Assembly: GCA_029204225.1 (NCBI GenBank)
Contig: CM055111.1
Coordinates: 19,721,003 to 19,785,002, forward strand
Direction: 5' to 3'
Length of the DNA: 64,000 nucleotides
Source: Diphasiastrum complanatum
Taxonomy: Eukaryota > Streptophyta > Lycopodiopsida > Lycopodiales > Lycopodiaceae
The notes beneath the pieces are model-generated. The model worked only from the letters and a program-made list of their open reading frames with translations. It was not told where the DNA came from and ran no database searches. The first letter of the stretch is position 1; each line of letters starts with the position of its first letter. Below, piece by piece: positions 1 through 64,000 of this stretch. The position numbers and the translations under genes were made by a program.

Positions 1-747
1 TAATATCTTTGAGCGGTTTGTTCCCAAAATGAAATAGCGCATTGTAACATGGCACTGAGGCTTCAGGCTTGTACCTATCATACGTACAAGCCATTCCATG
101 CTGATGCTGAAACCGCGTATGCTTCACAGAACAGCTTGGAGCTGACGCATTTTAGTCTGAGAACATGAACATGTCATGCTGGGAATGAAAGCAATGGTCA
201 AATGTCTTGTCACATCTGACCTCTTATGCTCTTGCATGATCTTAACCTCCATGGCTCAGAACTAATTATAATTACCACTTTCAACTTTCGATTCTAATCA
301 ACGTATTCTGTACTGCGCGATAAATAATCAATAGACTGACGGAGATCAGAACCGCAAAATCGTGAGATGGACGAGAGAGTTTATACGCAAATGGCAGGCT
401 TTTGATTCGGATGTGCCTAGGGGATAGTTGACAGCAAAGAAGCTTATACAGATCACAGATCAGGAAAGCGGATCTTAAAGCTAGTGAAAATGCAAATAGA
501 ACTTGCACACGAATCAAACAGTTTCCGCCCACGAGTGGGGCAGGGACGCGAATGGAATCTGAGTAGTCAAGCCCCCAACACACGCACAGTAGACCACCGC
601 ACCAAGCGTGGGCCTATTATTTATATCTACTTAGATTGAATTACGCATTTGGCGAACAAAAATATTAAGCACTGATCATGCGCCAATATCACAGACATGC
701 TCTTCAGTGCCCAGAAAAACATGGAGAATTCAACATTTACAGCCGTA
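1..747. other. 3' flank of the transporter gene, no gene seen
   Basis: I see no supported coding region here. On the minus strand this is the 3' flank of the transporter gene that ends at 748. Parts of it recur, diverged, at about 19,830-20,300 (for example the words around 'gctgggaatgaaagcaatgg'). This shows that the duplicated transporter tail carried its 3' flank with it. The 100-codon ORF at 281-583 (minus) has no recognisable features and I do not call it. Confidence 0.6.
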
Positions 748-3610
748 TTATGAACTTCGGCGCATTGTGGAGGTTTTAAAAATGGTGGTAAAGTCGGATA
801 GACAATCCGTGTTCTCTTGAAATATGACATCTACATCTTTGACAAGCCTCTCAGTTTGAGCAGTATAGGACGGAGATTTTAGTTGAGATATTAACATGAC
901 TCCTGGAAGATGATCAGCACTGAGGAACGTCGATGCCAGGACATTTTCCATCAAATAGCCTTCATCTGGCCTGAAAAATTTCTGTCGACGATTCAAATGG
1001 CTACTCTGATCTCTGTTCTGTCTATTAAGGCCCTGATCATTTTGGTATGGTTGAGAACTATTGGTACGCTGTTCAGAAGTCATTTTGTAAGTCCACATAG
1101 TCGCTAGCAGAATCATTGGCGCTCCCACAAGTTCAAGCTCCCTCGGAGATTTGTGTCGGAGAAGTGTAGAGAAAAATGCACCCCAGACCGGAATAGTCAT
1201 GTAAATCAAAGTGGCGACGGATGCGTTCACTCCACGCAGAGCTCGTATTTCCAACCAGCTGCAAATTCCACCACAGACGATGCCATTGTAGATTAATGGA
1301 AGCCATGGTAAATGTTGAGCCAGTGTTGTAAAGTCTAAACCCCAATCACTAGAACTGGTGCATAGGTTGCATATCTCCCAGAAAAAGCTGAGGACAGATA
1401 ATACGGCCGACTGAAGGGCATTTGAACGCTTTGCATCCAATGCTTTAGCGATTCCAAAGACTTCTGATCGAAATATTTGCAGAGCAGAAATTAATGAACT
1501 CGCGAAAACCCACGGGTTTCCACGTTGTGGAATAATGATGCCTTTCCACCCTGAACCTTCTTCCTCCAGCACACCCATACCTAACAGGGAAAATCAATGT
1601 TTGATTAGTGACTTTAACCGCTCATCTGGGATAGGTTATCGACACCTCCAGAAAGACCATGCACTGAATGCCTTTTACCATGTAGTACATCTGAGAGCTT
1701 CTACTAATTAACTGCCTGACTGACTAAATATTTGATAGCTGATATTAGATAGATTACCAGATAGTGCTATAAAGGTAGAAAGCCACTTGACTCCAGTTAC
1801 CGACCGGTCAGCGCAAAGTTTCATCAAGGGAACAAGCATCACCTGCTATCCATGCATTGTTAGCTTGAAGGAGAGAAAGACATGTAAACAAAAGTTTTGT
1901 GTCTTCGAATTTTTATATGAAATGATGGAAAGAGTTTTGTAAAAAGACAAAACCGCAAGATCATAACGATAGAGATAATCAAACAATAAACACTTCATTT
2001 TCATCACTTTCATAATATTGCATTGCCATAAGTTTGTATCTCAAGATCCATGTTCCTAACATTTCGCACTAGTATTTAGAATTACGTACGTACAATGCTA
2101 CGATATGTCTTATGTTGTACATTGCAGTGTGGTTTCAAGGCGGGGAAAAGATTCTAAATATTTTCAGGTCAATGTAATCATTGTCTTTTAGCATCATCTT
2201 TGTTGAAGCACTTACGCCGAGTGTATACAGCAACGGCGCATCGTTCAAACCATCCCCGTTTGCACCGATTGTTTGGATGATGCTATATAGGAATGACCAT
2301 GAGCCTAGCTCCACTCCTGCTCTGATAAGTGTAGGGTCCAGATCCCTCAGGGCGCTAATCAAAGCTGGAAAATGAACCAACAAAGCCGATATAGATCGTA
2401 AAAGAGAACTGAAGCTTGGAGGCATGCCAGGTGTGGCGTCATCAGCAATCTCTGTTGCAGCAATACCCGAACCGTATAGAGCTGCTAATAGGTTCAACAG
2501 CATCAGAGCGATGACTTGCTTACTCTTGGCCAGTTTCCTTATTCTTTTCAACCAGGCGAGTTTATGGAAGCCGGAGTCTACTTCCAGAACGTTTCCAAAC
2601 AATCTTTGAGATGACGCCTGCGACAACCAATATCAACTATAAAGCGTGAACAATTTTGGAAGAAAACATGAATATAATGTAGTGGAACAAACAGTTATAT
2701 TGCTAAAAGTCGGATCATCTGTTCACTAATTCAACACCTCGTAGACTTTCATTAACCTCGCATCAAATGGAAATATGCAGTAGAAATTACTACATAACGT
2801 TCTAGGTAAAGACGGATCAATCAATAGAGTTTCATTAACCTTATATAAAAACTCAATCATCATGCGAGTAAAGACATAAAATATACACGTGAAGAAATAG
2901 TACCTAACGTTTTAGCTAGAAGACGGATCAAAGGCAGATCAATCAGACTTGGGCATTCGATCAAACTGGATTGAAATTTCAAATGCATTTGTACTTACTA
3001 GCTGTGGACGGATGGCGCCGATGTAATTTGAGGGATTTACATTGTGAGGTGCTTGGTCCACTGCTGCGTATGGGCATTCGTTTTCGGGATCGGGAATTGT
3101 CTTTTTTACCAGACTTCTACTATCGTCCTCTTTCACACGGTATCTACTATCTTTCTTTTGTATTGCCTTCAAGATGTGTTTTTCTATGTCAAATCTAAGA
3201 CATACACATCTACATTGCGGTCGTTTGCAGCAATCTATCGAACCCATATAACTCCATCTGCGATCTACATCGGCTGCGAAATAGGTAAATTTCTTCGACA
3301 ATCTTGCAAGGGAATTAGATCTGTGGCAAGAGTAGTTGAGTATAGGATATTGTGCTTGGTGGAGACGAGAAGCTACAACACATTTCCTGTTTGCCACACA
3401 CGGCCTGTCATTGTACACAGAGTAACTATCAAGAACACGTGTAGAGCTAGAAGCTGATGTATAAGACGAAACGTTATTTATTCTTTTTCTTCGTACGAGA
3501 CATTGTATAGCAAGATCTCGAACTGAACACTTAAGTCGAGTGCCAGATATTGAAGTGCGTCGAAAATAATGTTTTGGAGCAAAAGTCACGGCATTTAATT
3601 GCAGAAACAT
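748..3610 (-). CDS. EamA/DMT-family transporter, four exons, probably plastid-targeted
   Basis: This is a ten-helix drug/metabolite transporter of the EamA (RhaT-like) type; the substrate is unknown. Exons on the minus strand are 3610-2999, 2617-2216, 1842-1758 and 1580-748. Donors are GTAAGTAC, GTAAGTG and GTAATC, acceptors are CAG, CAG and TAG, and all junctions keep phase (0, 0, 1), giving about 643 codons. Exon 2 carries helices 1-3 and the start of 4. Exon 3 completes helix 4 with the family's VPL motif and enters helix 5. Exon 4 starts with GVLEEEG and carries helices 6-10, including the ALQIFRSE and YMTIPVW segments typical of plant members. Exon 1 encodes a Ser/Arg/Cys-rich, roughly 200-residue leader that could be a transit peptide (inference). 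A hydrophilic tail of about 100 residues follows helix 10, and the last exon could end earlier. It is the only host gene here that looks intact. Its exon 4 and 3' flank recur as broken copies near 21.5 and 35.3 kb. Confidence 0.8.
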
Positions 3611-4535
3611 TCCCTATTTCTTAAAAGCACCCAAACTCGTTCGACGTGCAGTTATATGACAGCAGAGCCAAATTGAGTGCTTCAAACTTTTCCCGCATAA
3701 AGAATTAATCTGCTTTACAACTCTAGGAACCAGCCCTACGTGTTCTTCACTTATTATACAGTCAGTTGGATGTATTTTGGAGATCAACCTTTGATGAGCT
3801 AGTTGTTTTTTTTATCTGCCAGTGATAAAATGTCTGATATTTAGTCAATTATCAAGCGATGACTTGCTCTGTTGAAACAAGAAGTCATGCAAAATATCTA
3901 AGCTTTGTATGTACTGTATGAAAGCATTCACAATGTCCTGCGACGATCTACACTTATACAGGTTTGAAGATCGATCCACCAATAACTATACATGTATGTT
4001 TGATCTTATTATATTCTCGATCAAGCAAGAAGGCTTGTGTTGCACGTAGCACAAAAGTCCAGAGTTCAGAGTCGGCTCTGACTATGTCTCACGAGTCTCC
4101 TCGTATGCGATTCCCGAATCCCATGGGATCCGAAATATTCTTCCACAAAAAGGGCGAAAAAACTGATGGCAGGCATTGCTGCAGGGCCTAAACCCTAAAC
4201 CGTGGAGATTCGAGAATAGGAATAGCGAATGACTGCATACCAATAATAATAATATCTGACGTGACCTGTGCAACAACACCGTCCGTGAGGCAGCTGCGTG
4301 GCGTTGGTGCTTAGACAGTAGTCCTCTCACTTGGACTCATGAAAGGAAATTAGGAAACCGACTCCCTAAATATTTCTTATGTGAGAGGTCGGTCCGCGTC
4401 GGAGGCTGGAGCCCGAAGTCTTAGCGTCGTGGCCATCTTGAATTGAACACGTTTGAACGTTTGAACTTTGCAGCCAAAAAAGAGGAGTCCGAGAAGATTC
4501 GTATTGATTTAGAAATTGGAGTTATTTAGGCTTAC
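3611..4535. other. Upstream region of the transporter gene
   Basis: This is presumed promoter and 5' region for the minus-strand transporter. An 82-codon ORF on the minus strand at 4082-4330 is Arg/Ser-rich at its start, but it has no homology I recognise and no clear splice link, so I do not call it. No TATA box stands out. Confidence 0.4.
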
Positions 4536-4627
4536 TTTATCCTTTAGGTATTAAAAAAGCATTTGCCCATCATAGTGGGGTTTTATCCTTTAGGTATTAA
4601 AAAAGGATTTGCCCATCATAGTGGGGT
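4536..4627. repeat. Two-copy 46-bp tandem repeat
   Basis: Two nearly identical 46-bp units begin with 'tttatcctttaggtatt' at 4536 and 4582. They are followed by a short duplicated 'gtggggtgta' at about 4623-4640. It looks like simple local slippage with no coding content. Confidence 0.85.
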
Positions 4628-5610
4628 GTAGTGGGGTGTACTGGGTAGAGTTGTTGATTGCCACCAAAAAGGTGAAGTCTTGAATCCCGACCACTATGTA
4701 GTAACATCTAAGGAGGCTAGCTTTGTAAATGGCATTGCCAAGTTGTATATGTTGTAACTAGTTGCTTAATATGTATGCAAAAAAAAAAATTCATTTTAGC
4801 AACATAATTTCGTCATAAAATTATGATGAGTCTGTCAAGTGAAGTTGTAACTAAAGAGTGATCTTACTAAGTGTAAAATAAAAGGATCTTTCTCAAGCAT
4901 AAAATTTAAAGGATAATGATGAAATCCTTTATTCATGGCTGAAATTTTAAATTAGGTTTCCCTCCAATTTGTTTATAGGTTTTTAAAAAAAATTGCCTTC
5001 AAAATCCTGCGTCCCAAATTTTTTGCCAATAAACAAACATTTCCTCTCATGTGAGGTCATTTTCAAGTTTCATAAAGATCATATGTCAAGAAAGTAGGTG
5101 ACCACTTTCACTTTCCATAATATGGTGGCCAAAATTTTACAATTATCTTATGTTCACACAATGTGGCGAACATGAATTGCATACATAATTTTTTTGAGAA
5201 ATCAAGATTTTTACAATGCAGAAATATTGCATCTACTACATGTAAAAGACATAAACTCAACAAGAACTTGTCAAAATCACTTATGTAAGTTGATTTATTG
5301 TTCCAGTCCGTGCAACAGTCGTACAACAACAATACTCACACGTGGGACCTCATACATATAAGAAAAATAGCATTTTATACACAATAATCCATTATTATAT
5401 CATCACTAAAATGCAAAAATGGATGTAGAACCCCAAAGAGATATTCCATAAGAATGAATGAGAGAAGAATAAGAGAGATGAAATGCTCCCATGCTTGTAG
5501 CCTATTTATAATAGCCTTTTGTCCTATTTGGATGCTCTTACTCAAGCTTATCAACTTATGGAAGGTTCTAGATCTCTTCCAAACCCTAAATCTAAGCCAC
5601 AACCTAAAAT
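4628..5610. other. AT-rich spacer, no gene seen
   Basis: No supported coding region. A TATA-like word (minus-strand TATAAATA at 5510-5503) lies downstream of the truncated LTR of copia A, so part of 5100-5610 may be the remains of another promoter or LTR. The sequence departs from the A-family LTR at about 5610. Confidence 0.35.
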
Positions 5611-5972
5611 GTATCTGTCGATGTCATACCATCAGATCAGAAATCTGTACTTCTGGGTACTTGCATGATCCTGCTGGTACTCTTTGGAGCATGTAGGCAG
5701 GAGAAGGTTTTGAATCTGTCGTTGTTTTGTTTTGGTCGTTTGCCTTCTCTCGTACTGGACCGCAAAAGATTCTCATTCGTGAATTTTTCGTGTTCGCGAA
5801 CCGTTCGTCTTCGTCTGCTTTGACTTTCGTGTTCATGAACCATTCGTCTTCGTTTCCTTTGACTTTTGTGTTCGCGAAACTTTTCGTGCTTTGTGTCTCC
5901 AGATCTTCGAGTTCGCGAATGTCTTCGTCGGGTTGAGGGCTGAAAGCTAGCAAGGCTTTGTAATTAGAAACA
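5611..5972 (-). repeat. Partial 3' LTR of copia A
   Basis: On the minus strand it begins TGTTTCT right after the polypurine tract AAGAAACAAAA, as do the other LTRs of this family. It contains about three diverged copies of a roughly 45-bp unit built on 'ttcgcgaacacgaaagtc' (5760-5930). Read as protein, these units give repeated ANTKVK-like peptides. Similarity to the 5' LTR stops at about 5610. Confidence 0.75.
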
Positions 5973-7990
5973 TTTTGTTTCTTTAGGTTGATCCATATAG
6001 ACCTCTTCGTCTAGCTCGCCATGCAAGAAGACTGTCTTCTCGTGCACAATGTGGATCATGAGTACATAAGCTGCTGCATATGCAAATAACAGACGTAAGG
6101 ACGGATGTTTGACCACAGGACAGAAGGTTTCAGAATAGTCAATACCATATCTCTGAGAAAATTCCTTTGCTACCAGTCTTGCATTGTATTTCATGACATT
6201 TCCATCTGGTCCGTATTTGAGATTGAAAATCCATTTGCATTTGACAGTCTTACGCTTATATGGTAATGGTTGCAACGTCCATACCTGGTTCTTCCTCATG
6301 GACTCCATCTCTTCGTTCATGGCTTGGATCCATCTGTCCTTCTCTGGAAATTCAATCGCTTCCTCGAAAGTCTGTGGTTCGCCACCGAATCCACAGAACT
6401 CTTCTGATGTAGAAGCAGAGCTACCTGGCACGTATCTTGCTGGCGCTCTTCGTGGTCTTGTCGAGCTTCTAGGAGATCCTCCTAGGACAACAATGTCTTT
6501 GCCTTTGTTTGCTCCGCTAGGTCCGGAACCATCTTGGTTTACAGGAATTATAGAAGTAAGCTACCTCTCGAATCTTTCGTTTTCAGATTCGTCACTCGAA
6601 TGGGAAGTGACTCAAAAATCCTCATTTTTGTGTTCATCTTCTCCTCCCTCTGTCACTGGCGGCAGGTCATAGTACTGTCTTTTCAGAACTTCATAGCTGA
6701 CAGGATCGTCATCGGCCATTGTCCTGCTCTCATCAAATCTGACATCTCTCACTGTTCTCACAGTGTTCGTGTCTGGCATGTAGACTCTGTAGTATGACGA
6801 ATTGTTGTCATAACCTACTAGAAATCCCTGCTCGGCTTTCTCATCAAGCTTCTTTCAAAGCTTATTAGGAATATGTGCATAAGCTGCACAGCCAAAGATT
6901 TTGATGTGAGACAGGTTGGGCTTTCTACCCCACCATAACTCATGTGGTGTCGTGTGAGGGACACTAGGCTTGTCTGTCCTGTTCAGGATGTATGCGGCTG
7001 TAGCTACTGCTTCAGCCCACAGTACCCTTGCAGCCTTCGAGTAGGCCATCATGCATCTGATAGCTTCCATCAGGGCCCTGTTCTTTCTTTCTACAACACC
7101 ATTGTGCTACGGTGTGTAGGCTTCAGTCCTTGTATGAATGATGCCACAATCATTGTAGAAGTCAGTAAAGCGATTCGAGATGTATTCGTCACCCCGATCT
7201 AATCTGATCTACTTAACCTTTTTTCCTATATATCTCTCAGCCCAATTCACATATTCTATGAATTTATCAAGTGTTTCAGATTTATTTTGAATAAAATACA
7301 CTCTGGCGAATTTACTATAATCATCAATGAAGGTTATATAATATTTTGAACCTCCTATTGAGATCATATTGAAAGGCCCACAGATGTTAGAATGCACTAA
7401 CTCCAGAATCTTGATCGTTCTGTAGGAGTCTTTGATGAATGGAGTGCGTAACATCTTACTCTTCAAACATGCATCACAGGTGGTCGAACTAGTTGTATTT
7501 GAGATACTACCCCTGTTATTGCTCCATGATGGCTTGCTTGGTAAAGTGCCATTGAGTTCATGTGGCAGAGTCTCCTGTGCCACAGAGTGTATGGCGAGTC
7601 ATCATGAGTCTGATGCACCTGATCTGCAAGTAGGCATACCTTCAGATGATATAGATTACCTTTCCTTCTGCCTTGAGCGATCAGAGCACTGGTACTAGCG
7701 TCAACCATGTTGCATGCTTCATCAAAAAATGTCATGCGCATTTCTGCATCTGCTATTTTTGCTACGGAAAGCAAGTCTTGCTACAGTGTAGGCATGAACA
7801 GAACGTCTTCGAGTCGTTTGTCTCTGCCATTGGTGTTGATCCACAGTGAACCCATACCGTTCACTTGATATTTAGATCCATCTCCAAGAACTATGATACT
7901 TGAAGGATCTGCACTTCTAAAATCAGACATGATTCGTCTTGATGTCATGAAGTGTGAGGTGGCTCCTGAATCTAGGATCACCTCATGTGT
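5973..7990 (-). pseudogene. Copia A pol: protease, integrase, N-terminal RT
   Basis: The protease active site reads LDSGATSH at about 7975. The GAG-pre-integrase zinc region (LWHRRLCHMN) follows, then integrase and RT. In integrase the first catalytic Asp is replaced by Asn (HSNICG; element D has HSDICG). The second Asp (LDRGDEY) and the Glu (NGVVERKN) remain. RT begins near 6400 (WIQAMNEEM, KCKWIFNLKYG, RLVAKEFSQ) and runs to MDQP. It then jumps straight into the polypurine tract, reading KETKCF and a stop. The YVDD motif and RNase H are absent. Multiple stops and frame changes break the ORF. Confidence 0.85.
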
Positions 7991-8215
7991 GTCAGATGTT
8001 CACGCTGAACACACGTCTTCACAGATATAGGCGGTCAAACAATTTTTGTTCGGTCTTTCTTCGTCCATTTTTGGGCTCTCGAGCTTCTCGACATAGGATG
8101 AACTGTTGTTACTCTCCTGTTTGTTCTGCGCTGATTTGTTTCTCAGGTTCTGGCAATCCATGGCTGCATGACCCTTCTTGTGGCAGTGGACACACTCAAT
8201 TTTTGGATTGAGCCA

Positions 8216-9025
8216 TCATGTATCAACCGTGTGCCCATCTCTTCTGCATCTCACGCAAGTCTTCTTTTCTCCACCTTGCTGCTTCGACCTCCCTTTGCTC
8301 TTCCAGTTGCCTTTGCCGGTCCTCTTTGCTTGCTGATCATGATCCTGCCTCTGATTTGACTCCCTCTTAGGCATAAATTGTTTCTTGGATTTTTCCTTGT
8401 TGCCGTAGAGGGCCTGGTCAGAACCATCTTTGTGATCAAGATGTTCTCTCGCCTCGACTTCCTCTCGAATCCTGACAATCGCCTTTTCGAGGTTCATGGT
8501 AGGATCTTTCGCGAGCAGGGTCCTCATTGTCTAGAATGATCTAGATAAGACTCTCAACAGGTAAGTGAGCTGCTTCTCAGCTGACACTGCATTCTCTGCT
8601 CTAGAGTTATATAGTGATAGAAACAAATCCTTCATCTTCCTTACGAAATAAGTGAGGTCTTTCTCATCTCACTATAGATTTGTCAGCTGATCTTCCAGCA
8701 TCATGATTTGACTTCTTGATTTCGTTTGAAATTTTGTGAGTAGTGCATCTCACATCTCCTTAGCTTTGGAGAGTATAGCCAGGTCAAGTGTGAGACTATC
8801 TTTGATGGATGAAGATAGCAAGGCTAATACCTTGTCATTTTTCTCCCTCCACTCACGGAGCTCTTTGTCTGATGTCGTAGGCATCTCTTCTGTGCCATCC
8901 ACCTAGGGGAATAAACTTTCGCCCTTGAGTATCAGTGATGTTTTAACTTTCCAAGCTAGAAAGTTAGATCCTGAAGAATCAAGAATTGTACAGATCTTGT
9001 TCTGTATGCTGCTGATTGAAGCCAT
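8216..9025 (-). pseudogene. Copia A gag
   Basis: Gag-like coding sequence of the UBN2/Retrotran_gag type starts at an ATG at 9025, just inside the PBS. The C-terminal half (8527-8216) is open. It is rich in Lys/Gln and ends in a zinc-knuckle start, CVRCRRDGH. The N-terminal half is interrupted by several stops. It is very similar to gag of element D at 41,013-41,823. Confidence 0.8.
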
Positions 9026-9127
9026 TGCTTCTGAAGTTTGTTCTGTTGTTGATGGTTGTTCGTCTGAATGCTTGGTCTCCTGGATCTTGATCGCTTATTG
9101 GCTATGTCAGATTATGACAATAGAGAG

Positions 9128-9139
9128 GCTCTAATACCA
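9128..9139 (-). promoter_or_regulatory. Primer-binding site of copia A
   Basis: The minus strand reads TGGTATTAGAGC directly inside the LTR. It differs by one base from the usual initiator-Met primer-binding word TGGTATCAGAGC seen in elements D and E. Confidence 0.8.
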
Positions 9140-9140
9140 C

Positions 9141-10032
9141 TGATGGAAGAGATTTAATGAGCCGCAAACAATTCAATGCGATTCGGATGGAGTTCAGATG
9201 TGATCGCTGTCATTGCCAGCTAAATCACTCCTACAGTCCTCCATAATGTAGTCAGGCACTATTGATCTACGTTTATAAATTAATGTAGCATTCAACAAAG
9301 TTTCAACCAAGGTGCAGAATTAAATGAATGAGAGAATCAGACATATGAATAACAGCATATACATTTGCATGTGCATAATGGCTACAAGATCATCTATTTA
9401 TTTTTCTCTGATTCTTCAAGCACTGCATGCAGATCCACGCAGTGCGTTGGTGTGAGAGAAATATAGTTCTCTCACGAGTGGATGTCTCGCTTACTAGCGG
9501 ACTTGTCGATCTCTGTGGATCTTGATCACAGGAACTTGTCTCGCACGCAGGCGGACTTTTGTTTTGTATTTTTGTCTTGATTGCTTACTATCATCAGACT
9601 ACTTCATACATCTCTGTATATCTGTATATGCTCTCTCTATCAAGTATCATCTAGTAAGTATATAGTCGCTCTGTGTAACCTTTTAGATTAGAGTAATTAG
9701 ATCTACAACTAATCAGAAAATTACAAGAGTGGCGGATTAGCCACGATTTAGAGTGTATCTACTGACATCATGCCATCAGATCAGACATCTATACTTCTAG
9801 GTACTTGTGTGACCTTGCTGGTCCTTCATGGAGCGTGAGGGTAGAAAAGGTTTCGCGACATTTTTTCATGTCGCGTCGTTGGTTTCGTCTCCGTCATCTG
9901 ACTTTCTCATGCTGGATCGCAAAAGATTCTCGTTCGTGAATCTTTCATGCTTCGTGTCTCTTGACTTTTGTGTTCGCGAACATTTTCTCAGGCAGAGGGC
10001 TGAAAGCTAGCAAAGCTTTGTAAATAGAAACG
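9141..10032 (-). repeat. 5' LTR of copia A (about 890 bp)
   Basis: On the minus strand it begins (C/T)GTTTCT and ends CCATCA just before the PBS. It aligns along its length with the LTRs at 40,024-40,899 and 53,099-53,967. The outer boundary is set by the conserved word AAGAAACAAAA, which here also precedes the 5' LTR. That is not expected for a freshly inserted element, where the target site should lie there. Confidence 0.65.
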
Positions 10033-10560
10033 TTTTGTTTCTTAAGCACATTCACAAGAAATTGCTCAAACATGAGATAAAACAAGTAAAGTAAACTTGA
10101 ACAACACTTTCTTGTTGTTCCTTTGACCTTACTTGAGTCTTTAAACACCTACGAAAACATATTTAAGTTATCTTCTCCACTTGGCTTCCCTTTGATGCTC
10201 TTGACTAGCTCCGAATCGCCACCTTTCATTTTGTGTTATTGAAGCCCTTCAAGATCAACCTCTTGATCTTGCTCTTGACAATAAAAGTCCTTGATGAAGA
10301 CCTCTTTTCCAGATCCATTATTTGCTTCCATTCCATGAAAGCCACCATCCACTTGCATAGCCTCATCTACACAAGAAGATGAACCAAAGCATGTGAGTAA
10401 ATGTAAGGATTGCCTAGTGAAGATCTGACTAGATCTTGTTGCATGCAACCAAAAGGACACCTGTGGAGAAACGCCACCAAACCAACAGGAAATGTTATCA
10501 TCAGTTTACTGTTCTTCTGAGAAATCCCTAGGTTTTTATAGTCCTACCGAAGCAGTTGAA
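10033..10560 (-). other. Flanking segment shared with element D, gene-like
   Basis: On the minus strand this segment is an inverted relative of 39,540-40,023. It contains an open stretch with residues such as FGSSSCVDEAMQVDGG, with splice-like TTCTTGTGTAG and TTCGTAG words before open stretches. It is not recognisable copia coding sequence. It may be captured host sequence, or the 3' end of an older element sharing this LTR. I cannot assign a function. Confidence 0.4.
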
Positions 10561-11402
10561 AGATCATTGCAAATGTCTTGCGGAGACCAATTGCCACCTA
10601 CAATGGTTGATCAGCCAAACAAAGACCTAAGAAGCAGGTGAGGCAGCTAGAAGGACTAAAGAGGAAGATCCAAAGCTGAGGAGGAAAGGACAAAAACTTA
10701 AGTAACAGATGAGTCAGATCAATTCTGATCAAAAGAAACTCTTTGGAGCAATGACAGTTGAATCCCCTCCTTCGAAGCCCAAAGAGATCCAAAAGTAACG
10801 GATCAAAAAGATGAATACAACCATGAACCTGCAAAATAGAGCAATCTCCTCACCCAACAAGTGGTGGTCAAAGCTCGACATTCCAAGGGTCCAAGGCTGC
10901 AACTGTAGAACTATCAGTTCCTTCATCCTTTCACCAAGCCTTCATCATGTTTTCTTACCATTATCAAACCTTCCATCCAAATCTATTCCTACCACCAATT
11001 TTTTATGAGTCCATCCCCTTGAGCCTGATAATCAAAGTTTGTTCAACCTGTAGATGGAAGGTTTTCCTTGAGACTGAAACTTCAACTGAGAGAAGAACCA
11101 CGGAAACACCCAGAAGCGAATGGAGGATACAGACCTCCCAAAAGATAGAATCTGTCATGAAACCAAAGATGAAACCGTTAATGGTAGATACAAGTGACAA
11201 AACAAAGTGACACATGGAAAGCACTCGAGCATGCAAGTTGTGAAGTTGCTGAGAGCTCTCCACTTTGAGAATGTCAACCACCTATAGCAATAAGACATTC
11301 TAATACAATTGCGGCAATTTGTGAAAAATATTTTTGTGATAAAGACTAGCAACAATAAGCACTTGGTTTTATGTAAGCGAATGAGGATCTACGCTTTTCC
11401 AA
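10561..11402. other. Unassigned region with short open stretches
   Basis: Several ORFs of 65-90 codons overlap on both strands, but none shows a domain I recognise. A plus-strand stretch around 11,046-11,280 reads as a charged, Lys/Glu-rich peptide across several stops and may be a decayed coding sequence. No confident gene. Confidence 0.3.
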
Positions 11403-11633
11403 GTGACGATCGAAGATGCCAATGCAAAGCAGAGCGACATCGTCCAATATGAGTTGCAGTGGGTCCTGCAACTATTTAGAGGTGGGATGATGTTGGCTGA
11501 TTCTGACGAATCCCCAAGATACTTGGATAGAGCAGCTCAAGAGCACCTCTCACCTTAGACCGAGGAGGTCTCTGAGAAGACGAGACTAATGAAGACTGAG
11601 AGCCGAGGAATACTAGTTAGTAATGACAAGTAA
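11403..11633 (+). pseudogene. Decayed coding remnant, unrecognised
   Basis: One frame stays open for 77 codons except for a single TAG where Gln would fit (at about 11,557). It includes the segment ELQWVLQLFRGGMMLADSDE. It ends at a natural-looking TAA. It is preceded by AG and followed by AT-rich sequence with a TATTTAAG word. The family is unknown; a retroelement or a host exon are both possible. Confidence 0.35.
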
Positions 11634-12579
11634 GAACTGTGTAAGCCTCATGGTGAATCCTGGAAGATGGAATGACCACGTAGGGACTAGTATTTCTAGG
11701 CAAATGTATTAAATGCAAGTAGACCCCTCTTAAAGAAAGTAGAGTGAGCCACCTTTTGATGGTGATCTCTAGTGGAGAGCATTATTCCACTTGTAAATTG
11801 TGAAATGTGGAAATTCGACTAGGATGCCACCTAAGGAGCTCTCTTGCTTATTTAAGAGACTCCCTCTTTGTGAAGAGGAGCTTTTTGTGAATTGTATCAA
11901 CTCCATGCTGAAATGAGAAGAGCCTCCACGAGTTTGGTGCATCTATTGAGCTTCTTGATCATGTTTGTTTCTTGAGTGATGCATTTATGATCTTGCCCTT
12001 TCCTCCTTTTTTTGTGTGGTTGTGGACTGTAGAGTGGATTAGATTTGATGCTTTCCTAGAGTGGATTAGTTTTTTTTCTTGTTTGTGGATTAATGTAGGA
12101 ACCAACATTCAGGTAAACTAAATAGGCTGGATTTGTGGTGTAGTTCTTGCATATCTCTTTACAATCCAGTTCTTGATGTTCTTGGGATGTTCAAGAATCA
12201 AAAGGCTGGTTGGTTTCTTGATTCTTGGACTTCTAAAATGCTATAGATTAGTTCTTGTTTCTTGTTTTGTCAATTTATGCAAGTAAAGTAGTGTAGGATC
12301 TGATTCAGTTCACTTTTAGAGTAGGTAGCTGTAGAATCTACAGAATGTTCATTTGGGTTGTATGTTGATCTGTGAATGAACGTTCTTGGCTTGCATCTAT
12401 GTATGAATGTAAGTGCGTTCAAGAGAGACGACCCTGAGTTGTCCTCTAACATGTAGGACAAAATATACTACAATGAGAATCTATTTCCTTTTGCCTAATC
12501 TGGGTCTTTAAACAAGAAAGATAATCTCAAGAATAACCCACCGTCTCTGTTGATAGGCAGAAGTAAGAAAGAATTAATT
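11634..12579. other. LTR-like or UTR-like sequence, no coding region
   Basis: No coding region is supported. A TATA-like 'cttatttaagag' near 11,850 is followed by a T/C-rich transcribed-looking stretch. This resembles a solo LTR or promoter, but no partner copy is seen in the window. Confidence 0.3.
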
Positions 12580-12599
12580 TTAAAAAATCAACAGATCCT

Positions 12600-13680
12600 C
12601 TGGATCAGGGGATCTGTCAACAGAAGACGTGTGTGCAGCATCAACATCTGACACACATGAGGTGATCCTAGATTCAGGAGCCACCTCACACTTCGTGACA
12701 TGAATCATGTATGATTTCAGAAGTGCAGATCCCTCAAGATTCATAGTTCTTGGAGATGGATCTAGACATCAAGTGAACGATATTGGTTCACTATGGCTCA
12801 ACACAAATGGCAGAGAAAGACGACTCGAAGGCGTTCTGTGCGTGCCTACTCTGCAACAAGACTTGCTCTCTGTAGCAAGAATAGTAGATGCAGGGATGCG
12901 TGTGACGTTTTCTGACCAAGCATGAAACGTGATTGATGCCAGTACCAGTACTCTCATCGCTCGAGGCAGAAGGAAAGGGAACCTATATCATCTGAAGGTA
13001 CGCCTACCTGTAGATCAGGTGCATCAGACTCATGACGACTCGCCAAACACTTTGTGGCACAGAAGACTCTGCCACATGAACTCAATGGCACTTTAGCAAG
13101 CAAGCCATCACGGAGCAATAACAGAGTTCAGGATCTCGAATGCAACCAGTTCAACCACCTGTGATGCATACTTGAAGGGCAAGATGTCACGCACACCATT
13201 CATCAAAGACTCCTACAAAACGACAAAGATTATGGAGCTAGTACACTCTGACATCTACGGATCATTCAGAGTGGTCTCATTAGGAGATTCAAAGTATTAC
13301 ATAACCTTCATTGATGATTATAGCAAATTTTCCAGAGTGTATTTCATTCAGATAAATCTGAAACACTTGATAAATTCACAGAATATGTGAATTGGGCAGA
13401 AAGATGCACATGCAGCAAAGTAAAGCAGATCAGAATAGATGGACGTGGTGAATACATCTCCAATCACTTCACTGACTTTTGAAATAATTGTGGCATCATT
13501 CACAAAAGAACTGCAGCCTACACACTGCAGCACAATGGTGGTGTTGAACGAAAGAACAGGATCCTAATGGAATCAGCCAGATGCATGATGGCCTACTCGA
13601 AAGCTACAAGGGCACTATGGGCTGAAGTAGTAGCTACAGCCGCATACATCCAGAACAGAACATGCAAGCTATGGGTCTTC
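12600..13680 (+). pseudogene. Copia B protease and integrase
   Basis: The protease motif LDSGATSH lies at about 12,668. The LGDGS and LQQDLLSVAR segments follow, then LWHRRLCHMN of the GAG-pre-integrase domain. Integrase starts near 13,180 with HSDIYGSF (first Asp kept), then FIDDYSKF. The second region reads IDGRGEY (Asp kept) and the Glu region reads NGGVERKN. Stops occur after FVT, SDQA and SMAL, and frameshifts near 13,380. The frame ends in YIQNRTCK, where a deletion joins it to RT. Confidence 0.8.
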
Positions 13681-14985
13681 AAGCTCAAATACGGACTAGA
13701 TGGGTGTAACGAAATACAAGACAAGACTGGTAGCGAAAGTTTTTTCTCAGAGATACGGTATAGACTACTCTGAAACCTTCTCTTATGTCGTCAAACATTC
13801 ATCCCTATGTCTGTTATTTGCTTATGCAGCAGCTTATGACCTTAGGATCCACATTGCGGATGATAAGACAGCCTTCTTGCATGGCAAATTAGACAAAGAG
13901 GTCTACATGGATCAACCCCCAAGATATGTCTTAAATTCACTTCCTATTTATGCATGCAAAATGCATAGAAATATCTACGGTCTGAAACGGTCAGCCAGAC
14001 AATGGTACAAGAAGAAGGATTAAGCCCTGAAATCATTAGGATTCAAGCCACTGTTGGCTAATTCTAATGTGTATGTCAGAGTCACAGATGGGCAGATCAT
14101 CACTGTGGTTGTATATGTGGATGACACTCTGATACTTTGCAAGAGTGAGTAGTTGATTGCTGAAGTGAAGATAGACATCTCGAAATATTTCGAGATTGTG
14201 GATCTGGGAGAAGCCAGGTGTTACCTAGGCTTGCAAATTGAAAGGGACTATGAGGGAGGTAAGCTATACCTTCATCAGTCCAGATACACCCAAAAAATCC
14301 TAGAGGATTTTGGGATGCTGAACTTCAAAGGAGCGAATACTCCAATGCTCGCAGGAACGGTGCTGACAAAGGATGATTGTTTGAAGATTGAGGTAGAGAG
14401 AAAACAGATGCAGCTCACACCTTACAGGAAGCTAATAGGTTCGCTGATGTACCTTGCAGACAACACACGTCCTGACATCCCTTATGCAGTGTTCAGGATG
14501 AGCCAATTTTGCACGAATCCAAGCTCAACACATTGGAAGATTGCAAAACGAATTTTGCAATATCTTCAATTGACGAGGGATTACGAGTTGTGTTATTGTC
14601 GTGATGCAGGTTTCAGGATGCTTTCCTATAGTGACGCTAGCTGGGCATCCCTAAAGGACGATTGTAAAAGCGTTTCAAGGGGATGCACCGTCTCATCATG
14701 AGCAGTAGTTCTCTGGGTTAGCAAGAAGCAGACCGTTGTTGCCCAGTCATCTTGCGAAGCAAGCTGCGAAGCAGAGTACATTGCAGCAACAAAGATGGCC
14801 AACAAGATAATTTGGCTAAGGCAGTTCCTGGACGAATTGGATGAAACAAAGAATGAGCCTCTGGTCTTGCAGATGGATAACACCTCTGCAATACATCTGA
14901 CGAAAGAATATGGAGGAATCATTGTATTTACATTCTATTTGGTTCTTCATATTCTAGTTACATCTCGATATGTAAAATTGATGTA
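13681..14985 (+). pseudogene. Copia B reverse transcriptase and RNase H
   Basis: RT begins within the region of KLKYGLDG, then KTAFLHGKLDKEVYMDQP, then the polymerase motif VVYVDDTLIL at about 14,110. RT-connection sequence and RNase H follow (YSDASWASLKDDCKS, then EYIAATKMANKIIWL, then MDNTSAIHL). It breaks off at about 14,930 into unrelated AT-rich sequence before the polyprotein end. A stop after TVSS and frame changes disable it. Confidence 0.8.
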
Positions 14986-14990
14986 AGAAA

Positions 14991-15269
14991 TAGTGAAGCA
15001 TCCAATGTGGATACTATTTTTTATATCAATTATGAAGGCTATTATAAAACCATAGAAAGAAGGTCTATACTTAGAACGGATATCATTCTATCAAAGTTGT
15101 GTGGTAGAACTAGTTGAAGAGAGAGTGTGAAAAATTGTCAACTAGTTTAAGATTTTTCATGTTGAGTTTATTTGGCAATTTTGAGGTCAATATGTATTTT
15201 AATCTTAGATCTATATAGACTTTATAAAGTTAATAAGGGCTAAGAATAGTGTATTTATAATTTTTGGCA
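14991..15269. other. Unassigned AT-rich spacer
   Basis: No coding region or recognisable repeat. It separates the broken end of copia B from the gag fragment that starts copia C. Confidence 0.4.
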
Positions 15270-15426
15270 ACTTAGGCAAGTTGCAAGGAGCTACGCGAAT
15301 GGAGGGAGAAAAATGACAAGGCAGTAGTCTTGCTATCATCTTCCACCGAAGATAGTCTCACACTTGACTTGGTTACACTCTCCAAAGCTAAGGAGATGTG
15401 GAATGCATTACTCACCAGATTTCAGA
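15270..15426 (+). pseudogene. Gag fragment fused to a foreign pol
   Basis: The reading frames correspond to gag residues around EWREKNDKAV...LLSSSTEDSLTLDL, in two frames. They match element D gag nearly base for base up to 'ctcaccagatttcagag', after which the match ends abruptly. Confidence 0.75.
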
Positions 15427-16600
15427 GATTGCTTTGTGAAGGATGTCAACCAAAAGGTCAAAGTTATTGCGGATGGTATAAGAGAGCCCAACACTAAATT
15501 GTACAGGTTGAATGCTACAATCAAGGGGCAACATGGACTTGTCTCATCCATTCCATCGCAAACTGAACTGTGGCATAAGAGGCTTGGTCACTTAGGAAGC
15601 CTCAGTTTGATGAGGAAATTGGAAATGGTGAGAGGATTGCCTATGATAGAAGACCACTTGAAGTCGATGTGTGAATCATGTGTGTATGGGAAGCAGCATC
15701 GAGAGAAGTTCAATAAAGGTGGCATTGCTAGAGCAAAGAACATCCTAGATTTGATCCAAATAGATTTATGCGGGCCTATGAGGACTATGTCCTTAGGTAA
15801 AGCCTTCTATTTCATGACCTTTATTGATGATATGTCACGTAAGATGTGGATTTACTTCTTGAAGAAGAAATCGGATGCATTTGACAATTTCAAGAGTTTC
15901 AAAACAAAGCTCTAAGATCAGATAGTGGAGGTGAGTATAAGTCTAATGACTTCAATGATTTTTGTGATAAATGTGGAATCAAAAGACAATTTACGCAAGC
16001 TCATACCCCTGCACTCAATGGTGTAGCTGGGTACAAGAATTGTACGATTGTGGAAAGTGCTAGATCTATGCTAGCTGAGATGAAACTACCAAAATATTTT
16101 TGGTCAGAAGCATGTAGTACAGCAGTCTATCTTCAAAATAGAAGTCCTACCATTGCCATACCAAAGAAAACACCTGAGGAGGCATTCACGAAGAAGAAGC
16201 CAAAGGTAAACCACTTGCAAATCTTTGGATGTAAGGCCTTTGTACACATTCCTAAGGAAGAGAGACGTAAGCTTGATGTGAAAGCTGTCAAGTGTATATT
16301 CCTAGGATATGATGATCGTGTGAAGGGCTATAGATGTTTTGATCCAGTGGAGAACAAAATACATGTCAGTCGTGATGTCATCTTTGATGAATCTAAGATG
16401 TATGAAGACGAGGATGCTGAGAAGAGAGACACATCCAGTGGGAAAGATGGTATAGTGAGGATACCTCCTGATGATGATCCATTTATTGACTTTCCTAGTG
16501 ATGATGATCCATTTATTGACTTTCCTAGTGATGGACACAAGGATACACCTCAAGATACTACTACTCACCTCAACAGGTTGGAGAGGTAGGGACAAACCCT
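15427..16600 (+). pseudogene. Copia C pre-integrase and integrase
   Basis: The pre-integrase zinc region shows LWHKRLGHLGS and CESCVYGKQHREKF. Integrase carries the first Asp (QIDLCGPM), a frameshift near 15,915, and the second Asp (SDSGGEY). The third catalytic position reads NGVAGYKN instead of the usual NGVAERKN, so the catalytic Glu is lost. The C-terminal domain (KVNHLQIFGCKAF, GYDDRVKGYRC, VSRDVIFDES) follows. A 30-bp in-frame duplication (DDDPFIDFPS, twice) lies at about 16,470-16,530. Confidence 0.85.
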
Positions 16601-18374
16601 TTGGTGCAAGAAGGATTGAAGTTGCAGGTGACAAATGCAAGGAGAAAGATGTACCGTGGGATACATTTTCACCAAGAAGCCGATCACCTGACAGAAGGCT
16701 CCCTAAGTGGTTTGAGAGATTGTTGGAGAACCGTGACATGGTTGACTTTCTGGGATCATCTAGCCAGGGAGAGCTACGAAGATCAACAAGAGAGAAGACA
16801 CAACCTGAAAGGTATGAAGCAAATTATGCTCTCTTATCTAGCATTATTCAAAGCAAAGAACCTTCGACTTATGGTGAAGCGAAGGATCATGACATTTGGG
16901 TCAACGACATGGGAGAGGAGATGGAGTCAATTGCTAAGCATTACACATGGGACTTAGTGGAACCACCAGTTGGCAAGAAACCCATTGGTTGTAAATGGGT
17001 ATACAGGACTAAGTACCATGCAGATGGAATAAAGCAAGATTGGTGATCAAAGGGTATGCGCAAAGTAAATGGATCGACTATGAGGGGACCTTTGTGCCAG
17101 TATGTAAGTGGAATACTCTACGTCTACTTGTTGCTTTAGCTTCACATTTTGATTGGCCTTTGCATCAGATGGATGTGAAATCTACTTTTCGAAATGGTGA
17201 GTTAGAAGAAGAGGTGTTCATGGATCAACCTGAAGGCTTTGTCGCGAAAGGACAGGAGAATAAAGTATGTCGCTTGAAGAAAGCGCTTTATGGTCTTAAA
17301 CAGGCACCACGTGCATGATATAGCAGGATTGATGCCTACTTTCATTCTAAGGGGATGGTGAGAACACATTCTGATCCAAATCTTTATGTCTTATGCTTTG
17401 ATGATATGGTTGCTTTGATTGCTCTTTATGTTGATGACTTGATTATCACGGAAAATAATCAAAAGATAATAGACATGATCAAGAAAGACCTCATGAAACA
17501 ATTCGAGATGACAGATCTCAGCCTAATGCATTATTGCCTTGGAGTGGAGGTGTGGCAAAAAGGACATGAATTGGGTTTAGCACAGGTGAAGTATGTCAGA
17601 GAGTTGTTACATAGGTTTAGGTTGAAGGATTGCAAGTCAGTGAACACTCCTATTGAACTAGGTAAAAAGCTTTCTCATCTTGAAGAGTCACAGCCATTTG
17701 ATGCTACGCTGTATAGGCAGTTAGTAGGGAGCTTGATTTACCTTACCACGACTAGACCAGATATATGTTATGTTGTTGGTATTGTAAGTCAATTTATGGT
17801 AGCACCTACGGAAATGCATTGGAAGGCAGCTAAGCGCATTTTGCGTTATGTCAAAGGCACTTTAGATTATGGCTTGGCTTACAGGAAGCATGAGGGTTTA
17901 CCTGAGTTATGTGACCATATGGATGCGGATTGGGGAGGTGACTATGATGATCGTAGATCCACCACAGGGTATGTATTCTAGCTTTGTGGCAGTTGCTTTT
18001 CCTGGTCTAGCAAAAAGCAAAGTACATTTTCTTTATCCACCACAGAAGTAGTAAGCAAATTGTGTAGTGCAGCACAAGAAGCTATATGGTTGAGGCAAAT
18101 CTTGGAAGAAATTGGCATGAAACAGGAGAATCCCACAACTATACATAGCGACAGTCAGAGTGGCATTTAGCTAGCAAAGAATCTAGTGTTCCATATGAGA
18201 ACCAAACACATTGAGATTTAGTATCACTTTATACACGTGAGGCTGTTGAGTCGTGAAATTCATGCTATTCATTGTAGTATGAACGAATAACTAACTGATA
18301 TTTTCACTAAGGCTCTTGTTAGAAAAAAGTTTGATAACTTGAAATCAAAGCTTTATGTACTTAAAGTTTGTTGA
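16601..18374 (+). pseudogene. Copia C reverse transcriptase and RNase H
   Basis: RT starts near 16,890 (WVNDMGEEMESI, GCKWVYRTKY), keeps HQMDVKSTF and the polymerase box LYVDDLIIT (about 17,430), and has LKKALYGLKQAPRA followed by TGA where Trp is expected. RNase H follows from about 17,900 (YMDADWGGDYDDRRS in two frames) to TKHIEI and the polyprotein C terminus LKSKLYVLKVC, stop at 18,374. There are several frameshifts and TAG/TGA stops. Confidence 0.85.
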
Positions 18375-18430
18375 CTTTAAAACTATATATATGACTGTAT
18401 AGAAAGTAGACTCTACTTTAAGGGAGAGAG

Positions 18431-18700
18431 TTAGAATAAAAGTAGAATCACTGTGTTATTGTACCGTGGGTCCTATCAATAGACCTTATCAGTTGGCTTC
18501 GCCACGAGGCGATGGGACACGCGTCCTGTCACTGACAACCCGTCATGCATGGGTTGCCTGAGTGAAGAACTATATGTATAGTGTATTTTCAATTTGAGAA
18601 ATACAGTTGGTACGTGAGCTTGGTGTGGAAAGTGTTTTCTGTCTGTGTTATTGTGTAGCATGATCTCTATTCCTATTCGAAGCAAATTCTAAGTGAAACA
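18431..18700 (+). repeat. 3' LTR of copia C (about 270 bp)
   Basis: It starts right after the polypurine tract at 'ttagaataaaag' and ends near 'aagtgaaaca', just before a PBS-like 'gagccagagg'. A second copy lies at 33,291-33,563. No matching 5' LTR is seen at the left end of element C, consistent with its chimeric start. Confidence 0.6.
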
Positions 18701-19829
18701 TTATGTTAGAATGAGCCAGAGGCTTCCTTGGATCCTAATGACAACATTGCAATTGTACCTAATCCAAGTCCACACATATCAAAACAACAAGTTGGTAATG
18801 GTCATAATCGAAACAAGATGAGACGAAAATCAAGTTTGTCCGATTTGTATGTCATTGAAAGTTTTGATAGTGATGCAACTGGGATGACATACAATATTAT
18901 GATTTCAAATGGATTAATAGAAAACCATCAAAAACAAAAACAAAAATACACCATATGTAAGCAAATATATTATGTTTACTTGAGATTAAAAGGCTTCGAT
19001 GTGAATGAAGAGATGTTTATTTACCAACCAATACTAAGTTAACAAGAGTTGTTCTATGTGATGTCAAGGTCTTGACATCTCAAGGTTGTTGGTTGTTAAT
19101 CAACCGACTATGTCTGCTCCTCTTTTTGAATTCAAGCTTAATAAATAGAATTTCAAACTTCATTGGGTTGTTTGAATGCGACTTAGAAATGTAGAATATG
19201 GTTACAAATGATGTTATATTTATGCTATTTCACATCTTTATGGTATGCAACATTATCAATACAAATATATATTTGTAAATGAGTGTACCTTTGCAATTCA
19301 TTTTCAACAAACAAAATATCCAACAATTTGGAGATTGTTAAAATATGTGATTTAGCAAATCATAAGCTCGCATAACTCGCACAAATTTACTTGCAAAGTG
19401 TCAAGTCCCAAGCCCAAGGAAGTCTCTCTCTCCAAGGACACACACTTGCAACTGTAACGCAAATTCTCCACAATTTTCTACCTATTATGAAATTAGAGTT
19501 TTGATTAACAAAGAGATTATTAAGTCCATATCGAAGGCAATTTTTTGAAATAACAATGTTCACAATATCACAACCTTTTTTGCACATACCCTTTCATACA
19601 AAAATTTGTGCAAATTGTCACTACAATTTTTTGAAATTTTAAAATAAACAAAATACTTCTCGCTTATTTGACAATAGGGAAGGGCCTTTCTTTATGCCTA
19701 GGCAGAAGAGCATTGCAAAACTCCTCTCCACCCCAAAAAAAATCCCCATACCATAATAATATAAATAATGTAAAATAACCATGCTTGTACAAAACTTACT
19801 TGTAATAGAAAAGCATAAACGTAGCATAA
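18701..19829 (+). other. Unassigned segment with a 104-codon ORF
   Basis: A plus-strand ORF at 18,728-19,042 begins MDPNDNIAIVPNPSPH and contains RRKSSLSDLYVIESFDSDAT. It is partly conserved in the duplicate at 33,600-33,870, where it is frameshifted. I do not recognise the family. It lies directly downstream of a PBS-like word, so it might be the start of another element's internal region. The remainder is AT-rich with no gene seen. Confidence 0.35.
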
Positions 19830-20320
19830 GATCTGATGCTAAAAAGACGTATGCTTCACAAAAAGACTCAATTAGTTGGCGCGGACACGTCTTGCTGGGA
19901 ATGAAAGCAATGGATAACCTCTTGTGACATTTTCTCTCTTATTCTTGTGCATTATTCTTAATCTCGTTTTGTTTAAATTTTAAAGTTAGAGCTAAGTAGG
20001 GCTATGATTCGGCTCGGCACAATTCTGTACAGCGTGTAAACAAGTTTGATAGATTATAAATGGATTGAAGGAGAGAACTGCTCTTTGTTGAGATTCAACA
20101 TCACTGCCTTACTCGGAACTCCATACCGGCATTGTTGGACACCCATCATCATATTATTGTTTACGAATATGGCAGGCTCTTATAACTTTGGTTGTGCATA
20201 GAGGGGATTGACTACACAGAAGCAGATACAGAGTTCAGGTTAACCTGTGACAGAGTAGGAAATTGGATCTTAAAGCTAGTGGAAATGGAAAGAGAACTTG
20301 GAGACAATTTCTTGCCCTGC
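19830..20320 (-). repeat. Copy of the transporter 3' flank
   Basis: Diverged copy of about 100-510 of this window, the 3' flank of the transporter gene. It is recognisable by 'gctgggaatgaaagcaatgg' and the surrounding order of motifs. It supports descent of the 21.3-21.9 kb fragment from a transporter gene copy rather than from a processed transcript. Confidence 0.6.
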
Positions 20321-20990
20321 AAGACATCCTAACAACCTTCGAGCTTGTAGTCGAGCTTTTATTGGCATATTGTTGAGAAACTCATTTCGTCAGAAAGCTA
20401 ACACCACTTCTAATTCTATCTATTTTATGTTGCTTTTATTTTAAAGAGGCTTTGGCCCCTCGCATCTTGCAAGCACGGGCCGCACGTATGACGGCTTGGC
20501 CCCGGTGCCCTCCTGACCACACGTTTTTTGTTTTTTGTTTTTTTTTTTTTTTTAAAATTGGTTGTCTGAACGCCACGTGTCCAGGTAGCCAATTTATATC
20601 CCATAAGCATTTCTACAAGGTAAGGGGAGGGAATATATACATAAGCCCACCTAATTGGTAGCATGTGTGTGTGTGTGCATGGGTGCCCGGCGCCACCCGC
20701 CCTGTCCGAGATCACGGCTCGGCGCCGTGGGTGCCCGTGGCCTGGGGCTGCCTGTCGAAAATCTTCACGCTAGACACACCTCAAATTTTGGTGGGCACCC
20801 CCATGCGGACACCCGTCAGCCGCTGGGGGGGGCACCGGCGCCAAACCCCTCCCACGCGCGGGGGTCGTGCACGTAAGTCCCAGTGGGTTAAAGCGGCCGG
20901 GATATCCACCCACATGTGAGTAGGGAAGGTAATGGGAATGTACGTAACCAACCCAACCCAACCACCACACTCGGGGGCCTATTACTTCTA
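20321..20990. other. GC-rich inserted segment with TG microsatellite
   Basis: Compared with the transporter's own 3' flank, both duplicate copies carry an extra GC-rich block (here and at about 34,262-34,780), with GGCGCC-rich runs and a short (TG)n tract at about 20,664-20,680. Its base composition differs sharply from its AT-rich surroundings. ORFs crossing it are low-complexity. It may be a solo LTR or other insertion of unknown family. Confidence 0.5.
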
Positions 20991-21249
20991 TGTATTTAAC
21001 TGAACTACGCAATATTTTGCGAATAGATTTTTGAGCACTCATTCGCCAATATCATAGACACGCTCTTCAGTGCCCAGAAAAAATGGAGATCCAACATCTA
21101 CTATCGGATTATGAACTCTGGTACTGTATTGTGGAGGTTTGAAAGAGTTAGTAAATACGGATAGAGAATCTGTGTTCTTCTGAATCATGAATCATGAAAT
21201 CTACGTCTTTAAGAAGCCTCTCGGTTTGAGCAGTATAGAACAGAGATTT

Positions 21250-21892
21250 TAGTTGAGATATCAACATGACTCATGGAAGATGATCAGCACTGAGGGGGAG
21301 GGTCGATACCAGGACATTTTTCATCAAATAGCCATGATCCGGTCTGGAAAGATTCTGGCAAAAATTCAGGTGGCCATTTTCTCTCTTCTGTATCTTAAGG
21401 CCCAGATCTGTTTGGTACAGTTGAGAGCGATTGGTAGGTTTTCGAGATGTCATTTTGTTGGTCCACATGGTTGCTAGTAGAACCATCGGTCCTCCCAAAA
21501 GTTCAAGACCATTTGCAGATTTGTGTCAGAGAAGTGTAGAGAAAACTACAACCCAGACTGGAATAGTCATGTAAATGAAAGTGGTGACGGATGCATTCAC
21601 ACCAAGCAGAGCTCGTATTTCCAACCAGCTGCATAGTCCATCACAGACGAGACCATTGTAGATCAATGGAAACCATGGTAAATGTTGAGCTAGTGTTGTG
21701 GAATCTAAGCCCCAATCACTAGAACTGGTGCATAGATTGCATATCTCCCAAAAAGCGCTGAGGACAGTTAATACGGCTAACTGAACGACATTTAAACGCT
21801 TTGCATTCAATGCTTTACCAATTACGAGGACTTCTGCTCGAAATATTTGCAGAGCGAAAGTTAAAGAACTGGCGAAAACCCATGGGTTTCCA
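21250..21892 (-). pseudogene. Truncated transporter exon-4 copy 1
   Basis: It matches helices 6-10 and the C-terminal tail of the EamA gene (NPWVFASSL, ALQIFRAEV, YMTIPVW). Homology stops at GGNPWVFAS, about 22 residues inside exon 4, at a CAAG/GTGG junction that resembles a splice acceptor. A CGA-to-TGA change after the helix-9 FSTLL segment truncates it. Exons 1-3 are missing. Confidence 0.85.
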
Positions 21893-21904
21893 CCTTGAGC
21901 GCGA

Positions 21905-22145
21905 TATATACACAAGGAACTTTTGATTGTTCCTATATAGGAAAAAGAAAGAGTTTTCCTAGAATGAAATACACATAACTAGGAACTGTGCATTCACTAG
22001 GAAAAATGAAACAGTTCCTAGATTGACAATATAGGTTTTCCTATATAGGAAATTTTTGACCAAGAATTTACTAGAATAAGTATTTTTCTATATAGAAAAT
22101 TTTTAACAGAAAAGAATTAGTTTTCCTATATAGATAAATAGCTTC
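21905..22145. repeat. Cluster of TTTCCTATATAGGAAA palindromes
   Basis: Perfect or near-perfect palindromes of the form TTTCCTATATAGGAAA occur about three times in 240 bp (near 21,935, 22,035 and 22,090), together with half-sites such as 'actaggaa' and 'ttcctaga'. A second, equally structured copy is at 35,700-35,945. The cluster begins exactly where homology to the transporter ends. Confidence 0.7.
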
Positions 22146-22559
22146 CTTTGATCAGTTGCAATATAGTAGCCAACTCTACTTGTCCCAAAGCATTAAATAA
22201 GTTAAATATGGTGTCAGCTGTTGTTTGGTGGGGATAATCATATGGACTTCTCTCTGGAAAAAAACACACTTAGGCAACGCAAATTCCCAACTTAAACTAT
22301 TAAAAAGCTCGCAGGCAAACCAGAACCGAGATGAGAATTCCCAACTAAAACAAAAATAAAGAAGAAGAAGGGCGAAGTTTAGAAGGAACAAACGATCTTG
22401 TATATAATGACCTAGAGAGTGAGAGTGACCTCAAAGCAAACGGTGGGCTAAAGCATCGCATCTCGAAATGGCACAAATCACAGTCATGAGTTTATTCAAA
22501 CAAAACTAAGAGATACAGTCAATATTCCTTGCAGCAGCTTATAATGTAGAACTAAAGAA

Positions 22560-23183
22560 AGCCATTCATCAGTTGGTTAGACGCTATAAGTCTGAATTAA
22601 GCGCAACTACTGATGAGCAACCACAATAGCAATCTCTAATCAACTTTAGAATTAAGCGCAACTACTGATGACTAGAACCACAATATAAATCTCTAATCAA
22701 CTCTAAAGAAATGAGCTAGAATACTCATGAGTGTCCAAGTCCGCAGGCTTGAGAGAGAACGCTAACTATTCAATACTTGATTCATTATAATGTAGAAATA
22801 TGAGCAGCTATTTATACTAAGCAAATGCGGCAACGTCCAATAGTAGGACAACTAATTAGGTTGTAGATCATAATGGCTAGTGGGCCATAGTGAGTTGGCA
22901 TCCATCTGGATCTTCCTGGAAATTTACTTACTATAAAATTAGGGCAAGTCTATAGCTTTAAAACAAATTGAACAATAAATTGTCTTTCAACCGACACGAA
23001 ATTTGTCGTTGATTGCCAATCAAACGACACGAAATTTGTTGATGATGACACTAAATGTTGGAGCCACCTGTGATCCATTTTTGAGTAATTATGTAGACTG
23101 TGTAAAAACATGAAGAAAGCTACAGGTCTGGATAAAAATTGGACGAAGATTAAGAAGTCGATTAGTAGGAGAATAATCCAACA
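22560..23183 (-). repeat. LTR-like region, copia-type, partial
   Basis: On the minus strand it begins TGTTGGATTATTCTCC after a purine-rich GCATGGGG. It has a TATAAATAG box at about 22,817-22,809 and runs into a transcribed-looking leader. About 60 bp (22,585-22,700) is tandemly duplicated ('gaattaagcgcaactactga'). Minus-strand sequence preceding it (23,184-23,410) has an inverted relative at 39,186-39,400 that follows a copia integrase tail, supporting LTR identity. No coding region belongs to it here. Confidence 0.55.
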
Positions 23184-23457
23184 CCCCATGCAACCTAGAA
23201 TAGCAATTGCCCTCCTATTCTTGTATTATAGCAGTTAAACACCATGCAAGTGCTCCCATGTACAATTATAGGTCTGGGCCCACATATGATTATAAATTAC
23301 TTTACTGGTCAAGCCTAGAATGACGAGGCATAACTAATAGCCACATGCACAGGAGTGACCGGCTATCCATGTCAGGAATTATTCCGAATTCCTCATACTG
23401 GACATGGACGTAATAGTAATTGAGGTGGAGGAAGATTGGAGTCATTCGATTAGAACT

Positions 23458-24016
23458 TGACAGATGTTACCTAGGCTTGCAAATTGAAAGGGACTATGAG
23501 GGAGGTAAGTTATACCTTCACCAGTCCAGATACACCCAGAAGATCCTAGAGGACTTTGAGATGCTGAACTGCAAAGGAGCGAACACTCCAATGCTCGCAA
23601 GGACGGTGCTGACGAATGATGATTGTCCAAAGATTGAGGAAGAGAGAGAACAGATGCATCTCACACCTTAGAGGAAGCTAATAGGATCACTGATGTACCT
23701 TGCTAACAAAATACGTCCTGATATTGCTTATGTAGTATTCAGGATGATCCAATTCTGCACGAATCCAGGCTCGACACATTGGATGATTGCAAAATGAATT
23801 TTGCAATATCTTCAATTAACGAGGGATTATGGCTTGTGTTATTGTCGTGGTGCATGCTTCAGGCTACTTTCCTATAGCGACGCTAGCTGGGCATCTCTCA
23901 AGGATGACTGTAAAAGCATCTCGGGAGGATGCACCATCGCATCAGGAGCAGCAGGTCTCTGAGTCAACAAGAAGCAAACCGTTGTAGCCCATCATCCTGT
24001 GAAGCAGAATATGTTG
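23458..24016 (+). pseudogene. Copia RT/RNase H fragment, A/B/D family
   Basis: It begins at RCYLGLQIERDYEGGKLY and continues through RNase H (YSDASWASLKDDCKS) to KKQTVVA. It closely follows element B at 14,220-14,760. Stops at LTP, IAK and AGL disable it. At 24,017 it joins directly to the 3' half of the family LTR, so the polyprotein end, polypurine tract and LTR 5' half are missing. Confidence 0.85.
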
Positions 24017-24313
24017 CCAATGCACTGCATGGATTTGAATGCAGTGCTTGAAAAAGCAGGGGAAGTTCAATATAGATAATTTCTCTTGTTGTGTCTGATC
24101 TAGTATGCAAATGCTTCTGTTGTTAATCGTGTGTCTGAGTTTTTTTTTTTCTCGTTCATTTTAATTCCGCACCTTGGTTGAAACTATGTTGAATGATGCA
24201 TTAATTTTATAAACGTAGATCAGTAGAGTAGCCTGATTACATTCTGGAGGATTGTAGGAGTGATTTAGCTGGCAGTGTCCAGTGATCGCATCTAAACTCC
24301 ATCCGAGTCGCAA
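24017..24313 (+). repeat. LTR fragment of the A/D family
   Basis: Matches the last 300 bp of the LTR at 40,600-40,860 (words 'cagtgcttgaa', 'aaacgtagatcag', 'ctggaggattgtaggagtga'). It stops short of the LTR end and the PBS at 24,313. Confidence 0.8.
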
Positions 24314-24539
24314 GAGGATTGTGGTTCCTTCGTGGAAGCTTCGCGACTGCAAAACCCAAATCGCGATACACGAACCTGATTCCTCATCAAGAACGTCGCA
24401 CAAAACATCGCGAGTTCTAACCTAAATATGAATTTATAAAGTGCAAGTACGGCTTTACATGAATTTAGGCACTATAACATATTTACATGTACAATATAAA
24501 CAATAATTTTGGATAATGTGGGATCATGAGGCTCCACAT
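24314..24539 (-). other. Left flank of element E, possible LTR start on the minus strand
   Basis: Minus-strand reading across the element E insertion site, with E and one target copy removed, gives a purine tract (GAGGAAGGGGATA) followed by TGTGGAGCCTCATGATC. This is the form expected of a polypurine tract and LTR start downstream of the H3-fold gene. No second copy of this putative LTR was found in the window, so the reading is tentative. Confidence 0.35.
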
Positions 24540-25359
24540 TGTGAGAAATTGGCAAAAATCTAGCTTGGTATTTTTTATGATAGAAGTTTGTAAGTGAATC
24601 TCACATGTGTGGAGGATGTTCCCACATGTGGAGAATTGTAAAGTAAATCAAAATGTTTGATATAGGGGTCTCATAGAATTTCATAGTCAAGCATTTAGGT
24701 GTAGGATGTTGATAGGGTCAAATTTGGCATAGATGGCAAATTATCCATTTCCACTTGTAATGCCAATATTGAGCCAAAATAGAGCCAAACTTGTGCCAAT
24801 TAGAGTGTAGACAAGTGTCATGCTTTTGTTTGATGAAGCTTAAGTGGTCCAATAGGATTTAGAGGTGGAACCTTGTGAGGTCCAATAGAAAATTGAGGTG
24901 TGCTTGAATATAGTCCAATAGAATTTAGAGGTGCATGGATCAATGGTCCAATAAGATTAAGAGGTGGCAAAGTGTGATCCAATCATAGTTAAGCATAGTG
25001 GTAGCTCATGAATCTATTAGTATCATTGTACTCCTCCTTTTGGATCTAATTGATTTTGAGATTGAGTGGATTTTGAGTGTCATTGAATTTCTAGCTTTCT
25101 CTCTCTACCCGAGAGCTCATGATGCATTTTCTCCCTCTACCCGAGGAGAGCAGCTTGTTTTTACTTAGAATACTTTTGGAACACTTCCCACACGTGTGAG
25201 TGAGAGTTGGAAGTGATTGAATGCATGTAGTAGTGTGTTTTTGCCATAGAATCAAAGATAGATCTTGAATCTCAATCTAGTCTTGATCTTGGTGCATCTA
25301 CACACCTTAGGAGATCACAAGTACATGTAGTGGACAATCTACACATGTGAAATTCAACA
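24540..25359 (+). repeat. 5' LTR of element E
   Basis: Begins TGTGAGAAATTGG and ends AATTCAACA, immediately followed by the PBS. It contains several 'aggtccaatag' direct repeats (24,870-24,960). It also has a hairpin-prone pair of 'ctctctacccgag' words near 25,105 and 25,130. Confidence 0.95.
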
Positions 25360-25372
25360 TGGTATCAGAGCC
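25360..25372 (+). promoter_or_regulatory. Primer-binding site of element E
   Basis: TGGTATCAGAGCC abuts the 5' LTR. It matches the initiator-Met tRNA 3' end word used by most plant copia elements. Confidence 0.95.
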
Positions 25373-26116
25373 TACCTAAGGTTACCATGCATTTTGATCC
25401 ATTTGAGTGAAAACTATTCATCAATCTTGAGCTAGAAATTGTCAAGGCCCATTTTCCTAGTTATGTTGTTCAATTTTGGATCAAAAGAGATCAAAAGGAC
25501 ATTGATTGGGTCTGACCTGGTACTGTACGGAATCAGGTGCTCAGACATGTGTGAGGAACATCCAATTTCAGTTTGGGAGTTTTCTTTCATGTTTGATCCA
25601 AAAATCTTGCTAGATAGCTTGTTTTGAAGCTATTTTTGTCTAGTTTCTGATGCAATCAGTTTCATTCCATTTGGTTGAGCCAATCAAAAGTTATAAGCTT
25701 TTGAAGAGGGTTAGGTAGGGCACCTAGACCTGGGTGGACACATGTGGTTTGGTCAAAAGATTGCTTGTTTGATCCAAAATCACAGTTGAATGCTTACCAA
25801 TCTCATCTATATGTGATCTAGGCATTGTTTTGAGATCTTAGCCATTTTGTTTCATGCAATATCATTGTATTTGAGTCAAATTTGGTTTCTTACTGTATTT
25901 CACACGTGCTAAGAGTGTTTGATCTTAACTTTGCCCATACTCCATCATTTGATGTGAAGTAGATCTAGTTTTGGAGAGATTGAGATAGCTAGTGAGAATC
26001 ATCTCACAATTTGTTGCAAGATCTTGCATAGGAGATGGTAGCACACCATTATTGGATCCTATAGTGAGAGAGAAGCAACATTTTTTATTCATCACTTTTA
26101 TTTATCTCCACTTTAC

Positions 26117-27966
26117 ATGACTTCAATGAGTTCATACTTGTTGCAACCAAGTGAGAGATTGTCTACTTCCAATTATTCAATATGGAAGTTGAGGATGGAG
26201 TCCATCTTGATACTCCAAGATGTGATGGACATTGTACTTGGGATTGAGGAGGAGCCTCAAGTCCTTCAAGAAGTACAAAAATACAAGAAGAGAGCTAGGA
26301 TGGCTCTCCACTACATTAAGATGGATGTCTCTAATGAGATATTGAGGGAGATTGGTGATTGTTCTACATCCAAGGAAGCTTGGGATTGTCTCAAGTCCAT
26401 CTATGAGGCTAAGAACACCTCTAGGCTCCTCAAAATAGTAAAAAGAGTGATGAGAGTGCATCTAATTATGTTTTGAGAGTCAGGGATATTCATAGGGAGC
26501 TTGCATGTATTGGTGACTCAATCAATCAAAGTGAGCTAGTCCAAGTCATTCTCAATGGCTTGAGAGATGAATATGACAACCTTGTCCAATCCTATGCTAT
26601 TAAGGAGGAGCTACCAAGTTTGGAGGCCCTTCAAAGTGTGCTTATTTCTGAAGAATCAAGACAAGAGTACAAACTCTTGAGGATGGACAAGCTATCACTC
26701 AATCATGATGATGACAAAGTTCTATTTGCCAAGCACAAAGAGAGGAGTAAGAAGCAACACCATCACTTCTCTAATGACAAAGCTAAAGACCAAGATGGAG
26801 AGGAGGAGGATACCTCTCATGCTTCTAATTCAAATCTCAAGAAGAAGATGATCAAGTGCTTTTATTGTGGCAAGAAAGGCCATTATGCCACCAATTGCTT
26901 CAAGAAGAAGAATCAACTCAATCAAGCCAACATCACCAATGAGAAAGAAGACTATATTGCAAGTGATGGAAAATGCTCTCTTATGGCATCAAGCTTCTCC
27001 TCTTCCACCTTTAACAAGGATGACTCATGGTATATTGATAGTGGAGCATCTTCACATATGTGTGGCTCGAAGCACTTTTTTTCATCTATTATGCCTTATG
27101 ATGGAGTCAAGAAGACCATATACTTTGCAAGTAAGCATGAGTGCAATATTGAAGGAGTAGGGATTATTCCCTTGAAGCTTGCATCTTCTAAAGATCTCTT
27201 TCTCAACAATGTTCTTTTTGTCCCAAAGCTTATAAAGAACATCTTAAGTGTTGGCCAACTTCTTGATAGTGGCTTTGATGTCAATTTCAATATTGACAAT
27301 TGTGTGATTAAGAAGGATGGTGAGATCCTTGCATATGGATCAAGATTTGAAGGCATTTACAAATTGGATCCAAGTGAGAGTGCAAACTCTCTTGATGTTT
27401 CTTATATTTCCAAAATTTCAAAGGAGGAGGATGACACAAGATGCACATATCTTCTCTCTTCAAGTATTATGGTGTATGATTATTCCTTATTATTCAAAGC
27501 ATATGTTGAGAAGAAATTCTCATTGAAGATCAAAGCTTTGAGGAGTATTGGAGCTCTTGAAGGAATAGCACCATATGAAGTTTTATTCAAGATGAAGCCT
27601 AAGGTTGATCACCTTAGTGAACTTGGTAGTGCTTGCTTTGCACATATTCCCTTGGAAACAAGAAGGAAGGATGATCCAAGCTCATGGATCATGATTGGAT
27701 ACTCATCCATCAAGGAGGCCTTTAGTGTCTTTACACTCTCTATTTCAAATGTGATCGTGAATAGAGATGTCATATTGCATGAAGATTCAATCTTGGAAGT
27801 GGCCGAGATCAAGGCTTCTCAAGAAGCATCACAAGTTATCCTTTTTGAAGGTATTCAAGTTATGATGGGGCCAATGTGTGAGGAGGAGTTTCTTCTTCAT
27901 ATGATTTCAAGAAGATCTTCAAGATGCATGGCCGAGTCTTTATGGCTCACCTTACATGGCAAATAG
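26117..27966 (+). pseudogene. Element E gag-protease-integrase remnant
   Basis: Gag begins with ATG at 26,117 (copia gag form, YSIWKLRMESIL). A frameshift in the A-rich tract near 26,436-26,446 moves into a 497-codon frame. That frame holds the zinc knuckle CFYCGKKGHYATNC (about 26,857-26,900), the protease site WYIDSGASSHMCG (about 27,028), and pre-integrase sequence ending in YKLDPSES. At about 27,480 it jumps to the integrase C terminus (APYEVLFKMKPKVDHLSELG, then VIVNRDVILHEDS), skipping the zinc and DDE core. Except for the frameshift, the frame is otherwise open, which fits recent insertion. Confidence 0.9.
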
Positions 27967-28783
27967 GGGCATCTTTCATGTTGTATCTACTACAACACAT
28001 TCATATATGCTTCTCTTCCTTTGCTTGAAATGCTATCTTGCTTCATTGAATTTTTTGGATCTCAAAGTTCAAGAAAAGCTATACTAGTTTTGTATGATGC
28101 TTATGGTATGGACATGTTTCTTGTCATTATTGACTTAGCTGTGTTTCCAATACTTTTTGAAAGCAAGATATTGTATTGTCAAAAGTATGCTCTTGGTTCT
28201 AGTAAGACAAGATTGAGCTTGGTACTCACTTTTTTGAAAATCATGTTTTCACATGTTTTGAGGCAAATTGTAAACTCCTCTTGAGATTAAGTGAAGCATC
28301 CTTACATCCTTGAGAGAGTAACTAGCCTAAAAAAGATCAAGATAGTCTTTGATATCAAGATTAGATCCATCATGGATATAGTTCATTGTATGTGGACTAG
28401 TCGAGCTAGAAAGCATAAGCTTGATAATCATCATTGTTTCACATCTTATGATCTTGATCTCCATGATCCTTATGAGGCTTGGAAGCCTCATATTTCTCTA
28501 TTTATGGTGCATCCATCATGCAAGTGGAACTTTCAAGGCAAAGATCATCATCAAGCATGGAGGAAGCCCATGATAATAGTGGCATATTGGTGGAGCACTC
28601 TTCAAAGGCATTGGCAAGAGATCTCTACCAAAGAGATCTTATCATGGATATGGTGAGGGTGCTGCTATGATGGATCCCTTGGCTGATTTTCACTTCTTAT
28701 GCATACCAAAGGATCCACTCAAAAATATTTACAAACTTCTCAAGTGATCTAGTACCTTTCCAAGCTATTTTTTTGAGGAGGAG
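27967..28783 (+). other. Non-RT filler of element E
   Basis: This 0.8 kb should hold RT and RNase H but shows no LYVDD, AFLHG or RNase H motifs in any frame. ORFs of 63-121 codons overlap; one contains SYDLDLHDPYEAWKPHISL. I recognise none. It may be badly scrambled pol or foreign filler. Confidence 0.5.
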
Positions 28784-29602
28784 TGTGAGAAATTGGCAAA
28801 AATTTAGCTTGGTATTTTTATGATAGAAGTTTGCAAGTGAATCTCACATGTGTGGAGGATGTTCCCACGTGTGGAGAATTGTAAAGTAAATCAAAATGTT
28901 TGATATAGGGGTCTCATAGAATTTCATAGTCAAGCATTTAGGTGTAGGATGTTGATAGGGTCAAATTTGGCATAGATGGCAAATTATCCATTTCCACTTG
29001 TAATGCCAATATTGAGCCAAAATAGAGCCAAACTTGTGCCAATTAGAGTGTAGACAAGTGTCATGCTTTTGTTTGATGAAGCTTAAGTGGTCCAATAGGA
29101 TTTAGAGGTGGAACCTTGTGAGGTCCAATAGAAAATTGAGGTGTGCTTGAATATAGTCCAATAGAATTTAGAGGTGCATGGATCAATGGTCCAATAGGAT
29201 TAAGAGGTGGCAAAGTGTGATCCAATCATAGTTAGGCATAGTGGTAGCTCATGAATCTATTAGTATCATTTTACTCCTCCTTTTGGATCTAATTGATTTT
29301 GAGATTGAGTGCATTTTGAGTGTCATTGAATTTCTAGCTTTCTCTCTCTACCCGAGAGCTCATGATGCATTTTCTCTCTCTACCCGAGGAGAGCAGCTTG
29401 TTTTTCCTTAGAATACTTTTGGAACACTTCCCACACGTGTGAGTGAGAGTTGGAAGTGATTGAATGCATGTAGTAGTGTGTTTTTGCCATAGAATCAAAG
29501 ATAGATCTTGAATCTCAATCTAGTCTTGATCTTGGTGCATCTACACACCTTAGGAGATCACAAGTACATGTAGTGGACAATCCACACGTGTGAAATTCAA
29601 CA
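28784..29602 (+). repeat. 3' LTR of element E
   Basis: Near-identical to the 5' LTR. Differences by eye include one T deletion in a T run near 28,815 and about eleven substitutions, mostly transitions. It is followed at once by the second CACAT. Confidence 0.95.
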
Positions 29603-29617
29603 CACATATCCCCTTCC

Positions 29618-31811
29618 TCAGCAGTGCAGTGGCTCGCAAACAAATTGCTTACAATCTTCTTTGTTACTTCCTTTTGGTTGGCTTTCTATGGAAAATAGCT
29701 TTTGCTCGGGCTTCATTTCATTCATTGACTTGCCTTTTGTAGCAAGGTAGTAATTGTTCTTCTGGTTGTAATCTTCCTGAAATGATAAATTCAAATAACC
29801 TCCCATTCCTTGATTTTCCAATGGTGCAAGGGGGTTGTCGATCAATGTGTTATTTTCAAGATGAGTGTACCAACTATCCCCAGACAAGATTTCAGACATC
29901 TCAGCAGAAGGGACAATTAGTGAGAGGGGTGCATATGTATATTTTGGGAATTTTTCTTTAATGTATAATTGTTGAATGGACAAAAGGGCATATGAAATGA
30001 GAGAACCAATATTTACATAATTGTAAGTATAGTATGGTTTGGTTATTGGGTTAGTAAAGCGAAGTATATCATCTGCTTTAACTTCCTCCAAATAATGAGA
30101 ATAATTAGCTTCCCAATCTGTGTAGATTTCCCACAGATCAAGGAATAATAGCTGACTAGAGACCTTGGAAGGAGTTGGATCAGGTCTAGGAACTACTCAA
30201 TTAACATCAAAAATGTTAATTGGGTCTAGCTTATTCCGATACTCATCCAAAGCTGGAAAAATATTGTTTTCAAATGTTTTTAGATATTCTAGGATATATA
30301 TATGCAAAGATCCTATAACAACGTGGATATAGTTAGTTTGCACATTGAGCTTATTCTGAACAATGGCAAGAGCAAAGATACCTTTTTGGTGCACTGTTAG
30401 TTTGGCCCAAAAAGTGTTTAGGCTAGAAAAAATCCAAGGGCTTTCCCATTGTTCTTTTGTATAACCAAAAAGTTTTGGTAAAAGAAGGTAATCCATTCTC
30501 CACTGGAGTTCTGGACTATTAAAAGGTAGAAGAAAAAATGTTAGTTCTTGTTGGAATGTCTGAAATTCTGTCTTTAGTAGTGAATACACTACCTTGTTCT
30601 TCCTCTTGACAGCTCCACTGTGTGATGCTTCAGCCTGCTACAAAATAATTGGTAGAGTTGCTGGTTGGTCTAAAGAAGCTATGTCACTGGTTGCTTTTGG
30701 CTTCACAGCATCCTCAAGGTCAGTCTGCACATCTTGATCTTTCTGGATTTGCTTAAAAACAATATCTATCTAGATGGCCTTCTCTGATGTATCTTTAACT
30801 GGCTCATCCATCTGCATAGACTAGTCTTGGCGCTGGACATGTTCTTTATCTTCAAAATTCTGGATTTGGCTTGATTGAAACTTAGCCTCTTCCAGTTCTT
30901 CTTTCAATTTCTCATATGAAACCATCTAGGGTTGCAAATATTGCAGTTGGAAGGTCTGGATAATTTTTTCTTGAATACCTTACAAGTTGTTGGGTCGATC
31001 CTGTATCTCCCATGAGATACACAAGCTCCCAATGTGACTTCGGCACTTATCCGCCATAGAATTGTCTCTTTGGCTTGTTTCTTATAGATTTGGTTGCCTT
31101 TCCTTAGTAGAGTCTGTAGAATTCTACAGCTAGGCAACAGAGTCCTGAAGCTGCTTTGATTTGCTTGGGCACTCTCCTTGTTGGTAATGGCATTGCTAAG
31201 TTTGTCGCTCAGCTCCTCGTTACTACTCTGCAAAGTAGCTCGTGCAACATCTGACTCAGAGCTCAAGAAGACACGGGGTCTCTTGGCCGGGATATGTCCA
31301 GGAGGAAGGGAGATAGCTGGCCTTCGAGATCCAGCCTTCTTGGGGACAACTTGCTTCTCTTCCTCCTAGAGGTAGTAGGCATGTTGGTTCTATCCAGAGG
31401 TAGGTCTCTAGAGGTGCTGGCATTATCAACATGCAGACCAAAATATCTGTCCCGAAGCCTTTTGAGAATGAAGAAATCCTTTGGCATGATGGTGACACGC
31501 TTACCATGCACTGCCAAAAGACAAGTATCCTCAAAAAACTAGGACAGAAAATCATCTGCAGCACCCTGCAAGGCATGCATGGCTGTCACGGCAAAACAAA
31601 TATCTAGGCCAAGTGACAGAGTGACATTCCATACAGATTGGCCGAAAGGAGCTCTAGGGATCAACAATTCAGTTGATCTCTGGAGTTTTCTGATCTCCCT
31701 CAGCCAGACCTGCTTCCTGCCACGCCTACAGCCAGTATCAGGGGGAACACGAGAATGGGATGGCTGTATAGTAGTGATGGCACGGGCGGTGGATTTGGTC
31801 ATGACCATCAT
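29618..31811 (-). pseudogene. Histone H3-fold protein with coiled coil and unknown C-terminal domain, broken
   Basis: Likely start at 31,811-31,802 (three clustered ATGs). The N tail begins MTKSTARAITT, echoing the canonical ARTKQTARKST. From about 31,690 the H3 fold runs without gaps against canonical H3: WLREIRKLQRSTELLI (helix N), then loop 1, helix 2 (TAMHALQGAADDFLS) and FFEDTCLLAVHGKRVTIMPK. His113 and the KRVTIMPKD core are kept; Cys110 is Leu. A basic Ser/Arg linker of about 60 residues follows to 31,263. A frameshift leads into a Gln/Glu-rich coiled-coil-like stretch (about 31,260-30,600), then about 350 mostly open residues (30,590-29,618) with no domain I know. Premature stops lie at 31,541, 31,132, 31,126, 31,084, 30,982, 30,928, 30,823, 30,772 and 30,640 (all TAG/TAA where Gln fits) and 30,199 (TGA where Trp fits). 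There is also a second frame change near 31,150. Confidence 0.7.
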
Positions 31812-32117
31812 TCTTGGAAGAAGAAAATTAACAAAAAGAAGTTTGAACAAAACAAAAGTGGATCAAAACAAAAAACTTTGCGATGAAAGGGCGCTTGAGA
31901 TCGATACCAGCACTGAATATCGGTTTCGAGCACAAGATCTATAGAGATTGTTTGTAGAAAAGAGATGCGCGCTCGAAAGCGATATTGCACAGCAGGCGGT
32001 ATCGGACTCGAGCGCACTGTGAGAGGACGGAAGCTTGAATTATGAAAGAGCGCACTTAAGAGCGATATCGAGAGCTAAAAGCGAAAATTTTGCGAAAAAA
32101 AATGAAAATTCCGAGGA

Positions 32118-32126
32118 CTTATATAG
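32118..32126 (-). promoter_or_regulatory. TATA box upstream of the H3-fold gene
   Basis: The minus strand reads TCTATATAAG about 310 bp upstream of the H3-fold ATG cluster. Upstream, 32,150-32,960 is dense in ACGT-core words (CACGTG and ACGTGTC), as in plant G-box/ABRE-type promoters. This is inferred promoter; transcription is not shown. Confidence 0.5.
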
Positions 32127-32128
32127 AC

Positions 32129-33011
32129 GAAATTTTTGCACATGTAAAAAGACGGCCGAGACATGTGTCATCAGATGATTAGACCACGTGGAATGTCTGT
32201 ACTAACAATGATGAGCCAAGTATGAGGCCACGTGGGCTGAGACACGTGTGCGAATACCTAATCGACACGTGTCATTCACGCACGTGACAGATGTTAGATC
32301 AATCATACTACGACACATTTATTTTGGCTAATCACAAGTTGATACGTGTTCCTTCGCCAGTCCTCCACACGTGCAATTTTTTTTTATAAATATGTCTTTT
32401 TTGGGCTCATATTTTCACGCAAATTCATGATTGCATTGCCAGATATCAATTTCAAACACACCGCTTGCTCTCATTACATCTTGTTGGCTAATATGCGCTT
32501 GGATCCGATACTACAACGTCCAGTTTCGCTTTGGAGCGCGTCTTGCAACCTTTTTCTTTTCTGCTCGTTTTCCTTGCGCTCGGATCCGATACTCCAACTT
32601 CAAATATCTCTCTCGAGCGCACGTTGATTTGATGTGCTTGTCGGACCTAGGGTTTGCGCCTGAGAGCGATATTTGGAACTTCAGTTCTGTTATTTTTGTT
32701 TAAAATGCTAATTTTGAATCTAGTTTGCTTTCTTTTTTTAATGGATTTTTGCAAATTTTTGCACGTGTGAAAAGACGTCCGAGACACGTGTCGTCAGATG
32801 ACTAGACCACGTGGAAATTCCGTACTGATAATGATGACCCAATTATGGGGACACGTGGGCTGAGACACGTGCGCGAATCCCTTATCGACGCATGTCATTC
32901 TCGGACGTGACAGATGTCAGATCAATCATTCATAGTATGACGCATTTATTTTGGCCAATCACATGTCGACACGTGTTGCTTTGCCGGATATCGATTTCAA
33001 GCACGCCGCTT
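32129..33011. repeat. Tandem duplication of an ACGT-rich promoter-like block
   Basis: A block of about 220 bp at 32,129-32,350 recurs at 32,752-32,975 in the same orientation (period about 623 bp); both start 'aaatttttgcac'. The match continues into 'ttgcca/cggatatc...tttcaaacac' (32,438-32,465 and 32,982-33,009), with about 80 extra bases in copy 1. Copy 2 is cut off at 33,011 by the segmental duplication. Between the copies, 'ggatccgatact' and 'gagcgc' words recur. Confidence 0.8.
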
Positions 33012-33236
33012 CAGTCAGAGTGGCATTTAGCTAGCAAAGAATCTAGTGTTCCATACGAGAACCAAACACATTAAGATTTAGTATCACTTTATACGCGTGA
33101 GGCTGTTGAGTCGTGAAATTCATGTTATTCATTGTAGTATGAACGAACAACTAGCTGATATTTTCACTAAGCCAGTTGTTAGAAAAAAGTTTGATAAGTT
33201 TAAATCATAGCTTTATGTACTTAAAGTTTGTTGACT
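33012..33236 (+). pseudogene. Copia C RNase H C terminus, duplicate
   Basis: Same reading as 18,152-18,374, through the RKKFDKFKS-type end to a stop, with several in-frame stops. No upstream RT is present. Confidence 0.8.
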
Positions 33237-33290
33237 TTAAAACTATGTATATGACTGTATAGAAAGTAGACTCTACTTTAAGAGAGAGAG

Positions 33291-33563
33291 TTAGAATTAA
33301 AGTAGAATCACCGTGTTATTGTACTGTGGGTCCTATCAGTAGATAAGGATCAATTCGCTTCGCCACGAGGCGATGGGACACGCGTCCTGTCAACGGCAAC
33401 CTGGGTCATGCATGGGTTGCATGAGTGAAGGACTATATGTATAGTGTATTTTCATTTTGAGAAATACAGTTGCTACGTGAGCTTGGTGTGGAGAGTGTTT
33501 TCTGTCTGTGTTATTGTGTAGCATGATCTCTGTTCCTATTCAAAGCAAATTCTAAGTAAAACA
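33291..33563 (+). repeat. Copia C LTR, duplicate copy
   Basis: Second copy of the 18,431-18,700 LTR after a purine tract (AAGAGAGAGAG), again followed by 'gagccagagg'. Confidence 0.6.
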
Positions 33564-34790
33564 TTATGTTAGAATGAGCCAGAGGCTTCCTTGGATCCTA
33601 ATGACAACATTGCAATTGTACCTAATCCAAGTCCACACATATCAAAACAACAAGTTGGTAATGGTCGTAATTGAAACAAGATGAGACGAAAATCAAGTTT
33701 GTCCGATTTGTATGTCATTGAAAGTTTTGATAGTGATGCAACTGGGATGACATACAATATTATGATTTCAAATGGATTAACAGAAAATCATCAAAAAAAA
33801 AAACAAAAATACACCAAATGTAAGCAAATATATTATGTTTACCTTCAATGTGAATGAAGAGATGTTTATTTACCAACCAATACTAAGTTAACAAGAGTTG
33901 TTCTATGTGATGTCAAGGTCTTGACATCTTAAGGTTGTTGGTTGTTAATCAAATGACTATGTCTGCTCCTCTTTTTGAATTCAAGCTTAACAAATAGAAT
34001 TTCAAACTTCATTGGGTTGTTTGAATGCAACTTAGAAATGTAGAATATGGTTACAAATGATGTTATATTTATGCTATTTCACATCTTTATAATTTGCAAC
34101 ATTATCAAAACAAATATATATTTGTAAATGAGTCTAACTGTGCAATTCATTTTCAACAAACAAAATATCCAACAATTTGGAGATTGTTAAAATATGTGAT
34201 TTAGCAAATCATAAGCTCGCATAACTCGCACACATTTACTTGCAAAGTGTCAAGTCTCAAGCCCCGGTGCCCTCCTGACCACACGTTTTCTTTTTTTTTA
34301 AAACTGCCTGCCTGAACGCCACTTGTCCAGGTAACCAGTTTATATCCCATAAGCATTTCTACAAGGAAAGGGGAGGGAATATATACAGAAACCCACCTAA
34401 TCGCTAGCATGTGTGTGTGTGTGTGTGTGCATGGGTGCCCGGCGCCACCCGCCCTGCCCAACGCCACTGCCCGGCGCCACCTGCAGGCTGCCCGACACCA
34501 CCCGTCCTGTCCGAGACTGCGGCTCGGCGCCATGGGTGCCCGTGGCCTGGGGCTGCCTGTCAAAAACCCTCACGCCAGCCACATCTCAAATTTTGGCGGG
34601 GACCCCCTTGTGGACACCCGTCAGCCGCTGGGGGGCACCGGGGCCAAACCCCTCCCACGCGCGGGCCATGCTCGTAAGTCCTAGCGGGTTAAAGCGGCCC
34701 AGATATCCACCCACACACATGTGAGCAGGGAAGGTACTGGGAATGTACGTAACCAACCAACCTATTGCTTCTATGTATTTCATATTATCT
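33564..34790. other. Unassigned part of duplication copy 2
   Basis: It contains the diverged counterpart of the 18,728 ORF, AT-rich filler, the deletion join near 34,264 and the GC-rich block with a longer (TG)n tract (about 34,408-34,429). No gene is supported; the long ORFs here are reading-frame artefacts of the GC-rich block. Confidence 0.45.
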
Positions 34791-35067
34791 ATATAACTGA
34801 ACTACGCAATATTTCGCGAACAAATTTTTTAGCACTCATTCGCCAATATCATAGACATGCTCTTCAGTGCCTAGAAAAGATGGAGATCCAACATCTACTG
34901 CCGGATTATGAACTCTGGTATGGTATTGTGGAGGTTTGAAAGAGTTAGTAAGTACGGATAGACAATCCGTGTTCTTCTGAATCATGAATCATGAAATCTA
35001 CGTCTTTAACAAGCCTCTCGGTTTGAGCAGTATAGAACGGAGATTTTAGTTGAGATATCAACATGAC

Positions 35068-35690
35068 TCATGGAAGATGATCAGCACTGAGGAGGGTAGA
35101 TACCAGGACATTTTTCATCAAATAGCCATGATCCGGTCTGGAAAGATTATGGCAAAAATTCAGGTGGCCATTTTCTGTCTTCTGTATCTTAAGGCCTAGA
35201 TCTGTTTGGTACAGTTGAGAGCGATTGGTAGGTTTTCGAGATGTCATTTTATTAGTCCACATAGTTGCTAGCAGAACCATCGGTCCTCCCAAAAGTTCAA
35301 GACCGTTTGCAGATTTGTGTCGGAGAAGTGTAGAGAAAACTGCACCCCAGACTGGAATAGTCATGTAAATGAAAGTGGTGACGGATACATTCACACCGCG
35401 CAGAGCTCGTATTTCCAACCAGCTGCATAGTCCACCACAGACGAGACCATTGTAGATCAATAAAAACCTTGGTAAAGGTTGAGCTAACGTTGTGGAATCT
35501 AAGCCCCAATCACTAGAACTGGTGCGTAGATTGCATATCTCCCAAAAAGCGCTGAGAACAGTTAATACGGCTAACTGAACGACATTTAAACGCTTTGCAT
35601 TCAATGCTTTACCAATTTTGAGGACTTCTGCTCAAAATATTTGCAGAGCGGAAGTTAAAGAACTGGCGAAAACCCATGGGTTTCCACCTT
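35068..35690 (-). pseudogene. Truncated transporter exon-4 copy 2
   Basis: Counterpart of 21,250-21,892 with the same truncation point. Unlike copy 1 it keeps the Arg codon after FSTLL, so 178 codons stay open through helices 7-10. A TTTTGAG... change near 35,620 breaks the part before them. There are no upstream exons and no recognisable promoter, so it is called a pseudogene. Confidence 0.8.
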
Positions 35691-35699
35691 CAGCGCGAT

Positions 35700-35945
35700 A
35701 TATACACAAGGAACTTTTGATCGTTCCTATATAGGGAAAAAAAAGAGTTTTCCTAGAATGAAATACACATAACTAGGAACTGTGCATTCACTAGGAAAAA
35801 TAAAACAGTTCCTAGATTGACAATATAGGAAAACTTTTCCTATATAGGAAAATTTTGACCAAGAATTTCCTAGAATAAGTATTTTCCTATATAGAAAATT
35901 TTTAACAGAAAAGAATTAGTTTTCCTATATAGATAAATAGCTTCC
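35700..35945. repeat. Palindrome cluster, duplicate copy
   Basis: Same TTTCCTATATAGGAAA-type cluster as 21,905-22,145. One unit has expanded to 'aggaaaacttttcctatata' near 35,828. Confidence 0.7.
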
Positions 35946-36409
35946 TTTGTTCAGTTGCAATATAGTAGCCAACTCTACTTGTCCCAAAGCATTAAATACG
36001 TTAAATATGGTGTCAGCTGTTGTTTGGTGGGGATAATCATATGGACTTCTCTCTGAAAACAAACACACTTAGGCAACGCAAATTCCCAACTTAAACTATT
36101 AAAAAGCTTGCAGGCAAACCAGAACCGAGATGAGAATTCCCAACTAAAACAAAGATAAAGAAGAAGAAGGGCAAAGTTTAGTAGGAACAAACGATCTTGT
36201 ATATAATGACGTAGACAGTGAGAGTGACCTCAAAGCAAACGGTGGGCTGAAGCATCGCATCTTGAAATGGCACAAATCACAGTCATGAGTTTATTCAAAC
36301 AAAACTAAGTCAATATTCCTTGCAGCAGCTTATAATGTAGAACTGAAGAAAGCCATTCATCAGTCGGTTAGACGCTATAAGTCTGAATTAAGCGCAACTA
36401 CTGAGCAGC

Positions 36410-37043
36410 TATTTATACTAAGCAAATGTGGCAACGTCCGATTGTAGGACAACTAATCAGGTCGTAGATCATAATGGCTAGTGGGCCATAGTGACTAAAT
36501 ATAAGTCTGAACTAAGCGCAACTACTGATGACTATAACCACAATAGAAATCTCTAATCAACTCTAAAGAAATGAGCTAGAATACTCAAGAGTGTCCAAGC
36601 CCACAGGCTTGAGAGAGAACACTAACTATTCAATACTTGATTCATTATAATGTAGAAATATGAGCAGCTATTTATACTAAGCAAATGCAGCAACATCCAA
36701 TAGTAGGACAACTAATTAGGTCGTAGATCATAATGGCTAGTGGGCCGTAGTGAGTTGGCATCCATCTGGATCTTCCTGGAAATTTACTTGCTATAAAATT
36801 AGGGCAACTCTGTAGTTTTTAAACAAATTGAACAATAAATTGTCTTTCAACTGACACGAAATTTGTCGTTGACTGCCAATCAAACGACACAAAATTTGTT
36901 GATGATGACACTAAATGTTGGAGCCACCTGTGATCCATTTTTGAGTAATTATGTAGACTGTGTAAAAACATGAAGAAAGCTACAGGTCTGGATAAAAATT
37001 GGATGAAGATTAAGAAGTCGATTAGTAGGAGAATAATCCAACA
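36410..37043 (-). repeat. LTR-like region, duplicate copy
   Basis: Counterpart of 22,560-23,183. The minus strand begins TGTTGGATTATTCTCC at 37,043. The TATAAATAG block occurs twice (near 36,415 and 36,675) because of a local duplication. Confidence 0.55.
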
Positions 37044-37200
37044 CCTCATGCAACCTGGAATATCAGTTGCCCTCCTATTCTTGCATTATAGCAGTCAAAC
37101 ACCATGCAAGTGCTCCCATGTACAATTATAGGTCTGGGCCCACATATGATTATAAACTACTTTACTGGTCAAGCTCGGAATGACGAGGCATAACTAATAG

Positions 37201-38262
37201 GCATAGCCGTGCTAAAATTTTGCATGTACAAAGTTGTTTCTCTAATATATGATTACCTAGTGTATTTGCAGAGAAACCAGTTATTCAAAAGTGCCCTAGT
37301 CATGAATGTTGTAGTAGCCGATTTCGAGAAAAGGACTGACAAGTTTATGAACAGTAGATAATTTTTGATAACAGAGAAAATATATCTACTGTAAGTAGGC
37401 ATCAAAATCATTCACAGATTACACACCATAGACATAATGTCGCAATTTTTTTTTTTGTTTACAACAACATTTTCAAGCACTGTTTGTTTTCCAAATCAGC
37501 ACGTCGGTGCAAGAGAGGTATTCTCTCTTACGAGGAACTAGCTACTGCTCATTCTATATCTGTTTGTGTGACAATGTGTGTCTGCTACTTTGTGACTATC
37601 ACTGACGCATTAAAAAAAAAAACCCAGCACATCTCCCACGTTCATCCTGTTTATATAGGAATAGAGAGAAGGGAGTTTATGCTAATCATTTGATTACAAG
37701 AAATTGTTTAAGCTCATTCTAACGATTTTTAATTGTGTGTTGTCGTTGTCGTCGTCCGTGGAGTCTGTTCTCCATGTTGGTACTTCGTTGATCTTGCATG
37801 GTACCTAGGTCATGAAGATCCGCCACTTTTGCAGCCATCTGTGAGTCGTATGTGACCATAATCATTTCCTTGCGGTGTCTCTGCGGTCGTGAAGGTTCTT
37901 CGGAGCCTGAGACCTTTGGCAAGCAACCACAGATAGACCGTAGTAGGGGCTTATGTGGTGCTCAGGCGGTTCGTCTCTTCGAGAGGGGAGAAATATTGTA
38001 AATCGTTAGTGTGAACTTTGTGGTGGCCTTCAGTCAGCTTCCTTTGTGGACTGCTTTGTGTTTGTTTCATAGGTGACTGCAAGCTCCAACTTGGAGATGG
38101 CCTTTGGTTTACTTTGCATTGGACCATAGGCTAGACTCTTTTAAAGTTGTTTGCATTGTAGTTATGGTTATTGTCAGTTTATGCCTACTGGTAGTTCCCA
38201 TGTATTTCTGCAGGTTCATAAGCTAGCAATGCTTTGTGGGTAGAAACTTCGTGTTTCTTCAA
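37201..38262 (-). repeat. Diverged LTR of the A/D copia family
   Basis: On the minus strand it begins after AAGAAACACGAAG at about 38,262, the same boundary word as in the other family LTRs. It continues with the 'cttgctagc' motif and ends in the 'gtgcaagagaggta' region near 37,500. Similarity is patchy. 37,201-37,440 is AT-rich with nothing recognised. Confidence 0.45.
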
Positions 38263-38399
38263 GTTCTGACCATGGTGGTTTGAAGGCAAAGAAACAAGTT
38301 GGTGAGCTTTGTTCAATGTCAAAGTTAGAAATTTTGTCTTATTATAGATCTAGATGCATTTTCATTTAATACATTTGGATGTGCATTGTAAGAGTGCTT

Positions 38400-39204
38400 T
38401 AAGTAATGGAGGAGCACAGATGTTTGTGACTTGGATTGAACTTGCATTGGTGACTTTAGTAGATATTTTTTAACTTATCTTCTAAAGAGTGAGGATTTCT
38501 CTTGATGTCTTTCTCAAGTTCAATAACATTGTGGAGAGTCAATTCAACAATGAAAATCAAGTGCTTAAAGTTGGCAAATGAGACCTATCAACAAAGTTCA
38601 AAGATGTTTGTGTGGCACATGGGATCAAGAGGGAGCTTTCAAACTCAAAGGTTATACATAGTCTGAAAGAGAGGAAGATCAATCTTTTTGAAAGAGCCAA
38701 ATCCATGAGGGTGAATGCAATCTTCATAAGTCTTCTGGGGTGAAGCTTTGATGTATGCTAAGTTTGTTTTCATTAGGTACTCAAATGAAGATTTATATGG
38801 TTGGTAAGAAGCCAAGTTTGGAGCATTTGAAGATCTTTGGTAGTACTTGCTATATCAACTCATCTTTTGGATTCTTGAAGGGAATATGTGTTGGCTATAG
38901 TGAAGTAATGAAAGCTTATAGGGTTTACATTCCTAAGTCAAAGAAAGTTCACATTTCTAAGGATGTTGTCTTGGAAGAGGAGATTGTGGAGAAGATTGAT
39001 GTTATTGATGTTGATCAATATAGCATTTCTGATGGTGATAGAGATGGTTATTTGGATGGTGATGGTGGAGATGCATCTCCAAGTCAAGTTCTAAGAAGAT
39101 CCTCAAGGGAAAGACAAAAGCCATCTAGGCTTCCATATGATGAGAAAGGCAAGCAAGTTGAAGGTACAAACTTTGCTTTACTATTACGTCCATATCCAGT
39201 ATGA
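38400..39204 (+). pseudogene. Copia integrase remnant
   Basis: Decayed integrase (SEDFSLDVFLKFNNIVESQF, then CVAHGIKREL) leads to a better-kept C-terminal domain. This includes PSLEHLKIFGSTCYI, GICVGYSEVMKAYRVYIP and VHISKDVVLEEE, then the linker RRSSRERQKPSRLPYDEKGK, stop at 39,204. The catalytic residues are not recognisable. The same linker motif occurs at 60,900-61,000. Confidence 0.75.
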
Positions 39205-39460
39205 GGGATTTAGAATAATTCCTTACATGGATGGCCAGTCACTCCAATGTATGTGGTTATTAGTTATGCCTTGTCATTTTGGGCTTGGCCAATAAAGTAA
39301 TTAATAATCATATGAGGGCCTAGACCTATAATTGGACATATGAGCACTTGCATGGTATTTGACTGCAAGGAGGTCAATTGCTTATTCAAGTTACATGTGG
39401 ATCCTAAGAGAAATATTCGCTCCTCTTGGGATAGAGTATATACTAGTGGAAACTCGCCCA
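39205..39460 (+). repeat. Copia 3' untranslated segment, inverted relative of 23,184-23,410
   Basis: Together with the end of the preceding ORF, it is an inverted, diverged match to the sequence next to the 23,183 LTR-like boundary ('gtggttattagttatgcc', 'agacctataattg'). It ties that LTR to the copia whose integrase tail lies just upstream here. Confidence 0.6.
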
Positions 39461-39539
39461 TCTACCTATTGGATTTTTTTATCCTTGAAGCCAGGAGCTC
39501 CTCCTCTCTTGCATTCGTTTAACATGGCATGGGGGTAGA

Positions 39540-40023
39540 AGTGATTAGGGTATTGACTAACCATTTCTTGTTGGTTGGGTGATTTTTCTCCACAGGTGTC
39601 CTTTTTGGTTGCATGCAACAGGATCTAGTCAGATCTTCACTAGGCAATCCTTACATTTACTCACATGCTTTGGTTCATCTTCTTGTGTAGATGAGGCTAT
39701 GCAAGTGGATGTGGCTTTCATGGAATGGAAGCAAATAATGGATCTGGAAAAGAGGTCTTAGTCAAGGACTTTTATTGTCAAGAGCAAGATCAAGAGGTTG
39801 ATCTTGAAGGGCTTCAATGACACAAAAGGAAGGGTGGCAATTCAGAGCTAGTCAAGAGCATCAAAGGGAAGCCAAGTGGAAAAGATAACTTAAATATGTT
39901 TTTGTAGGTGTTTAAAGACTCAAGTAAGGTCAAAGGAGCAACAAGAAAGTGTTGTTCAAGTTTACTTTACTTGTTTTATCTCATGTTTGAGCAATTTCAT
40001 GTGAATGTGCTCAAGAAACAAAA
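39540..40023 (+). other. Flank of element D, inverted relative of 10,040-10,500
   Basis: Contains HATGSSQIFTRQSLHLLT and CVDEAMQVD-type reading, the same gene-like stretch as upstream of element A. It runs into the CTCAAGAAACAAAA word at the LTR boundary. Confidence 0.6.
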
Positions 40024-40899
40024 TGTTTCTATTTACAAAGCTTTGCTAGCTTTCAGCCCTCTGCCTGAAGAAAATGTTCGCGAACACGAAAGTCAAGAGA
40101 CACAAAGCATGCAAGTCGCGAACGAGAATCTTTTCTGGTCCAGCACGAGAAAGTCAGACAACATAGACAAAACCAACGACGCGACACAAAAGAACGTTTG
40201 CCCTCATGGTCCATGAAGGACCGTGAAGGTCACACATGTACCTAGAAGTACAGATGTCTGATATGATGGCATGACGTCAGCAGATACACTCTAAATCGTG
40301 GCTAATCCGCCACTCTTGTAATTTTCTAATTAGTTGTAGATTTAATTACTCTAATCTAAAAGGTTACACAGAGCGACTATATACTTACTAGCTGATACTT
40401 GATAGAGAGAGCATATACAGATATATAGAGATGTATGAAGTAGTCTGATGCTAGTAAGCAATCAAGACAAAAACAGAACAGAAGTCCGCCTACGTGCGAG
40501 ACAAGTTCCTGTGATCAGGATCCACAAATATCCACAAGTCCGCTAGTAAGCGAGACATCCGCTCGTGAGAAAACTGTATTTCTCTCATGCCAACGCACTA
40601 CGTGGATCTGCATGTAGTGCTTGAAGAATCAGAAAAAAATCAATAGATGATCTTGTAGCCATTGTGCACATGCAAATGTATCTGCTGTTATTCGTATGTC
40701 TGATTCTCTCATTCATTTAATTCTGCAGTTTGTTGAAACTTTGTTGAACGCTACATTAATTTATAAACGTAGATCAGCAGTGCCTGACTACATTCTGGAG
40801 GACTGTAGGAGTGATTCAGCTAGCAGTGACCAACGATCGCATCTGAACTCCATCCGAATCACATTGAATCGTTTGCGACTCATTCAATCTCTGTCATCA
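40024..40899 (+). repeat. 5' LTR of copia D (about 876 bp)
   Basis: TGTTTCT start after AAGAAACAAAA, ending CTGTCATCA before the PBS. It contains the 'cgttcgcgaacacgaaag' words and a paired 'gtccgc...gcgagaca' motif seen in all family LTRs. An alternative left boundary at 40,259 (TGATATGATGG) cannot be excluded. Confidence 0.65.
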
Positions 40900-40900
40900 G

Positions 40901-40912
40901 TGGTATCAGAGC
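40901..40912 (+). promoter_or_regulatory. Primer-binding site of copia D
   Basis: TGGTATCAGAGC, one base after the LTR end; an initiator-Met type PBS. Confidence 0.9.
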
Positions 40913-41012
40913 CTATCTATTGTCATAATTTGACATAGCCAAGAAGCTATCAGATCCAGAAGGCCAAGCATTCAGACGAACAACCATCAACAACAGAAAA
41001 GACTTCAGAAGC

Positions 41013-41823
41013 AATGGCTTCAGTCAGCAGCATACAAAACAAGATCTGTACAATTCTTGATTCTTCAGGATCTAACTTTCTAGCCTGGAAAGTTAAAACA
41101 TCACTGATACTCAAGGGCGAAGGTTTATTTCCCTAGTTGGATGGCACATAAGAGATGCTTATGACATCAGACAAAGAGCTACGTGAGTGGAGGGAGAAAA
41201 ATGACAAGGCAGTAGCTTTGCTATCTTCATCCATTGAAGATAGTCTCACACTTGACCTGGCTATACTCTCCAAAGCTAAGGAGATGTGGGATGCATTGCT
41301 CACGAGATTTCAAATGAAATCAAGAAGTCAAATCATAATGCTAGAAGATCAGCTGACAAATCTACAGTGGGATGGGAAAGACCTCACTTATTTTGTAAGG
41401 AAGATGAAGGATTTGTTTCTATCACTACATAACTCTGGAGCAAAGAATGCAGTGTCAGCTGAGAAGCAGCTCACTTACCTATTGAGAGCCTTACCCAGAT
41501 CATTCTAGACAATGAGGACCCTGCTCGCGAAAGATCCTACCATGAACCTCGAAAAGGCGATTGTCAAGATTCGAGAGGAAGTCGAGGCGAGAGAACATCT
41601 TGATCACAAAGATGGTTCTGACCAGGCCCTCTACGGCAACAAGGAAAAATCCAAGAAACAATTTATGCCTAAGAGGGAGTCAAATCAGAGGCAGGATCAT
41701 GATCAGCAAGCAAAGAGGACCGGCAAAGGCAACTGGAAGAGCAAAGGGAGGTCGAAGCAGCAAGGTGGAGAAAAGAAGACTTGCGTGAGATGTAGAAGAG
41801 ACGGGCACACGGTTGATACATGA
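41013..41823 (+). pseudogene. Copia D gag
   Basis: Starts MASVSSIQNKICTILDSS. UBN2-like gag follows (KEMWDALLTRF, LEDQLTNLQWDGKDLTYFV). A Lys/Gln-rich tail ends in CVRCRRDGHTVDT and a stop. Three in-frame stops (after LFP, after DGT, after PRSF) break it; most residues match element A. Confidence 0.85.
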
Positions 41824-41955
41824 TGGCTCAATCCAAAAATTGAGTGCGTCCGTGGATTGCTGGCAGATTCCGAGAAACAAATTAGCACAGAATAGACAAG
41901 AGAACAGCAACAATTCATCCTATGTCGAGGAGATTGGTGTTCATCTAAACAGTAT

Positions 41956-42006
41956 GTCTCTGCCATTGGTGTTCATCCACTGTGGCTCAACACCAATGGC
42001 AGAGAC
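41956..42006. repeat. Perfect 18-bp hairpin at a deletion junction
   Basis: Arms 41,956-41,973 and 41,989-42,006 are exact reverse complements around a 15-base loop. The right arm is normal pol sequence (NTNGRD). The left arm is an inverted copy of it, placed where the protease coding region should be. Confidence 0.95.
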
Positions 42007-42009
42007 AGA

Positions 42010-42660
42010 CGACTCGAAGACGTTTTGTTCATGCCTACACTGCAGCAAGACTTGCTTTCTGTCGCAAGAATAGCAGATGCAGGAATGCGTGTGACATTTT
42101 TAGATGAAGCATGCAATGTGGTTGACGCCAGTACTAGTACTTTGATCGCTCAAGGCAGAAGAAAAGGTAATCTATATCATCTGAAGGTACGCCTACCTGC
42201 AGATCAGGTGCATCAGACTCATGATGACTCACCATACACTCTGTGGCACAGGAGACTCTGCCACATGAACTCAATGGCACTTTACCAAGCAAGCCATCAT
42301 GGAGCAATAACAGGGGTCTTGGTTGTCTCAGTCATTATAAAGAAACACTCTATAATGCCATCTGAAAAACGTGGATCTTGAATGGATCCAGAGATGTCAC
42401 GCACTCCATTCATCAAAGACTCCTACAGAACGACCAAGATTCTGGAGTTAGTGCATTCTGACATCTGTGGGCCTTTCAATATGATCTCAGTAGGAGGTTC
42501 AAAATATTATATAACCTTCATTGATAATTATAGTAAATTCGCTAGTGTATTTTATTCAAAATAAATCTGAAGCACTTGATAATTTCATAGAATACGTGAA
42601 TTGGACTGAGTGATGTACAGACAACAAGGTTAAGTAGATCAGAACAGATCGAGGTGGCAA
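42010..42660 (+). pseudogene. Copia D pre-integrase and integrase start
   Basis: Reads LQQDLLSVARIADAGMRV, LYHLKVRLPADQ and LWHRRLCHMNSM, then a disrupted stretch (42,310-42,390). Integrase follows with the first Asp kept (HSDICGPF) and FIDNYSKF. It is cut off at RGGKY by the CACTA sequence. Confidence 0.85.
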
Positions 42661-42661
42661 A

Positions 42662-44124
42662 TACTGCCTGGCAGAAAAACTGTCTTTGTCGCCCACCAAG
42701 TGTTTCCATATTGATTCACCCACATTTTTTAATATGTGCATAGGATCAAGCAAGTAATTGATCAAAAGGTTATTCCAATATGGTAAACAATGAAAGATGG
42801 ATAGTCTTTTCATACCATTGATTGGCTTAGTCTCGGATTCAATCCAAAGTTTGTGCCAATCGGCCATGGACATTCTCTTTGGAGGCATTCTTGTTTCTGA
42901 TCTTCCTCCAAAGCCTCTTCTATGAGCATTTCTAAATGGATGATTTCATCATGCAAGTACTTGCGATGATTTTCATACACAACTTTGTTTAAATGACGTG
43001 AGTGGCGAGCATCAATATTTGGTCCACAAATGAGACATGCGTGATATCCAAAAGTTGTAAAACCTAAAAGAATCAAATCCAATTCGTGTTACCTACAGAA
43101 TTCTTTTAAAGCATAAATATTGCATGCATAAAAAATAAATATAGTCACCTGAACAATCGCCCAATCCTGGAAAGTCATGCATAGTCCACATTAACATCGC
43201 ACGCGACAAAAATGTTTTGTCTTGAAGTGGACGTGAGATGTCATATGCTTGGACTCCCTTCCATAGTAGTTCTAGTTCCTCAATCAATGGTGCAAAGTAG
43301 ATATCCATATTTTTTACTTTATGTTTTTCAGGAATTAGAAGTGCTAGTATGAGATGTCCTTTTTTGATGCTTAGCCAAGGTGGAATGTTTTAGTTGACCA
43401 ACACCACTAGCCAAGTAGACCACGTGCTTGACATTTTTCGAAAGGGGTTAACCTCGTCTGTTGCAAGTTCAAATATTATATTTCTTGTTTCACTTGCGAA
43501 ACATGGATATTCTTTGTCAATGTGTTTCCATGCAGGAGAGTCTGAGGGTACTCTCATGATCTCATCCGAAGAACGATGACTAGCATGCCAATTCACAAGT
43601 TCTGCAAGAGACTTGCAACGAAACATAGAAAGAAGAAGAGATTCTACACAAGGTATGTGAGGTGATGTGGGATGGATAGAATCGATGTGAGGTGTCGTGG
43701 GATGGATAGAATCGATGTGAGGTGTCATGAGATAGATAGAATCGATGTGTGGTGACATCGTGGAATGAATAGAATCCATAGTAGAATTTGCGTGAAGTGT
43801 TGTGGGATGGATAGAATCCATGTGAGGTGTTGTGGAATGAATAGAATCTATGTGTGGTGATATCGTGGGATGAATAGATTCCATGGAAAGATGTATGTGA
43901 GGTGTGGTGGAGTGAGTGACGTGCAAAATGGAAAGATTCATAACTTTCACATCATGAGGTGTGTAGTGACTAGTGACATCATTTTGATCATCAAAAAGAT
44001 CTTCGTCTAATGCCAAAGATGATCCAAAATCGATATTTCTTATCTTGTTGATAAGGTTGTCAATCGACGTGTTATAAGACATTGACATCAATGTATTATT
44101 CTGCAAGAGTGAAACATTACACAA
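42662..44124 (-). pseudogene. CACTA (En/Spm) tnp2 transposase, broken
   Basis: Transposase family tnp2, read in order on the minus strand. A Ser/Thr/Pro-rich repeat region is followed by SLAELVNWHASHRSSDEIMR, PSDSPAWKHIDKEYP, ATDEVNPFRKMSSTWS and WLVVLVN. Then come IDVYL-like YFAPLIEELELLW, MLMWTMHDFPGLGD, the zinc-like CLICG region, and LPYWNNLLINYLLDPMHILK. Frame breaks lie near 43,390, 43,090 and 42,890. The CACTA termini and the N-terminal third are not seen. Confidence 0.85.
43650..43925 (-). repeat. Tandem repeat inside the tnp2 ORF
   Basis: About eight units of roughly 30 bp encode variants of PHIDSIHPTT in the N-terminal part of the transposase reading frame. Such an expansion is not part of the tnp2 domain. 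Confidence 0.85.
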
Positions 44125-45050
44125 GCATTTGTTTTATTTTTGAAAAAAAAAATATAAATATGTGTATGATAAGAACATGACTAATGTACCTCCAAATCCA
44201 CATCGGGCTCCTCAATGTGCTTTCCAAACTTCCACAGATGTTGTGCCACTATTCGTCTTTCTCAAATTTTCAATCCTTTGCATTGTTTGCACTCGCAATA
44301 TATCTTTTCATTATATCTATTTTGAAATTATTTTCATTTTACAATTACAAAAATGATTAGCTTAATGTTACAAGCTAATTTATATGTGTATAAATACAGT
44401 CCTAAGTTTTAAACAAATAATTATATAGTACCTGCGATTTAGGTCGAGGCTAGGCACCAGAACTTGATGGAGATGATGTTCCACTAAGTCTTTGCTCAGG
44501 CATTTGTGCTCTTTTTTATGATTTCATTTTGAAATAATATTGCATCTTCTTTAACTTTTGCTATCTTGTGGAGGCGTCATGCTTTAAACAATCGTAGAAA
44601 AGAAACAGAAAAGTTATATTCAACACACAATGTTGCAAATCCAAATGTTAAGTACATAATATCTACTGTACATTTACTAAATATAGCTGTTTGTAGACAT
44701 TTCCTCAGTAGAAGACATTTTCGCTAATAAACGATTAAATTTTATCTGCAATTTTTTGACAAGAATGTTAATGATATTGACAAAATACACTTGTTAAAAT
44801 ATACAGATAAAATTGATATGTACACACAAATTTAACAAGATCCACGAATATCTTTATCACTAAAACATTTAGATACCTTATCAATGTCAAGTTGCTTGAA
44901 CGAATATGACACTGTCTAATTCATGAAGAAAAGAAGCAGATTCAAGCAAACTATGAAATAGAATTGTGATTTCTTTTAACTATTTAGAAAACTAAGCAGT
45001 GATTAATACATATTTGTCATTTTTATAAAATCATCAAAATTTTCAAAATC
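44125..45050. other. AT-rich region, no gene seen
   Basis: Presumably the 5' part of the CACTA element or its flank. No supported coding region; a 64-codon plus-strand ORF at 44,162 is unremarkable. Confidence 0.35.
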
Positions 45051-46570
45051 CAGAGTTTGGAAAAGTCAAGTAGCTTGAATTTGATACTTACATGTGAAAC
45101 AGCTCTATTTTGGTCCCTATCACTTGACATAGCCCATTGAATAATCATAATTAACTAGCATCAAAGTTCAAATTTGATGCCTAACGTGTGGTTTTGATGT
45201 TGATCACTCAACATGGCTGATGAAGGGATTAGACTCAACTAGTTTCAAATCTACTATAAATAAGATCTAATGACTTAGAAGATCTAGTAGAAGAGTTAGC
45301 AAATGGTTGCTTTCGAGCCTTTGAGAATAGCCTCCTTTGCTTAAATCTGTTTACAATGCAAGTATCATAATAGAGCAAACACCTTCCTTAAAATGAACAT
45401 CTAAACCACTATCCATTAGTTGCCCAACACCAAGCAAGCTCCTAGTAAGATTAGAAACATAGAGTACATTTGCTATATCCAATCTTTTAGAGGATCCAAG
45501 ACTTAAAGAGATCCAAGACTAGCCTCACTCTCAATCCACCATGTGTCATTGGAGTAGCTCTTGCTTGTTGGTGTAGATGCCATCAAGGATGAATCAACTT
45601 CATCCTCATAATCCTCAATGGTAAGGTTGTCTTGCTTACTCTCATCTTGTGCATTCTTCTGTTTGTCACTGGGATGTAAAGTGCCTTCCACAAAAGAAGC
45701 TCTTTTGTTTGGCTTTGTCTTTCTTCTTTCCTTTAGAGCTTAATTCTTGATCATCATCACTTTTGCCATGCTTTGGATTTTCTTCTTGGACTTCCATTAT
45801 GCAATACATTTAGATTGATTGTTTTTTATCACTTATCAATGGAATTGACCCCTACCATGCGATATAGCTCAAATTTATTGTCTATCACTTGAGATAAGAC
45901 ATTGAGTGATCAAGTTAGAGTAATTTCGAGTTTACGACATTCATGTAACTTTGAATGTTGTGCTTACATGTGAGACAACTCAATTCTGGTCCTAATTACT
46001 CATCATTGTTTTTTGAGTGATCATAATTGACCAACATCACATTGAATAGCTCAATCTTGGTGTCTATCAATGTAAATAGCCCCATTTTGGTGTCTCTATC
46101 ACTCAAGAAAGTCAAAATTTTCTACCTAACATATGATTTTGTTGCTTATCACTTGACATGGCTCTATCAAGTGACTAGACTCAACAAGTAATATATTATG
46201 ACAACTCAAGTTCAACCCCTTGTCAAACCCCTATGACACGTGATGACTTAAATTTTATGTCTATGCGTGGTTTTGTTGCTTATCACTCGACACAGCTCAT
46301 CAAGTGATCAGACTCAACCAATCCCAAGTCTAATTTACTAAGATAGCTCATATCAAATGAGATAATTAAAATTTGATGTGTATATTTTGGAATAGCTCAC
46401 TTTTGGTGCATATCACTAAAGGTTTCTCATAAAGTGACCAAATTTGAGGAATTGTGTGCTCATGAAATAGATTAAAGGCAAATCTAATGTCCAATACAAG
46501 ATCTTGGTCCTTATCACTTGACATAGAAGATCGAGTGACTGAACTTGGTCAATCTATGATTTGGAACAAT
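45050..46570. repeat. Degenerate array of a dyad motif, CACTTGA...TCAAGTG
   Basis: The core TCACTTGACATGGCTCATCA then AGTGAT, usually followed by AGACTCAAC, recurs in degraded form. Sites lie near 45,119, 45,203, 45,886, 46,148, 46,281, 46,408 and 46,502, spaced roughly 85-130 bp in the denser part. Its halves CACTTGA and TCAAGTG are inverted. The array resembles the subterminal repeats of CACTA elements, which bind their own transposase, but this is inference. Confidence 0.6.
45330..45780 (-). pseudogene. Copia gag/protease remnant
   Basis: The minus strand reads a Lys-rich gag end, then SNDTWWIESEAS where WWIDSGAS is expected (Asp-Ser-Gly lost), then NVLYVSNLTRSLLGVGQLMDSGL. It lies within the dyad-motif array. 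Confidence 0.65.
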
Positions 46571-47643
46571 CAATTTTGGCCCCTGATAGATTGAATCTAG
46601 TCCTTGGGCAGGATGATTAGTTTGTTGCTTGGAAGGACAAGAGAGCAATAGTTTTATTTTAAGAAGAGATTATGGCAGCAGAGATCTAATATAGGAGCAT
46701 GAGCACTTCAACAGATGGACAATTTTTTCTTGTCCCCTATCACCATCTCAAGAAAAATCCATTTTATGCTCTCAATGATCTTCTGAAATCAAATTCAACT
46801 GTAATACAATCAATTAGTCATGGCGATCCTGTTAGCATTGCTGGTAGCACCTCTGCACAAGACCACAACCAAGTATTTCACAAACAAAGATTTTTGATCC
46901 ATTCCTCGACGCTAGCAATCATCTAACAACGTCCGCCGAGTTATTTCCTTTCCATCCACTCAACACAAAATCCGAAAATACCCCACCACATTCCCTTGCA
47001 CTCTTGTCAATTGCTCTCATCTCCATCCATCAACAATCCCTCAATCTCTCCTTGGATTCCACCCACAAAGATCTCAGATCTCTTCTATCCTTAATCTTCT
47101 TTCAACTGGCTTTAACCGCACAGCACACAACCATGTTCCTCGAAATCTATTAGCTCATTGGTACAATACCTCATGGAAGTAAGAGTATATCTAGTGTCCC
47201 TCAGTGTATTACAAAAAAGAAGAAGGAAGATTGCACCCAGCTTAACACATGTTTTTTTATTTTTAAAAAAGATTCTGCCCCAGTAAGTTTTGACCTAAAA
47301 GGGTCGGAAAGGGTTTCTAAGGGACACATATATAAATATGTCTATCAATGTAAATAGCCCCATTTTGGTGTCTCTATCACTCGAGAAAGTCAAAAGTTGC
47401 TACCTAACATATGATTTTGTTGCTTATTACTTGACATGGCTCTATCAAGTGACTAGACTCAACAAGTAATATATCAAGACAACTCAAGTTCAACCCCTTG
47501 TCAAACCCCTATTACACGTGACAACTTAAATTTTATGTCTATGCATGGTTTTGTTGCTTATCACTCGACATGGCTCATCAAGTGATCAGACTCAACCAAT
47601 CCCAGGTCTAGTATACTGAGATAGCTCATATCACATGAGATAA
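46067..47643 (+). repeat. 300-bp direct repeat pair flanking an unknown ORF
   Basis: 46,067-46,365 recurs at 47,342-47,643 with few differences, carrying two dyad motifs in each copy. The second copy is itself framed by a duplicated word ('gtcggaaagggtttctaagg' at about 47,303 and 47,647). Confidence 0.85.
46699..47152 (+). other. Two overlapping open stretches, function unknown
   Basis: A 75-codon ORF (MSTSTDGQFFLVPYHHLKKN) ends at 46,926. A second frame stays open from about 46,886 to a TAG at 47,150, reading FDPFLDASNHLTTSAELFPF and ending in TTMFLEIY. A single frameshift near 46,885 would join them into about 150 residues. Codon use looks gene-like but I do not recognise it. Confidence 0.35.
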
Positions 47644-48375
47644 GGGTCGGAAAGGGTTTCTAAGGGACACATATATAACAAATTAATTAATACTTTATAA
47701 ACTAAATAATGTCCACAACTTATATGCGCCATCAAACCACATATTTACATTTGTCATTTTTTTTAAATCACAAAATTCTCTTAAACACATGGTCATTTTG
47801 TACCAACCATATCAAATCATCTACTTGTCTTATATCAAATCAAAATACAATTGATACTCATTTGTCCTTGAAAATCATCAAAATCTTGAAAAAAAACATG
47901 GTCCTCTTATATCCAAAATATGTCATATCAATCACATGCTTTTGTCCTTAAAAATTCATGCTTAAAAATATCTCATATCACCCACATGCTTTTGTCCTCA
48001 ACATTAGAGTCAAATCATTTTTTTAGTTCCATAAATTGTCATTTTGACAAACCACTCGCCATATGACACATTCCAAGCCGTAATCACAGATTTTCATGCA
48101 AAAAAAAATTGCGTTGCACTGCCACGCGTGGCAAAAAAATGCGTGGCAGAGCCACGCGACACTTGAAATATGGAAAATGAATATAAAGGCCCTCATTCAA
48201 TATTTCTCCATGCTTTCTTGTGAATTTGAGGCTCTCAAGCTCTCACACTCAAACTCTCACTCTCAAGATCTCACTCTCAAGCTTTCAATCTCTCATTTTT
48301 CTCTCTCTTTCAATCTCTCACTCTCAATCGTTTATTTCTTTTCACTCCTCTCCACTTTTTTCTCAATCTCTCCAC

Positions 48376-48380
<5 letters not shown>

Positions 48381-48455
<75 letters not shown>

Positions 48456-48610
48456 CTTTCACTCTCCAATTTCCAATCTCTCTTTCTCTTTCACACACTC
48501 TTTCACACCTCCTTTTCATTTTTCACACATTTAGAAGTTTGCTTTTCTTTTTCACTCTCTCACACATCTCTCTCTCTTTCACACACACACACACACACAC
48601 ACATTCATTT
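48381..48610. repeat. (CT)n/(AC)n microsatellites
   Basis: (CT)n at 48,381-48,413 continues as (AC)n to 48,454, with a further (AC)n at about 48,583-48,603. The surrounding 48,230-48,660 is T/C-rich. They form the leader of the next ORF and explain the Ser/Leu/His/Thr-only ORFs across them. Confidence 0.95.
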
Positions 48611-48669
48611 TTCACATTTGATATCTTTCCAAGTTCTTTTCACAACTTCATATATTTCTCTCAATAGTC

Positions 48670-49798
48670 ATGTCTACTAGTGGTAGCGGAGCATCAAGGA
48701 GGAGGCCAAGATCCTCTTCCGGTGGAAGAGGACAAGCCTCGGGATCGGATTATGATCGAGTGCAAGATTTTTATAGTATGCTATCTCCCGAGAAAAGGCA
48801 AAGGATAAAAGCCCTTTGTCTTTCCGAAGGAGAATCCGATCAACAAGATCGTGGATTCGTTTCGACAGACATGCCATCGGAAGAATCCACGAATATTTTC
48901 TATGACCTTGATGAGGATGATTCCATCATCATGGACATTAGGGGTAAGGTCATCATCGATAGATTGCACGACCTTACTCTTAAATACTTTGGTCACGATT
49001 TGTTTAGCCCTTGGGAGCAACAAGACCAAGGGGACAAAGACAAGATACTTGATATATTGTACCGTGAGTTTCCACAACCAAATCGATTTAATGACAAATG
49101 GGCGAAGACGAGTATGTGTACGCATATTCGTCATAAGCGCCAATTATTAAGACGATTTTGTAGTAAAAGCAAGAAGAGGCCGGGATGGGCATCTAAAAAA
49201 GATTGGGAAAAAGTTGTTTATGAATCCAAGCATCCTAATCTTGAGCGCTTTAAGCAACAAAGAGAGGCAACAAAATCAAGGCTTAATCTTTTAGGCCAAT
49301 CTCACCTTGGATCGGGAGGCAGGGCCAATATGCATGCCCAATTTGTAAGCAATTCTCTTTTAGCTAATTGGATTTCATATGTTTATTATTTATCAATATT
49401 TTTTTTGTTTTTTTCTAATCATCGATTGGTGTTGATGAAGGTTGATAAGTATACAAATGTCGAGTACAATATTGGATATCGCATGGCTATAATGCCTTGG
49501 TTGATCATCTTGCGACACAAGGCGTACATCCAGGGTAAGTTTTTGTTACATAATTTGTATTTCTCTTATTTTTTATACACAATTTTTATTTCATTTCAAT
49601 TTTATGACGTGTTTGGCTAATAGTTATTAATTTGTTTTGTGAATATGTATGTAGAGGGCATCCGCTTCCTTTGTGGAAGAAAGTACGGGAGGAAACCAAG
49701 GAGAAGAAGGGAATGAAGATGAAGGGGACGAAGGCGAAGACGAAGGACAAGATTCGGCTTCGGGCAACGATGAGGGAGAAGATAGCGAAGACTAAGAA
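48670..49798 (+). CDS. tnp1-like protein (Ptta/En/Spm plant transposase family), probably spliced
   Basis: ATG at 48,670 opens MSTSGSGASRRRPRSSSGG, a low-complexity start. It continues to a conserved helical block (LFSPWEQQDQGDKDKIL, NDKWAKTSMCTHIRHKRQL, RPGWASKKDWEKVV). It ends in the REATKSRLNLLGQSHLGSGG signature, which resembles the end of the PF03004-type domain. A donor GTAAGC at about 49,348 and a second, GTAAGT, at about 49,534 suggest introns. A final exon from about 49,660 gives an acidic tail (GNEDEGDEGEDEGQDSASG) ending at 49,796. The exon-2 frame could not be fixed. No stop interrupts exon 1. It may belong to a CACTA element, but it lies opposite in strand to tnp2. Confidence 0.55.
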
Positions 49799-50380
49799 GC
49801 CTACTATTACTTCTTAGATTTGATGTATTTTTAGTATTTGCAAAAGTAAAAAAAAAGAGTATTAGTATCAATGCTCTTTTCATGAATTAGATGCGAATAT
49901 GTACACTTTTTTGAATTATGAATATAAACTTTTGTATTTGATCATCTCTATCTCATTATGTATAGAATGATTGTTTATTGTTTATGTTTTTCTATTTTAT
50001 CTTGTATAAATTTGTTGTAAATATATACAAACAATAAAAGACAAACAAAACATCAATTTAAGATGATAAAAACATACCTCATCTATTGTTTGGATGATCT
50101 TTAATTCCTTCTAAGATGCATCTCTTTTTTTTCTCTATAAAAGCAAACCACGTAAACCAAATCATTTTTAGATTACAAATCAAACAACAAAATGATAATT
50201 GCTAGAATACAAATCAAAGAATCATTGTTAAATTAAAAATCGTTAATCATTGTTACATCAATCTCACCATGTTCAAGATACTATGAAAATGCACTTTATG
50301 ACTCAAATGTAATCTATCAAAATTTAGAATGCATAATATATCTCATGAATAAACAATGAAAAACTAACAAACAAAAGAAT
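49799..50380. other. AT-rich spacer, no gene seen
   Basis: No coding region or recognisable repeat. Confidence 0.5.
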
Positions 50381-50788
50381 AATCATCTATGGAAGTGATA
50401 AAATAGATTGCATCTCCTAAGGACGGAGTTGGCAATGGACCACAAAGATCGCTATGTACAAGATCCAATACATGCTTTATTTTGATGGAATGTGATTTGG
50501 GAAACTTGCTTCTAGAGTGTTTGCCATAGATGCATTATTCACAAAAGAAAGATTTCCTATCCAATGAAAAAGAGAAATACAATCCATCAACTAAATTATT
50601 ACAACGCATATAAGAAAGTGATCTTGTATTTACATGTCCAAATCGACTATGCCACAGAATAGCACTATCGTTTACATTTTCATGAGAGATGCTAGCTAAT
50701 GCAACTAAGTTAAAGAGCACGTAAAGATTTCCGACTCTAGTGCATGTGGTCAGAGTAGTATCTTCATCTGAAGTGAAAAAATCGCGAA
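50381..50788 (-). pseudogene. Copia pre-integrase fragment
   Basis: The minus strand reads TRVGNLYVLFNL and ILWHSRFGHVNTRSLSYM, then SFFCE, a stop, and CIYGKHSRSKF, a GAG-pre-integrase zinc region. HSDLCGP-like sequence continues in another frame. It abuts the LTR of element F at about 50,788. Confidence 0.75.
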
Positions 50789-51633
50789 GCCAAACAATCG
50801 GGAATGAAATCAATTCGGATGGAGTTCGGATATGATTGCTGGTCACTGCCTACTATATCATTCCTGCAATCCTCCAGAATGTAGACAGACATTGTTGACC
50901 TACGTTCTAAATTAATTCAGCATTCAACAAGATTGAACCAATGTGTGAAATAGATAAAACATGTGAATGAGATACACGAACAATAGCAGACAATATTCAA
51001 TCGAGATCAGACAAAATTCAGAATGATATGTGCATAACAGCTATAACATTGTCTACTGATCCTCTTGGTTTCAAGCATTGTGTGATAGACCCACATAGCG
51101 CAGTGGCATGACAGAAGCGATGGTCTCCCACGAACAGTGTCTCGCTTACTAGCGGACTTCTTGGATCTCCGTGGATCCTACTTACAAAATTGTCTCGCTC
51201 ACTAGAGGACTTTTCTGTTCTATATTTTGTCTATCTGTGTTTGTGTATATTTGATGCATTTAGCAATTGCATATATTCAAAGTAACATTTTTGACTAGAT
51301 AGATTAAACAATCTATAACTAATCTTAGATTACAAGAGCGGTGGATTAGGCATGTCCTAACGCTCTTTTGTTGATGTCACAATATCATATCAGAGATTAG
51401 TACTTCATGGTACTTGTTTGATCTTCTTGGTCCTTTGGAACGCGAAGGTTTCATGTCGTGAAGAGTTTCGTGTCGTTTTGTGTCATTTGACCTTCTCCTA
51501 TTCTGTCGCAAACATTTTTCTTTTGCGTCGTTTGACCTTCTCCTGTTGTTCGTGTTGTTCGCGAACATTTTTTTTTCATGTCTTTTTGTCAGATTGGGAG
51601 TCAAGAGCTAGTAGAGCTTTGGTAACAGAAACA
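50788..51633 (-). repeat. 3' LTR of copia F
   Basis: On the minus strand it starts TGTTTCTGTTACC after AAGAAACAAAA. It carries the family's 'gttcgcgaacaa' words and ends in the TTTTTTCAC region near 50,790. Confidence 0.7.
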
Positions 51634-52125
51634 TTTTGTTTCTTCATCTCAAAGCGTGATAACTTGATGACTCCAAGACTTCTCCTCTGTTTCTCGAACA
51701 GACCTTTGTCTAAGGCCTTTGTGAAGATGTCAACAACCGCCTTCTTCGTTCCAATGAAAGTAGTCTGCAGCTTCTTCTTTTCGATCAGATCCCTTATCAA
51801 GTGGTACTTGATTGCAATGTGTTTCTTTCTTGAGTGAAACACGAGATCCTTTGTCAGGTGTATTGTGGATGTATTTTCCATCTGCAAAATCAGAGGTTCA
51901 TTTCTCGTTTCACCTAGTTCATCAAAGAACTATTTGAGCCAACTGATTTCATTGGCCATCTTTGTTGTTGTTACGTATTCTGCTTCGCCAAATGATTGAG
52001 CCACGATGGTCTGCTTTTTGATGACCTAGAGAATTTCTGCTCCTGCTACAATGGTGCATCCTCCTGAGAAACGTTTGTAGTCGTCCTTGAGAGATGCCCA
52101 ACTAGCATCACTATATGAAAGCATC
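51634..52125 (-). pseudogene. Copia F RNase H end
   Basis: Reads LSYSDASWASLKDDYKRF, then KKQTIVAQSFGEAEYVTTTK and LILQMENTSTIHLTKDLVF. The polyprotein end follows (KHIAIKYHLIRDLIEKKKLQ), then DIFTKALDKGLFEKQR, into the polypurine tract. One or two stops. Confidence 0.8.
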
Positions 52126-52990
52126 TGGAACCATGCATCACAAGAATAACATGATACACTCAATTTTCAGATTTAGCCAACACGAATCGATAGTATGTCC
52201 TTTGCATTTGCATCTCACGCATGTCTTCTTGTCGCCATTCTGCTATTTTGGCTTCTCTTTGTTTTTCCATTTGCCTCTGTTGGCTCCTTCTACTTTCTGG
52301 TCTCGATCATGCTTTCGGTCAGACTCCCTCTTAGGCTTGAACTACTTCTTTGTCTTCTCCTTGTTGTTGTAGAGAGCTTGGTCAGAAGCATCCTTGTGAT
52401 CAAGATGCTCACGATCTTCGACTTCTTCTTGAATCTTGATCATTGTCTTTTAGAGTGTCATAGCTAGATCCTTTGCTAGCAGCGTTTGGGTTGTCTGGAA
52501 GGATCTTGGTAAAGCTCTTAATAGATAGGTGAGCTGATTCTCTGCTGATACTGCATTCTCTGCTACAAAATTGTGTAATGAAAAAATTAGATCCTTCATC
52601 TTTCTGATAAAGGAGGTGAGGTCTTTGCCATCCCATTGCAGGTTTGTCAGTTGATCTTCAAGAAACGTGAACTGATTGTGTGATTTTGTCTGAAATTTTG
52701 TGAGTAAAGTATCTCACATCTCTCTTGCATTGGAGAGTGTAGCGAGGTCAAGAGTCAGGCTATCCTCAATGGATGATGACAACACGGCTACTGCCTTGTC
52801 GTTCTTCTCTCTCCATTCACATACATCTTTGCATGTAATTGTAGGCATCTCCTCGGTTCCATCCACCTAGGGAAATAATCCTTCTCCCTTTAGTATAAGA
52901 GAGGTCTTGACCTTCCATGCTAGGAAGTTAGATCATGATGAGTTAAGGAATGTGCAGATCTTTGATTGTATACTGCTTATTGAAGCCATG
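52126..52990 (-). pseudogene. Copia F gag
   Basis: Gag of the same family as A and D, from an ATG near 52,989 (MASISSIQSKICT). UBN2-like region follows, then a CVRCKCKGHT-like knuckle near 52,205. Many stops. It runs straight into RNase H sequence. Confidence 0.75.
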
Positions 52991-53084
52991 GTTGTGAACT
53001 ATGTTCTCACTTGTTAATGGTTTTTTGTCATGAATGCTTTGCCTCATGGATCTCATAGTTTTGTGGCTATGTCAGACTATGACA

Positions 53085-53097
53085 GGCTCTGATATCA
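53085..53097 (-). promoter_or_regulatory. Primer-binding site of copia F
   Basis: The minus strand reads TGATATCAGAGCC, one base different from the usual TGGTATCAGAGCC. Confidence 0.75.
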
Positions 53098-53098
53098 G

Positions 53099-53967
53099 AG
53101 AGCGAAAAAATCGCGAATCGAAAACAAAACATGAAGTGAAACAATCGCGAATGAGATCAATTCGGATGGTTGTTGGTCATTGCCTACTATATCATTCCTA
53201 CAATTCACCAGAATGTAGATAGACATTGTTGACCTATGTTATAAATTAATTCAGCATTCAACAAGATTGAACCAATGTGTGGAATAGATAAAACAAGTGA
53301 ATGAGATACATGAACAATAGCAAACAATAATTCAATCAAGATCAGACAAAATTCAGAATGATTGTGCATAGTTGATACAACGTTGTCTATTGATCCTCTT
53401 GGTTTCAAGCACTGTGTGATAGACCCACATAGTGCATTGGCATGACAAAAGCGATGTTCTCCCACGAATAGTGTCTCGCTTACTAGCGGACTTCTTGGAT
53501 CTCCATGGATCCTGCTTACAAAATTGTCTCGCTCACTAGCGGACTTTTCTGTTCTATATTTTGTCTATCTGTGTCTGTGTATATTTGATGCATCTAGCAA
53601 TTGCATATATTTAGAGAAACATTTTTGACTAGATAAACTTAACAATCTATAACTAATCATACATTACAAGAGCGACGGATTAGACATGTCCTAACGCTCT
53701 TCTGCTGATGTCACCATATCATATCATGGAGTAGTACTTCATGGTACTTGTTTGATCTTCCTGGTCCTTTGGAGCATGAAGGGTTTTGTGTCGCGAAGAG
53801 TTTTGCGTCATTTCACGTCGTTTGACCTTCTTCTATTGTGTCGCGAACATTTTCCTTTCATGTCCTTTGACCTTCTCCTGTTGTTCGTGTTGTTCGCGAA
53901 CATTTCGTTTTCATATCTTTCGTCAAAATGGGAGTCAAGAGCTAGTAGAGCTTTGGTAACAGAAACA
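53099..53967 (-). repeat. LTR shared by copia F and G
   Basis: It serves as the 5' LTR of F. It also sits where the 3' LTR of G is expected, directly after G's coding sequence and a polypurine tract. It contains the two 'gtctcgct...ctagcggac' words typical of the family. Confidence 0.7.
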
Positions 53968-53989
53968 TTTTGTTTCTTCATCATCGAAG

Positions 53990-54309
53990 ATTGTATACTG
54001 TTCAGATGAGAAAGTAACAGTGTAGTCCTCATCACTCATTTTAGAAACTGACAACAGGTTCTTTGACAATTGAGGTATGTGAAGAACATTGATGACATAA
54101 ATAGAAAGATCATTGTTGAAAGTGATTTTGACTATCCCTTTGCTTTCCACGCGTATGGTGCTTGAATCTCCGAGGTAGATGAATTGATCTCTGTTGTAAG
54201 CTGCATACTCGATAAACCATTCCTTGCGACAGGTCATGTGTTGGGTAGCGTCACTGTCCAAGTACCAGCTATCGTGGTCTTTGTTGCCACTGTTGTAAGC
54301 CATTAATAG
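53990..54309 (-). pseudogene. Copia G protease
   Basis: Reads DSWYLDSDATQHMTCRKEW. The active-site Gly of Asp-Ser-Gly is changed to Asp. Downstream FIYLGDSSTI, VLHIPQLSKNLLSVSKM and EQYTIFDDEE are normal protease/pre-integrase sequence, open for 122 codons until the frame enters the polypurine tract and LTR. Confidence 0.85.
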
Positions 54310-55098
54310 GTGTGTATCTTGTTCCTTAAATTTTGTCGCATTGGAGGAGTTTGGCTACTGCTGCTATTGCTTATTTGTCTCATTGTAGATGTGGATGCGA
54401 CACTCCTTGATGTTGTGATTGGCTCTCTTGCAATATCTATAGAAGAGCTTCTTGTGTGATCCATTGTTCTCACCTTGAGTGTGAGGGTTCTACTGTTGCT
54501 GCTGCTGCACTTGATTCTTGGCCTTGGAATAGTCTTTCTTCTTGGTGTACAGGGCCATGGATTTGTCTTTGATGGATAGGTCACTGGTCTTTCTCCGCAT
54601 TTCTTCTTGAAGAAGATGACCGATCACCTTTTGAAGAGTGAGGTTGGGTTGTGTGGAGATCATCACCACAAAGTATTCATATGACTTTGGAAGAGAAGAA
54701 AGCAAGGTGATAACGACATCATCATCTTAAATGGCACATCCTACAGCTGATAACTGATCCAATACAGATTTGAAGTTATTGATGTGAGAAGTGATGGCAG
54801 TAGAATCAGACATGCTAAGAGTAAAAAACTTCCTTCTAAGATGTAATCTAGTGGTTACATCATGAGTCTCATAGATATTTGATAACAAATCTAATATATC
54901 ATCTTTGATCTTTCATGTCTTTGCTTGGTCACCATCTTCTGGTTTTAGGTTAGAACCTTCTACTAGATTCCAAAGATCTCTATCTATCAACATCATCCGA
55001 AGTTTTAACTTCCAGATGTAGAAGTTAAATCCATTGAACTTGTCAATGATTCTAGCTTCGTTGGATGATGAAAATGAAGAGCTACCAATGTGAGACAA
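54310..55098 (-). pseudogene. Copia G gag
   Basis: Starts MSHIGSSSFSSSNEARIIDK, then FYIWKLKLRMMLIDRDLW, LLSSLPKSYEYFVVMI and a Lys/Gln-rich tail. The zinc knuckle reads FYRYCKRANHNIKECR, so its first Cys is lost. Stops after DQAKT and within the Gln run. Confidence 0.8.
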
Positions 55099-55151
55099 AT
55101 TAACAGTAATACAAATAGAACAAACTTAATCTCTCAATTTATTTGAGCTAT

Positions 55152-55163
55152 GCTCTTATACCA
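55152..55163 (-). promoter_or_regulatory. Primer-binding site of copia G
   Basis: The minus strand reads TGGTATAAGAGC, one base different from TGGTATCAGAGC, three bases inside the LTR end CCCATCA. Confidence 0.8.
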
Positions 55164-55166
55164 ATC

Positions 55167-55701
55167 TGATGGGGCAAGGGAGAATGGAGAACACGAACGA
55201 AAAAGAGAGCAAGAATATTTGCGGAATAGCTCTCCCTCTACAATCAGCTGCTAGATGCAAAAATAGTCTAGTAGATTATTTATGCTAGGTTAGACTTAAT
55301 CGTTCTATTGTCCAACATGATCTTAAAAATTAACTTATACTCACAAAAACATAATGCGTACAGTCCACCGAAGAGATTAGAAATAGTTTGAGGTATTACT
55401 ATAGATCAAATTTCAATGAGAAGTTTAGTTCAAAAAATAGTTTGAAAGAGCAGTATGACAGTGCAAGTTCCTCAGACGTCAAAGACAGCCATCGTCTGAT
55501 CAAAAACTGAAGAGTTGTAGATGTCTGGGTTCTGATCCGAGTGAGTGAACAAATTTTATCAAACAACAATGAAGTGCATTCAAATCACAATAAGCATTCA
55601 TCTACGTTATACACAGATAGAAGAACATATAGTTGTTATATTATACTAGAGCACAACAAATGACTGTTACAACCAGAATGATGGTGTAACTGGGAGGCTC
55701 A
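55167..55701 (-). repeat. 5' LTR of copia G
   Basis: The minus strand begins TGAGCCTCCCAG and ends TTGCCCCATCA. It aligns with 59,893-60,533 (plus), sharing 'ataacgtagatgaatgc', 'cttcggtggactgta' and 'gcatctagca'. Confidence 0.75.
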
Positions 55702-56738
55702 AAATCATTCATCTCATGGATGGAGCATCAAGTAGATTGTGCTGGGATAATCCATTTATAGATTTCATCCATGTATTAACTACAATAAATGTTTGTCATC
55801 TAATTAGGCAAGCCATTGTACTTGGAAGTATTTGGCTTGTGTGACAACTATACATTGTGCACACGGTCAACGAATCAGGGAATGTTGATGCGGACGAGGA
55901 CGTCGCAATTCTCTCACTTCACAAATTCGGGAAGTGTCTGGGAACGTTCCTCATTGAAAATAGACGACCTTTGGGACTTTCTCTCTCTTCACATTTTTTC
56001 GCAAAAAGCCGAAGGTGAAGGTGCCCATAAAAAGGTGAAGGTGTCTTTAAAACAGTTTAACTCATGAAAATAGATGACGTTTGGGAATTTTCTCTCTTCG
56101 CATTTTTGGAAAAATGCGAAAAAGCTGAAGGTGTTAAAAATAGTTGAATTTTGAACTGTGCATAAGTTAAACTTTTGAACAATGCAAGTGTCGCATTTCA
56201 GGGAAATGCAAAAACACCAAAGCTGTTGAAAACATAGTTCATTTTTGCAGATTGTTGCGACACTTAGTGTATTTCTGCAGACTGTTGCGACACTTAGTGT
56301 AATTCTGTAAACTGTTGAAAACATAGTGTATTTCTACAGACTTGTTCTAAATGCTAATTCGTGGAAGTCATTGAATATGGCCAGGTCTTCAATGACTTCA
56401 AGTTATTGAACTTAACATCTGAATTTGAAATTATGATAGGATTGGTTACCCTTTTGCTGGAGATCAACCAGAAGCCCGTTTGTAGACGTTCTTCAAATAG
56501 TTTGGCTATCTAAGTTATGAATTCTACAAGTATCAGATGAGCAAACGTACAACCAAAGTTGGTTTCACCTGACCCTATATAAATGATCCATAAACGTGCA
56601 GGAAGAATCTTGAAATAGAAAATAGTCATTCACCAAGGAGGCACTGTGGGCTTAAATTCCAATGGAGAGAACCCATCAACCGTCTTGTAGTTAGCAGTGA
56701 GTCTCAGGGGTCAGTTAGCACCCCTGAGAGGGGGGATG
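55702..56738. other. Unassigned region with local tandem repeats
   Basis: A roughly 105-bp unit ('gaaaatagacgac...aaaagccgaaggtg') is duplicated at about 55,955-56,135. A roughly 33-bp unit ('tgttgcgacacttagtgta') recurs about four times at 56,235-56,340. No coding region is supported. Confidence 0.55.
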
Positions 56739-57498
56739 CTAAATATCTGCCAAAAATAGCTTAGTATCATCAGGTAAGTCATATTTTAGCCTGGGGAACT
56801 GATTATTCTTAAAGATATTGGTGACAATTTTGCACAATTTATGCCTCATAAAGTCTTTCTGTTGAAAAACATTGATCAACGTTTGTACTTTCTCAATGAA
56901 AATGTTTTGATCACTACAACAGTACATTGCTGCAATGACCTGTGAAATAACGACCTCGCATAAATTGAAAATAGGCATGTTTGATGAAAGATGAATATAT
57001 TGGCAAATCGAAAAGGGTAGTGTTTTCCTTTTATCATTTTTAGACATTAGGAAATTGCTCGTATTTGACTCAAATTTAGTAATAATGTTTAACAAGTTGG
57101 CAATATTGTTTTCAACATTGTTTTTAGTGCTCTTCAACAAGACAAATGAATGTTCCAAGTAAAATACTTACATATTATTGGAGAATGATATTTTCTAGTG
57201 ATCTTTGCACCTAGTAAAATTCCTATAAAAAGGTGGCTAGGTCATTAGGAGAAGCCATAATTTAATATCTGTTGGGTGTAAGGGTCACTAAAAAGCATTT
57301 TCCCAAGTGTAAAAGATTGTCTTGGAATTTAATTATGGCTAAAAATATTTTTATGGCCCACAGATTTTGACATTTTACAAGGTGCAATATGCTTCCCAAA
57401 ATTCTCTTTATGGTCATTTTATGAGCTGTAAATTGCTTTTGCAAAGTTTGATGGAATTCAAGATTTTGTAACATGTCACATGTCACTTTCATAAACAA
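56739..57498 (-). other. Two minus-strand ORFs, function unknown
   Basis: 78 codons (57,498-57,262, starting MFMKVTCDMLQNLEF) and 139 codons (57,158-56,739, ending DLPDDTKLFLADI). Both are Asn/Lys/Ile-rich and without recognised domains. They could be exons of one gene (an AT-rich 100-bp gap with GTAAGT at about 57,170 lies between), or chance ORFs in AT-rich DNA. Confidence 0.3.
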
Positions 57499-57594
57499 TA
57501 ATCTTCTTTACATTCTATATGTATAAAACTCACACACAAAGCTAAAGCAATACTTTTGAAATAAATGCATTTTTTCCTTGCCACCAACACTGTG

Positions 57595-57870
57595 ATACCT
57601 AAGAGTTCATTCTCCTCCTCCTCCCAAGGACTTATTAAACTTATTCCCAAATCTGAGATGCCCACTAGAATATCTAATTACCACCCTCTAACTATGCTAA
57701 ACACCTCTTACAAGATCGTAGCGAAAGCCATTACTAGAAGGATTGCCCCTCTCCTCTCCTCTCCTCTCACTTTTCCAAGAGTCAATATGGTTTTATTGAA
57801 GATAGATCCCTTTTTGACACCATAAGGTTCTAGCCTACGGAAGAAGTAGCTATCTTTACAAACTTAGCCA
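57595..57870 (+). pseudogene. LINE (L1-type) reverse transcriptase fragment
   Basis: Reads GLIKLIPKSEMPTRISNYHP, then LTMLNTSYKIVAKAITRRIA, the non-LTR RT motif order (LIPK...NYRPI...YKIVAK). After a small frameshift it gives SQYGFIEDRSLFDTIRF, matching QxGF-RS-DTI. The rest of the LINE is missing; copia H begins at about 57,920. Confidence 0.85.
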
Positions 57871-57919
57871 CTGCTACTCTTCTAACATTCAAGCCTTCAC
57901 ATAGCCACTTCTGAATCAA

Positions 57920-58940
57920 CTGATATGTTGTGGCATTTTAGACTTGGCCACCTTAATTTCAATAGTATTCAGCAAATGTCTGCTCAGAGTCTAGTACAAG
58001 ATCTGTTGTCTATTAGCAAGCCAACTTCTCCATGCGAAAGTTGTATTATCAACAAGCATGCTAGAAGCCCTTTCACTTCAGATTCAGTTTATACTTCCAA
58101 AGGCTTGCTTGGCCTTGTACATAACGACATTTGTGGCCTGATGCAGACTGCTTCGACAGGGAGAGCTCTCTATTTCCTAACCTTCATCGATGACTTCTCA
58201 CGAAGGACTGCTATTTACTTTTTGAAGAACAAATTTGAAGCATTCAAATTCTTCAAGTAGTTCAAGGTGTTTGCAGAAAATCAGACCCAGAGGAAGATCA
58301 AGTCTCTATGCACAGATGGAGGGGGGGAGTATATTTCCACAAAATTTAAGGAGTGCTACAAGGCCAGCGAAATACATCAAAAATACAACCAGTCCAATGG
58401 TATAGTTGAATAGAAGAATCAGACACTCATCAAAAGTGCCAAGAGCATGATGGCCCATGCCTCTCTTCCAAAGAAAATTTGGGCAGAAGCTATTACTTCA
58501 GCTGTCTATTTGTAAAATTGATCCATTACCAAAACCTTGAATGGCAAGACACCTTATGAGGTGTGGACAGGATCGAAACCATCATTCAAAAGTATTTGAG
58601 TGTCTGGATGCATCGCTTTCGCTTAGATCCCTGAAGATCTAAGAAGAAAGCTAGATGACAAGAGTAGAAAAATGATTTTCATCAGCTATTCCCCAAACCA
58701 CAAGGCATACAAGCTTTACAATCTGGATACCGAGAAGGCATTCACTAGTAGAGATGTCATTTTTGTGGAAGACCGATTCATCGACCACAAAGGAAAAGCT
58801 CCATCGATTTCCTATCCCAGAGCCAACAATTTGGAACTCAGCATTGATTAACAACTTGACTCTGACTCCGACAAAGTGATAGACCCTCGACAAATCGAAC
58901 CATCTCAGAGGATCAAAGTTCAATCTAGAAGATCGAACTG
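57920..58940 (+). pseudogene. Copia H pre-integrase and integrase
   Basis: LWHFRLGHLNFNSIQQM and CESCIINKHARSPF, then integrase with HNDICGLM (first Asp kept), CTDGGGEY (second Asp kept) and SNGIVE followed by a stop (Glu kept). The C-terminal domain (LDDKSRKMIFISYSPNHKAY, TSRDVIFVED) follows. At least six in-frame stops, several where Gln or Trp fits. Confidence 0.85.
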
Positions 58941-59039
58941 ATCCAGACATCCTCCATCCTTATTCGTGGATGATCCAGCCTATTACTTTGTGCAGGAACC
59001 AAACATTGTTTCAGAGGCAATGTCGACACCTGATGCTGA

Positions 59040-59850
59040 CTAGTGCAAACCAAAATGGACACTGAATTTGATTATCTCATCGAGAATCAAACATGGACTA
59101 TTACCAAGCTGTCAAAGGATCGAAATCCAATTCCATACAAATGGATATTCAAAGCGAAGTATGATGCTGAAGGAAAATTAAATCGATACAAGGCTAGACT
59201 TGTTGCCAAAGACTACTCCCAGATTTCAGATCTGGATTATCTAGAGACCTTCAGCCTTGTCATTAAGCATGCTTCGATCCATCTACTACTCTCCTTTGCA
59301 GCTACAACCGATCTTGAAGTCCACCAAATGGATGCCTAGACTACCTTCCTCAACAGGGCTATTGAAGAGGAGATCTACATGTCATAGTCAGAAGGATACA
59401 AGCTCAGGGGCAAGGAGCACCTTGTATGCAAAATTCACAAGGCACTCTACGGGTTGAAACAGTCACCTAGAGCTTGGTTCCAAAAAATCAATGTATTTTT
59501 GATCGAGAATGGTTTTATTTCAAACTCAACAGACTCGAATGCCTACTTCAAGTCTGTATCAGATTACTTCATCATCATTATTCTCTATGTAGATGATACA
59601 CTTCTATTCAGTATTGATCTAAATCTGATGAAGGGATCGAAATGCATGCTATCCCAGGAGTATAAAATGAGTGACATGGGTCGAGCCCACTACTGTCTCA
59701 AAATCCAAATCCAAATCCAATGAGATCGACCCAACAGATTGATTTTCATCAGTCAGCAATGATATCTCAACAATGTGCTGAAAAAATATGGAATGCCCGG
59801 CTACAAGCCAAGTCACTTTTCACTTGACTCTGGACATAAATAGATCATCC
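59040..59850 (+). pseudogene. Copia H reverse transcriptase
   Basis: YKWIFKAKYDAEGKLNRYKA, then ARLVAKDYSQ, VHQMDA (first Asp kept, then a stop), ALYGLKQSPRAW, and the box ILYVDDTLLFS at about 59,590. It ends after LNNVLKKYGMPGY. RNase H is absent. The LTR starts at 59,893. Confidence 0.85.
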
Positions 59851-59892
59851 GAGCATAGATTATGAGACCCTCCGTCCATTAAACATATTATT

Positions 59893-60533
59893 TGAGACTC
59901 CCAGATATGCCGTCATTTTGGTTGTAATTGCTATACTATTGTGCTTCAGTGTAATATAGCAGCAGCATGCTTTTCTATCTATGTATAACGTAGATGAATG
60001 CTTGTTGTGATTGAATGCACTTTATTGTTGTTTGATCGCGCTTGTTTACTCACTCTGATCAGAACATGGATGTCTATGACTCCTCAATTTCTGATTAGAC
60101 GATGGTTGTGTTTGATGCCTAGGGAAACTCGCGATATCGTACTGCTCTTTCCATCTATTTCAGAACACGGATGTCTACGACTCCTCAACTTCTGATTAGA
60201 CGATGGTTGTCTTTGATTCCAAAGAAACTCACGATATCATATTGCTCTTTCCATCTATTTCATAACCAAACTTCACATTGAACCCATTTTCCAGTAATAC
60301 CACACACAAACCATTTCTAATCTCTTCGGTGGACTGTACTCTCATTTTTGTGAGTATGAACTAATTTTTAAGATCCTGTTGGCCAATTAGAATACTTAAG
60401 CTATGATTATATTTTGCATAAGCTTTCTATTAGATTGTTTTTGCATCTAGCAACTGATTGTAACGGGAGAGCTCTTCCGCAATATTCATGCTCTCTTATC
60501 CGTTCACATTCTTCTATCTCCCTTGCCCCATAA
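59893..60533 (+). repeat. 3' LTR of copia H with internal duplication
   Basis: Begins TGAGACTCCCAG and ends TTGCCCCATAA. It matches the G LTR but carries a 101-bp tandem duplication (60,061-60,161 and 60,162-60,261) beginning 'agaaca(t/c)ggatgtcta'. Confidence 0.75.
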
Positions 60534-60554
60534 ATTTCTTGTGCAATAGGTGGC

Positions 60555-61055
60555 CGAGTATTATTTTGGATGGAAGGACACCTTTTGAGATGCTATTCAA
60601 GAGGAGATCGAGTGTCTACTTGATGAAAGGACCAAGGAGGATCCATCTTCAAGGAAAGGTATATCTATTGGATATAGTGAGGTGAGTATCTAGAGTTTGC
60701 GGTCGTTATGCTATCGGATTGGTAAGCGCTTTCTATCTTAGAGATTTGCCATACTCCCTAGTGCTTGGGGGCTAGATCGGACGGTCTAGGTTTGGTTGGG
60801 ACGGTTTCGTCCACTGCACTCTCTTATTGTGTTCTCGACGCTCAATCCTAATTAGAGGTCTTGGCGGATGTTTTAGATGATACTTTGGATGTTGATGTTG
60901 AAGAGCCTACTGCAAATCAAAAGCCAAGGATGACATCAAGGCAAAGGCAACAACCTTTGAGACTCACTTATGATGAAAAAGGTAAGCAAGTTGACTTCTT
61001 TCACAAGCACATGCTCCTCCAACGGGCTACTAAATATCCAATCTTTGCTTGTTGA
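60555..61055 (+). pseudogene. Copia integrase C-terminal remnant
   Basis: GRTPFEMLFKRRSSV, then after a frame change KGISIGYSE. Then comes an insertion of about 170 bp that starts GTGAGT and ends TTAG like an intron (about 60,681-60,855). Then DTLDVDVEEPTANQKPRMTS and LTYDEKGKQVD, parallel to 39,060-39,160. Confidence 0.65.
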
Positions 61056-63228
<2,173 letters not shown>

Positions 63229-63267
63229 TGAATGAGTCTATTATGGGTGATTGGATATGGAAATCAA

Positions 63268-63494
63268 GATTAACTACATCTAATCATTCTATTTGGATTT
63301 TTTCTTTTAGAAGCAAGTGAGATTAACTTCATCTAATCATTCTATTTGGATTTTTCCTTTTAGAAGCAAGTGAGAGATTAACTTCATCTAATTATTCTAT
63401 TTGGATTTTCCTTTTAGAAGCAAGTGAGAGATTAACTTCATCTAATTATTCTATTTGGATTTTTTCTTTTAGAAGCAAGTGAGAGATTAACTTA
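63268..63494. repeat. Tandem repeat, about 54-bp unit, four copies
   Basis: Units read 'agattaacttcatctaatca' then 'ttctatttggatttt' then 'cttttagaagcaagtgag', with small indels. A partial fifth copy begins at about 63,486. Confidence 0.95.
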
Positions 63495-64000
63495 AAGTAT
63501 CGTGGCACTCATCCTATCGCTCAATATTTATTGGCCAAACTATACTTGAAGTGTCATAAGTGTCAAAGATTAAAGCATTTCCAAAAAAAACTTTACAGAG
63601 TTTACCTCTCATACTCTTGGATTCTCTGTGTGCACTCCATTGGCCTAAATATGATCGTTGACAATCCTCCTTGTCCGAATCCTAAGGCTTTTGCATTGTG
63701 TGCATGTACATGGTATCCTCTCATCATATTTTGGTTGGAACTGGTCCAATAATCCAATTGCAAATCACACATATTCTTTCAGTGTCATTCAAGTGAAAAT
63801 TGACAAATTCTAACATGTGTAGTGATTACGTAGCCAAACAATTAATTTGTCACGAAACGCTCGACAAAAAATCAGTCACGAATCATAAGACAAATAATTA
63901 GTCGCGAAGAACTACAGAAACGCATGCATTCTGAGACGAAGTTGATCGCAATAAAAGATAGTATTGATTCAGTATGAAACCAAAAAAGATGTAAATGAGT
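63495..64000. other. Window end, no gene seen
   Basis: A 73-codon plus-strand ORF (63,531-63,752) is Cys/Tyr-rich but unrecognised. Around 63,840-63,925, 'agtcacgaa' and 'agtcgcgaag' words recur a few times. Confidence 0.35.

Follow-up and report, generated by a model that had tools for sequence, protein, structure and literature searches.

Histone H3-bearing DNA transposons in Diphasiastrum complanatum and the junction of one of them with a Ty3/Gypsy retrotransposon fragment

H3-like (H3L) genes ride on hAT DNA transposons in the fungi Pyrenophora tritici-repentis (PMC3538342) and Pseudocercospora fijiensis and its relatives (PMC6710886) and, among the published cases found, this capture of H3 is the closest to the H3-bearing plant transposons described here. 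The captured H3 copies of P. fijiensis are reported to be RIP-inactivated, and the hAT target site duplication (TSD) to measure 8 bp (PMC6710886); for the H3-like copies of P. tritici-repentis, the authors suggest drift (PMC3538342). The fungal and plant elements are alike in being inverted-repeat DNA transposons of high copy number, with an H3-like ORF beside the transposase and an altered H3 tail. In contrast, the fungal captures look recent, whereas here the host is a plant, three families have the gene and purifying selection acts between the families; moreover, the fungal transposase is of the hAT type, whereas the one found here is not recognized by Pfam. Other transposons also carry chromatin genes, among them the fungal TET/JBP transposons (PMC12730594) and the VANDAL elements with their anti-silencing VANC (PMC10398659, PMC5735166). 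The resemblance lies in a gene on the element whose product probably works against epigenetic silencing; however, those elements encode an enzyme or a DNA-binding protein, and the present ones a nucleosome building block. No H3-bearing plant transposon was found in the open literature searched, a scope outside which subscription journals, preprints and Repbase lie.

The window, that is, the whole stretch of 64,000 nucleotides that we analysed, corresponds to C20:19,721,003-19,785,002 in a genome of 1.74 Gb and 5,176 contigs (Table 1). A sequence-only reading had placed an H3 fold on the minus strand from 31,811, and the fold is indeed there: PF00125 matches 31,539-31,811 above the Pfam cut-off (E 9.4e-9, minus strand) and 31,263-31,538 below it (E 9.6e-5, minus strand), and an intact relative can be aligned with the encoded protein over its residues 1-158 with no gap. 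In tblastn, the L033 protein finds this gene with E 1.2e-82, at 81% over residues 1-158 and 78% over 152-187. The same reading had taken TKSTAR for an echo of the H3 tail, rightly so, as the start MVMTKSTARA resembles the ARTKQTAR of H3. The similarity is far from chance; searched against its own genome, the H3 stretch gives 7,108 first-look candidates and, among the best 150, which were scored, the weakest listed still has E 3.2e-63. The frame is interrupted by one in-frame TAG (31,539-31,541) and by a frameshift near 31,345, and single-sequence structure prediction of the stretch is useless (mean pLDDT 39). A repeat search finds a duplicated stretch within the surrounding transposon fragment (32,130-32,306 and 32,753-32,929). 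Elsewhere in the window, a 332-residue open frame without a Pfam match occupies 48,622-49,617 on the plus strand.

Table 1. Features of the window around the broken H3-fold gene
Feature	Position	Strand	Evidence
H3-fold gene, broken: MVMTKSTARA tail, core of H3 and basic linker	31249..31808	-	tblastn with L033 protein; Pfam
Fragment of H3-bearing DNA transposon of family C: 5' two thirds of H3 gene plus upstream region	31245..32984	-	blastn 81-90% to L021, L032-L035
Junction of two mobile elements	31245..31246	.	end points of 40 scored matches to 261-bp query
3' half of extra ORF of Ty3/Gypsy retrotransposon (coiled coil and C-terminal 350 residues), several stops	29603..31244	-	75-77% to L036, L045 over 31,148-29,603; coil-region protein match to L036
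Copia LTR retrotransposon inside Gypsy fragment	24540..29602	+	LTRs, TSD; gag and pol domains in 26,425-27,963
Gypsy sequence resuming past Copia insertion	24402..24539	-	73% to L036 3772-3928

The H3 fold had been read as the head of a long protein continuing through a coiled coil and about 350 further residues. All three parts do lie on one strand; however, they do not form one protein, since homology to the H3 gene ends at 31,245. By blastn, the family-C relatives L021 and L032-L035 match the window from 32,984 to 31,245 only, and the sequence beyond is a different, separately abundant repeat. A 261-bp query laid across 31,245 gave 1,236 first-look candidates, of which the best 40 were scored. 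The whole junction is present in 12 of these 40 and a partial span (query 99-261) in three more, all 15 on C20; 19 others, of which 18 lie outside C20, end on the H3 side at query base 141, and six begin at query base 140, on the C-terminal side, all on C20. Off C20, where 135 H3 copies and 134 C-terminal pieces were listed, no H3-Gypsy pair occurs within 5 kb, while the natural C-terminal domain (150 listed) forms 29 pairs with those H3 copies at a spacing of 485-758 bp, all pair counts being among the matches listed, where absence is not proof. Near the 12 junction copies, the natural C-terminal domain was not found among the matches listed. The intact relatives carry a different C-terminal extension after H3. 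The lineage-specific H3-fold fusion once proposed for this locus thus dissolves into two repeats that, among the matches listed, are joined only on C20, an outcome that the sequence-only reading had itself named as refuting it, and a fusion gene is rejected on the junction and neighbourhood tests. The guess of that reading that a mobile element might carry it as cargo holds, as the intact H3 relatives sit in multi-gene transposons.

Around the window, C20:17.18-20.14 Mb holds at least 12 dispersed local copies of the junction, in both orientations and 94-100% identical there, which marks this interval as a segmental duplication zone. All 12 whole junctions sit in it. These copies bear on the proposal that the chimera is a real new gene, kept on C20, whose H3 fold, coiled coil and C-terminal domain are translated in frame through the junction. 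Linker and Gypsy part do share one frame there (ORF 30,904-31,365) and at least 12 copies of the joined piece are present locally; however, the chance of an in-frame joining is one in three, each of the 12 copies carries 1-3 stops within the 134-residue H3 stretch, with no uninterrupted copy seen among them, and the copy in the window adds a frameshift and further stops. We regard such a gene as extremely improbable. In our view, the window almost certainly holds a fossil junction between a family-C H3 transposon and the extra ORF at the 3' side of a Ty3/Gypsy retrotransposon, the joined piece having then multiplied locally on C20 and having been interrupted by a Copia insertion. The LTRs of the latter (24,540-25,359 and 28,783-29,602) are 98.5% identical, with 11 mismatches, and are flanked by the TSD CACAT (24,535-24,539 and 29,603-29,607).

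The origin of the C-terminal part is indicated by the sequence upstream of its relatives. At L046 (C3), upstream of the ORF, Pfam recognizes RVT_1 (7.4e-26), RT_RNaseH (5e-9), Integrase_H2C2 (1.9e-11) and rve (5.7e-12), in the order RT, RNase H, integrase, and the extra ORF follows this integrase frame in L045, at one locus only, L036 being truncated upstream. Because these domains lie upstream at this one locus, we regard the C-terminal part as an additional ORF on the 3' side of a Ty3/Gypsy element. The L046-L045 sequence ends before any 5' LTR, and the end of the Gypsy-type frame has a weak match, below the cut-off, to the SH3 domain of Tf2-1 (E 0.0046). In L036 and L045 the same ORF reaches further 5'. 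The large extra ORF behind the Gypsy integrase (L045:874-3668, L036:1598-3727) comprises a coiled coil and an unrecognized C-terminal domain and has no Pfam match; an uninterrupted copy was not seen, and among PDB sequences the ORF found only keratin (E 0.6), taken as a coiled-coil chance match. A 146-residue piece of the C-terminal part has 3,317 first-look candidates of its own, of which the best 150 were scored. Elsewhere, at L023:1-1052, a family-A H3 element lies immediately within the 3' region of a member of this Gypsy family, the match to L036 ending at the left end of the element; the two types of element thus meet at other sites too.

The H3 gene derives from very abundant, approximately 9-kb terminal-inverted-repeat DNA transposons, which form three diverged families (A, B and C) with four gene blocks, encoding a transposase-like protein, two unknown proteins, P and Q, and the H3-fold protein. 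A PF00125 profile search of the genome gave 6,325 first-look candidates; among the best 150, which were listed, 13 score 163-165 bits and represent host H3 (eight were fetched, all eight a full H3 with A31, Y41, S87 and L90), and the other 137 score 83-110 bits. From these 137 loci, 20 were fetched, chosen not at random but for long open frames (12 of family A, seven of B and one of C). The element copies align well past the H3 ORF. Inverted repeats are found at both ends of L022 (859-9813, 8,955 bp) and B16 (8,681 bp), and a Helitron, considered because of a hairpin-like end, was dropped on account of the inverted repeat at both ends. The termini read CATTAG..CTAATG in all three families, both ends of a single copy being seen in A and B only: family A opens and closes with CATTAGGGCCCTTTTTGGACTC... 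and family B with CATTAGAGGAGTTCTCAATATC..., and the right end of family C is likewise CATTAGAGAAACTTAGAG.... The right end of family A has 1,287 first-look candidates, and the best 40, the ones scored, are all 99-100% identical to the query, which indicates that family A amplified recently. For the transposase exon there are 13,814 first-look candidates, of which 113 were scored; 21 of the 113 have a listed H3 within 6 kb, where 0.1 would be expected by chance, and 20 of these 21 pairs are on opposite strands, 17 of them 2.6-2.8 kb apart. Copies occur on all of C1-C23.

By tblastn, the three families have in common the transposase-like exons, protein P and the final exon of Q, family C being represented mostly by a single locus, L033. 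The transposase matches between A and B with E 4.5e-70 and between A and C with E 2e-58, and protein P with E 1.7e-35 and 1.7e-28, respectively; the first exons of Q are similar in B and C (E 2e-37), without a match to A. In A the genes run P+ H3+ Q- Tpase-, in B and C Tpase+ Q- H3+ P-. Neither P nor Q nor the transposase pieces have a credible match in Pfam, no PDB sequence resembles the transposase exon at E up to 10, and scans of viral contigs with single sequences of the transposase exon and of P found no relatives. P and Q, as seen in L022, L016 and L033, are conserved element proteins common to the three transposon families.

The transposase conserves an LDE/S..EI region, then EWHLA.DLK with C(2)C after it, and GMEKSH, which H(4)H precedes by about 20 residues. 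C(2)C follows the candidate second acidic residue in the A and B copies L022, L011, L017, L016 and L028 and reads PCLYY in the sole C copy, L033; H(4)H..MEKSH occurs in 10 loci across A, B and C. The acidic, DDE-type residues are motif-like only and are regarded as candidates. The CMCT clade (EnSpm/CACTA, Mirage, Chapaev, Transib, Plavaka, ESTA and Lanisha) is described as marked by C(2)C, H(3-4)H, 5'-CA..TG-3' ends and a TSD of 2-5 bp (PMC12730594). By these marks the present elements resemble the clade in their C(2)C and H(4)H, which lie between the candidate second acidic residue and the last E, and in their CA..TG ends; they differ from it, however, in having no 3-5 bp TSD in five copies, no Pfam match and an H3-fold gene aboard. 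Seven copies were checked for a TSD, of which five are independent and informative (the left end of L037 lies outside the sequence, and L041/L042 duplicates L039/L040), and no TSD of at least 3 bp was found in these five; L013 has a 2-bp match, CA/CA. For this reason, and despite C(2)C, H(4)H and CA..TG, the element appears CMCT-like and we do not file it as a CMCT member.

The H3 fold is also recognized by Pfam in L034 (E 1.5e-23) and L024 (E 3.9e-27). The proteins of B and C (293-375 residues) consist of an H3 core, a linker and a shared C-terminal domain, which is 30% identical between them over 119 residues (E 2e-16). That of family A lacks this domain; it begins with MARTKQTAR, continues through a long Q/P-rich stretch and has the H3 core last, ending like H3 (RRLRRERN). 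In the A copy L009 (412 residues; 4829-6064, minus strand), an exact ARTKQTAR precedes an SR-, Q- and P-rich stretch of more than 200 residues and then the core. With canonical H3 and CENH3 these proteins share the fold, most residues of L2 and alpha-3 and, in A and C, the ARTK start; unlike them, they have a tail that is not that of H3 past residue 8 and either an extra C-terminal domain (B, C) or a long N-terminal insert (A), and all are longer than the approximately 135 residues of canonical H3, which ends after alpha-3. Only the first 6-9 residues of the tail resemble the canonical one, ARTKQTARKSTGGKAPRKQ..., of the host copies with its K9 and K27. K4 is present in 23 of 25 copies (the exceptions being R in L020 and E in L021) and D, G or A occupies position 9 in all 25, K9 being found in none, counts that include near-duplicate loci and that are not independent, as the copies derive from three families, perhaps from one capture; the search pattern held D or A at position 9, with four substitutions allowed. 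The motif ARK[ST] is absent from the six element proteins looked at. In the core, R69, R83, H113, K115, R116, T118 and D123 of H3, which we take to be nucleosome contacts (H4 pairing, DNA), are kept in all three families; R63 and K64, presumably DNA-facing in H3, are replaced by P and R in all three.

CENH3 has a longer loop 1 than H3, and the element protein might be a CENH3 mimic that steers insertions to centromeric chromatin. The core of family C scores 76.6 bits against human CENP-A, slightly above H3.3 (74.6) and plant H3.1 (73.7). However, the core of family A is closest to plant H3.1 (101.8 bits), with no CENP-A among the best 60 listed, loop 1 has the length of H3 in A and C and one residue more in B, and the copies are spread over every one of C1-C23, so that we consider mimicry very unlikely.

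Core identities are 46-47% between A and B, 40-46% between A and C, 59-62% between B and C, and 47-56% to host H3. In frame, the core gives pN 0.29-0.41, pS 0.76-0.84 and a ratio of 0.38-0.55 between families (two copies per family), as against 0.75-1.93 in shifted frames; within families, pooled pN/pS is 0.45 in A, 0.30 in B and, close to neutral, 0.74 in C, for copies preselected for score or open frame. Between families, then, the core is under purifying selection and the element H3 gene apparently kept by it, although purifying selection does not reveal the role of the protein. In a tree, host H3 and CENP-A (90/90) stand apart from A and from B+C (100/98), a topology that allows, without proving it, that the element H3 may have a single origin. 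The tree took in 7 of 12 A, 6 of 7 B and 5 of 6 C loci; the remainder either had a stop or substitution that disrupted the pattern used for extraction or had not been listed, and the alignment reference L001:1501-1878 was out of frame and set aside.

We show that a conserved H3-fold gene travels with the transposase-like gene and is under constraint. The gene could nevertheless be passive cargo, a captured copy of host H3 amplified without function, as in fungal hAT elements; H3 capture by hAT is published for P. tritici-repentis, P. fijiensis and relatives, and all captured P. fijiensis copies are reported to be inactivated (PMC3538342, PMC6710886). Here, however, families have reached saturation at synonymous sites, yet the protein is still 40-62% identical, the out-of-frame controls differ, and the same partner genes lie beside H3 in all three families; had the gene been a passenger, it would have decayed, and we hold this explanation to be unlikely. 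A structural role, in which the ends of the element are wrapped or bent for the transposase by H4 and the H3-fold protein and chromatin marks do not matter, accords with the joint presence of H3 and transposase in three families whose divergence has reached about 40% identity and with the retention of H4-pairing and DNA contact residues. Such a role alone does not explain the retained ARTK end of the tail, however, and we think it somewhat improbable.

The reading that we put forward, as quite possible though short of probable, is that the intact protein is an element-encoded H3 variant, pairing with host H4 and deposited on the DNA of the element or built into the transposition complex, where it would yield silencing-resistant nucleosomes. 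The element H3 would pair with host H4 to form nucleosomes or end complexes on element DNA; because the tail keeps its K4 end and lacks the K9 and K27 sites, such nucleosomes would accept K4 marking and not the K9/K27 methyl marks of silencing, and the element would thereby stay transcribable. The extra C-terminal domain of B and C would bind another element protein or element DNA. Against resistance to silencing, the replacement of R63/K64, the terminal position of the core in family A, without the domain of B and C, and the near-neutral core of C may all be held. Taken jointly, the anatomy of the fossil junction and an element H3 variant resisting silencing make an account towards which we lean, on balance. 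More speculatively, and we offer this as a tentative idea, a plant transposon lineage may have domesticated H3 as a permanent core gene, building its own K4-bearing, K9/K27-less, silencing-proof nucleosomes, with lineage-specific C- or N-terminal addressing domains.

Histone-like gene models in such genomes would mostly be transposons, considering that only 13 of the 150 listed among the 6,325 H3 candidates score like canonical H3. The capture of H3 in fungi has so far been read as accidental cargo. Since the H3 fold here stays with the transposase down to about 40% identity, under purifying selection, an element-owned histone seems useful to the element, and the retention of K4 together with the loss of K9 and K27 makes for a testable idea, that of a transposon which may escape silencing at the level of the nucleosome.
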